Below the pieces are notes generated by a model. That model saw nothing but the letters and a program-made list of their open reading frames with translations. It ran no database searches and was not told the origin of the DNA. Positions 1 through 43,880 of a DNA stretch of 43,880 nt are shown here, piece after piece. The DNA is from an uncultured Alphaproteobacteria bacterium (lineage in GTDB: Bacteria; Pseudomonadota; Alphaproteobacteria; Bin95). Each line of letters starts with the position of its first letter. The stretch's first letter is position 1. The DNA lies in NCBI GenBank assembly GCA_937891825.1, contig CALAHN010000107.1, positions 1 through 43,880 on the forward strand, in the 5' to 3' direction. A program made the translations under genes and the position numbers.

Positions 1-97
1 AAACGAATCACATTCTCGAAGCCAGGGGAATCCGTTTTATGGGTCTGGAGCCTAGCACTCGGATTTCAGGCGAAAGCTTCCTAAAATTGCGGAGAAA

Positions 98-2251
98 TCA
101 CGCCGATTGCGCGTAGCCCAGCGCGGCGCTCAATTGGTCGATCAAACCGTCGGCCGCTTCGGCGATCACGGTGCCCGGCGGGAAGATCGCCGCGACGCCG
201 GCCGCCTTCAGGGCGTCATAGTCCTGGGGCGGGATGACGCCGCCGATGACGACCAGAATATCCTCGCGCCCAAGTTCTTTCAGCGCCTCGATCAACGCGG
301 GCGCCAGCGTCAGGTGTCCAGCCGCGAGGGAGGACGCGCCGACGATATGCACGTCATTCTCGACCGCCTGACGCGCGGCTTCTTCCGGGGTCTGGAACAA
401 CGGCCCGATATCGACGTCGAAACCAAGGTCGGCGAAGGCGCTGGCGATGACTTTCTGGCCCCGGTCGTGCCCGTCCTGGCCCATCTTGCAGATCAGGATG
501 CGGGGCCGGCGTCCGTCGGCTTCGGCGAAAGCGTCAGCCTTCGCGCGGGTGTTCGCGACGGTATCGCCATCGTCGCCCATTTCGCCTGCGTAGACGCCCG
601 AGATCGCTTTCACTTCCGCCACATGCCGCCCCCATACCTTTTCGAGCGCGTAGGTGATTTCGCCGACCGTCGCCCGCTTGCGCGCCGCGTCGACCGCCAA
701 TTCCAGCAGATTTCCCTTGCCGGTTTCAGCCGACGCTGTCAGCGCATCCATCGCCGCCTGCACGGCCTCGCCGTCCCGCTCCCGCCTGATCTTCTCCAGC
801 CGCGCGATCTGCGCCTCGCGCACCTTGGCATTGTCGATCTTCAGAACGTCGATCATTTCCTTGTGGGTCGGCTTGTATTTGTTGACGCCGACAATCGTCT
901 GACGGCCGCTATCGATGCGCGCCTGGGTGCGCGCCGCCGCCTCCTCGATGCGAAGCTTGGGCAACCCGGCCTCGATGGCCTTCGCCATGCCGCCCATGGC
1001 TTCGATTTCCTGAATGTGCCCCCAGGCCTTCTGCGCCAGTTCGGCCGTCAGGGCTTCGACGTAATAGCTGCCGCCCCAGGGATCGATGACCCGCGTCGCG
1101 CCGCTTTCCTGCGCCAGAACGATCTGCGTGTTGCGCGCGATCCGGGCCGAGAAGTCCGTCGGCAGCGCCAGCGCTTCATCAAGCGCGTTGGTGTGCAGGG
1201 ACTGGGTATGGCCCTGGGTCGCCGCCATCGCCTCGACGCAGGTGCGGACGACGTTGTTGTAGACGTCCTGAGCGGCGAGGCTCCAGCCGCTCGTCTGGCA
1301 ATGGGTGCGCAAGGCCAGGCTCTTCGGGTTCTGAGCGCCCGCTTCCCGCATCAAGCGGGACCACAGCAGGCGGCCGGCCCGCATCTTCGCGACCTCCATG
1401 AAGAAGTTCATGCCGATCGCCCAGAAGAACGACAGCCGCGGCGCGAAAGCATCGACCGACATGCCGGCCGCCTTACCGGCGCGCACATACTCGATGCCGT
1501 CGGCAAGGGTATAGCCAAGCTCCAGATCCGCGGTCGCGCCAGCTTCCTGCATGTGATAGCCGGAAATCGAGATCGAATTGAACTTCGGCATCTTCTGGCT
1601 GGTATAGGCGAAAATGTCGGAGATGATCCGCATCGACGGGGTCGGCGGGTAGATATAGGTGTTGCGGACCATGAACTCCTTCAGGATGTCGTTCTGTATG
1701 GTTCCGGACAATTTCTCGGTCGGGACCCCCTGCTCTTCGCCCGCGACGATGAACAAGGCCATGATCGGGAGAACGGCACCGTTCATGGTCATCGAGACGC
1801 TCATTTCGTCGAGCGGAATGCCATCGAACAGGATCTGCATGTCGGCGATGGAATCGATCGCGACGCCCGCCATGCCGACATCGCCGACGACGCGGGGATG
1901 ATCGGAATCGTAGCCGCGGTGGGTCGCGAGATCGAAGGCGATGGAAAGGCCCTTCTGACCGGCCGCGAGGTTGCGGCGATAAAAGGCGTTGGAATCCTCC
2001 GCCGTCGAGAAGCCGGCATATTGCCGAATGGTCCATGGCCGCTGGACGTACATCGTCGGATAAGGCCCGCGGAGAAAGGGCGCGATTCCCGGCATGCCGC
2101 CTGTGAAATCCAGATCAGCGACATCGTCCGGCCCGTAAATCGGATTGACCGCGATCCCTTCAGGCGTCTCCCAGGGCGCAGCGTCGTTCGGCGGCGGCGC
2201 AGATGGCCCGAAGTCGAGCGGAATGTGTGAAAAATCCGGAATGGCGGACAT
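98..2251 (-). CDS. mutB: Methylmalonyl-CoA mutase, large (catalytic) subunit
   Basis: Adenosylcobalamin-dependent isomerisation of (R)-methylmalonyl-CoA to succinyl-CoA, the last step of propionyl-CoA breakdown. The 717-residue length is normal for the catalytic subunit. The N-terminal TIM-barrel carries RQYAGFS (Y78), R196 and GYH (H233); these match Y89, R207 and H244 of the Propionibacterium enzyme with a constant offset of 11, and Tyr rather than Phe at the first position favours methylmalonyl-CoA over isobutyryl-CoA as substrate. The C-terminal B12 domain has the base-off motif DGHDRG (D593 to G598, H595 the cobalt ligand), followed by GASSL and GG. The gene starts 4 nt after the small-subunit stop, so the two are surely cotranscribed. 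The 97 bases downstream hold no gene I can support. The meaB/argK-type chaperone often found beside these genes is not in the window. Confidence 0.97.
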
Positions 2252-2255
2252 GGCT

Positions 2256-4187
2256 CTAGGCTCCCATCAGACGGTGGGCGGATGTAAGGGCGACCAGAAT
2301 ATCTGCGCCCATGAACAGGAAATCGTCAACGCCGGCCGCCCGAAGCGCTGCTTCGGACGCGCCGCCGCGTCCGGCAAGCCAGACCTGGCGGGCGCCCGCC
2401 GATTTCAGCGCCGCCGCGAAAGCGCTCCCATGCTCGCCGTAGCTTGCGTCGGTCCCGCAGATGCAGGCGATCTTGGCCTCGCTTGCCTGAAACGCGGCCG
2501 CCATTGCCGATGCGTCGGCATATCCGGCGCCGCCATTCCCCGCAACGACGATGCCGCCCGCCGCGAAGGCATTGGCGGCGAACGTGGCGCGCGCGGAAAA
2601 CGCCGCGAGCGCGCCGATGTTCGCGAGAAAGACCGATGGCCGCTTGCCCGTCGCCGCCAGTTGCCGGTCGCTTGCATCCCGAAGCGCTTCATAAGGCGCC
2701 GACGCCGCGACCAACGGCATGGAAGCTGCGCTCGAGGCCATTGGACTTCCGACCAGCGGCTCTCCCGCCTGCCAATCGGCGCGGGCCGCCGTCCGCACGG
2801 CCTCGCGGTCCATGGCCGGACGCGCTGGCTCGTCGAGATTGGCGTATTCCGAAACGCCGGTAATGGCCTCCCGGCGCTTTGCGGCATTGCCAGCGCGGAG
2901 CGCGGCGGTTTCCCTGATCCGCGCAGGCAGGGAGCCGCCGACGATGGCCTGGACCAGGTCGCCCGCTTGCTCGATCGCCTGGAACTCGGCCCATGCGGCG
3001 CTCGCAAGTTGTTCCGTCAACCGCTCCACATAGAACGCGCCGCCTGCCGGATCGGCGACCCGGCTCAGGTTCGATTCTTCCGCAAGCACGATCTGCAAGT
3101 TCCGGGCGACGCGGCGCGCCAGCGGATCGTCGCCGCCAGCGCGGGCGTCGAACGGCAGAACCGTCAAGCCGTCAAGGCCGCCGACCGCGCCCGCAAACCC
3201 GGCGATGGTCGCGCGGAGAACGTTCACATGGGGGTCGTGGCGCGTGAACATGCGTTCCGCCGTGACGCCGACAAGCCGCATCGGCGCGGCGTCGACGCCC
3301 GCATGGCGGAGCGCCGTCGCCCATAGCGTCCGCGCCGCCCTGACGCTGGCGATCGTCAGGAACTGATCCTGAGACAGCGCCAACTGGAAATCGATACACG
3401 CTGCCGCATCCGCAACCGACAGGCCCTCGCCTTCCAGGAGCCGGAGATATGCGAGACCGCCGGCAAGCATGGCGCCGAGCGCCTGGGCCTCGCTCGCGCC
3501 GGCATTGAAGGCCGCGAGCGACGAAGCGCGGAAGCAGGCGACTCCTGGCCCGAGATCGAAGTTTCTGGCCTCCGCCGCCCATGCCGCCGGCGCATCCGCC
3601 GGAAGGCCCGCCGTCGCGATCGCGGAAATCGGGTCGAGCGCAAGGCTGGCGCCGGCGGCGAGCCCGCCGCTCCCAGCGGCCGCCAGCAGCGCCTTGGCGG
3701 CGGCGAGCCCTGCCGCGCCGGCGTCGAGCGCAATCGGCGTCGCCGCGCAATCGATGCCCTTGAACGCCGCCATGAACGCCCCACGGGAATGCAAGGCAGC
3801 GCCATTCACCCCGACGAGATCGGGACGGCTCGCCGGCGTCTCGCCCGCACGGAGGCAGGCGTCGAGCCGGAGCAGGACGGACGTTGCGCCTCCGGCCAAT
3901 TCCTCCGCCGCCTGCCCGGCGACATCTGCGGCGAGCGGCCCCATGACGGCCTGGCTGATATCCCAGGCGCCGGCGCGGACCCCGCGGCCCGATCCTGGAC
4001 GCAAGGGCGCATTCGGCACATCGGCCTTGGTGTAGAGCGGCTGCAGGTGGAACCCGTCATAGGTGGGCGTCGTCAACGCCTTCTCGAAATCGGCCCCTTT
4101 CAGGGCTGTATCGACAGTCGCCCGCCATGCGTCATAGTCCGCTGGTTCGAAGCCTTCCGAAAGGCTGATGTCGTCGGCGCCGCTCAT
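2256..4187 (-). CDS. mutA: Methylmalonyl-CoA mutase, small subunit
   Basis: Non-catalytic partner of the heterodimeric mutase encoded just downstream. It is 643 residues, close to the usual size, and keeps the barrel-domain landmarks of the family, such as [22 protein letters not shown] and FYVERLT near residues 355-390. The C-terminal cobalamin-like domain is degenerate: there is no DxHxxG motif, as expected for a subunit that does not bind B12. The sequence is unusually Ala-rich. It is the first mutase gene of the pair, 49 nt downstream of the acyl-CoA dehydrogenase-like gene, and ends 4 nt before the large-subunit start. The identification rests on the pairing, the family landmarks and the missing cobalt ligand. 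Confidence 0.95.
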
Positions 4188-4236
4188 CCTGAAACTCTAT
4201 CCTCTCCGCTCGAAGACCCTGAGCTACCGTTTTGGG

Positions 4237-5295
4237 TCAGGAATCGCAATCCAGCAGCCGTTGCCCAAGCGCCTTGAAGCGAGCGTCAACGGCATAGCGC
4301 GCAACCCCGCCAAGCTTCGCCAGGTCCGTGAGCAACGCGCCGTCGGCGGGGCTGAGGCCCTCGAGCCCGTCGCCAAGCAGCGCCGCGACGTCGCCCAGGA
4401 TGGCGCGGGCGGCGAGCAAGCCGTCCGCCGTCGGATCGTGTTCCAGGACCGCGGCGACCGCCCGGAGACGCGCCGCGAGGCCGCCTGCGGCCATGGCGCC
4501 GTCCGCCGTCGCGGCGACCGCGGCTGCGAGCCGCTCATACCCGCCGAGCCGCGCCCAGGCCCCAGGCGCATCCTCATGGTCGCGGAGCGGCAGCACCATT
4601 GTTGGATATATATCGGTCAGATCCGTCAGCCGTGCCGACTGGGGCAGACGCACATCCTGCAACTGAAGCGAAGCGTGCCCGCTGGGCTTCAGGAAATCGA
4701 CATGGGCGCTCGGCAGGATGCTGAGGCCCGGCGTATCGCGCGGGACCAGGAAAGCGCCGAACTGCTTCCGGCCGCTCGCGTCCTCGTCGACGACGGCGAC
4801 GATAGCAAAGACGGTCGCGATCGGCCCGTTAGTGACGTAGGCTTTTTCGCCGTTCAAGACCCAGTACCCATCAGATTGCATCGCCGTCGTCGCGAGCAGC
4901 TTCGGATGGGCGCCGCGACCGGGCTCGGAGACCGCGAACGCCGCAGTCGCGGCGCCGGCGGCGATCATCGGCAAATACTGCGCTTGTTGCGCCGGCGTCG
5001 CGAAGCGGCCGAAGATCCAGTCCGCCATCAGGTTATGGGCCTGCCAGATCGTCACGAGACCCTTGACGCCGGACGCCCGCACGAAGTCGCGCGCAATCCG
5101 GCCGATCGCGTCGGTCGATAGGCCGGCGCCGCCATGCTCCGGCGCAGTCGAAAGCCCAAGCAAGCCTGCATCCGCGAGCGACCGCCAGATCGGCTCGGGC
5201 AAGCTTTCCGCGCGCCAAAGCTCGGGATAATCGGCCGCGGCCTGGCGGCCGATCGCGACCGCGGCGTCCCGGTATGGCGCCAAGGCGTCTGACAT
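4237..5295 (-). CDS. Acyl-CoA dehydrogenase-like flavoprotein with atypical C-terminus
   Basis: The N-terminal two thirds look like a FAD-dependent acyl-CoA dehydrogenase: a helical N-terminal domain, then the middle beta domain with SEPGRGAHP near residue 138 and LNGEKAYVTNG near 162-172, the usual flavin and substrate-binding stretches. The start was placed at the ATG at 5295 (MSDALAPYRD), since upstream codons do not look like the family. The protein is 352 residues, shorter than the usual 380. From about residue 225 on, the expected C-terminal helical domain is not recognisable: I find neither the usual Arg-rich helix nor a YEGT-like stretch with the catalytic Glu. It may be a divergent subfamily or a non-dehydrogenase relative. 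It lies upstream of the mutase genes on the same strand and is divergent from the hydratase operon. Confidence 0.75.
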   Translation of the reverse strand: MSDALAPYRDAAVAIGRQAAADYPELWRAESLPEPIWRSLADAGLLGLSTAPEHGGAGLSTDAIGRIARDFVRASGVKGLVTIWQAHNLMADWIFGRFATPAQQAQYLPMIAAGAATAAFAVSEPGRGAHPKLLATTAMQSDGYWVLNGEKAYVTNGPIATVFAIVAVVDEDASGRKQFGAFLVPRDTPGLSILPSAHVDFLKPSGHASLQLQDVRLPQSARLTDLTDIYPTMVLPLRDHEDAPGAWARLGGYERLAAAVAATADGAMAAGGLAARLRAVAAVLEHDPTADGLLAARAILGDVAALLGDGLEGLSPADGALLTDLAKLGGVARYAVDARFKALGQRLLDCDS

Positions 5296-5319
5296 GTATT
5301 CGCTTCCCGCTCTATCGAT

Positions 5320-5372
5320 GCCGCCCAAGCATATCGCAAGGGCGGCGGGTTTGGTTAGAATGTCGCCAACCC
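5320..5372. promoter_or_regulatory. Divergent promoter region with two adjacent inverted repeats
   Basis: The 98 bases between the two divergent genes hold a perfect 7-bp inverted repeat, GCCGCCC/GGGCGGC (5320-5326 and 5340-5346, 13-nt loop). Directly after it is a second, imperfect one, GGGTTTGG/CCAACCC (5347-5354 and 5366-5372, one bulged base). Placement between divergent start codons suggests operator or leader structures for the acyl-CoA dehydrogenase-like gene and the hydratase operon. No regulator gene is adjacent, and the promoter hexamers are not clear. Confidence 0.35.
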
Positions 5373-5393
5373 AAGCAAAGGAGCTTTCTGGAA

Positions 5394-6188
5394 GTGGCGA
5401 ATGATCTGGTTTTGACCGATGTGGACCGTCGCGGCGTCGCGACCGTGACGATCAACCGAGCGGACGTGAACAACGCCTATAACGGCGACATGACCCAGCA
5501 GATGCTGGCGGCCTTCGGCGCTGTCGCCGCCGACCCGCAGGCGCGCGTGGTCGTGCTGCGCGGCAATGGCCGCCATTTTCAGGCAGGCGCCGATCTGAAA
5601 TGGATCCTATCGCTGCAGAAAAGCTCGTTCGAGGAGAATCTAAAGGTCTCACAGGCGACGACGGACGCGATTCGCGGCCTGAATGAATTTCCGATGCCGA
5701 CGATCGCGCTCGTCCACGGCGGCTGCTTCGGCGGCGGCGTCGGCGTCGCCTCGAGCTGCGACATCGTCATCGCCTCGGAGGACGCCTTTTTCGCGATTAC
5801 GGAAGCCAAATGGGGCTTGATGGCGGCGCCGATCTATCCGCAGTTGATCGCGCGCCTGGGCGTCGCGAACACGCGGCGCTATTCGCTGACCTGCGAACGC
5901 TTCAACGCCCAGAAAGCCCGCGAGATCGGCCTGGTCGACGAAGTCTGTCCGACCGGCGGGCTGGACGCCGCGGCGGCGCCCTTGCTTGAGCAACTGCTCG
6001 ATTGCCCGCCGCAAGCGCTCGCGGAAACCAAGGCGAGCATCCTGGAATGCGCGAACCTGATCATCGACGACAAGCGCGCCGCGGAGCTCGCCCTGCCCCA
6101 CGCCAGGAAGCGCCTGACCGACGAAGCGACCGAGGGCCTGTCCTCCTTCGTGGAAAAGCGCGCCCCGAAATGGCGCCCCGCCGCATGA
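5394..6188 (+). CDS. Enoyl-CoA hydratase/isomerase family, methylglutaconyl-CoA hydratase-like
   Basis: A crotonase-fold hydratase of 264 residues, likely acting on a branched-chain or acyclic terpenoid enoyl-CoA. The start is the GTG at 5394: AAAGGAG at 5377-5383 is 10 nt upstream, and the nearest ATG (5360) is out of frame. The oxyanion-hole loop HFQAGADLKW lies at residues 61-70. Of the two catalytic glutamates of rat enoyl-CoA hydratase, the second is present (E137) but the first is Gly (G117, in GGGVGVASSCD, exactly 20 residues earlier). That pattern resembles methylglutaconyl-CoA hydratases of leucine breakdown, so the substrate call is inference. It is the first gene of a five-gene operon and overlaps the next by ATGA. 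Confidence 0.85.
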   Translation: MANDLVLTDVDRRGVATVTINRADVNNAYNGDMTQQMLAAFGAVAADPQARVVVLRGNGRHFQAGADLKWILSLQKSSFEENLKVSQATTDAIRGLNEFPMPTIALVHGGCFGGGVGVASSCDIVIASEDAFFAITEAKWGLMAAPIYPQLIARLGVANTRRYSLTCERFNAQKAREIGLVDEVCPTGGLDAAAAPLLEQLLDCPPQALAETKASILECANLIIDDKRAAELALPHARKRLTDEATEGLSSFVEKRAPKWRPAA

Positions 6189-7330
6189 CCCATATGCCCT
6201 TGCTCTTCACGCCCCTCACGCTCCGGGGCGTCAAGCTGCCGAACCGGATCGTGCTGGCGCCGATGTGTCAGTATTCCGCGAGGGACGGGTTCGCCGACGA
6301 CTGGCACCTCGTGCACCTCGGCCGCTACGCCATGGGCGGCTTCGGGTGCGTCATGGCGGAAGCCACGGCGATCTGCCCGGAAGGCCGGATCACCCATGGC
6401 GACCTCGGCCTCTGGAGCGACGCGCAGATCCAGCCGCTTCGCCGGGTCGCGGATTTCATCCGCGCCCAGGGGGCGGCGCCGGCGATCCAGATCGCCCATG
6501 CCGGCCGCAAGGCCAGCATGCAGAAGCCCTGGCACGGCAATGGCCCGCTGGCGGAAAGCGACTTCGCGCGGGGCGACACGCCCTGGCGGATCGTGGCGCC
6601 GTCGGCGATCGCGGTCGACGCGGGCTATATCCAGCCGGATGAACTGACCGTCGACGCCATCCAGGCGCTGATCGCTGGCTACGGCGCGGCGACGGCCAGA
6701 GCGGACGCCGCCGGGTTCGACGTCGTCGAGGCCCACGGCGCCCACGGCTACCTGATCGCAAGCTTCCTCTCGCCGATCACCAACCGACGAAGCGACGCCT
6801 ATGGCGGCGACCGCGCCGGCCGGATGCGGTTTGCGCTTGAAGCCGCAACCGCAATGCGCGCCGCCCTGCCAAGCCAGAAGCCGCTGTTCTTCCGTTTGTC
6901 CTCCGTCGACGGCGCGGAAGGCGGCTGGGACATGGCGGACACTGTCGCCTTGTCCGGCGCCTTGAAGGCCCTTGGCGTCGATGTCATCGACTGCTCATCC
7001 GGCGGCCTGACGGGATCGAGCACGACCCGCAATTCCTCCCGCGGGCCCGGCTATCAGGCGCCCTATGCCAGGCAAACCCGCGAGGAAGCTCACGTGCCGA
7101 CCATGGCGGTCGGCCTCATCCTCGATGGCCCACAGGCGGAAGCGCTGCTGCAAGGCGGCTACTGCGACCTGATCGCCATCGGCCGGGAAGCGCTCGCCAA
7201 TCCCCATTGGGGCCATGATGCGGCGAAGGCGCTCGACTACGACCGCGAATTCTCCCGATGGCCGGAGCAATCCGGCTGGTGGCTCGATAAACGCGCCAAG
7301 GCGATGGCCCGCTCGCCAGCGGCAGAGTAG
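6185..7330 (+). CDS. NADH:flavin oxidoreductase, Old Yellow Enzyme family (YqjM class)
   Basis: An FMN-dependent ene-reductase of 381 residues that reduces activated C=C bonds, probably with NAD(P)H. The start is the ATG of the ATGA overlap with the hydratase stop. Class markers of the thermophilic-like/YqjM group are visible: APMCQYS with the FMN-tuning cysteine C28, HAGRK at 105-109, and the substrate-binding pair H184/H187 in HGAHGYL. A full-length (beta/alpha)8 barrel is implied. Its position between an enoyl-CoA hydratase and an SDR suggests a role in processing unsaturated acyl or terpenoid intermediates, but the physiological substrate cannot be read from the sequence. Confidence 0.93.
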   Translation: MTHMPLLFTPLTLRGVKLPNRIVLAPMCQYSARDGFADDWHLVHLGRYAMGGFGCVMAEATAICPEGRITHGDLGLWSDAQIQPLRRVADFIRAQGAAPAIQIAHAGRKASMQKPWHGNGPLAESDFARGDTPWRIVAPSAIAVDAGYIQPDELTVDAIQALIAGYGAATARADAAGFDVVEAHGAHGYLIASFLSPITNRRSDAYGGDRAGRMRFALEAATAMRAALPSQKPLFFRLSSVDGAEGGWDMADTVALSGALKALGVDVIDCSSGGLTGSSTTRNSSRGPGYQAPYARQTREEAHVPTMAVGLILDGPQAEALLQGGYCDLIAIGREALANPHWGHDAAKALDYDREFSRWPEQSGWWLDKRAKAMARSPAAE

Positions 7331-7342
7331 GAGACGACCAGC

Positions 7343-8134
7343 ATGCAAGTTCTCGTAACCGGCGCCAGCCCTGGCATTGGCGGCGCCTGCTGCCGCCGCC
7401 TCGCCCGCGACGCCAGACGCGACGGCCGGAAAATCCAGATCGCGGCGACGGAGCTCCGCCCGACGCCGGCCATCGACGCCCTCAAGACCGAGCTTGAAAG
7501 CCTGGGGGCCGAGGTGGTCTTGCTCTACGGCAACCTTGCCGACGCGGAAACGCCGGCGCAACTGGTCCAGGGCGCCGTTGACGCTTTCGGCGGGCTATCG
7601 GCTGTCATTTCGAACGCGGGCGCGGCCGCGCCGGGTCCGCTCAGCACGCTGGAGGTCAAGGATTGGGACCTCCTGATGAACATCAACGTCCGCGCCGGCT
7701 GGCTGCTCGCCAAGGCGGCATATCCCTATCTGAAGACGGCAGGCGGGGCCTATGTCGCGATCGCCTCGATGTCCGGCATGGGGCCGCACCCGCTGATGGG
7801 AGCTTATAGCCCGAGCAAGGCGGCCTGCATCAACATGACGGCGCTGCTGGCCCAGGAATGGGCGCGCGACGGCATCCGGGCGAACTCGATCGCGCCGGGG
7901 ATGATCGAGACGCCGTTCACGGCCAATGTCTATGCCGATCCCGTGCTGAAAAAGGCGCGGAACGATGTGGTGCCGCTCGGCCGGGTTGGGACGGCCGACG
8001 ATATCGCGGACGTGGCGGCGTTCCTGCTCTCGAACGACGCGCGTTACATGACCGGGCAGAACATCTGCGTCGATGGCGGTTTCGCGTCCTCGATCCTTGG
8101 GCATATTCCCGGCCGGCCCAACAAGAACGGGTAA
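7343..8134 (+). CDS. SDR-family NAD(P)-dependent oxidoreductase (classical)
   Basis: A classical short-chain dehydrogenase/reductase of 263 residues. It has the nucleotide-binding TGASPGIG at residues 6-13, SNAG near 90-93, and the catalytic set S142, Y155 and K159 in GAYSPSK. The C-terminus ends with the common DGGF stretch. It begins 12 nt after the oxidoreductase stop with GGAG just upstream of the ATG, and 8 nt separate it from the next gene, so it belongs to the same operon. A 3-hydroxyacyl-CoA or secondary-alcohol dehydrogenase role would fit the hydratase neighbour, but that is inference. Confidence 0.93.
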   Translation: MQVLVTGASPGIGGACCRRLARDARRDGRKIQIAATELRPTPAIDALKTELESLGAEVVLLYGNLADAETPAQLVQGAVDAFGGLSAVISNAGAAAPGPLSTLEVKDWDLLMNINVRAGWLLAKAAYPYLKTAGGAYVAIASMSGMGPHPLMGAYSPSKAACINMTALLAQEWARDGIRANSIAPGMIETPFTANVYADPVLKKARNDVVPLGRVGTADDIADVAAFLLSNDARYMTGQNICVDGGFASSILGHIPGRPNKNG

Positions 8135-8142
8135 CGACGCCA

Positions 8143-8742
8143 GTGCGGGCCTATGTATTCCAGGCGGCGCTTTGCCTGTGCCTGGCATTAGGCGGGATGG
8201 CGGCGTCCGCCGGTCCCGCCGGCGACCTCATCCGCCAGATGAGCGATGAGGCGATCGCAGCGCTATCGGACGGCGGCCAGCCGCTCGTCCAGCGCGAGAA
8301 GCGCCTGCAAGGCCTGCTGGACACGCATTTCGATCTGGAAAGAATCGCCCGTTTCGCCGTCGGCCGGTATTGGCGGGCGGCGACGCCGGAGCAACAAAGC
8401 GATTACATCAAGGCCTTCTCCGATTATATCATGGCGCGATATGCTCGCCGGATCGGCGGATATTCCGGCGAAACCCTGGAACTGGTTTCCGAGCGCCCGA
8501 CGGAAACCGGCGACGTTCTGGTGGAGACGCGCATTCTGCGCCCAGCCGGCCCGCCGATCGCCGCCGAATGGCGCGTTCGCACCGACGGCGGACGGCCGCT
8601 GATCATCGATATCGTCATCGAGGGCATGAGCATGGCGCTGGCGAAAAGGGCTGCATTCGCGGCGCTTATCCGGCAAAATGGCATTGACGGGCTCATCCTG
8701 GTCCTCCAAGCTGACACTGGCCGAAAAGGGGCGCGACCATGA
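8143..8742 (+). CDS. MlaC/Ttg2D-like periplasmic phospholipid-binding protein
   Basis: A 199-residue exported protein of the MlaC (Ttg2D, toluene tolerance) family, which ferries phospholipids between outer-membrane and inner-membrane complexes. It starts at GTG 8143 with a signal peptide: hydrophobic VFQAALCLCLALGG and an ASA-G cleavage zone near residue 24. Family landmarks are the D(L)ERIARFAVGRYWR stretch (LDTHFDLERIARFA), a TPEQQ-DYIKAF segment, and the late domain DIVIEGMSMALAKRAAFAALI. No MlaA, MlaD, MlaE or MlaF partner is in the window. It sits 8 nt after the SDR gene and overlaps the Sel1-repeat gene by ATGA. Confidence 0.88.
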   Translation: MRAYVFQAALCLCLALGGMAASAGPAGDLIRQMSDEAIAALSDGGQPLVQREKRLQGLLDTHFDLERIARFAVGRYWRAATPEQQSDYIKAFSDYIMARYARRIGGYSGETLELVSERPTETGDVLVETRILRPAGPPIAAEWRVRTDGGRPLIIDIVIEGMSMALAKRAAFAALIRQNGIDGLILVLQADTGRKGARP

Positions 8743-9536
8743 CCATCAGAACCTTCGCCGCGGCCCTCGCGCTCGCGTGCTTTGCCCTGTCTGCGTCGGC
8801 GCAGGTCACGCATACATTCGACGATGGCATGGCCGCATTCGAGACGGCCGACTTCGCCAAGGCCGCAAGCATCTGGACGCCGTTGGCGGAAGCAGGCGAC
8901 CTCAAGGCCGCCTATAATCTCGGGGTACTTTATCAGGAAGGCAAAGGCGTCGCGGTCAATGAAGCAGAGGCGCTGAGATGGTGGCGCATCGCGGCCGAAG
9001 GCGGCTCGATCGACGCCCAACATAACCTTGGCTTGTCCCTGCTCGCCGGCGCAGGCGAGAATCCCGCTCCTGGCGAGACCCTCCACTGGCTGATCCGGGC
9101 TTCGGAGAACGGCAATGCCCAATCGCAGTACACGCTCGGCAAGATGTACTATGAAGGCCTGGGCGTCCCCAAAGACTATGAAATCGCCTATCAATGGATG
9201 GGGCAGGCGGCGGAAGCCGGATTTCCCCCGGCCCTCTACAATGTCGCCAAGATGACGCGCGACGGCCAAGGCGTCCCGCCCGACATGAAGATCGCGTTCA
9301 AACTGTTCGCCACGGCCGCGGAGGCCGGATACGCCAAGGCGCAAGCAGCGCTCGCGGTCCGATATCAGTTGGGCGAAGGCGTGCGCCGCGATCCGGAACA
9401 GGCGCTCCGCTGGGCTTACCGCGCGCGGGCTGGCGGCGTCGAGCGCGCCCAGGAAACGATTGACGCGATGGTGGCTGAGGTCGGGGCGGATGTCGCGAAG
9501 CGCATCGAGGCCGAAGCCAAAACCTTGAGCAAATAG
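8739..9536 (+). CDS. Sel1/TPR-repeat secreted protein
   Basis: A 265-residue protein with a clear signal peptide (MTIRTFAAALALACFALSASAQ). The mature part is a stack of about five Sel1-like repeats of roughly 36 residues, seen as repeated A-x-x-LG-x-x-Y-x-x-G-x-GV patterns (AAYNLGVLYQEGKGV, SQYTLGKMYYEGLGV, AQAALAVRYQLGEGV) followed by A-x-x-W-x-x-A-A-E-x-G. Such solenoids serve as protein-protein scaffolds, here in the periplasm. It overlaps the MlaC-like gene by four bases and closes the operon, so a role beside that protein is plausible but unproven. It converges on the carbonic anhydrase gene 23 bases away. Confidence 0.9.
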   Translation: MTIRTFAAALALACFALSASAQVTHTFDDGMAAFETADFAKAASIWTPLAEAGDLKAAYNLGVLYQEGKGVAVNEAEALRWWRIAAEGGSIDAQHNLGLSLLAGAGENPAPGETLHWLIRASENGNAQSQYTLGKMYYEGLGVPKDYEIAYQWMGQAAEAGFPPALYNVAKMTRDGQGVPPDMKIAFKLFATAAEAGYAKAQAALAVRYQLGEGVRRDPEQALRWAYRARAGGVERAQETIDAMVAEVGADVAKRIEAEAKTLSK

Positions 9537-9559
9537 GCCGCTGCGCTCAAGCCCGGCCG

Positions 9560-10081
9560 TCAGTCCATCGGCTTCAAACCGGCCTTATAGCGTTTCCAGT
9601 TTTTCTGATAGGAACTGGCGTTGCTCATCATCCGCTCGGCTTCTTCCGGCGTGAAGGTGCGCACGACTTTGCCGGGCGCGCCCATCACCAGCGAATAGTC
9701 CGGGATTTCCTTACCTTCGGTGATCAGCGCCTTGGCGCCGATCAGACAGCATTTGCCGATCTTCGCGCCGTTCAGCACGACAGCGCCGATGCCGATCAGC
9801 GATCCGTCGCCGACCGTGCAGCCATGCAGCATCACCATATGGCCGATCGTGACATTCCGCCCAAGGGTCAGGGGAAAGCCCGGGTCCGTATGCAGGACCG
9901 AGCCGTCCTGCACATTGCTGCCCTCGCCGATGGTGATGCGGTCATTGTCGCCGCGCACTGTCGCGCCGAACCAGATGCTGGCGTCGCGCTGCACCTCGAC
10001 ATTGCCGATGACCACGGCGGATTCGGCGATCCAGCTTTCCGGGTGCGCCTGAACATCCACGCCATCGAGCGCATACCGCAT
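9560..10081 (-). CDS. Gamma-class carbonic anhydrase family protein (YrdA/PaaY-like)
   Basis: A left-handed beta-helix protein with hexapeptide repeats, 173 residues, matching gamma carbonic anhydrase-like proteins. The three zinc-ligand histidines are H64 (SVLHTD), H81 and H86 ([10 protein letters not shown]). I placed the start at the ATG at 10081 because AAGGAG (10090-10095) stands 8 nt upstream. The GTG at 10090 would overlap that ribosome binding site. It is downstream of the DUF2786 gene on the same strand, 46 bases away. Carbonic anhydrase activity is not certain, because many members of the family have other or unknown activity. Confidence 0.92.
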
Positions 10082-10089
10082 CCAATCCA

Positions 10090-10095
10090 CTCCTT
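10090..10095 (-). promoter_or_regulatory. Ribosome binding site that decides the carbonic anhydrase start
   Basis: AAGGAG on the minus strand ends 8 nt before the ATG at 10081. It would run into a GTG start at 10090, so the shorter protein is preferred. Confidence 0.7.
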
Positions 10096-10127
10096 ATTGT
10101 CTTCTTTTGTGCGCCATTGTGCGTCGG

Positions 10128-10742
10128 TCAGCGCCATCCGGCGCGGGCGTGACGGCCGCGCACGGGTTCCGCTCGCATCTTAAGCTTGATCGCCGCCACC
10201 TGATAGACGGAGAGCCGGGTGATGTGCGCGACTTCGGTCAGCGGCATCGACGTTTCCCGAATCAGGGCCCGTGCATGGTCATGGGGGTTCATGCGGCGAT
10301 TGCTTTTGGGGCGTTGGGAGGCGCTGCGCTGCTTTGGCGGCGGCGGCGCTTCGTCCTCATCCAGGCCGCGACGCCGGGCCGCGTCAAAGGCCGCGCTCCA
10401 CCGGCGCTTTTCATCCTCGGGCTTGCGGTAGCGGCCATCGCGGTCCTTGGCCTGGCCCCACCGCTCCTCGAAGCCCGGAGGCGCCTCGAAGCCATGGCCG
10501 TTCCAGCCGCGCGCGGCCGCCCTGCCCCAGAAGTCGGGCCGCGGCGGCGGACGCGGACGCGGCGGCTCGGCCGCCGGCTCGGCAGACGCCGCCGCTTCGC
10601 GCAGGTCCATGCCGTGCCGCGCCGCAAGTCGTTTGGCGGCGGCCAAGGCGGCATCCCGCTCGCCTTCGAACGGGCTTTCCGCGGCCAACTTCAGCAGGTT
10701 GTGAAACCGCCGCCGCTCCCCACTGTCGAAACCCTTCGAAAT
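10128..10742 (-). CDS. DUF2786-domain protein with apparent ATT start codon
   Basis: A protein of unknown function with a DUF2786-like N-terminal domain: RRRFHNLLKLAAESPFEGE followed by RDAALAAAKRLAARHGMDL, about residues 10-45. A Pro/Arg-rich linker follows. The C-terminal helical segment (ARALIRETSMPLTEVAHITRLSVYQVAAIK, about residues 160-190) resembles a helix-turn-helix. The domain needs codons upstream of the TTG at 10688. Between that codon and the in-frame TGA stop there is no ATG or GTG, but there is an ATT at 10742 placed exactly 7 nt after AAGGAG (10750-10755). I therefore choose the ATT, giving 204 residues. A sequencing frameshift or a CTG/TTG start remains possible. It is probably cotranscribed with the carbonic anhydrase gene. 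Confidence 0.7.
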   Translation of the reverse strand: MSKGFDSGERRRFHNLLKLAAESPFEGERDAALAAAKRLAARHGMDLREAAASAEPAAEPPRPRPPPRPDFWGRAAARGWNGHGFEAPPGFEERWGQAKDRDGRYRKPEDEKRRWSAAFDAARRRGLDEDEAPPPPKQRSASQRPKSNRRMNPHDHARALIRETSMPLTEVAHITRLSVYQVAAIKLKMRAEPVRGRHARAGWR

Positions 10743-10749
10743 CTGGCCG

Positions 10750-10755
10750 CTCCTT
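10750..10755 (-). promoter_or_regulatory. Ribosome binding site supporting the ATT start
   Basis: AAGGAG on the minus strand lies 7 nt before the ATT at 10742. No ATG, GTG or TTG start in any frame lies at comparable spacing. Confidence 0.6.
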
Positions 10756-10771
10756 CAGGCAAAGATCCCCT

Positions 10772-10812
10772 GACCATAACTGAATTGCGGCGGGTTTTCG
10801 ACCATAACCCGC
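10772..10812. promoter_or_regulatory. Direct repeat and inverted repeat upstream of the DUF2786 gene
   Basis: The nonamer GACCATAAC occurs twice, at 10772-10780 and 10800-10808, with starts 28 bases apart. Between and over the second copy is a perfect inverted repeat GCGGGTT/AACCCGC (10790-10796 and 10806-10812, 9-nt loop). It lies 30-70 bases upstream of the minus-strand start in a 244-base divergent gap, which suggests an operator, possibly for autoregulation by the helix-turn-helix-like protein downstream. Confidence 0.3.
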
Positions 10813-10986
10813 TCCTATCGACAACCGGTAAATACGGACGGATCGCCACAGCCTGTCCTGACGATGGCGTGGAGGGGACATGCGCCCTATAGTCCCGCGC
10901 ATGTTTCGACCTGTTGGAGCATGGCGCGTTCAGGCGAGCGCGCGGTCCATGGCTCCAGCTTTATGACCGAAAGGGGCGCTGCGGGC

Positions 10987-11223
10987 ATGTTCGGCTTGAG
11001 TTTGGGCAAACTGCTCGTGTTAGCGATCGTCATCGGCGTCGTCTGGTTCGGCTGGAAGCGCATCGCGGCGCTGGGCCAGGCCCTGCAACGGGCGGCGTCC
11101 CAAGGCGCCGGCCCCCGCGAGACCGGCGGCGGCAGCGGCGGCAAGGCCTCGCTCGACGACAAGACCATCGATCTCGTCAAGGATCCTGTGACCGGCGACT
11201 ACAAACCGACAAAGCGCGATTGA
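10987..11223 (+). CDS. Small single-pass membrane protein, PP0621-like without cysteines
   Basis: A 78-residue protein with one N-terminal membrane segment (LLVLAIVIGVVWFGW, residues 8-22), a basic/Gly-rich linker and a short C-terminal motif. The start was placed at the ATG at 10987, directly before the membrane segment; a longer version from 10921 would put a hydrophilic leader before it. The tail IDLVKDPVTGDYKP lines up with the LVxCPVCGTYVP tail of PP0621-type small proteins that I recall in proteobacteria, but both cysteines are replaced (D and T). Function is unknown. It is 82 bases upstream of glyQ and may share its transcript. Confidence 0.65.
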   Translation: MFGLSLGKLLVLAIVIGVVWFGWKRIAALGQALQRAASQGAGPRETGGGSGGKASLDDKTIDLVKDPVTGDYKPTKRD

Positions 11224-11305
11224 CCTGACGCCCGCCCGCCGCCTAATTTGCTGCGGCGCACAACCTCCCCTTTCCTTCGCTCAATAGCTGCGAGTACTTG
11301 ACCGC

Positions 11306-12196
11306 ATGTCCGCCATACCGAGTTTCCAAGATCTGATCCTGCGCCTGTCCGCCTATTGGTCGAATGAAGGCTGCGCCATCCTGCAGCCTTATGACATGTG
11401 TGTGGGCGCCGGCACCTTCCATCCCGCCACGACCTTGCGCGCGCTTGGGCCGGAGCCATGGCGCGCCGCCTATGTGCAGCCCTCCCGCCGCCCGACGGAC
11501 GGCCGCTATGGCGAGAATCCGAACCGACTGCAGCACTATTACCAATATCAGGTGATCCTGAAGCCCAACCCGGAAGACATTCTGGAAAAGTACTTCGGCT
11601 CCCTGAAAGCGATCGGCATCGACACGAGCATCCACGATATCCGGCTTGTCGAGGATGACTGGGAGAGCCCGACGCTGGGCGCCTGGGGGCTTGGCTGGGA
11701 GGTCTGGTGCGACGGCATGGAAGTGACGCAGTTCACCTACTTCCAGCAAGTCGGCGGCTATGACTGCTCGCCGGTTTCTGGCGAAATCACCTATGGGCTG
11801 GAACGGCTGGCGATGTACGTCCAGGGCGTCGACAATGTCTACGATCTGAAATTCAACGCGGCCGGCCTGACCTACGGCGATGTCTTCCTGCAGTCGGAGA
11901 AGGAATTCTCCGCCTATAACTTCGAGCATGCGAACACGGCCGCCCTGTTCCAACACTTCGCCGACGCCGAAGCCGAATGCGAGGCCCTGGTTAAGGTCGG
12001 CCTGGCGCTCCCGGCCTATGACCAATGCATCAAGGCGAGTCACACCTTCAATCTGCTGGACGCGCGCGGCGTCATCAGCGTCACCGAGCGCGCGGCCTAT
12101 ATCGCCAGGGTCCGCGCCCTCGCGAGAGCGTCCGCGACGGCCTGGCTGAAGGGCCGCGGGCATCTCGCCTACGACCTGCCGAAAGCGGAGGCCTGA
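11306..12196 (+). CDS. glyQ: Glycyl-tRNA synthetase, alpha subunit
   Basis: Catalytic-core subunit of the bacterial alpha2beta2 glycyl-tRNA synthetase, 296 residues, the usual size. It is recognised by [20 protein letters not shown] at the N-terminus, then [41 protein letters not shown] and the [18 protein letters not shown] class II region. These cover glycine, ATP and subunit-interface elements. Four bases separate its stop from the glyS start, so the subunits are made from one message. There is no strong ribosome binding site, only a GCGAG-like stretch. Confidence 0.98.
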
Positions 12197-12200
12197 GATC

Positions 12201-14294
12201 ATGGCTGACCTGTTGATCGAACTGCTTTCCGAAGAAATTCCCGCCCGGATGCAAGCCCGCGCCGCAGCCGACTTCGCGGACGAGATCGAAACACGGCTGA
12301 AGGCGGCGGCGTTGGCGCCGGAAACGATCGAGCATTATGTGACGCCCCGTCGGATCGCCGTGATCGCGACCGGCGTCGCCATGCGCCAGCCCGACCGGGA
12401 GGACGAGCGCCGCGGTCCCCGCGTCGGCGCGCCCGACAAGGCGATCCAGGGTTTTCTCGGCGCGAACGGACTGGCCTCGCTCGAAGCCTGCGAGGTTCGA
12501 GAGATCAAAGGCGCCCAATTTTATTTCATCGTGCGCAAGATCGAAGGCCAGGCCGCGACCGAAGCCTTGCCCGGCATCATCGCCGAGGCGACGCACGCAA
12601 TCCCCTGGCCGAAATCCATGCGCTGGGCCGATACGGAGCGGCGCTACGTCCGCCCTCTGGCGCGGGTCTCTGCGACGTTCGACGGCCTGCCGTTGCCGGG
12701 AGAGATCGATTTCGGCGGCGTCGCCGGCAAGAAGGCGTTCACGGCCGCGACCATCGGCCATCGCTCAATGGACGCCGGCCGCGACATCCCGCTGACGACC
12801 TTTGCGGCGTACCGCGACGCCCTGAACGACGCCCATGTCATGCTCGACCCGGCGGCGCGCAAGGATACGATCCGCATCGGCCTTGAAACCGTCGCGGCCG
12901 CGGCCGGCCTCAAGGTCAAGCCGGATCCGGGGCTGCTCGACGAAGTGACCGGGCTGGTGGAATGGCCGGTCGTGCTGTCCGGCCGCATCGACGACGCCTT
13001 CATGTCGGTCCCGGCCGAAGCGCTGACGACATCGATGCGGACCCACCAGAAATACTTCGCCCTGGAAACGCCGGAAGGCGCGCTTGCGCCCGTGTTCGCG
13101 GTCGTCGCCAATATCCAAAGCACGGACGGCGGCAAGCGTATTGTCGCCGGCAACGAGCGCGTGCTGCGCGCCCGGCTGGCGGACGCCCGCTTCTTCTGGG
13201 ACCAGGACCGCAAGATCAAGCTTGAGGACCGGCTCGAGGCGCTTGAGAAGGTGGTGTTTCACGCCAGCCTCGGCTCCCTCGCCGAGCGTGTCCGCCGCAT
13301 CCGGCGTCTGGCGCGGACCCTGGCGGCCGGCATTCCGGGCGCGAGCCCGGACAAGGCCGACATGGCGGCCAAGCTCGCCAAGGCCGACCTCGTGTCGGAT
13401 ATGGTCGGCGAATTCCCCGAGTTGCAAGGCGTTATGGGCCGATATTACGCGCTCGAGGAAGGCGTTGACGGCGAAATCGCCGACGCGATCCGGGATCACT
13501 ACGCGCCGCAAGGCCCGCAGGATGCCTGTCCGACCGCGCCCGTCTCGGTCGCCGTCGCATTGGCGGAGAAGTTCGACACGCTCGCCGGGTTCTTCGGAAT
13601 CGACGAGAAGCCGACCGGCAGCCGGGATCCCTATGCGCTCCGCCGCGCGGCGCTCGGCGTCATCCGACTTGCCCTGGAGAACCAGTTGGCCCTGCCGCTC
13701 AAGGCGGCGATCAAGGCAGCCTATGACGGCTACGACGGCGCGCTGAGCGAAACTGCCGATGCGACAGCCGACAGCTTGCTGCAGTTCTTCGCCGACCGCC
13801 TGAACGGCCACCTGAGAGGGCAAGGCGTGCCGCATCACCATATCGCCGCCGTGTTCGCGCTTGGCGATGAGGACGACCTTGTCCGCATAGTCGGCCGGGT
13901 CGATGCGCTGGGCGCGTTCCTCGCCAGCGAGGATGGCGGGAACTTGCTGATCGCCTATCGCCGCGCCGCCAATATCGCGGCTATCGAGGCGAAGAAGGAC
14001 GGCCAGGCCTACGAAGACGCCGCCGACCCGAAGCTGTTTGCGGAAGCCGCCGAGACGACGCTCGCCGAAGCATTGGCGGCGGTCCGACCGGCGCTTGCCG
14101 CGGCGATTGGCGCAGGCGATTTCGCTGGCGCCATGGCGGCCCTGGCGACGCTCCGGCAACCGGTCGACGCCTTTTTCGACGCCGTCACGGTCAATGCGGA
14201 CGAAAGCGCGGTCAGAGCCAATCGGTTAAGGCTCCTTTCGACAATTGGAGCGACAATGCGCGACGTTGCTGATTTCGGCCAGATCGAGGGTTAG
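12201..14294 (+). CDS. glyS: Glycyl-tRNA synthetase, beta subunit
   Basis: The beta subunit binds tRNA-Gly and is essential for aminoacylation with GlyQ. It has 697 residues, as expected. Recognisable blocks are LLIELLSEEIPARMQ at the start, YVTPRRIAV, MRWADTERRYVRP, the central TTSMRTHQKYFAL and NERVLRARLADARFFWDQD, and SRDPYALRRAALGVIRL in the second half, followed by the C-terminal anticodon-binding-type helical domain. Its stop (14292-14294) directly abuts the ATG of ppdK with no spacer, so the three genes form an operon. Confidence 0.98.
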   Translation: MADLLIELLSEEIPARMQARAAADFADEIETRLKAAALAPETIEHYVTPRRIAVIATGVAMRQPDREDERRGPRVGAPDKAIQGFLGANGLASLEACEVREIKGAQFYFIVRKIEGQAATEALPGIIAEATHAIPWPKSMRWADTERRYVRPLARVSATFDGLPLPGEIDFGGVAGKKAFTAATIGHRSMDAGRDIPLTTFAAYRDALNDAHVMLDPAARKDTIRIGLETVAAAAGLKVKPDPGLLDEVTGLVEWPVVLSGRIDDAFMSVPAEALTTSMRTHQKYFALETPEGALAPVFAVVANIQSTDGGKRIVAGNERVLRARLADARFFWDQDRKIKLEDRLEALEKVVFHASLGSLAERVRRIRRLARTLAAGIPGASPDKADMAAKLAKADLVSDMVGEFPELQGVMGRYYALEEGVDGEIADAIRDHYAPQGPQDACPTAPVSVAVALAEKFDTLAGFFGIDEKPTGSRDPYALRRAALGVIRLALENQLALPLKAAIKAAYDGYDGALSETADATADSLLQFFADRLNGHLRGQGVPHHHIAAVFALGDEDDLVRIVGRVDALGAFLASEDGGNLLIAYRRAANIAAIEAKKDGQAYEDAADPKLFAEAAETTLAEALAAVRPALAAAIGAGDFAGAMAALATLRQPVDAFFDAVTVNADESAVRANRLRLLSTIGATMRDVADFGQIEG

Positions 14295-16958
14295 ATGACA
14301 CAGTGGGTTTACAGCTTCGGCGGCGGCAAAGCCGACGGCCGCTCCGAAATGCGCGAATTGCTTGGCGGCAAGGGCGCAAATCTCGCGGAAATGGCGAGCC
14401 TGGGGCTGCCGGTGCCGCCCGGATTCACCATCACGACCGAGGTCTGCACCAATTTCTACGACAATGCCCGAACCTATCCGGCCGAGTTGAAGGCAGCCGT
14501 TCAAGCCGCCCTGCAGCAGATCGAAGTGGAAACGGGACGCAAATTCGGCGACCCAAAGGCGCCGCTCCTGGTGTCGGTCCGCTCCGGCGCGCGCGTCTCC
14601 ATGCCCGGCATGATGGACACGGTCCTGAACCTCGGCCTCAATGACGCCACCGTCGCCGGCCTCGCCGCCGACAGCGGCTCCGACCGGTTCGCCTGGGACA
14701 GCTACCGTCGCTTCATCCAGATGTATGCCGATGTCGTCATGGGCGTCGATCATGGCTTGTTCGAGGAGCGGATCGAGCTTCGCAAGGACGAAAAGGGCGT
14801 CTACCTGGATACCGACCTGGATGCCGACGATTGGAAAGCGCTGACGGAAGCCTTCAAACAGATCGTGCTTGAAGCACTCGACACGCCCTTCCCGGAAAGC
14901 CCGGAAGACCAGCTCTGGGGCGCGGTCGGCGCCGTGTTCCAAAGCTGGCAGACCCAACGCGCCGTGACTTACAGGCGCCTGCACGAAATTCCCGAATCCT
15001 GGGGCACGGCGGTCAACGTCCAGGCCATGGTCTTCGGCAATATGGGCGATACGTCCGCGACCGGCGTCGCCTTTACCCGCGACCCCTCGACCGGCGAAAA
15101 ACTGTTCTATGGCGAATTCCTGGTCAACGCCCAGGGCGAAGACGTCGTCGCCGGCATCCGCACGCCGCAATCCCTGACGATCCAGGGCCGGGAAGCGCAA
15201 GGCTCCGATCTGCCGTCGATGGAAGAAGCCATGCCGGAAGTGTTCGGGCAATTGCTTGAAGTGCAGGCGCGCCTCGAACGGCATTACCGCGACATGCAGG
15301 ATATCGAGTTCACGGTCGAGCGCGGCCGCCTTTGGATGTTGCAGACCCGGTCGGGCAAGCGCACGGCCAAGGCCGCCATCCGCATCGCCGTCGAAATGGC
15401 GAAGGAAGGCCTGATCGGTCAGGACGAAGCCGTGCTGCGGGTCGACCCGGCCTCCCTCGATCAATTGCTGCACCCGATGCTCGATCCCGATGCGGAGCGC
15501 ACCTTGCTGGCGCGCGGCCTGCCCGCGTCGCCGGGCGCCGTCTCCGGCCGCGTCAGCTTCAATGCCGACGAAGCCGAGGCGCTTTCGCTGAACGGCGAGG
15601 ATGTCATCCTGGTCCGCATCGAGACGAGCCCGGAAGATATTCATGGCATGCATGCTGCCCGCGGCATCCTGACAAGCCGCGGCGGCATGACCAGCCACGC
15701 CGCCGTCGTCGCCCGCGGGATGGGCCGGCCTTGCGTCGCCGGCGCCGGCGAAGTGCGGGTCGACTACGCCAAAGGCGAATTCCGCGCCGGCGGCCATGTG
15801 ATCAGGAAAGGCGATCTGGTAACGCTCGATGGCGGCCAGGGCCATATCTATCTGGGCGCAGTGCCGACCCTGAAACCTGAGCTTTCCGGCGAATTCGCGG
15901 AATTGATGGTCTGGGCCGACAGCGCCCGCAAGCTCGCGGTCCGGGCCAACGCCGAGACGCCGACGGATGCGGAAACCGCGCGCGGCTTCGGCGCCGAAGG
16001 CATCGGCCTTTGCCGGACGGAGCACATGTTCTTCGATGCCGACCGCATTATCGCGGTGCGCGAGATGATCATGGCCGACGACAAGGCCGGCCGCGAAGCC
16101 GCGCTGGCCAAGCTGCTGCCGATGCAGCGCCAGGATTTCCACGATCTCTTCAAGATCATGTCCGGCCTTCCCGTGACGATCCGCCTGCTCGACCCGCCGC
16201 TGCATGAATTCCTCCCCCATACCGACGATGAAATGGCCGAAATCGCACGAGTTTCGGGCAAGTCGATGGATCAGATCCGGGAGCGCGCCGCCCGCCTGAC
16301 GGAAGCCAATCCCATGCTCGGCCACCGCGGCTGCCGCCTTGCGATCACCTATCCGGAAATCTACGAGATGCAGGCGCGCGCCATTTTCGAGGCCGCGAGC
16401 GCCCTCTTCGCCGAAACTGGCGAAGCGATTATTCCGGAAGTCATGATCCCGCTTATTGCGACCAAGGCCGAAATCGACCGGATGAAAGTGCTGGTCGATC
16501 GGGCCGCCGCTGCTGTCGCCAAGGAAACCGGCCGGACGGTCGAGTATATGGTCGGCACCATGATCGAGTTGCCCAGGGCCGCGCTCCGAGCCGGCGAGAT
16601 CGCCGAGGCGGCGGAATTCTTCAGCTTCGGCACGAACGATCTGACGCAGACGACCTTCGGCCTCTCCCGCGACGACGCGGCCTCGTTCCTCGACAGCTAT
16701 ATCCGCCAGGGGGTTCTGGAGAAGGACCCCTTCGTTTCGCTGGATCAGGACGGCGTCGGCGAGTTGATCGAGATTGCGGCCGAACGCGGGCGGAAGACCC
16801 GGCCGGGCATGAAGCTTGGCATCTGCGGCGAACATGGCGGCGACCCGGCTTCGGTGGAATTCTGCCACCGGGCCGGCCTCGACTATGTTTCGTGCTCGCC
16901 CTTCCGCGTCCCGATCGCGCGCCTCGCCGCCGGCCAGGCGGCGCTGCGAAAGAGCTGA
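14295..16958 (+). CDS. ppdK: Pyruvate, phosphate dikinase
   Basis: Reversibly converts pyruvate, ATP and phosphate to phosphoenolpyruvate, AMP and pyrophosphate. It has the full 887 residues with the usual three domains: N-terminal nucleotide-binding domain (VYSFGGGKADG and LLGGKGANLAEMASLGLPVPPGF), the phosphohistidine domain with GGMTSHAAVVARGMG (H468 the phosphorylated residue), and the C-terminal PEP/pyruvate barrel with GICGEHGGDP (C844 the catalytic acid). The start ATG touches the glyS stop codon, which implies translational coupling. In this organism it may serve gluconeogenesis or pyrophosphate-linked glycolysis, but direction cannot be judged from sequence. Confidence 0.98.
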   Translation: MTQWVYSFGGGKADGRSEMRELLGGKGANLAEMASLGLPVPPGFTITTEVCTNFYDNARTYPAELKAAVQAALQQIEVETGRKFGDPKAPLLVSVRSGARVSMPGMMDTVLNLGLNDATVAGLAADSGSDRFAWDSYRRFIQMYADVVMGVDHGLFEERIELRKDEKGVYLDTDLDADDWKALTEAFKQIVLEALDTPFPESPEDQLWGAVGAVFQSWQTQRAVTYRRLHEIPESWGTAVNVQAMVFGNMGDTSATGVAFTRDPSTGEKLFYGEFLVNAQGEDVVAGIRTPQSLTIQGREAQGSDLPSMEEAMPEVFGQLLEVQARLERHYRDMQDIEFTVERGRLWMLQTRSGKRTAKAAIRIAVEMAKEGLIGQDEAVLRVDPASLDQLLHPMLDPDAERTLLARGLPASPGAVSGRVSFNADEAEALSLNGEDVILVRIETSPEDIHGMHAARGILTSRGGMTSHAAVVARGMGRPCVAGAGEVRVDYAKGEFRAGGHVIRKGDLVTLDGGQGHIYLGAVPTLKPELSGEFAELMVWADSARKLAVRANAETPTDAETARGFGAEGIGLCRTEHMFFDADRIIAVREMIMADDKAGREAALAKLLPMQRQDFHDLFKIMSGLPVTIRLLDPPLHEFLPHTDDEMAEIARVSGKSMDQIRERAARLTEANPMLGHRGCRLAITYPEIYEMQARAIFEAASALFAETGEAIIPEVMIPLIATKAEIDRMKVLVDRAAAAVAKETGRTVEYMVGTMIELPRAALRAGEIAEAAEFFSFGTNDLTQTTFGLSRDDAASFLDSYIRQGVLEKDPFVSLDQDGVGELIEIAAERGRKTRPGMKLGICGEHGGDPASVEFCHRAGLDYVSCSPFRVPIARLAAGQAALRKS

Positions 16959-16992
16959 CGGCGGCGAAAGCGCAAAACACGCTTTGGCGCCG
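16959..16992 (+). terminator. Possible stem-loop terminator after ppdK
   Basis: CGGCGGCGAAAGCG and CGCTTTGGCGCCG form an imperfect stem (one bulge or mismatch) around the loop CAAAACA, immediately after the ppdK stop. There is no run of T after it, so intrinsic termination is uncertain. Confidence 0.35.
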
Positions 16993-17019
16993 CGCCCGGA
17001 GTATGCCTAAAATCCCGCC

Positions 17020-18192
17020 ATGCGGGTTCAGGTCGCCATTATCGGAGCGGGACCAGCTGGCTTGTTGCTCGGCGAGCGGCTTGGCCATGCCGGCATCGAC
17101 GCCATCATTCTGGAGCGGCAAAGCCCGGACTATGTGCTTGGCCGCATCCGGGCGGGCGTGCTGGAAAGCGGGACGATCGACCAGCTTCGCGAACTTGGGC
17201 TTGGCGCACGCGTCGATGCGGCGGGCCTCCGCCATGGCGGCATCGAACTTTGCTTCGACGGGGGCCGCCATCGGATCGATCTTGCAGGACTGACCGGCGG
17301 CAAGCATGTCACGGTCTATGGGCAAACCGAAGTCACCCGCGATCTGATGGCCGCGCGCGCCGCGGCCGGGCGAACGACAGTCTATAATGCCGAGGCCGTG
17401 ACGCCGCTCGATTTCGATGGCGAGAAGCCGCGCGTCGCCTATCGCCTCAAAGGCGCCGAGCAAACGATCCGGGCGGACTTCATCGTCGGCGCCGACGGAC
17501 ATCATGGCGCAGCCCGCGCCGCGCTGCCGGGGGGCGCCATCGCCGCCTTCGAGCGGGTCTATCCCTATAGCTGGCTCGGCCTTCTGGCCGATGTGCCGCC
17601 TGTATCGGATGAACTGATCTATGTCCGCCATCCGCGCGGCTTTGCGCTCTGTTCGATGCGCTCGCCAACCCGAAGCCGCTATTACCTCCAGGCGCCGGCC
17701 GACGCACGCGCCGACGCCTGGACGCCCGACAGCTTTTTCGACGAACTGGCGCGGCGGCTGGATCCGGAAGCCGCCGCCCGTTTGATCCGCGGCCCTGCCC
17801 TCGAGATGAGCGTCGCCCCGCTCCGCTGCTTTGTCGCCGAGCCCTTGCGCTTCGGCCGGCTGTTCCTGGCGGGCGACGCCGGCCACATCGTGCCGCCGAC
17901 GGGCGCCAAGGGCCTCAACCTCGCTGCGAGCGACGCCTTCTATCTCGCTGAGGCCATTCAGGACTTCTACGATGAAAAATCGACGGCCGGGATCGACGCC
18001 TATTCGGCGCGGGCGCTGGCCCGGGTCTGGGGGGCCGTGCGCTTTTCCGCCCAGATGACCGCCCTCACCCATCAGACGCCCGGCGACGGCGGCTTTGACG
18101 ACCGCCTGCAAATGGCGAACCTGCGGGCCTTGGTTCGTTCCGAGACCGAAGCCCGTGGGCTGGCGGAGAACTATGTCGGCTTGCCGTATTGA
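17020..18192 (+). CDS. pobA: 4-Hydroxybenzoate 3-monooxygenase
   Basis: An FAD- and NAD(P)H-dependent hydroxylase that turns 4-hydroxybenzoate into protocatechuate. Its 390 residues align along the whole length with the Pseudomonas enzyme as I remember it: GAGPAG at 9-14 for FAD, YVLGRIRAG with R42/R44 in register, GADGHHG for the second FAD/NADPH contact, the substrate-site segments HPRGFALCS and RSRYY, and AGDAGHIVPPTGAKGLNLA. The C-terminus ends in ENYVGLPY, including the active-site tyrosine. No protocatechuate dioxygenase genes and no PobR-type regulator are nearby, so downstream steps must be elsewhere. It is 61 bases after ppdK. Confidence 0.96.
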   Translation: MRVQVAIIGAGPAGLLLGERLGHAGIDAIILERQSPDYVLGRIRAGVLESGTIDQLRELGLGARVDAAGLRHGGIELCFDGGRHRIDLAGLTGGKHVTVYGQTEVTRDLMAARAAAGRTTVYNAEAVTPLDFDGEKPRVAYRLKGAEQTIRADFIVGADGHHGAARAALPGGAIAAFERVYPYSWLGLLADVPPVSDELIYVRHPRGFALCSMRSPTRSRYYLQAPADARADAWTPDSFFDELARRLDPEAAARLIRGPALEMSVAPLRCFVAEPLRFGRLFLAGDAGHIVPPTGAKGLNLAASDAFYLAEAIQDFYDEKSTAGIDAYSARALARVWGAVRFSAQMTALTHQTPGDGGFDDRLQMANLRALVRSETEARGLAENYVGLPY

Positions 18193-18310
18193 AGCATGGC
18201 AAGCAGGCGAACGCGCGGCCACTGGCGACATTTGGCGCTTTCGGTCGATACTGCATGGGCGTGACGCGCGCGCCGCGTTCACGGGCACACACTGGCGATA
18301 GGACAATTTC

Positions 18311-19252
18311 ATGGAATTCCGCACTCTTGGCCGATCCGGCTTGCGCGTTTCGGCCGTTGGCCTTGGCTGTAACAATTTCGGCGGCCGGCTCGCCGTCGAG
18401 CAGACCCGTGCTGTGGTCGACGCCGCCCTGGACGCAGGCGTCACGCTGTTCGATACCGCCGACCGCTATGGCGGCTTCGGCGGATCGGAATCCCAGCTTG
18501 GGGAAGTCTTGGGCGCCCGGCGCCAGCAGATCGTGCTCGCGACCAAGTTCGGCGGCGCCATGTCGGCGGACGGACCGCGCAAGGGCGGCTCGCGCCGCTG
18601 GATCATGACAGCCGTCGAGGATTCGCTCCGGCGCTTGAAGACCGACTGGATCGACCTCTATCAGATCCATTTCCCCGATCCGCTCACGCCGATCGAGGAA
18701 ACCTTGCGCGCCCTGGACGACCTCGTAAAAGCTGGCAAGGTCCGCTACATCGGCTGCTCGAACCTGCGGCCTTGGGAACTGGTGGAAGCGTCGTTCACGG
18801 CCGAAATCGCCAAGACCGGCGCCTTTATCTCGGCGCAGGAGGAATACAGCGTCCTCCGTCGCGGCATCGAGGAAGACCTTCTCCCCGTGGCGCGCCGCTA
18901 TGGCCTCGGGATCTTGCCGTTCTACCCGCTCGCCAATGGCCTGCTTACCGGCAAATACCAACGCGACCGCATGCCCGACGGCGCCCGGCTGACCGTCGAT
19001 CCGGCCTATGGCGACCATGCCTATATCAATGACGCGAACTGGGACGCGGTCGAAAAGCTCCGTGCCTTCGCTGAAGCGCGGGACCGTAGTCTGCTGGAGC
19101 TGGCGTTCGGTTGGCTCCTGACCGAACCGCTGACGGCGAGCGTCATTGCCGGCGCGACGAAGCCGGAGCAGATTCACGCGAACGTCGCGGCCGCGAGTTG
19201 GCGCCTGACCCAGGAGGAGATGGCCGCCGTCGACAAGATCGTGCGGCCATAG
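18311..19252 (+). CDS. Aldo/keto reductase
   Basis: A 313-residue NADPH-dependent TIM-barrel oxidoreductase. The catalytic tetrad is visible: DTADRYGG (Asp and Tyr), ATKFGG (Lys) and LYQIHFPD (His). The C-terminal cofactor region has GATKPEQI with N nearby, typical of NADP binding. The start ATG at 18311 has TAGGA 7 nt upstream. It stands alone on the plus strand between pobA (118 bases before) and the first monooxygenase gene (141 bases after), and its substrate is unknown. Confidence 0.95.
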   Translation: MEFRTLGRSGLRVSAVGLGCNNFGGRLAVEQTRAVVDAALDAGVTLFDTADRYGGFGGSESQLGEVLGARRQQIVLATKFGGAMSADGPRKGGSRRWIMTAVEDSLRRLKTDWIDLYQIHFPDPLTPIEETLRALDDLVKAGKVRYIGCSNLRPWELVEASFTAEIAKTGAFISAQEEYSVLRRGIEEDLLPVARRYGLGILPFYPLANGLLTGKYQRDRMPDGARLTVDPAYGDHAYINDANWDAVEKLRAFAEARDRSLLELAFGWLLTEPLTASVIAGATKPEQIHANVAAASWRLTQEEMAAVDKIVRP

Positions 19253-19339
19253 CTAACCCGCCAAACGCATGGGCGCGCGGACGATTTGGGTTTGTCATTG
19301 CGTCCCGGCCAGTGTTTGATAGCAACGTGAACAAATTTC

Positions 19340-19360
19340 GGGCCGCTTCATCCGCGGCCC
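19340..19360 (+). promoter_or_regulatory. Leader hairpin upstream of the first monooxygenase gene
   Basis: GGGCCGC and GCGGCCC form a perfect 7-bp stem around a 7-nt loop, and TTC/GAA can add three pairs past a 2-nt bulge. It ends 33 bases before the start codon and lacks a T run, so it may be a leader structure or an operator. Confidence 0.35.
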
Positions 19361-19393
19361 TCGAAGCCAAGCCAAGAAGGTAGCCAGATAGCC

Positions 19394-21187
19394 ATGTCCG
19401 CATCCCAGCAGAGCGCCGGTCCGGCGCGCAAGCAGGACCCGAACAAAGCGGCGGTCCGCGTCGCGTTCGACCCGACCGTTGCGAGCGACAAGCCCCAGGA
19501 ATTCTACGACAAGATCAAGCAGCGGTTCGCGGAAGAGCGCGACGTGCGCCTGAAATACCGCCCCGAAGGTCTTGGCCAGTATACGTCCGACCTCGAAGGC
19601 GATCTGGCGAAGTATGAAGTCGATCCCTATGCCGAGGCGACGGTCGCGCGCGAGCCGATCGATGACTATGTCGAATGCCTGTTCATCGGCGGCGGCTTTT
19701 CAGCGCTTCTGACGGCGGCGCGCCTGCGCGAACGCGGCGTCGAAAGCATCCGCATTGTCGAGCGCGGCAGCGATGTCGGCGGCACCTGGTACTGGAACCG
19801 CTATCCCGGCGCGGCCTGCGATGTCTCGGCCTACGATTATCTGCCGCTCCTGGATGAGATGGGCTATGTGCCCGAAAGCTTCTTCGCCAAAGGGCCGGAA
19901 ATCTATGCCCATTGCCAGGCGATCGCGCGGAAGTACGACCTCTACGATCTGGCGGTCTTCCAGACGACCGTGACCGCCACCCATTGGGATGAGAAAGCGA
20001 AACTCTGGCGGCTGCAGACCGACCGGGGCGACAGCCTCTCCGCCCGGTTCGTGATCGTCGCCAACGGCACGCTGGCGAAGCCGAAGCTTTCCCGGATCGA
20101 GGGCATGGCCAGCTACAAGGGCCATTCCTTCCATAGCTCCAGGTTCGACTACGATTATTGCGGCGCCGACCTTTCGAACCTGAAGGACAAGGTCGTCGGC
20201 ATCATCGGGACCGGGGCGTCCGCCGTGCAGATCATCCCGCGCGTCGGGCGCGCGGCAAAGGAACTGTATGTCTTCCAGCGCACCCCCTCCGCGATCGATA
20301 TCCGCGACGATATCCCGACCGATCCGGAATGGGCGGCGTCGCTGAAGCCGGGCTGGCAGGTAGAGCGGTTGCGCCGGCATGTCCTCGGCACCAAGCCAGA
20401 CGAAGCGAAGCGGCAGGAAATCGCCAAGCTGCCGCGCGACGAAAAGATCCGGCGCTATGAAAACCAGAACATCGAGCACCAGATGCGCATTCACGCGCGC
20501 GTCGATGCCATCGTGAAGGACAAGGCGACGGCCGAAGCGCTGAAGCCCTGGTACATGCACCGCTGCAAGCGCCCCTGCTATGACGACGAGTATCTGCCCG
20601 CCTTCAACCTGCCGAATGTCCATCTGGTCGACACCAAGGGCAAGGGCGTCACCCAGATCAATCCGCGCGGCGTCGTCTTCGAGGGCAAGGAATATCCCGT
20701 CGACGTGCTGATCTACGCCACTGGCTTCGAAGTGCAGGTCACCGGCATCTACAACGACATCCGCGGCGAAGGCGGGCTGGAGCTCAACGAGAAATATGCC
20801 GAGGGCATGCGGACGGTGTTCGGCATTCACTCGGCCGGATATCCGAACCTGTTCATCATGGGCGGCTATCAGGCCTCGTTCCAGTTCAACGTGACCTTCA
20901 TGCTGCAGACCCAGGGCTTCCATATCGCGGATTGCATCAAGTACGCGCGCGAGAACGGCTATACGACCGTCGACGCCAAGCCCGAGACCGAGCAATGGTG
21001 GGTCGATGAAGTCATCCGCTATCGCGGCACGACCGATCGCAACAAGGAATGCACGCCTGGCTATTACAATTTCGAAGGCCAGGAAAACCGCCGCCAGGAC
21101 GGAAATTACAATGGCGGCATGTATCAATACGCGGATCACCTGACGTCCGCGAAAACCAAATATCAGGAATACTTCAACTTCAAATAG
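19394..21187 (+). CDS. Flavin-containing (Baeyer-Villiger type) monooxygenase
   Basis: A 597-residue class B flavoprotein monooxygenase, probably inserting oxygen into a ketone with NADPH. The N-terminal extension of about 90 residues precedes the FAD Rossmann motif GGGFSA (99-104). The Baeyer-Villiger marker GGTWYWNRYPG is at 129-139, and the NADPH motif GTGASA at 272-277. The FxGxxxHxxxW fingerprint appears as YKGHSFHSSRF (241-251), with Phe to Tyr and Trp to Phe changes. IYATGF is near residue 440. AAGAAGG is present upstream of the ATG. It is a clear paralogue of the monooxygenase that faces it on the other strand. Substrate unknown. Confidence 0.93.
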   Translation: MSASQQSAGPARKQDPNKAAVRVAFDPTVASDKPQEFYDKIKQRFAEERDVRLKYRPEGLGQYTSDLEGDLAKYEVDPYAEATVAREPIDDYVECLFIGGGFSALLTAARLRERGVESIRIVERGSDVGGTWYWNRYPGAACDVSAYDYLPLLDEMGYVPESFFAKGPEIYAHCQAIARKYDLYDLAVFQTTVTATHWDEKAKLWRLQTDRGDSLSARFVIVANGTLAKPKLSRIEGMASYKGHSFHSSRFDYDYCGADLSNLKDKVVGIIGTGASAVQIIPRVGRAAKELYVFQRTPSAIDIRDDIPTDPEWAASLKPGWQVERLRRHVLGTKPDEAKRQEIAKLPRDEKIRRYENQNIEHQMRIHARVDAIVKDKATAEALKPWYMHRCKRPCYDDEYLPAFNLPNVHLVDTKGKGVTQINPRGVVFEGKEYPVDVLIYATGFEVQVTGIYNDIRGEGGLELNEKYAEGMRTVFGIHSAGYPNLFIMGGYQASFQFNVTFMLQTQGFHIADCIKYARENGYTTVDAKPETEQWWVDEVIRYRGTTDRNKECTPGYYNFEGQENRRQDGNYNGGMYQYADHLTSAKTKYQEYFNFK

Positions 21188-21197
21188 CGCTCGCGAC

Positions 21198-21231
21198 GTC
21201 GCCGCCGCCTTATTCCAGAAGCGGCGGCGAC
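21198..21231. terminator. Bidirectional hairpin between convergent monooxygenase genes
   Basis: A perfect 11-bp inverted repeat, GTCGCCGCCGC and GCGGCGGCGAC, surrounds a 12-nt loop. It lies 10 bases after one stop codon and 24 before the other. Symmetry and position indicate a shared terminator for both genes, though no strong T run follows on either strand. Confidence 0.65.
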
Positions 21232-21255
21232 AGCCGATCTATCCGTTAAGCGAGA

Positions 21256-23157
<1,902 letters not shown>

Positions 23158-23241
23158 GGATCGGCTTTCTCGTGTCGTCGCGGGGTTGGGTAACGGAAGC
23201 GCTGGCGCCAGAGCCATCGGCGTCGGACGCAGTCGCGTTAT

Positions 23242-23263
23242 CGGGCGGCGTTTCAGCCGCCCG
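23242..23263 (-). promoter_or_regulatory. Hairpin between ureidoglycine aminohydrolase and monooxygenase genes
   Basis: CGGGCGGC and GCCGCCCG form a perfect 8-bp stem with a 6-nt loop, about 58 bases after the aminohydrolase stop and 85 bases before the monooxygenase start on the minus strand. It could end the first transcript or form a leader for the second. A 10-bp palindrome CTGGCGCCAG lies at 23202-23211. Confidence 0.4.
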
Positions 23264-23320
23264 CCAGAGAATGGAACCACAGGTCAGCGCACGCGCCAAG
23301 CCCTGCCGCAGGGAGCCGCT

Positions 23321-24169
23321 TCAGCCGCCGAAGGCTCGGCCGGCCAACGGAACCAGCGGCATGTGACGGTTCACGTCCTTGTACAGAAGATAGCGGAACC
23401 TGCCGGGGCCGCCAGCATAGCACGCCTGAGGACAGAACGCCCGCAGCCAGAGGTAATCGCCCGCCTCCACCTCCACCCAATCCTGGTTCAGACGATAGAC
23501 GCCTTTGCCCTCCAGAATATACAAGCCGTGCTCCATGACGTGCGTTTCCGCGAAGGGGATCACCGCGCCGGGCTCCAGGCTCACGATGGTGATATGCATG
23601 TCATGGCGAAGATCGTCCGGGTCCATGAATCGGGTCGTCGCCCAGCGGCCATCGGTCCCGGGCATCGGCGACGGCGCGATATCCTGCTCGCGACAGAGGA
23701 TGACGTCCGGCGGCGCGAGCCCCTCGACCGCCTGATAGGCCTTGCGGATCCAGTGAAACCGGGCGGGCGCGTCGGCTGCATTGCGCACCGAGAACGCCGC
23801 GCCGGGCGGCGCATAAGCGAACCCGCCCGGGCCGAGGCGGCTGACGGCGCCGCCGAGCGTCAACTCGATCTCGCCTTCCGCCACGAACAGGGCGGCTTCC
23901 GCCAGCGGGTCGGCTTCCGGCCGCTCGCTGCCGCCGCCGGGGCCGACCTCGACGATATAGTGGGAGAAGGTCTCGGCGAAGCCCGATAGCGGCCGCGCGA
24001 TCACCCAGAGCCGGGTATCGCGCCAGAACGGCAAGCGGCTCGTCACGATGTCCTGCATGACGCCGCGGGGCATGACCGCATAGGCCGTCGTCATGACGGC
24101 CCGGCCGGTCAGAAGCTGCGATTGCGGCGGGTTGCCGCCCTTCGGCGCATAGTATGCTTGTTCGGCCAT
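23321..24169 (-). CDS. allE: (S)-Ureidoglycine aminohydrolase
   Basis: A bicupin, manganese-dependent enzyme that releases ammonia from (S)-ureidoglycine to give (S)-ureidoglycolate in purine (allantoin) breakdown. It has 282 residues. The C-terminal cupin closely resembles E. coli AllE: ETHVMEHGLYILEGKGVY, then GDYLWL, CPQACY and YKDVNR. The metal ligands E208, H210, H214 and Q248 match E235, H237, H241 and Q275 of the Arabidopsis enzyme with a constant offset of 27. The N-terminal cupin lacks a complete ligand set, as in the family. GAGGAA precedes the ATG. It follows the cupin and LLM genes on the same strand with 39 bases between. No other ureide pathway gene is visible. Confidence 0.93.
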   Translation of the reverse strand: MAEQAYYAPKGGNPPQSQLLTGRAVMTTAYAVMPRGVMQDIVTSRLPFWRDTRLWVIARPLSGFAETFSHYIVEVGPGGGSERPEADPLAEAALFVAEGEIELTLGGAVSRLGPGGFAYAPPGAAFSVRNAADAPARFHWIRKAYQAVEGLAPPDVILCREQDIAPSPMPGTDGRWATTRFMDPDDLRHDMHITIVSLEPGAVIPFAETHVMEHGLYILEGKGVYRLNQDWVEVEAGDYLWLRAFCPQACYAGGPGRFRYLLYKDVNRHMPLVPLAGRAFGG

Positions 24170-24208
24170 GCCGTTCCTCAGTCCCCTCGAGAGTCCGCAG
24201 GCGGAGCG

Positions 24209-24640
24209 TTATTCCGCCGCGTCCGCCTTCTGGTCCGGGGCGTCGACAAGCTTGGTCGCGAAGCTGGCCGGCGAGACGATTTCGAGGACTTCATAGTCCA
24301 GCGAGCAGGCGATCTCCCGGTGCTTGATCATGGGCTTCTGCAGGATGACGTCGCCTGGCTCAAGCCGGCGCACGCCCTCGCCTTCAAACTCGAATTCCGC
24401 CCAGCCCTTGAGCACGTAGACGAACTGGAAATCGCACTCGTGAACGTGCCATTGCTGCACGTCGTCCTTCGCCGGCTTGCCGGTATGGCGGATGACATGG
24501 GCGATGAAGTCGCCCTTGGTGCCGGCTTTCGTCCCGACATCGCGATACTCGAATATCTCGCGGAGTCCCGGCTTCCATTCCGCTTCGGACGCCTTGTTGT
24601 GCACGAAATCCCAATGGTCGGTGTTCTTGATCTCAGCCAT
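24209..24640 (-). CDS. Single-domain cupin protein
   Basis: A 143-residue cupin of unknown function. The start at ATG 24640 has GGGAGAGG a few bases upstream; reading further upstream gives an Arg-rich sequence unlike a protein of this family. The first cupin motif is QQWHVHECDFQFVYVLKGW with two histidines for a metal, then the EPGDVILQKPMIKH second motif with a third histidine. It lies between the LLM-type oxidoreductase gene (65 bases before) and the ureidoglycine aminohydrolase gene (39 bases after), so the three may be cotranscribed. It could be a small isomerase, dioxygenase or sensor, and nothing decides between these. Confidence 0.85.
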   Translation of the reverse strand: MAEIKNTDHWDFVHNKASEAEWKPGLREIFEYRDVGTKAGTKGDFIAHVIRHTGKPAKDDVQQWHVHECDFQFVYVLKGWAEFEFEGEGVRRLEPGDVILQKPMIKHREIACSLDYEVLEIVSPASFATKLVDAPDQKADAAE

Positions 24641-24705
24641 GTGTCCTCTCCCTGGTAGACTTTTCGAATGTTCGCCGCTCGCTGACGGCTCGTTGCGCCG
24701 CCAGC

Positions 24706-25542
24706 CTAATTTACGAGTTTCGCATATTCGTCGAGGCGCGCCAGGATTTCGTCGCGGCTGGCGTCTGGAATCTCCAGGAGCGCCCGCGCGATGCCAGCGT
24801 CCGCATATTCGGCCAGCGTTTGCGCGTCGGCCTTCGTGCGGAATGTGGTGATCGACAGGGTCGACATGTCCCGGCCGGCTTCGTCGGCGAAGCGCTTCAG
24901 GCGCTGAACCGCCTCGGCCGGGTCGAAGCCCGCCCAGGGACGCGGATACCAGCCGTCGCAATAATCGACGACGCGCTTCAATGTGTGGTCGGTCTCGCCG
25001 CCAAGCAGGATCGGCGGATGCGGGCGCTGAGTCGGCTTCGGCCATGACCAGGACGGCTCGATCTGCACGAATTCGCCGTCGAAGCTTGCTTCCTCCTGGG
25101 TCCAGAGCGCCTTCATCGCCAGAATATGCTCGCGCATGCGGGCAAATCGGGTTTTATAGGTCGCGCCGTGGCTTTCCATCTCCTCGACATTCCAGCCGCC
25201 GCCGATCCCGAAGACGAAACGCCCGCCGGAGAAATAGTCGACGCTCGCGACCGCCTTCGCGGTCACGATCGGTTCGTGCTGCGGCACGAGGCAGATGCCC
25301 GTTCCGACCTTGAGGGTCGTGGTCGCCGCCGCCGCCGCCGTGCAGGCGACGAAGGGATCGTGGGTGTGGGAATAGCGCTTCGGCAATTCCCCGCCGCCCG
25401 GAAAGGGCGAGGTCCGCCGGGTCGGGATGTGGGTGTGTTCGGGAAAGAACAAGCTCTCCAAGCCGCGGTCTTCCATGGCTTTCGCCAGTTCGCGAACGTC
25501 GATGCCGTAATCCGTCGGGAAGTAGAATGCGCCGATCTGCAT
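24706..25542 (-). CDS. LLM-class flavin-dependent oxidoreductase (F420/FMN type)
   Basis: A 278-residue TIM-barrel oxidoreductase of the luciferase-like monooxygenase superfamily. Features are the N-terminal IGAFYFPTDYGID, SLFFPEHTHIP, a conserved KVGTGICLVPQHEP, SGGRFVFGIGGGWNVEEM (residues about 105-122) and PPILLGG. This subfamily is usually annotated as F420-dependent, but whether this organism makes F420 cannot be seen here, so FMN is possible. The start ATG has CGGAG 9 nt upstream. It is the first gene of the minus-strand group leading to the cupin and ureidoglycine aminohydrolase, and it is divergent from dinB. Confidence 0.92.
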   Translation of the reverse strand: MQIGAFYFPTDYGIDVRELAKAMEDRGLESLFFPEHTHIPTRRTSPFPGGGELPKRYSHTHDPFVACTAAAAATTTLKVGTGICLVPQHEPIVTAKAVASVDYFSGGRFVFGIGGGWNVEEMESHGATYKTRFARMREHILAMKALWTQEEASFDGEFVQIEPSWSWPKPTQRPHPPILLGGETDHTLKRVVDYCDGWYPRPWAGFDPAEAVQRLKRFADEAGRDMSTLSITTFRTKADAQTLAEYADAGIARALLEIPDASRDEILARLDEYAKLVN

Positions 25543-25629
25543 GGAATGCCGCTCCGTTTTCTGTGATGGGCCAGCCTACCCGCAGGAGGCCATTCAGACT
25601 ATGATTCTTTCGGCAAGGATGTTTTGTCG

Positions 25630-26949
25630 ATGACCAGCCTGTGTCGCGCCTGCGGCCATATTGCGGAACAGCCGATCGGTCGTCGCTGCCCGGCCTGCCG
25701 CTCGCCGCGCATCGTCGCCCATCCCGAGCTTGCGGACCTGACGATCGCGCATATCGATTGCGATGCATTCTACGCGACCATCGAAAAGCGCGACGATCCA
25801 AGCCTGGCCGACAAGCCGCTAATCATCGGCGGCGGGCGGCGCGGCGTCGTCTCGACCGCCTGCTATATCGCCCGGCGCTACGGCGTCCGCTCGGCGATGC
25901 CGATGTTCAAGGCGCTCAAAGCGTGCCCCGACGCGGTCGTGATCCGGCCCGACATGGCGAAATATGTCGCGGTCGGCCGCGCCGTCCGGACGATCCTGGA
26001 AAGCGCCACGCCCCTGGTGGAGCCGCTTTCGATCGACGAAGCGTTTCTCGATCTCACAGGTTCGGCCCGGCTGTTCGGCAAGCCGCCGGCGGCGATTCTG
26101 ACGGACCTGGTCCGGCGGATCGAGGCGGAGCTTGGCGTCACCGCCTCGATCGGCCTCTCCTATGCGAAGTTCCTGGCGAAGCTGGCGTCGGAGATCGACA
26201 AGCCGCGCGGCTTCGCGGTGATCGGCCGGGCGGACGCCAGGTCCTATGTCGCGGCGCTTCCGGTCCAGGCCCTGCCCGGCGTCGGCGCGCGCTTCACCGA
26301 GACGCTGAACGCCGACGGCTTCCGCCGGGTCGGCGATCTGGCCAAACAGCCGCCAGGGGCGCTGGCGGCGCGCTATGGGGCCATGGGCGTCCGCCTGGAA
26401 GCATTCGCCCGCGCCGAGGACCCGCGCCTCGTCAACCCGTCGCGGCCGACGAAAAGCATTTCCTCCGAAACCACATTCGAAACCGACATCGGCGACGCCG
26501 ACGACCTCAAGCCCCTGCTCTGGCGGCAGGCCGAGCGCGTGGCCCGGCAGTTGATCGAGAAAAACTACGCGGCAGGCTCCGTCACGCTCAAGCTGAAAAC
26601 CAGCCAGTTCCGCATTCTGACGCGCCAGCGGCCCGCCGAACCGCCAACCCAACTGGCCGAGCGCCTCTACCGGATCGCCGAGCCGATGCTGCTGGCGGAA
26701 GTCGGGCAGCGCACCTACCGCTTGATCGGATTGGGCGCCGGCGACCTGAAAGCCCCGGAGGGCGCCGATCAGGACGATCTTCTCGGCCGCGCGACCCCGA
26801 ACCAGAATTCCGCCCGCCTGGCGCGGATTGAAGCGGCGATGACCGTGATCCGGGAGAAATCCGGCGACCGGGCGATCTACAAGGGCCGGGCGCTGCGTCC
26901 TGAAAAATCCGATCAGCAGCGCGGCTCGGGCAAGGATTCCAAGCGCTGA
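25630..26949 (+). CDS. dinB: DNA polymerase IV (DinB) with N-terminal zinc finger
   Basis: A Y-family translesion polymerase of 439 residues. A four-cysteine zinc-ribbon-like leader (C5, C8, C20, C23) precedes the palm, as is common in alphaproteobacterial DinB. Catalytic carboxylates are in HIDCDAFY (with the steric-gate Phe) and SIDEAFLD. The YAKFLAKLASEIDKP and little-finger segments are complete. QDDLL near residue 395 may be a sliding-clamp contact. AAGGA is 10 nt before the ATG at 25630; the TTG six bases earlier is too close to it. I see no clear LexA box in the 87-base upstream gap. The last 37 bases overlap the end of eipB on the opposite strand. Confidence 0.96.
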   Translation: MTSLCRACGHIAEQPIGRRCPACRSPRIVAHPELADLTIAHIDCDAFYATIEKRDDPSLADKPLIIGGGRRGVVSTACYIARRYGVRSAMPMFKALKACPDAVVIRPDMAKYVAVGRAVRTILESATPLVEPLSIDEAFLDLTGSARLFGKPPAAILTDLVRRIEAELGVTASIGLSYAKFLAKLASEIDKPRGFAVIGRADARSYVAALPVQALPGVGARFTETLNADGFRRVGDLAKQPPGALAARYGAMGVRLEAFARAEDPRLVNPSRPTKSISSETTFETDIGDADDLKPLLWRQAERVARQLIEKNYAAGSVTLKLKTSQFRILTRQRPAEPPTQLAERLYRIAEPMLLAEVGQRTYRLIGLGAGDLKAPEGADQDDLLGRATPNQNSARLARIEAAMTVIREKSGDRAIYKGRALRPEKSDQQRGSGKDSKR

Positions 26950-27710
26950 AGCGTCATTTTCAGGTCATAGCCGTCGTAACTGTAGATCGCTTCGGCCAAT
27001 ATCCCGTTCGCCATCAAGGTCTCCGCGCCTTCATAGGTCGGCGCGGCCTCGTCGGGCTTGGTGTAGAAGCCGGAAAGGAAACGCCAGCGCTTGCCCGACA
27101 GCAGCGGATTGTCGTCGGCCACGGCGATTCCCGGAACGATCAGGCTGCTGACCTCCAACGGCTCATCGGGAGATGCGCCGATGAACCAGGGCGCCGTCAG
27201 ATTGGTCGCGCCCGCATCCGCCATCGCCAGCGCATGCTTGAGCGAACCGACGACGAACCCGGTGCCGGGCGGCAGCGCCCGCTCGGCGGCGAAAGGTTCA
27301 GTATAGCGGGCGACGCCGCCATCGCTGCCCAACTGCGCCCGACCGATCATCAGAATGGTCTGGCCGTCGCCGTAGTCGGAGGTCGACTGGAAGCTGTAGG
27401 TCTTGTTGTCCAGACTTTCACGGCCTTCGAGCTGAAAGTTCATTTCCGTCGGCTCGCCGCCGACCGGCACGGTCGCAAGCTGGTAGCTCTGGCGGTAGCG
27501 CCAGCCCTCGCAGGTCCGCGACAACTCAAGCGCCGCCACGCCCGATGCGCTGGCAAGGACAGCGCTTGGCCGCGCCAGGGTCATCACATAGATCGCTCGG
27601 TGCGGCGCGATGTCCGCGGCCGCCGCCGCGCCGCCAGCCAGACAAGCCGCAGCCGCGAGGCCCCCGACCAGCGGCAGGACGAAGCAGAGACGGTCACGGC
27701 TTCGGCGCAT
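26913..27710 (-). CDS. eipB: EipB-like periplasmic envelope-integrity protein (DUF1849)
   Basis: A 265-residue exported beta-spiral protein of the EipB/DUF1849 family, needed for cell-envelope integrity in Brucella. The signal peptide spans about residues 10-33 (hydrophobic, with Ala-rich cleavage zone). Family features are [11 protein letters not shown], the [10 protein letters not shown] stretch with C67, [11 protein letters not shown], and a C-terminal Cys (C265, the last residue). In Brucella EipB two conserved cysteines form a disulfide, and C67/C265 are the likely counterparts. The start lies inside the end of aspS (17-base overlap) on the same strand, without a clear ribosome binding site, so it is probably translationally coupled. 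Its 3' end overlaps dinB by 37 bases, and that overlap encodes C265. Confidence 0.88.
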
Positions 27711-29469
27711 TGAATTTAATCCCCAGCTCGCGCAGATGCCGGGGGTCCGCGGGCGCCGGCGCGCCCATCATCAGATCCTGGGCCTGCTGGTTCATCGGGA
27801 ACGCGATCACCTCGCGAATGTTCGGCTCATCGGCCAACAACATGACGATCCGGTCAATGCCCGGCGCAGACCCGCCATGGGGCGGGGCGCCAAGTTTCAG
27901 GGCAGACAGCATGCCGCCGAACCGCGCCTCGACTTCCTCCGGGCCATAGCCCGCCATCTCGAAGGCCTTGTACATGATTTCCGGCCGGTGGTTCCGGATG
28001 GCGCCCGAGGACAGCTCGACGCCGTTGCAGACGATATCGTACTGGAACGCCTTGATCGCAAGCGGATCCATCGTCTCCAGGGCCTCCATACCGCCCTGAG
28101 GCATGGAGAAGGGATTGTGGGAGAACATGATCTCGCCGGTCTGCTCGTCACGCTCGAACATCGGAAAGTCGACGATCCAGCAGAAGCGGAACGCATTCTC
28201 TTCGACCAGATTGAGATCGCGGCCGACGCGGTCCCTGGCCTTGCCGGCGAAGCTGGCGGCGTCGGCCGGCTTGTCGCAGACGAAGAATACGGCGTCGCCA
28301 TCCTTCAGGCCGCATGCCGAGGCGATCGACTGCACCCGCTCCGGCCCGAGGTTCTTCGCGATCGGTCCCGCGCCTTCGCCGTCGCGCAGGAAAATATAGC
28401 CGAGGCCCGGCTTGCCCTCGCCCTGCGCCCAGGCGTTCATACGGTCGCAGAACGCGCGCTGGCCGCCTCCCGGCCCCGGAATCGCCCGAACGACGGCGCC
28501 CTTTTCAATCAGCCCCGCGAAAATCTTGAAGCCCGAGCCGCGGAAAGCTTCGGTCACATCGGTGATCTGGATCGGGTTCCGAAGGTCCGGCTTATCCGAG
28601 CCGTATTTCAGCATCGCATCGTCATAGGCAATGCGCGTGAACGGCGCCGGAGAAATCGTGCGGCCCTCGGCAAACTCCTCGAAGACGCCGTGCAGCACGG
28701 GCTCAATCGCTGCGAAAACATCGTCTTGCGTGACGAAGCTCATCTCGAAGTCAAGCTGATAGAACTCGCCCGGCGAGCGATCCGCCCGGGCGTCTTCGTC
28801 CCGGAAACAGGGCGCGATCTGGAAATACCGATCGAAGCCCGCGACCATCAAGAGCTGCTTGAACTGCTGCGGTGCTTGCGGCAGCGCGTAGAACTTGCCG
28901 GGATGCATTCGCGACGGCACCAGGAAGTCCCGTGCGCCCTCGGGGCTGGTCGCGGTCAGGATCGGGGTCTGGAACTCACGGAAGCCTTGATCGATCATCC
29001 GGCGGCGGATCGACGCGATAATATCGGACCGCAGTGCGATATTGCGCTGCATCTTCAGGCGGCGGAGGTCGAGGAAACGATACCGAAGCCGGGTCTCCTC
29101 GCCGTAATCCTCGTCGCTGTTCACCTGGAGCGGCAGCGCATCGACGGCGGACTCGACCAGCCCCTCCTGCACGCGGAGTTCGACCGCGCCCGTGGGCAGC
29201 TTTTCGTTCACCGCATCCGCATCGCGCGCGACGACGGTCCCCGTCAGGGTCACGACGCTTTCCAGGCGAACCCCTTCGGCGAGCGCGAAGGCGTCGGCGC
29301 TGACATCCTTGTCGAACACGCATTGGGTCAGGCCGTAATGGTCGCGGAGGTCGATGAACAGCAGCCCGCCATGGTCGCGTTTGCGGTGGACCCAGCCCGA
29401 CAGACGGACGGACAGGCCAACGGCGTCGGCGCGGAGCGCGCCGCAAGTGTGGGTGCGGTAGGGATGCAT
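27694..29469 (-). CDS. aspS: Aspartyl-tRNA synthetase (probably non-discriminating)
   Basis: A class II bacterial-type aspartyl-tRNA synthetase of 591 residues, the usual length. The start is ATG 29469 ([10 protein letters not shown]). Domains in order: N-terminal anticodon-binding OB fold ([22 protein letters not shown]), catalytic domain with [19 protein letters not shown], the GAD insertion, and motif 3 [13 protein letters not shown] near residue 545. H33 in RDHGG corresponds to the His seen in non-discriminating enzymes that also charge tRNA-Asn; discriminating ones usually have Leu there. That would require GatCAB, which is common in alphaproteobacteria. It is divergent from rnd, and its end overlaps eipB. 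Confidence 0.97.
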
Positions 29470-29626
29470 GGGCAAGCGAACTTTCTTCTAAACCAAATGG
29501 GCCGCCGGGCGGCGGTTCGCGCGGGGATTGGCCATGGCTGGCCGTTTCCTGTCAACCGTCGATCGCACGATATTCGGCATGGCGCCACTCGCGCCGAACG
29601 GACTTTATGATATAACCGGTTTCCAG

Positions 29627-30805
29627 ATGACAAACCTGCCACAGCTTATCACCCGCCAAGCGGATCTCGTGACGTTTTGCGACGCCATCAAGGGCGCGCC
29701 TTATGTCGCGGTCGATACGGAGTTCCTCCGCGAATCGACTTTCTGGGCGAAATTATGCCTCGTCCAGGCAGCGACTCCGGACCATGCCGCCGCGATCGAC
29801 CCGCTTGCCGACGGCATCGATCTGCAGCCGCTTCTGAACATCCTAGCCCAGCCAAAGACGATCAAGGTCTTCCATGCGGCGCGCCAGGACATCGAGATAT
29901 TCGTGTCCCTGATGGGCAAACCGCCCGAACCGGTCTTCGACACGCAGATCGCTGCCATGGTGTGCGGCTTTGGCAATTCCATCGGCTATGACAAGCTGGT
30001 CGCCGCCGTCGCCCGCCAGACCGTCGACAAGGGACCGCGCTTCACCAACTGGGCCGACCGTCCGTTGTCCGATTCCCAGATCGAATATGCCCTGTCCGAC
30101 GTGACCCATCTCTGCGTCGTCTATGAGCGGCTGCAGGCCATGCTGGAAGCGCGCGGCCGCACCTCCTGGGTCGCAGAGGAGCAACGTGCGCTCGTTGCGC
30201 CGGAAACCTATGACGTCGATCCGGAGAATGCCTGGCGCCGGCTGAAAACCCGCACCGACAAGCCGAAATTCCTTTCGGTCCTGCGTGCCGTCGCCGCTTG
30301 GCGCGACCGCGAAGCGATGCGCCGCAATCAGCCGCGAAATTGGGTCATGCGCGACGACGTCCTGCTGAATGTCGCGGCGACGGCGCCGAAGGACGAAGAC
30401 AGCCTCGCCCGATGTCGCGGCCTATCGAAAGGCATTGCCGGCAGTCGCGCCGGCAAGGAACTGATCGACCTGATCCGCGAAGCGGCGGCCCTGCCCGCGA
30501 GCGCCGCGCCGGCGCCCGTCGAACGCCGCCGGGCCGATCCTGAACTGACGGCGACGGTCGAACTGCTGAAAGTGCTCTTGAAGCGCGCGGCGGAAGAGCA
30601 CGGCGTCGCCCAACGCCTGATCGCCAATGCCGAAGATCTGGAAGCGATCGCGGCTGGCGACCCGACTCCGGCCATGTCCGGCTGGCGTTTCGACGTTTTT
30701 GGCGCGGACGCCAAGCGGCTGACCGAAGGCAAGCTGGCGCTCGCCGTATCCGGCAAGCGGGTGCTTGTCTTCCCGGTCGACCCCGATCAGGCCGCCGCTG
30801 ACTGA
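29627..30805 (+). CDS. rnd: Ribonuclease D
   Basis: A 3'-5' exoribonuclease for tRNA and stable RNA maturation, 392 residues. The DEDDy active site is complete: D30 and E32 (VDTEFLRE), D88 (FHAARQDIEIF), Y154 and D158 (YALSDVTHL). An HRDC domain follows (about residues 205-290, including RAVAAWRDREAMRRNQPRNWVM and a second helical repeat). The start was set at ATG 29627 because MTNLPQLITRQADL fits the usual N-terminus; upstream in-frame ATGs at 29534 and 29579 would add an unrelated leader. No strong ribosome binding site is seen. Its last 19 bases overlap the end of ppx on the other strand. Confidence 0.95.
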   Translation: MTNLPQLITRQADLVTFCDAIKGAPYVAVDTEFLRESTFWAKLCLVQAATPDHAAAIDPLADGIDLQPLLNILAQPKTIKVFHAARQDIEIFVSLMGKPPEPVFDTQIAAMVCGFGNSIGYDKLVAAVARQTVDKGPRFTNWADRPLSDSQIEYALSDVTHLCVVYERLQAMLEARGRTSWVAEEQRALVAPETYDVDPENAWRRLKTRTDKPKFLSVLRAVAAWRDREAMRRNQPRNWVMRDDVLLNVAATAPKDEDSLARCRGLSKGIAGSRAGKELIDLIREAAALPASAAPAPVERRRADPELTATVELLKVLLKRAAEEHGVAQRLIANAEDLEAIAAGDPTPAMSGWRFDVFGADAKRLTEGKLALAVSGKRVLVFPVDPDQAAAD

Positions 30806-32283
30806 GCGCTCAAGACCGCCGCCTCGACGCCCAATTCCTTCGACAACTGATTGAGCCGCTTGCGCACGGTCTCGCCAAGCGCTTCCAGGGGCGCGCCGTC
30901 GCCGATCAGCGCCAGTTGCTGCCCGTCCCGTCTGAGTTGAAACCGCTCCCGCAGGCTCGGCAGCGGGCCGACGCCGTCGCCGGGTTCGATCGCGTGGGCC
31001 AGGCGGAACGTCATGCCGAGCGCAGTCGCCTGCCGCCGCGCCGGCTCGTCAAGCAGTTTCGCCGCATCGGCCAGCGCGTCCTCCAGCCCATAGCCATGGT
31101 AGCGGGCATAAACGGCGGTTGCGAGGAAAACCCGCTCCTGGTGATTGACCCCGGCCGACGCCAGGTGCAGCGCGCGGGCGGCTGCATGATGCCCCCGATA
31201 ATCCGGATGATCGTTGCCGGACATGTCGCTGAGCCAAGCGGCGGCGCGCACCAGCCTGGCTGAACCGGGCGGCGTCAGAAATGCCCGTCCGGCCCAATCC
31301 GCCAGACGATCGCCATCGAAGGCGACGCGCGCGCCGCTCCGCCCGACGTCGCGGCAATGGGCGATCAGGGGATCCGCTTCCTGGCATTCGGCCGACATCT
31401 GATCGAACTCAACGCCTTCGCGCAGGCCATAGGCCGAAAACACGACCGTCGCCGGTTTGACGCGGGCGATCAGTTGCGCGAGCAACCGCCCCGAATAGGG
31501 CGCATTGATGCGGCGGCGGCTTGATATAGCCTTGAGCTTGCCGGAATCGTCAAGGTTGGCGCGCCCAACCGACGCCGCGAAGCGGTGCGCTTCCTCGGCG
31601 GCGAGCGTGTACTGGTGGATGATCCGGATCGGCACGCGTTTCACGGTGAAATGCTGCTTCGCCAGCGCCCGCCATGCCCCGCCGACAAGGTAGAGCGCCC
31701 GCCCGGCCGCCATGCCCGCGGGGACCTGCTTCAGGAAGTCCCGAATCGCCTGCGCTTCCTTGCGCTTCGCCTTAATGTCGTCGATCGCGAGGGTGCCGAG
31801 CGGCAGCGAGCGCGGCGCGCTGATCCTGCGGTTGGCGATATCCGCGATTTCCAGGCTGCCGCCGCCCAGGTCGCAGATCACGCCGTCGGCATCGGGAATG
31901 CCGCAGATAACGCCGAGGGCGGAAAGCTGCGCTTCCTCCTCGCCGGACAGGATCTGGATGCGCACGCCAAGCGCCGCCTCGGCCTGCTCGATGAAGGCGG
32001 GCCCATCGGCGGCGTAGCGCGCCGCAGCGGTGGCGACAGCCCTGATCCGGCCGACTCCCATATGCGCGGCGACCAGCCGGAACCGGGCGAGCATGGCAAG
32101 TGCCGACGCCTTGCCCTCAGGGTCGAGCTTTCCGGTCGCGAGCAAATGGCGGCCAAGCCCGCTCATGGCCTTTTCGTTGAAGATCGGCTCAAGCGAGCGA
32201 TCATCCCGGTCGTAGGCCACCATTCGGACGGAATTCGAACCGATATCGACAACGGCTGAACGGTCGGTCCGATTGAAGGCCAT
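30787..32283 (-). CDS. ppx: Exopolyphosphatase, Ppx/GppA family
   Basis: Releases phosphate from polyphosphate ends (and/or acts on pppGpp). It has 498 residues from ATG 32283. ASKHA-type phosphate loops are present: AVVDIGSNSVRMV at residues 11-22 and VICDLGGGSLEI near 140, with LSGEEEA between. A C-terminal helical HD-like domain follows (HPDYRGHHAAARALHLASAGVNHQERVFLA). The gene starts 13 bases after the ppk stop, giving the familiar ppk-ppx pairing for polyphosphate balance. Its stop lies within the 3' end of rnd. Confidence 0.95.
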   Translation of the reverse strand: MAFNRTDRSAVVDIGSNSVRMVAYDRDDRSLEPIFNEKAMSGLGRHLLATGKLDPEGKASALAMLARFRLVAAHMGVGRIRAVATAAARYAADGPAFIEQAEAALGVRIQILSGEEEAQLSALGVICGIPDADGVICDLGGGSLEIADIANRRISAPRSLPLGTLAIDDIKAKRKEAQAIRDFLKQVPAGMAAGRALYLVGGAWRALAKQHFTVKRVPIRIIHQYTLAAEEAHRFAASVGRANLDDSGKLKAISSRRRINAPYSGRLLAQLIARVKPATVVFSAYGLREGVEFDQMSAECQEADPLIAHCRDVGRSGARVAFDGDRLADWAGRAFLTPPGSARLVRAAAWLSDMSGNDHPDYRGHHAAARALHLASAGVNHQERVFLATAVYARYHGYGLEDALADAAKLLDEPARRQATALGMTFRLAHAIEPGDGVGPLPSLRERFQLRRDGQQLALIGDGAPLEALGETVRKRLNQLSKELGVEAAVLSAQSAAA

Positions 32284-32296
32284 GCGGCAGGGTCTC

Positions 32297-34453
32297 TTAC
32301 GGTTTCGGCATGACGAGGCTGAGCGATGGGGTGGTCGAACCCTGAAGCGCGCTGCCCCGGCCGGAAAGGCTGGGATTGTGCATGAAATAGGCGTGCGCGC
32401 TGAATGGCTCGACGCCTTCGGCCGGCGTCTCCCGGACATAGCTGCCGTCGGGCGTCAGCCGCCAGCTTTGCATATTGTCTTTCAAGTTCGCGATCATGAT
32501 CTGATCCAGGACCTGGCGCCGGGCTGTCGCATTTTCGATCGGCGCCAATGTCTCAACCCGACGGTACAAATTGCGCGGCATCCAGTCCGCTGAGGAGATG
32601 AATACCTTAGCCATGTCTGACGGCAACCCCCCGCCGGCCCCAAAACACACAATCCGCGCATGTTCCAGGAAGCGGCCGACGATCGACTTGACCGAAATCG
32701 TCTCGGAAAGTCCAGGAACGCCGGGCCTGAGGCAGCAGATGCCGCGCACGACCAACTTGATCTTCACGCCCGCCTGGGATGCGGCATATAGCGCTTCAAT
32801 GATGTTGGGGTCGACCAGGGAGTTCAGCTTCGCCCAGATCGCCGCCGGCCGGCCGGCCTTGGCATGCTCGATCTCCTCCTGGATCAGTTCCAGCAGCTTC
32901 GGCTGCAGCTTGTCCGGCGAATAGACCAGCTTTTGCATCCGGTCCGGCTTCGCATAGCCGGTGATGTAGTTGAACAGCAGCCCAGCATCCCGGGTGAGCT
33001 GCGGCTCCGACGTGAAGAACGAAATGTCGGTGTAGATGCGCGCGGTGATCGGGTGGTAATTGCCCGTCCCGAAATGGGCATAGGATCGCAGTTCCTGCCC
33101 TTCCTGGCGCACGACCAGCGAAACCTTGGCGTGGGTCTTCAGCTTCAGGAAGCCATAGACGACCTGCACGCCCGCGCGCTCAAGATCCCTGGCGAGCAGA
33201 ATGTTGTTGGCTTCGTCGAAGCGCGCCTTCAACTCGACCAGGGCTGTGACGCTCTTGCCGGATTCGGCGGCCTCGATCAGAGCCTGGACGATGGGGGAGT
33301 CCATGGTGGTGCGGTAGAGCGTCTGCTTGATCGCCAGGACCGCCGGGTCCCGCGCCGCCTGGCGCAGGAACTGCACCACGACGTCGAAGCTCTCATATGG
33401 ATGATGGACGACGATATCCTTTGCGCGGATGGCCGCAAAACAATCCCCGCCGAAGTCACGGATGCGCTCGGGAAAGCGCGCCTGAAAGGGCTCGAACACC
33501 AGATCGGTCCGGGAGGAATCGATCAATTCGGAGATATCGCAAAGGCCGACCATGCCGTCGACAGCGATTACCTCCGACGGATCGACTTCCGCTTCATGGG
33601 CCAATTCCGCAATCAGGCTTTTTGGCATGAAAGCGTCGCAGGACAACCGGATCACATGGCCGCGGCGGCGCCGCTTCAAGGCGCTTTCAAAGAGCCGCAC
33701 CAGGTCTTCGGCTTCCTCGTCGATCTCAAGCTCGCTGTCGCGGATGATGCGGAAGCAGCCGCCGCCCTCGACTGCGAAGCCTGGGAACAACCGGTCGATG
33801 AACATGAGCGCCACATGCTCGACGGCGATCGCCCGGATCGTCGGACCCGGCAACCGGAGGAACCGGCCAAGCCGCGCCGGGAATGGCAGCATGGCCGTGA
33901 TCTTCTCGTCGTCGCTGCGCCGCTTGAGCTCAAGCGCCAGCCCGTAGCCGAGGTTCGGGACAAACGGGAACGGATGGGCGGGATCGACCGCCATCGGCGT
34001 CAGCAGCGGGAAGATGCGGCGGTCGAACTGTTCGCCCAGCCATTCCCGCTCGCTGGCCGTCACCTCGTTCGCCCGGAGGACATGAATGTCGGCGGCCTGC
34101 AATTCCTTGACGAGCGCCCGCCACCGGGTTTGCTGCATCTCCAGCAATTCCCGGGCGCGGGCATTGATCGCGGCCATCTGGTCTTTCGGACTAAGGCCAT
34201 CGGCGCTCGGCGTGGTGACCCCGGCGTCGATCTGGCCTTTCAGGCCGGCGACCCGGACCATGTAAAACTCATCGAGATTGTTCGCCGAGATCGATAGAAA
34301 GCGCAGTTGCTCGAACAATGGATAGCTCGGGTTCGAAGCTTCTTCGAACACGCGCTCATTGAAGGCCAGCCACGAAAGCTCCCGGTTGAACAGACGAACA
34401 TCCCGCATGGGATCGATCGGATCGGATTTCTGGGTGCGACGCGCGCCGGCCAT
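32297..34453 (-). CDS. ppk: Polyphosphate kinase (PPK1)
   Basis: Makes inorganic polyphosphate from ATP at the membrane. From the chosen start it has 718 residues, a usual length. Of the two adjacent ATGs (34456 and 34453) I prefer the second, because AGGAG (34461-34465) then has 7 nt spacing. The N domain begins [16 protein letters not shown]. The head domain has [16 protein letters not shown]. The catalytic core has the autophosphorylated histidine H441 in [13 protein letters not shown] (H435 in E. coli) and the second active-site stretch [10 protein letters not shown]. It is in the run perM-hdaA-SDR-ppk-ppx. Confidence 0.97.
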
Positions 34454-34557
34454 CATGAGTCTCCTGGGGCTTTTGCCCTCGCAGGCGGAACAAGGGTCTT
34501 CGCTCACAGTCTAGCGCCCGAGTGTAACCCATTTATGGCGGCCTCAGAACGCCGGGG

Positions 34558-35340
34558 TCAGATATTGCCGGGGAAGGCGCCGCCGTCCATCAGCAAGTTC
34601 TGAGCCGTGATGAAGCCGACATGCTGGCTGCACAGGAACGCGCAGACCTTGCCGAATTCCTCCGCCGTGCCGAAGCGGCCGGACGGATTTTCCGCAAGGC
34701 GGGCCGCATGAGCGCTCTCGACCGATATCCCGTCCTTTTGCGCCGCGAACGCGATGCTGCCGCGCAGTCGGTCCGTGTCGAAAGGCCCCGGCAGGAGGTT
34801 GTTGATCACCACATTCCGCGCGACGACCTCGCGGCTGATGGTCGAGGCAAACCCGGTCAGCGCCATCCGGGCCGCCGTGGAGAGCCCAAGATTGTGGATC
34901 GGCATCCTGACCGATGCGGACGTGATATTGACGATCCGCCCAAATCCGCGCTCCGCCATGCCGTCGATTACGGCCGTTATCATTTCGACATGGCTCAAAA
35001 GCTGTCCCTCCAGGGCTGCGAGCCATCGTTCTCGCGTGTCGGTCCGGAAGTTTCCAGGGGGCGGGCCGCCGGCATTGGTGACCAGGATATCCACAACGGG
35101 CGCCGCATCCAGAACGCGCTGGCGCACCTCGCGTTGGGTTATGTCGCCGACGACGGTCTTGATCGTCACGCCAGGCGACGTCGCGCGAATGGCGGACGCG
35201 GTCGCCTCCAGCGCATCGACTCCGCGGGCGTTCAGCACAAGATTGACGCCTTCCGCCGCCAGGGCCGCGGCTGAGCCTCTGCCAAGGCCCTTGCTCGCCG
35301 CCTCGACGATGCCCCACTTGCCGCTGATCCCAAGATCCAT
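34558..35340 (-). CDS. SDR-family protein with altered catalytic Tyr and Lys
   Basis: A 260-residue short-chain dehydrogenase/reductase fold. The nucleotide-binding glycine motif is modified to EAASKGLGRG (13-22), with Ala-Ala in place of Thr-Gly. TNAGG is at 88-92 and the catalytic Ser is S141. At the positions of the Tyr and Lys (13 and 17 residues later), the sequence reads S154 and R158 (LGLSTAAR). This looks like a subgroup of SDRs annotated as 3-oxoacyl-ACP reductase-like, so it may have a different chemistry or be non-catalytic. It begins 3 bases after the hdaA stop and ends 104 bases before ppk, so it sits inside a housekeeping operon. Confidence 0.88.
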   Translation of the reverse strand: MDLGISGKWGIVEAASKGLGRGSAAALAAEGVNLVLNARGVDALEATASAIRATSPGVTIKTVVGDITQREVRQRVLDAAPVVDILVTNAGGPPPGNFRTDTRERWLAALEGQLLSHVEMITAVIDGMAERGFGRIVNITSASVRMPIHNLGLSTAARMALTGFASTISREVVARNVVINNLLPGPFDTDRLRGSIAFAAQKDGISVESAHAARLAENPSGRFGTAEEFGKVCAFLCSQHVGFITAQNLLMDGGAFPGNI

Positions 35341-35343
35341 GCC

Positions 35344-36027
35344 CTATTCCCCCGTGTTCCTGATGGTTTTGAGCGCCGCCCGCGCGAGGCTAAGCGTGAT
35401 CGGCCGCTTGGCGGCAAGCGCCGCCCGGTCGAGCGCCGCCACGATCGCGACGGCGGCGGCGAACGATCGGTCAAGACGCTTCGCCAGATAGTCGATCGTC
35501 GGTCGATCGATGGCAAGCTGCCGGTCGAAGCATAGCTTTTCGACGACGCGGGCGAACAAGGCGTCATCGGGCGGCAAAGCTTCCGCGGCAGCCAACGCCC
35601 GGAGGCGGGAACTGAGATCGGGCAATCCCACCTTCCAGCGCGCCGGGGCCGCGCGGGCGACGAGCAAGAGCGCGCCTTGCCGTTCGCGGACGATGTTCAG
35701 CAGATGAAACAGCGGCGTTTCGGCTTCGGCCTGCAACGCCCGTGCGCCCAGGTCCAGAACAAATCTGCAGGGCGCCGGCAAGCTCGCCAGATCGAGCGCC
35801 GGAAGTGCGGCCGGATCGAGCGGCCGGGCCTCGGCGGCTGTCCCCCAGATCGCCGACAGATGGCTTTTGCCGCTGCCCTTGGGCCCCCAGATCGCCGCCG
35901 TCCCATGGGGCCAGCTTGGCCAGCGCTCGATCAGGCCCCGCACCGCGGCGTTACAGTCGGACGCCAGGTAGTCCTCAGCCGCGAAAGCTGGCGTATGCGG
36001 CAGATCAAGCGGGTATTGCTCGCTCAC
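35344..36027 (-). CDS. hdaA: DnaA regulatory inactivator HdaA
   Basis: A DnaA-related AAA+ protein of 227 residues that, with the sliding clamp, promotes hydrolysis of DnaA-bound ATP and so prevents re-initiation. An N-terminal clamp-binding motif QYPLDLP starts at residue 4. Walker A is GPKGSGKS (48-55), and the sensor/arginine-finger area is LPDLSSRLRA. The C-terminal helices lack the DnaA DNA-binding domain IV, as expected. The start is the GTG of a GTGA overlap with the upstream permease stop, so the two are translationally coupled. The Walker B region (FVLDLGA) is weak. Confidence 0.92.
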   Translation of the reverse strand: MSEQYPLDLPHTPAFAAEDYLASDCNAAVRGLIERWPSWPHGTAAIWGPKGSGKSHLSAIWGTAAEARPLDPAALPALDLASLPAPCRFVLDLGARALQAEAETPLFHLLNIVRERQGALLLVARAAPARWKVGLPDLSSRLRALAAAEALPPDDALFARVVEKLCFDRQLAIDRPTIDYLAKRLDRSFAAAVAIVAALDRAALAAKRPITLSLARAALKTIRNTGE

Positions 36028-37163
36028 GAATCGGGCGGCCAGGATGTCTTGTCATCCCGGGCATGGTCGTCGAGATAGATCGGGCTTTCACGGTACTGCC
36101 GCAGGGCGAAGCGGGTCAGAACGCCGATGGCCGCCGCGACCGGCAAGGCCAGCAACATGCCAAGAAAGCCCAGCACCGCGCCCCCGGCAAACAGCGAGAA
36201 GATCACCCAGACCGGGTGCAGGCCGACTTTGCCGCCCACCAGCTTGGGCGTCAGGATATTGCCCTCGACAGCCTGGCCGATCAAAAAGATGGCGGCGATG
36301 ATCGCGATGCGAAACGGATCGTCGAATTGCAGCACCGCCAGCCCCAGGCTCGCGATCAGACCGAAGATCGATCCGACATAGGGTATGAACGCCAGGATGC
36401 CCGACAGCACGCCGACCACGAAGCCGAATTGCAGCCCGGCGGCGGTCAACAGGATGCCGTAGGTCAGACCAAGCACGATGCAGACGGTCGCCTGCCCGCG
36501 CACGAACCCGGAGAGCGTTTCATCCACCAGCCGCGCCTGCTCGCGGACGGTCGCAACATGGGCGCGCGGGATCAGGTTATCGATCCAGGCGATCAACCGA
36601 TCCCAATCGCGCAGCATGTAGAACGCGACGATGGGCGTGACGAACAGGAAGGTCGAGACCGTCACCAACGCCATGCCGCCGTCGAAAATGCGTCGCACCA
36701 GCGCGCCGAAAACCTCCACGGCCTTGCCGATCTGGCCGCCGACGGCATTGCGCAGGCGCTCCATATCGCCTGCATCCAGGCTTTGGGACGCATAGTCGAG
36801 CAACCCGGTGATCAGGCCTTCGACCTTTTTCGAGTAGCGCGGCAGGGCTTCGGCGGCGGCCAGGAATTGTGCGTTGATTAAGGGAAAGGCCAGCGCCAGA
36901 ACCAGCAGCACGGCAAGGCCGAACAGCGTGATCGCCAGGGTGGCGGCAAGCCAGCGCGGCGCTTTGTGCCGCTCCAGCCAGTCCGCCGCCGGGTCCAGGA
37001 AATATGCTACCGCCAAGCCGACAACGAACGGCAGCAGCACTTCCTTGAACAGGACGATGAAGAAGATCAGCGCCGCCAGAATCGCCAGCCATGCCAGCAT
37101 CTTCCGCCAGATCGGCATAATGCTCTGGCGCCTGGCGCCGTCCGATGCCTCTTCTGTCGCCAC
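36024..37163 (-). CDS. AI-2E/PerM family membrane transporter
   Basis: A polytopic inner-membrane protein of 379 residues of the PerM/AI-2E exporter family, with about seven or eight membrane segments. These include two at the N-terminus (LAWLAILAALIFFIVLF and a following VVGLAVAYFLDP), then the C-terminal group with GFVRGQATVCIVLGLTYG, SGILAFIPYVGSIFG and GNILTPKLVGGKVGLHPVWV. The start is GTG 37163, with AGGAGG (37170-37175) 6 nt upstream; that site overlaps the stop codon of the preceding DUF2066 gene. The transported substrate is unknown. It stands upstream of hdaA, an order I recall from other alphaproteobacteria. Confidence 0.92.
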   Translation of the reverse strand: MATEEASDGARRQSIMPIWRKMLAWLAILAALIFFIVLFKEVLLPFVVGLAVAYFLDPAADWLERHKAPRWLAATLAITLFGLAVLLVLALAFPLINAQFLAAAEALPRYSKKVEGLITGLLDYASQSLDAGDMERLRNAVGGQIGKAVEVFGALVRRIFDGGMALVTVSTFLFVTPIVAFYMLRDWDRLIAWIDNLIPRAHVATVREQARLVDETLSGFVRGQATVCIVLGLTYGILLTAAGLQFGFVVGVLSGILAFIPYVGSIFGLIASLGLAVLQFDDPFRIAIIAAIFLIGQAVEGNILTPKLVGGKVGLHPVWVIFSLFAGGAVLGFLGMLLALPVAAAIGVLTRFALRQYRESPIYLDDHARDDKTSWPPDS

Positions 37164-37173
37164 GCTCGGCCTC

Positions 37174-38292
37174 CTATCGCCCGCCGAGAGATGGCGGCGC
37201 AATCAATACCCATTCGGTTTCGCCGCCCGCGCCTGCTCGCGCCAGATCCATGCTCTGACGCGCGACGCCGGACCGTACGGTCTCCGGCGTGCCGTTGTAA
37301 TAGAGCCGCAGCCGCGCCCGCGTCCGGCTGAGCGCCACGAGTTCATGGCGCGTGACGCCGGGCGACGCATCGAGCCGGCGCCGGGCATTGGCGAAATCGG
37401 CAAGGCCGGTAATCGGCAGATCGGCGACCAGACTGCTGAGACCCGCCGTCGCCGGGCCGGCGGCATTCCGCTTCCACGCAGCCTCCAGGGCAGCGATGAT
37501 GGCGTTTGCCGCCTTCACGCCCAGTTCCTCGGGCTTCGCGCCGGGCGCGCCGACTTCTACATGGCGAAAGGCGCCGATCTGCGGCCCGCCGCCGACGACA
37601 TTGGACACAGTCTCCAGCGTCGGCCTGCCGCTGACAGGATCGATGCCGAAGCGCGCTTCGGCGACGAGCACGCCAGCGGCGCTATAGCGAGCGGCGAAGG
37701 CGCGCAGCCGCGCCTTGTCCAGAGCGGCGGCTTGCGCCGCGGACAAGGCGCCGACGTCGGCAAGATCGCCCCGCGGCAGCATCACCGGAGCCAGACCGTC
37801 AGCCGGCCCGCGGAAGTTCCAGGCCGAAGCCCAGGCGTTCGTGCCTTCCCAAAGCGATTGCGCTCCCGCCCAATTGTAAACCGGGGCCAAAACGATCGCT
37901 GGGGCGGGCGTTTCCGCAAAATCGACTCCGCGCTGGCGGAGGAACGCCCGCACCCGGTCGGGCCGAAAGGCGATCTCCATGGTCGCGGCATATCGCGTCG
38001 CCGTGGTCTTCTCGTCTTCGATCTTCAATGCGGCGGCATGGTCGGCGGCCAGCGCATAGGTGACCGGCGGCAAGCGGCCCCGATCGGCAAGCGGCGTCAG
38101 GCGGTTCAACAGATGCTCAAACGCTTGAATATGCGCGGTTTCAAATGCTTCCTGCCGCGCGATCGAGGAGGTTTCCCGCGTCAGGTCGATATTTATATTC
38201 GAGATCGTATAGGGGTCCGATGCGCGTGCGCCGCCAGCGACGGACAGACCCGCCAGCAGCATCAGGATTGCAAAAATTCGTGCGAACATCAT
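37174..38292 (-). CDS. Exported DUF2066 protein
   Basis: A 372-residue exported protein of the DUF2066 family, function unknown. The start is ATG 38292, with GGAGG 8 nt upstream. The signal peptide is residues 2-24 (FARIFAILMLLAGLSVAGGARA). The mature part begins YTISNINIDLTRETSSIARQEA, with alternating helical and beta stretches, and contains no cysteine cluster or enzyme motif that I recognise. It is the first gene of the minus-strand run to perM and hdaA, with only 10 bases before the next start codon, and it is divergent from purM across 96 bases. Confidence 0.85.
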   Translation of the reverse strand: MMFARIFAILMLLAGLSVAGGARASDPYTISNINIDLTRETSSIARQEAFETAHIQAFEHLLNRLTPLADRGRLPPVTYALAADHAAALKIEDEKTTATRYAATMEIAFRPDRVRAFLRQRGVDFAETPAPAIVLAPVYNWAGAQSLWEGTNAWASAWNFRGPADGLAPVMLPRGDLADVGALSAAQAAALDKARLRAFAARYSAAGVLVAEARFGIDPVSGRPTLETVSNVVGGGPQIGAFRHVEVGAPGAKPEELGVKAANAIIAALEAAWKRNAAGPATAGLSSLVADLPITGLADFANARRRLDASPGVTRHELVALSRTRARLRLYYNGTPETVRSGVARQSMDLARAGAGGETEWVLIAPPSLGGR

Positions 38293-38388
38293 CGCCTTCG
38301 CCTCCAATCAGATTGCGCCCAAGCCCGGGGACAGGTATCCCCGCTGAACGAATGCTTCCCCCTGACGCAACATATAGACGGATCGACC

Positions 38389-39459
38389 ATGGCTGAGAAT
38401 GCCGGTGACGCATACAAGGCGGCAGGCGTGGATATCGCCGCGGGCGACGCGCTGGTGCGCCGGATCGCGCCAGCCGCGAAAGCCACGGCGCGGCCCGGCG
38501 CGGATGTCGCCCTTGGCGGCTTCGGCGCCGCATTCGACCTGGCCGCGGCTGGATACAGAGACCCGATCCTGGTCGCCGCGACCGATGGCGTCGGCACGAA
38601 GCTGCTGGTCGCGGAAGCCGTCGGCGAGCATACCGGCATCGGAACAGACCTCGTCGCCATGTGTGTCAATGACCTTGCGGCGCAAGGCGCGGAGCCGCTG
38701 TTCTTTCTGGACTATTTCGCGACCGGTCGGCTTGACGTAGATCAGGCCGCCACGGTCATCGAGGGCATCGCCGCCGGCTGCCGGCATGCCGGATGCGCAT
38801 TGATCGGCGGCGAAACGGCGGAAATGCCTGGCGTGTATCCCGTCGGTCGGTACGATCTGGCGGGATTCGCTGTCGGCGCGCTGGAGCGCGGCGGCTTCGT
38901 CGACGGCTCGACGACCGCCGCGGGCGATCTCGTGATTGTCATCCCGGCAAGCGGCGTGCATTCCAACGGCTATTCCCTCGTCCGCCGGATCGTTGAAAAG
39001 TCCGGTCTCGCCTATGACGCGCCGGCGCCGTTCGAGGCTGGCGCGACCCTCGGACAGGCGCTGCTCCGGCCGACGCGTATCTATGCCCGGCAGGCCGTCG
39101 CCCTCGCCCGCGCCGGTTTGGCGCACGGCATGGCCCATATCACCGGCGGCGGCTTGATCGAGAACCCCCAGCGCGCCTTCGCCAAGGACCTGGCCTTGGA
39201 GTTGGATATGGCGAAGGTTCCGATGCCGCCGGTCTTCGACTGGCTGCAGGCGACCGGCGATATCGCCAGGCGCGATATGGCCCGAACCTTCAATTGCGGC
39301 GCCGGCATGTTGATCTATGTCGCGCCCGACAAGGCTGACGACGCGCTGGCGCTGCTGGCGGCGACCGACGCCGGCGACGCCGTCATCGCCGGGCGGCTGG
39401 TCGCCCGGAACGGCGGCGACGACATCCGCCTGACCGGCCTCGACAAATGGCGCGCCTGA
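38389..39459 (+). CDS. purM: Phosphoribosylformylglycinamidine cyclo-ligase (AIR synthetase)
   Basis: The fifth step of purine synthesis: ATP-dependent ring closure of FGAM to aminoimidazole ribonucleotide. It has 356 residues from ATG 38389. Typical blocks: YKAAGVDIAAGDALVRRI, GGFGAAFDL, ATDGVGTKLLVA, NDLAAQGAEPLFFLDYFATG, IGGETAEMPGVY, GVHSNGYSLVRRI and HITGGGLIENPQR. It overlaps purN by 13 bases and is the first gene of the plus-strand operon. A small hairpin GGGGA/TCCCC lies in the 96-base divergent gap. Confidence 0.98.
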   Translation: MAENAGDAYKAAGVDIAAGDALVRRIAPAAKATARPGADVALGGFGAAFDLAAAGYRDPILVAATDGVGTKLLVAEAVGEHTGIGTDLVAMCVNDLAAQGAEPLFFLDYFATGRLDVDQAATVIEGIAAGCRHAGCALIGGETAEMPGVYPVGRYDLAGFAVGALERGGFVDGSTTAAGDLVIVIPASGVHSNGYSLVRRIVEKSGLAYDAPAPFEAGATLGQALLRPTRIYARQAVALARAGLAHGMAHITGGGLIENPQRAFAKDLALELDMAKVPMPPVFDWLQATGDIARRDMARTFNCGAGMLIYVAPDKADDALALLAATDAGDAVIAGRLVARNGGDDIRLTGLDKWRA

Positions 39460-40106
39460 AGCTTGGCGTCCTGATTTCGGGGCGCGGCACAAATCTTCAG
39501 GCGCTGATCGACGCGGCGGCGGACCCGGCGTTCCCGGCGGAAATTGCCCTCGTCCTCAGCAATCGCGGCGACGCGGCGGGCCTCGTCCGGGCCGAAGCCG
39601 CCGGCATCCCGACCGCCGTCGTCCGGCACCGGGATTTCGCCGACCGGCCGGCGTTCGAGGATGCGCTGAATGAGACGCTCGCCAGGGCGGGCGTCGAACT
39701 GGTCTGCCTCGCCGGGTTCATGCGCCTCCTGACCGCGCGGTTCGTCGACTTTTGGGCCGGCAAGGCGATCAACATTCATCCCTCGATCCTGCCGGCCTTC
39801 CCCGGCCTCGACACCCATCGCCGCGCGATCGACGCCGGCGTCCGGTTCGCCGGCGCGACCGTCCACTATCTCAGCGCCGAAATGGACGCCGGGCCGATCA
39901 TCCTGCAAGCCGCGACGCCGATCCTGCCCGAGGACGATCCCGATAGCCTTGCCGCACGTGTGCTTGAAGCCGAGCACGTCATCTATGTCCGCGCCGTTCG
40001 CTGGATCGCGGAAGGCCGGGTGACGATCACCGACGGCCGCACGCGGATCAGAGATGTCGGCGACGCCGCCGCATACGCTTTGCCAGCGAAATCCGCCGCG
40101 GTATAA
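39447..40106 (+). CDS. purN: Phosphoribosylglycinamide formyltransferase
   Basis: Transfers a formyl group from 10-formyltetrahydrofolate to glycinamide ribonucleotide, the third purine step. It has 219 residues, including a slightly long C-terminus. The phosphate-binding loop is LISGRGTNLQALID at the N-terminus. The catalytic Asn-His pair is in INIHPSILPAFPGLDTHRRA, and the catalytic Asp in AEMDAGPII. The start codon lies inside the purM 3' end, implying coupled translation. Confidence 0.98.
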   Translation: MARLKLGVLISGRGTNLQALIDAAADPAFPAEIALVLSNRGDAAGLVRAEAAGIPTAVVRHRDFADRPAFEDALNETLARAGVELVCLAGFMRLLTARFVDFWAGKAINIHPSILPAFPGLDTHRRAIDAGVRFAGATVHYLSAEMDAGPIILQAATPILPEDDPDSLAARVLEAEHVIYVRAVRWIAEGRVTITDGRTRIRDVGDAAAYALPAKSAAV

Positions 40107-40139
40107 CCCTTCAAGCAGTTACTTTCCGGAGCTCTCAAA

Positions 40140-40265
40140 ATGGTCGATTTCGAAACAGACGCCCAGGTTCGCAAAGCCGGGTGGGAATCCTTTGCCAAGA
40201 TCATGGCCTATTGCACTGTCGCCGTCGCCGGCATCCTGGCCCTGATGGGCATTTTCCTGGCCTGA
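40140..40265 (+). CDS. aa3-type cytochrome c oxidase subunit IV (41 residues)
   Basis: A very small membrane protein of 41 residues: a polar N-terminal half with KAGWESFAKIMAY, then a single membrane helix (TVAVAGILALMGIFLA). This pattern matches the tiny subunit IV of alphaproteobacterial aa3-type oxidases (COX4_pro_2 family). A GGAG lies 9 nt upstream of the ATG. It follows purN by 33 bases, far from any other oxidase subunit in the window, and is followed by a GC-rich hairpin. Confidence 0.8.
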   Translation: MVDFETDAQVRKAGWESFAKIMAYCTVAVAGILALMGIFLA

Positions 40266-40275
40266 GGCAGACCGC

Positions 40276-40305
40276 GGGCGGGCGGTTAAGCGAACGCGCC
40301 CGCCC
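40276..40305. terminator. Hairpin terminator between oxidase subunit and chrA
   Basis: GGGCGGGCG and CGCCCGCCC form a perfect 9-bp stem around a 12-nt loop between two convergent genes, 10 bases after one stop and 6 before the other. A T run is lacking, but the position suggests shared termination. Confidence 0.6.
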
Positions 40306-40311
40306 TCACTG

Positions 40312-41595
40312 CTATAGGGCCGACAGCGCGAGGCCGCCTAGCGCCGCGACGCCGAGCGTGCGGATCACGCTCCACTTCAGGCAAAGCAGCAGCGCCGCCG
40401 CGAGCAGCGCCAGCATGGCCGCGCGCCAGTCCAAGGTCGCGAGCGTCGGCGTCCAGAGCCTGACCGGCCCGTGGTCGACGGCGACGACCTCCCCGAACAG
40501 CACCTTGAGCGCGAACCAGAGCGACAGGTTCAGGATCACGCCGACGACCGCCGCCGTGATCGCCGCAAGCGCGCCCTTGAGGCGCGGCCGACCCGCGATC
40601 CAGTCCACATAAGGCGCGCCCGCAAAGATCCAGAGAAAGCACGGCGCGAATGTCGCCCAAAGCGTCACGACGGCGCCGGCGACGCCAAGCCCGATGCCGC
40701 CCGCCTTGAACGCTGCAAGGAAGCCGACGAACTCCGTCACCAGGATCAAAGGTCCGGGGGTAGTTTCAGCGAGACCCAGCCCGTCCAACATTTGACCCGG
40801 CGTCAGCCAGCCGAACGTCGTCACCACGGCTTGCGCCATATAGGCCAGCACGGCATAGGCGCCGCCGAAGGTAACGACCGCGAGTTTCGAGAAGAAGACC
40901 GCGATGTCGACCAGGATGTGATCGCCAAGCGCCGCCCAAAGCAATAGGAAGGGCGCCCCCCAGACGCAGAGCCAAAGCGCGGCCGTCGCCAGCATGCGGC
41001 GCGCGTCCGGCACGGCGGTCCGGTCGGCGACCTCGCCCCTGCCGCCTCTGAGCAAGCCCCAGAGACCCGCGCCCAGCACGACCAGAGGAAACGGCAACGA
41101 CAGGAAAAACAAGGCGACGAACGCCAGCCCGGCGATCGCCCAATGGTCGATCCCATTGAGCGCCCGCTTCGCCACCCGCAGCAAGGCCTCGATGACGACG
41201 ACCAGCACCGCGGCCTTGACGCCGAGGAAGATGGCGTTGAGCGCTGGCGCCTCGCCATAGAGCGCATAGACGATCGCGAGCGTCAGGACGACGGCGGCGC
41301 CGGGCAGCACGAACAGCAATCCTGCCGCCAGGCCGCCCAGCACGCCATGCAGCCGCCATCCGGCATAGGTCACAAGCTGCATCGCCTCCGGCCCCGGCAA
41401 CAGCATGCAGAAGCCGAGGGCATTCAAATACTGCTTTTCGGTTAGCCACTTTTTCTGATCGACGACGATCTTGTGGATCAGGCCGATCTGAGCGCCCGGC
41501 CCCCCGAACGACAGGAAGCCGATTGCGGCCCAGGCCCGAAAGGCCTCGCGGAATGTCGGACCTGTCTGTTCTGTCAATTTCCCGACCCCTTTCAC
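40312..41595 (-). CDS. chrA: Chromate transporter ChrA (two-domain)
   Basis: An inner-membrane chromate efflux protein of the CHR family, 427 residues with two homologous halves. The N-terminal half has GFLSFGGPGAQIGLIH and LNALGFCMLLPGPEAMQL. The C-terminal half has the matching FGGAYAVLAYMAQ and GLAETTPGPLILVTEFVGF. About ten hydrophobic helices are apparent. The start is a GTG that overlaps the chrB stop by four bases, so the two are translationally coupled. The protein would lower intracellular chromate, and homologues also move related oxyanions. Confidence 0.95.
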   Translation of the reverse strand: MKGVGKLTEQTGPTFREAFRAWAAIGFLSFGGPGAQIGLIHKIVVDQKKWLTEKQYLNALGFCMLLPGPEAMQLVTYAGWRLHGVLGGLAAGLLFVLPGAAVVLTLAIVYALYGEAPALNAIFLGVKAAVLVVVIEALLRVAKRALNGIDHWAIAGLAFVALFFLSLPFPLVVLGAGLWGLLRGGRGEVADRTAVPDARRMLATAALWLCVWGAPFLLLWAALGDHILVDIAVFFSKLAVVTFGGAYAVLAYMAQAVVTTFGWLTPGQMLDGLGLAETTPGPLILVTEFVGFLAAFKAGGIGLGVAGAVVTLWATFAPCFLWIFAGAPYVDWIAGRPRLKGALAAITAAVVGVILNLSLWFALKVLFGEVVAVDHGPVRLWTPTLATLDWRAAMLALLAAALLLCLKWSVIRTLGVAALGGLALSAL

Positions 41596-42389
41596 GTCTT
41601 CGCGGCCGGCCAGTCGTGGCCTTCCTCATACCCGTCGCGAGCCCAGCGATAGAGCGCGTCGTAGACAGTCAGACCAGCCGCAAGCTGCGCCAAATCGTCC
41701 CGGTAAAGCCGCGACAGCCCGACAGAGATCGCCAGCAGGCCCGCGGCTTGCGGGGCGAGTTCGGGCCGATCCGTGTCGGCGCCACGCACGACGTCCGCCA
41801 GCCGCGCCAGGGCTGGGTGGCCAAGGTTGAACTCCTCGATCATCACGTCGAACGTGCAGCGCTCGCCGCGATGGCTCCAGAACGTGTTCTCAACGTCGAA
41901 GGGAAAGGCGCCGAACCGGTCCGCGACATCCAGCACCTCCCCAGGCGCGACGAACAGGAAGCGCGCATCGGGATCGACAAAGCGCCGGATCAGCCAGGGA
42001 CAGGCGATACGATCGATCTTCGGGCGCTGCCGCGTCACCCAGAGGCCGCCTGGCGTGACGCGCGCGGCCGGGACCATGATCTCGCCCGCCTCCCGCCAGG
42101 CGACGACGCCGCCCGCGAGCGTTTCGGCTTGCACGCCATGGGCGCGCAGCAGCGCCGCCGCGCCCTGGCTCAACTTCCTGCCGCGATGACAGATGACGAC
42201 GACGCGGCGGCCGCGAAGCCGCTCGGCCAAGGTCTCGATTCTGTCGAACGGGCAGCGGATCGATGTGGGGATCAGATAGGGATGAGCGTCGAAGTCCTCG
42301 TCGATGCGAACATCGACAAGCGCAGGCGCATCGGGCGCGCCGATCAATCGGGACAATTGGGCGACGGTCATTTCAGTCGGAGACGGCAT
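41592..42389 (-). CDS. chrB: Rhodanese-ChrB fusion, chromate resistance protein
   Basis: A 265-residue two-domain protein. Residues about 1-110 form a rhodanese-like domain (ALVDVRIDEDF, then the active-site loop VVVICHRGRKLSQGAA with C67). Residues about 115-260 are the ChrB C-terminal domain (GLWVTRQRPKIDRIACPWLIRRFVDP, and the EEFNLGHPAL and FSH-like ENTFWSHRGERCTFDVMIEEF stretches). The usual ChrB N-terminal domain is missing, replaced by the sulfurtransferase domain. GAGAGGAAGGA is 6 nt upstream of the ATG. It is the first gene of the chrB-chrA pair, and a good promoter lies about 90 bases upstream. Confidence 0.92.
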   Translation of the reverse strand: MPSPTEMTVAQLSRLIGAPDAPALVDVRIDEDFDAHPYLIPTSIRCPFDRIETLAERLRGRRVVVICHRGRKLSQGAAALLRAHGVQAETLAGGVVAWREAGEIMVPAARVTPGGLWVTRQRPKIDRIACPWLIRRFVDPDARFLFVAPGEVLDVADRFGAFPFDVENTFWSHRGERCTFDVMIEEFNLGHPALARLADVVRGADTDRPELAPQAAGLLAISVGLSRLYRDDLAQLAAGLTVYDALYRWARDGYEEGHDWPAAKT

Positions 42390-42478
42390 GGCGCATCCTT
42401 CCTCTCTTGGTCATGAGGGTTATCGGACACGAAATTCGGCTGCCGCCTCACGAGGCTTTCGAAGGCCCCATGCCGCCA

Positions 42479-42508
42479 CTAATCGTCGATGTTTCGGCTG
42501 GTTGTCAA
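42479..42508 (-). promoter_or_regulatory. Sigma-70-like promoter for chrB-chrA
   Basis: On the minus strand a perfect TTGACA (42508-42503) is followed after 18 bases by GATTAG (42484-42479), a weak -10. Transcription would begin about 85 bases upstream of the chrB start. It also lies just beyond the stop of the outer-membrane protein gene. Confidence 0.4.
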
Positions 42509-42542
42509 GCAGTCAGCACATTCAGCAACTCGAGCTGCGCGG

Positions 42543-43880
42543 TCAATTGAGCGGCGCGGTCAGGCGCATCTGCCCAAAATATCCGACTGTATCTTGACCG
42601 AGCGACAGTACGCCAACCCCAGCGCCTAACCGGAACCCATTATCAAAGCTCAAGTTCAAGCCAAGGCCTAGGTTTGCCGAAAATGCATCCGCCTGCTCGC
42701 TCTCTGTCGCCGATATCGTCAACTCCTTCGTATCGCGGAACGTGTAGATCAGCGTCGCATTCCCCCAAGGCGCAACGGACCGGATCGGCCCGTCTTCCAT
42801 ATACCAGGTGCGGGAGACGTTCAGGCCTCCCGAAATTGCGACATCCTCATCAGTCCCGCCTGGAACAAACAGCGCATTGGAATCTACATAACCGTCGCGG
42901 CGGTCCCGCGTGTAGTCAATCGACACGCCTGGCGTGAGGAGAAAATCTCCGACCGTCTCCTGGCCAGATAGAGAAACTGATAGTCCCAGCCGATCGAAGT
43001 CGTAGTCGCCCCGCGCCCCGGCTATGGCGACATCTGCATCGCCGACCGAATAAGCAGCGGACAGGCCAAGGTCCAATGCCGAAAAAATCCGCAAAGACCC
43101 ATAGACGCCGCCGCCATAGGCCATCGTCTCCAGATCAAGTTGCATCCGCGCCGAATCCACATCGCCGGCCAGCAAGGACCCGAATGCCCCAAGCGTCAGG
43201 TCATCCGTCACGCCGACCGCCAAGCCCAATAGCGCCTCCGACGTAAAGCCATCGATCCCCGTCTTATCGCCGTCCAACGCCGCTACCCGGCCGCGCGCCC
43301 AGATATTCAAAGGCATGCCGGCCGCCGTCAGGGGCGTCTCGCTGCCGCCCGGCGCCATTCCAAGCCCTTTGCCTCGCGCCCATGCCGCGAAATCGTCGGT
43401 CGACCAATTGACAGAAAAACCGCCGGAGTCCGGTCGGAACAAGATTGCCTCGCCTTCGTTCAGCACCAGCTCATCGGCAGCGCCCGGCTGAACGTCGGCA
43501 GCGCCCGGCTGAACGTCGGCATCGCCTTCGCGACTATCTGGGGAGGACAAAATCCCAGATTTGCTTGCTTCCTCCTTGAGTCTCTTATGCAATGAATTCG
43601 CAGAATTAACCACCTGAGCCGCATTTAATGATTGTTGCGTCAACGCTTCAATCTCGGCCCCCACTTGCGGATTCAACTTCTGAATTAAGGCAAGTGCGTG
43701 AAGAAAACCATATCTTCTAATTGGCGTTTGAAGCAAAGGCTCGAACCGTGGGTCAAACCTACCAATAAAAATGGAGTCCACCAAGTTTCTTACTATGGTT
43801 TTTGGGTTAAAATCCACTGGATCACCGGTCACGTCCGTCAATGTGGTGTAAATTCCCGGATGGCCTGAGGTCATGATCAG
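42543..43880 (-). CDS. Autotransporter-type outer-membrane beta-barrel protein, 5' end beyond window
   Basis: At least 443 residues; the reading frame stays open to the window edge, so the true start may be outside. Residues about 1-80 are a helical region (LVDSIFIGRF, ALALIQKLNPQ, LNAAQVVNSANSLHKRL), followed by a low-complexity linker with the heptad DVQPGAA twice. Residues about 135-443 look like an autotransporter beta-barrel: alternating polar/hydrophobic strands, WARGRVAALDG, LLGLAVGVTDDLTLGAFGS, ISGGLNVSRTWYM and GLGLNLSFDNGFRLGAGVGV. The last residues APLN lack the usual terminal aromatic. The passenger content beyond the window is unknown. Confidence 0.75.
   Translation of the reverse strand: MIMTSGHPGIYTTLTDVTGDPVDFNPKTIVRNLVDSIFIGRFDPRFEPLLQTPIRRYGFLHALALIQKLNPQVGAEIEALTQQSLNAAQVVNSANSLHKRLKEEASKSGILSSPDSREGDADVQPGAADVQPGAADELVLNEGEAILFRPDSGGFSVNWSTDDFAAWARGKGLGMAPGGSETPLTAAGMPLNIWARGRVAALDGDKTGIDGFTSEALLGLAVGVTDDLTLGAFGSLLAGDVDSARMQLDLETMAYGGGVYGSLRIFSALDLGLSAAYSVGDADVAIAGARGDYDFDRLGLSVSLSGQETVGDFLLTPGVSIDYTRDRRDGYVDSNALFVPGGTDEDVAISGGLNVSRTWYMEDGPIRSVAPWGNATLIYTFRDTKELTISATESEQADAFSANLGLGLNLSFDNGFRLGAGVGVLSLGQDTVGYFGQMRLTAPLN
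43480..43521 (-). repeat. Perfect 2 x 21-bp tandem repeat within the outer-membrane protein gene
   Basis: Two identical 21-bp units (43480-43500 and 43501-43521) encode DVQPGAA twice in frame. Because the unit is a multiple of three, copy-number change would alter linker length without a frameshift. Confidence 0.9.

Follow-up and report, generated by a model that had tools for sequence, protein, structure and literature searches.

Comparative evidence for a conserved ATT/ATC start codon on a DUF2786 gene in several alphaproteobacterial families

Introduction

The gene for IF3, infC, is the known case of a non-canonical start codon with autoregulation, and IF3 itself destabilizes initiation on non-canonical codons. 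To our knowledge, few bacterial genes besides infC keep a start other than ATG, GTG or TTG. Which genes do? The sigR gene of Streptomyces has a GTC start that is repressed by IF3, and the paper reports GTC in 32 of 34 species and GTT in the other two, all within one genus (PMC5472188). Staphylococcus aureus and its relatives have conserved starts with strong Shine-Dalgarno pairing on ccpN (AUA), which encodes a helix-turn-helix (HTH) repressor, and on cvfC1 (AUU), which encodes a small putative regulator; in S. aureus reporters AUU and AUA gave about a tenth of AUG, and ccpN up to 30 per cent in rich medium (PMC13009471). The AUU start of Escherichia coli pcnB is said to limit expression (cited in PMC9410913). 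Gene prediction relies on ATG, GTG and TTG, as PMC5472188 points out; when it is limited to these codons, genes with non-canonical starts are missed or given a wrong N-terminus.

Here we describe a gene from a 43,880-nucleotide stretch of DNA (the window; contig CALAHN010000107.1) of an uncultured alphaproteobacterium. It encodes a DUF2786 protein and appears to start with ATT. The literature on DUF2786 and on AUU and other non-canonical starts, searched by titles and abstract openings, does not describe a non-canonical start for any DUF2786 gene. Control by a weak start codon is already known from infC, pcnB, sigR, ccpN and cvfC1; the DUF2786 gene is a new case.

How does it compare with these systems? 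Like infC, it uses a conserved Ile-type codon instead of ATG, together with a Shine-Dalgarno sequence, but its product is not IF3, so that any control would act in trans and not as feedback. With sigR it shares a conserved non-canonical start on a putative regulator other than IF3; sigR uses GTC or GTT in one genus with demonstrated IF3 repression, whereas here ATT or ATC, read from sequence, occurs in several families. The ccpN and cvfC1 genes likewise place a conserved AUA or AUU start behind a strong Shine-Dalgarno sequence on a regulator or putative regulator. Their proteins are unrelated to ours and belong to another phylum, and the evidence there comes from ribosome profiling and reporters where ours is comparative. 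The pcnB gene of E. coli is alike in its AUU start and otherwise unrelated.

Locus and predicted protein

The features of the locus, in window coordinates, are as follows.

10128..10742, minus strand: gene for a DUF2786 protein with a C-terminal HTH-like region, 204 residues from ATT to TGA (sequence reading, Pfam)
10740..10742, minus strand: ATT, by comparison the start codon; its counterpart is ATT/ATC in relatives and ATG in family f29
10750..10755, minus strand: Shine-Dalgarno sequence AAGGAG, 7 nt (CGGCCAG) before the ATT (sequence, anti-Shine-Dalgarno pairing)
10755..10757, minus strand: in-frame TGA stop, separated from the ATT by four codons (sequence)
10605..10697, minus strand: Pfam DUF2786 match, residues 16-46 counted from the ATT
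10170..10286, minus strand: predicted three-helix HTH-like C-terminal region, residues 153-191 (model; Pfam HTH_18 below cut-off; Foldseek weak)
10686..10688, minus strand: TTG at residue 19, first in-frame canonical start codon, discounted as the start of this gene (it falls within helix 1 and is not a conserved codon)

The open frame spans 10754-10128 and is bounded at its 5' end by the TGA at 10757-10755, the last base of which is also the first A of AAGGAG (10755-10750). After this stop the codons run AGG AGC GGC CAG ATT TCG AAG GGT TTC GAC AGT GGG and continue GAG CGG CGG CGG TTT CAC AAC CTG CTG AAG TTG. The first-pass annotation had placed the ATT 7 nt after AAGGAG, with neither ATG nor GTG between the TGA and the TTG, and the minus-strand sequence confirms this arrangement: in the window, no in-frame ATG, GTG or TTG lies between the TGA at 10757-10755 and the TTG at 10688. 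The ATT at 10742-10740 is the sole ATG, GTG, TTG, ATT, ATC or ATA codon in this frame upstream of a conserved RF motif. A promoter and terminator scan found no promoter-like site in this region of the window. Antisense to the gene, on the plus strand, runs a 261-codon open frame (10107-10892), which probably arises as a side effect of GC-rich codon usage.

Read from the ATT, the protein scores 28.1 bits against Pfam DUF2786 (PF10979), above the gathering cut-off of 23.9, and all 22 members aligned match the family at E 0.1 or better. In this score the window protein resembles other DUF2786 proteins; the members studied here differ from the Pfam family in adding a conserved C-terminal HTH-like region, and by the ATT or ATC start codon described below.

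Could the gene use a canonical start instead? It might begin at the TTG at 10688, which is the first canonical codon, or at an upstream start, in or out of frame, combined with a frameshift or sequencing error. A start at the TTG would remove residues 1-18 and cut into helix 1, which AlphaFold predicts at residues 7-22 counted from the ATT. Four residues that are invariant in the alignment of 22 sequences (R12, F13, L16 and L17) would be lost with it. The DUF2786 match, which begins at residue 16, would be cut and its score lowered to 24.0 bits, in line with the first-pass claim that the domain extends upstream of this codon. Moreover, among the aligned sequences listed, just one besides the window gene, the f102 member L042, has TTG as the codon at residue 19.

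What kind of protein is encoded? The AlphaFold model (mean pLDDT 77) places a three-helix group at residues 153-191 with high local confidence; its pTM of 0.35 means that the mutual arrangement of the protein's two parts is not fixed by the model. The HTH_18 match is weak (15.2 bits against a cut-off of 33.6). A Foldseek search of the PDB gave no match with E below 0.001, and the best 50 of 126 matches, which include Lrp-, TrpR- and MarR-type proteins, are all weak (E 2 or worse). NCBIfam has no family for the window protein. The product is possibly a small DNA-binding regulator with a C-terminal DNA-binding unit.

Homologues and their start codons

The gene was detected in 12 of 40 genomes related to the window's own (itself included), all of them in family f1, in 12 of the 14 genomes of the window's order and in 19 of the 385 genomes of a class-wide sample. 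The orders of three other holders carry it in 34 of 61, 19 of 24 and 2 of 2 genomes, and a scan of named genomes added 24 loci. Three f29 genomes and one f178 genome matched but yielded no locus. Flanking frames at 14 loci, compared by eye, differ between families, and a conserved operon context was rejected.

The RF motif was located by profile in 109 loci, which reduce to 69 distinct 5' ends. At codon -11, -12 or -13, counted from the motif, 47 of these have ATT or ATC; this count, like the other counts given here, overstates the evidence because related sequences are not independent. We call this homologous start codon ATY when it is ATT or ATC; L090 and L091, with ATC in place but an ATG just inside, were left out of the ATY set. 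The first-pass annotation had looked to homologues for a start at the same codon, and their alignment favours the ATT. From the last in-frame stop (or from 30 codons upstream) to codon -7, 38 of the 47 ATY genes contain no ATG, GTG or TTG, whereas in nine (L003, L004, L012, L034, L036, L061, L078, L084 and L103) a canonical codon stands in frame no more than 30 codons upstream. No more than one to three codons lie between an in-frame stop and the ATT in L029, L035, L074, L081 and L083; the example from a Minwuiaceae record (L035) reads TAA-CCC-ATT. The recurrence of the ATT/ATC pattern in separately assembled genomes makes it very unlikely that the ATT is an artefact of a frameshift or sequencing error.

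The pattern differs from family to family. All 12 gene-bearing genomes of f1 (14 searched) have ATY at the homologous codon, with three ATT and nine ATC. Two of them (L003, L004) have an ATG directly before the conserved ATT, which may mean that a canonical start has partly returned or that initiation is dual. All 21 gene-bearing genomes of f155 (23 searched) have ATT, whereas the Ile codons inside these genes comprise 65 ATC, 32 ATT and 8 ATA; three f155 loci are identical to Kiloniellaceae sequences and one to Denitrobaculum tricleocarpae strain R148. Eleven of the 19 gene-bearing f102 genomes have ATC or ATT two codons further upstream, and of the remaining eight, seven have ATG elsewhere and one (L109) has CTG. 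In L109 this CTG, one codon off the usual place, is the nearest start candidate; a TTG lies 18 codons further upstream and there is no ATG nearby. One of two f95 members has ATT, and the other combines GTG at this codon with an ATG three codons earlier. In the f65 member (L034) ATC stands at the usual place, yet there are ATGs 16 and 19 codons upstream, so that its start is ambiguous.

Canonical starts occur at the same position in other relatives. In f29, which belongs to the same order as f155, seven of nine sequences (12 genomes matched) have ATG at exactly the homologous codon and two have it slightly downstream. Four distant members, in f105, have ATG at codon -11 or -12. What of the upstream ATG followed by conserved sequence that the first-pass annotation had raised against the ATT? 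It is present in full only in an f102 subclade (L037-L039, L042 and L053), with the ATG 24 codons ahead of the RF motif; the two f1 genomes with ATG directly before the ATT show it in part. An upstream ATG start was rejected as an account of the family, since it suits no more than some of the f102 genomes, f65 and a few isolated members.

A quick maximum-likelihood tree of 68 proteins, for which the sequences were taken from the RF motif on so that the start codon itself is excluded, requires four changes between ATY-type (47 rows) and canonical starts (21 rows); many of its forks are weakly supported, and no direction of change was read from it. Both ATG-ATT genomes are included among its ATY-type rows, as is the CTG case; L005, in which the gene is cut by a contig end, was left out. 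To judge from the canonical-start relatives (21 of the 68 rows), the weak start is not needed by the protein everywhere.

Start codon or conserved isoleucine

A pairwise, ungapped comparison by codon position drew on 40 sequences, every one of them ATY, in six sets of close relatives. Over the twelve upstream codons the difference rates at positions 1, 2 and 3 are 0.51, 0.52 and 0.49, values raised by insertions because the comparison is ungapped, with 15 in-frame stops and no coding pattern. At the ATY codon the rates are 0, 0 and 0.18, the two zeros following from the selection of ATY-only groups. They are 0.21, 0.11 and 0.37 at codons +1 to +5 and 0.10, 0.06 and 0.44 at codons +6 to +45, where the coding pattern is evident and no stops occur.

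These rates bear on the canonical starts that might lie upstream. Such a start could use the ATG just before the ATT in two f1 relatives, or the out-of-frame GTG that lies 8 nt upstream in 10 of 11 f102 members. However, the upstream frame has no coding pattern and carries stops, and no out-of-frame start is common to the families. Together with the truncation of helix 1 and the loss of the invariant residues by a start at the TTG, and the recurrence of the pattern in separately assembled genomes, this leaves a canonical start hardly credible.

Is the ATY codon preceded by signals for initiation? Pairing with the anti-Shine-Dalgarno tail of 16S rRNA averages -6.0 kcal/mol before the 47 ATY starts, against -2.15 kcal/mol for 165 Ile codons inside these genes and -2.52 for 1798 Ile codons of long frames. 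Pairing of -5 kcal/mol or stronger is found in 12 of 12 f1 and 16 of 21 f155 genes and in one of 11 in f102, where pairing is weak. A -10-like box ends 27-38 nt before the ATY in 21 of 46 genes, compared with 5 of 138 control windows (L099, with too short an upstream region, was left out); in the other 25, the window's own gene among them, no such box was recognised. Where the box is present, it suggests a leader of about 20-30 nt, too short for a distant start.

Ribosomes might also finish a tiny upstream frame and restart at the ATY. Three f102 members (L031, L049 and L099) have a 6-residue frame, from ATG or GTG to TGA, that ends 4 nt before the ATC next to AGGTGA, and in L081 the ATT is preceded by ATGTGA. 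In all, 14 of the 47 ATY genes have a frame with ATG, GTG or TTG that begins within 30 nt of the ATY and ends before it, five of them with ATG. Nevertheless, no such frame exists in the other 33, which include the window's own gene and the full set of 12 from f1, and the small frames that do exist differ between groups. Re-initiation is possible within the group of L031, L049 and L099; as the explanation for the ATY codon in general, we consider it very improbable.

Direct initiation at the ATT remains the preferred reading. Because the position is homologous to ATY or ATG in relatives, a Shine-Dalgarno sequence precedes it and codon-type conservation begins there, the gene almost certainly starts at the ATT at 10742. 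The comparison indicates that a non-canonical start is conserved across several alphaproteobacterial families.

infC in the same genomes

Does the same lineage use a non-canonical start on infC? The gene was detected in 25 of the 27 genomes sampled, and at these 25 loci (L110-L134) its apparent start, after a Shine-Dalgarno-like stretch, is ATA in 20 and ATC in five. L119 was counted as ATA, which aligns with the others; an ATC lies two codons before it. Thirteen of the 25 loci also have ATG or GTG a few codons inside. The ATA/ATC start appears to fit the known infC pattern, short of proof. Six of the 25 loci have an in-frame stop one or two codons before the ATA or ATC. Annotation by canonical codons would shorten IF3 in these genomes.

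The infC starts could also be taken to mean that the lineage uses ATT and ATC starts freely and that the DUF2786 gene is not special. Few controls are at hand, but they point the other way. The rpmI gene, which adjoins infC, starts with ATG in all nine cases read from the 25 loci examined. For the f102 enoyl-CoA hydratase, the 10 starts read from 25 loci examined are ATG in two, GTG in five and TTG in three; three pairs among them are the same locus twice, so that seven are distinct. We regard free use of such codons as very improbable.

Discussion

How would an ATT start affect expression? In the mechanism that we propose, the Shine-Dalgarno sequence would recruit the ribosome, AUU or AUC would be set in the P site with the initiator tRNA, and methionine would be inserted. 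IF3 proofreading would reject most AUU and AUC complexes, so that the protein would be synthesized at a low rate, and this rate is expected to go up as free IF3 becomes scarcer relative to ribosomes. In this way the start codon would throttle a small putative DNA-binding regulator, as it apparently throttles IF3's own gene through an ATA or ATC start. We consider it very probable, by analogy with sigR, ccpN and cvfC1, that the ATT acts as a weak start policed by IF3. Since infC appears to start with ATA or ATC in the same genomes and IF3 represses a regulator other than infC in Streptomyces, it is reasonable to infer that expression of the DUF2786 gene depends on initiation-factor levels, which the first-pass annotation had raised as a possibility.

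Would the cell make use of this dependence? The ATT or ATC could be the start and yet serve as a fixed brake that holds expression low and constant, with changing IF3 levels of no physiological use; a brake of this sort has been proposed for E. coli pcnB. All the sequence evidence fits this equally well, and the AUU start of S. aureus cvfC1 showed no medium-dependent effect (PMC13009471). On the other side, infC has an apparent ATA/ATC start in these genomes, which makes it likely that expression co-varies with IF3 but not that the cell uses this. The fixed brake is a narrower form of the explanation by a start policed by IF3, and our confidence in the one overlaps with that in the other; we hold it to be quite possible, just short of probable. 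That the cell uses changes in IF3 as a signal seems to us rather doubtful. Tentatively, the DUF2786-HTH protein may be an arm of an alphaproteobacterial IF3-sensing circuit, in which the AUU or AUC start would lift a transcription regulator when free IF3 falls relative to ribosomes and so pass translation-initiation capacity on to transcription, an idea that we think somewhat unlikely.

The preferred reading, a weak start policed by IF3, offers a case that spans several families, in which relatives that use ATG form a natural control and which includes at least one named strain, Denitrobaculum tricleocarpae R148. The size of the gene set under IF3 control becomes directly testable beyond E. 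coli, Streptomyces and Staphylococcus, and the ATY start provides a handle on the function of DUF2786 proteins.
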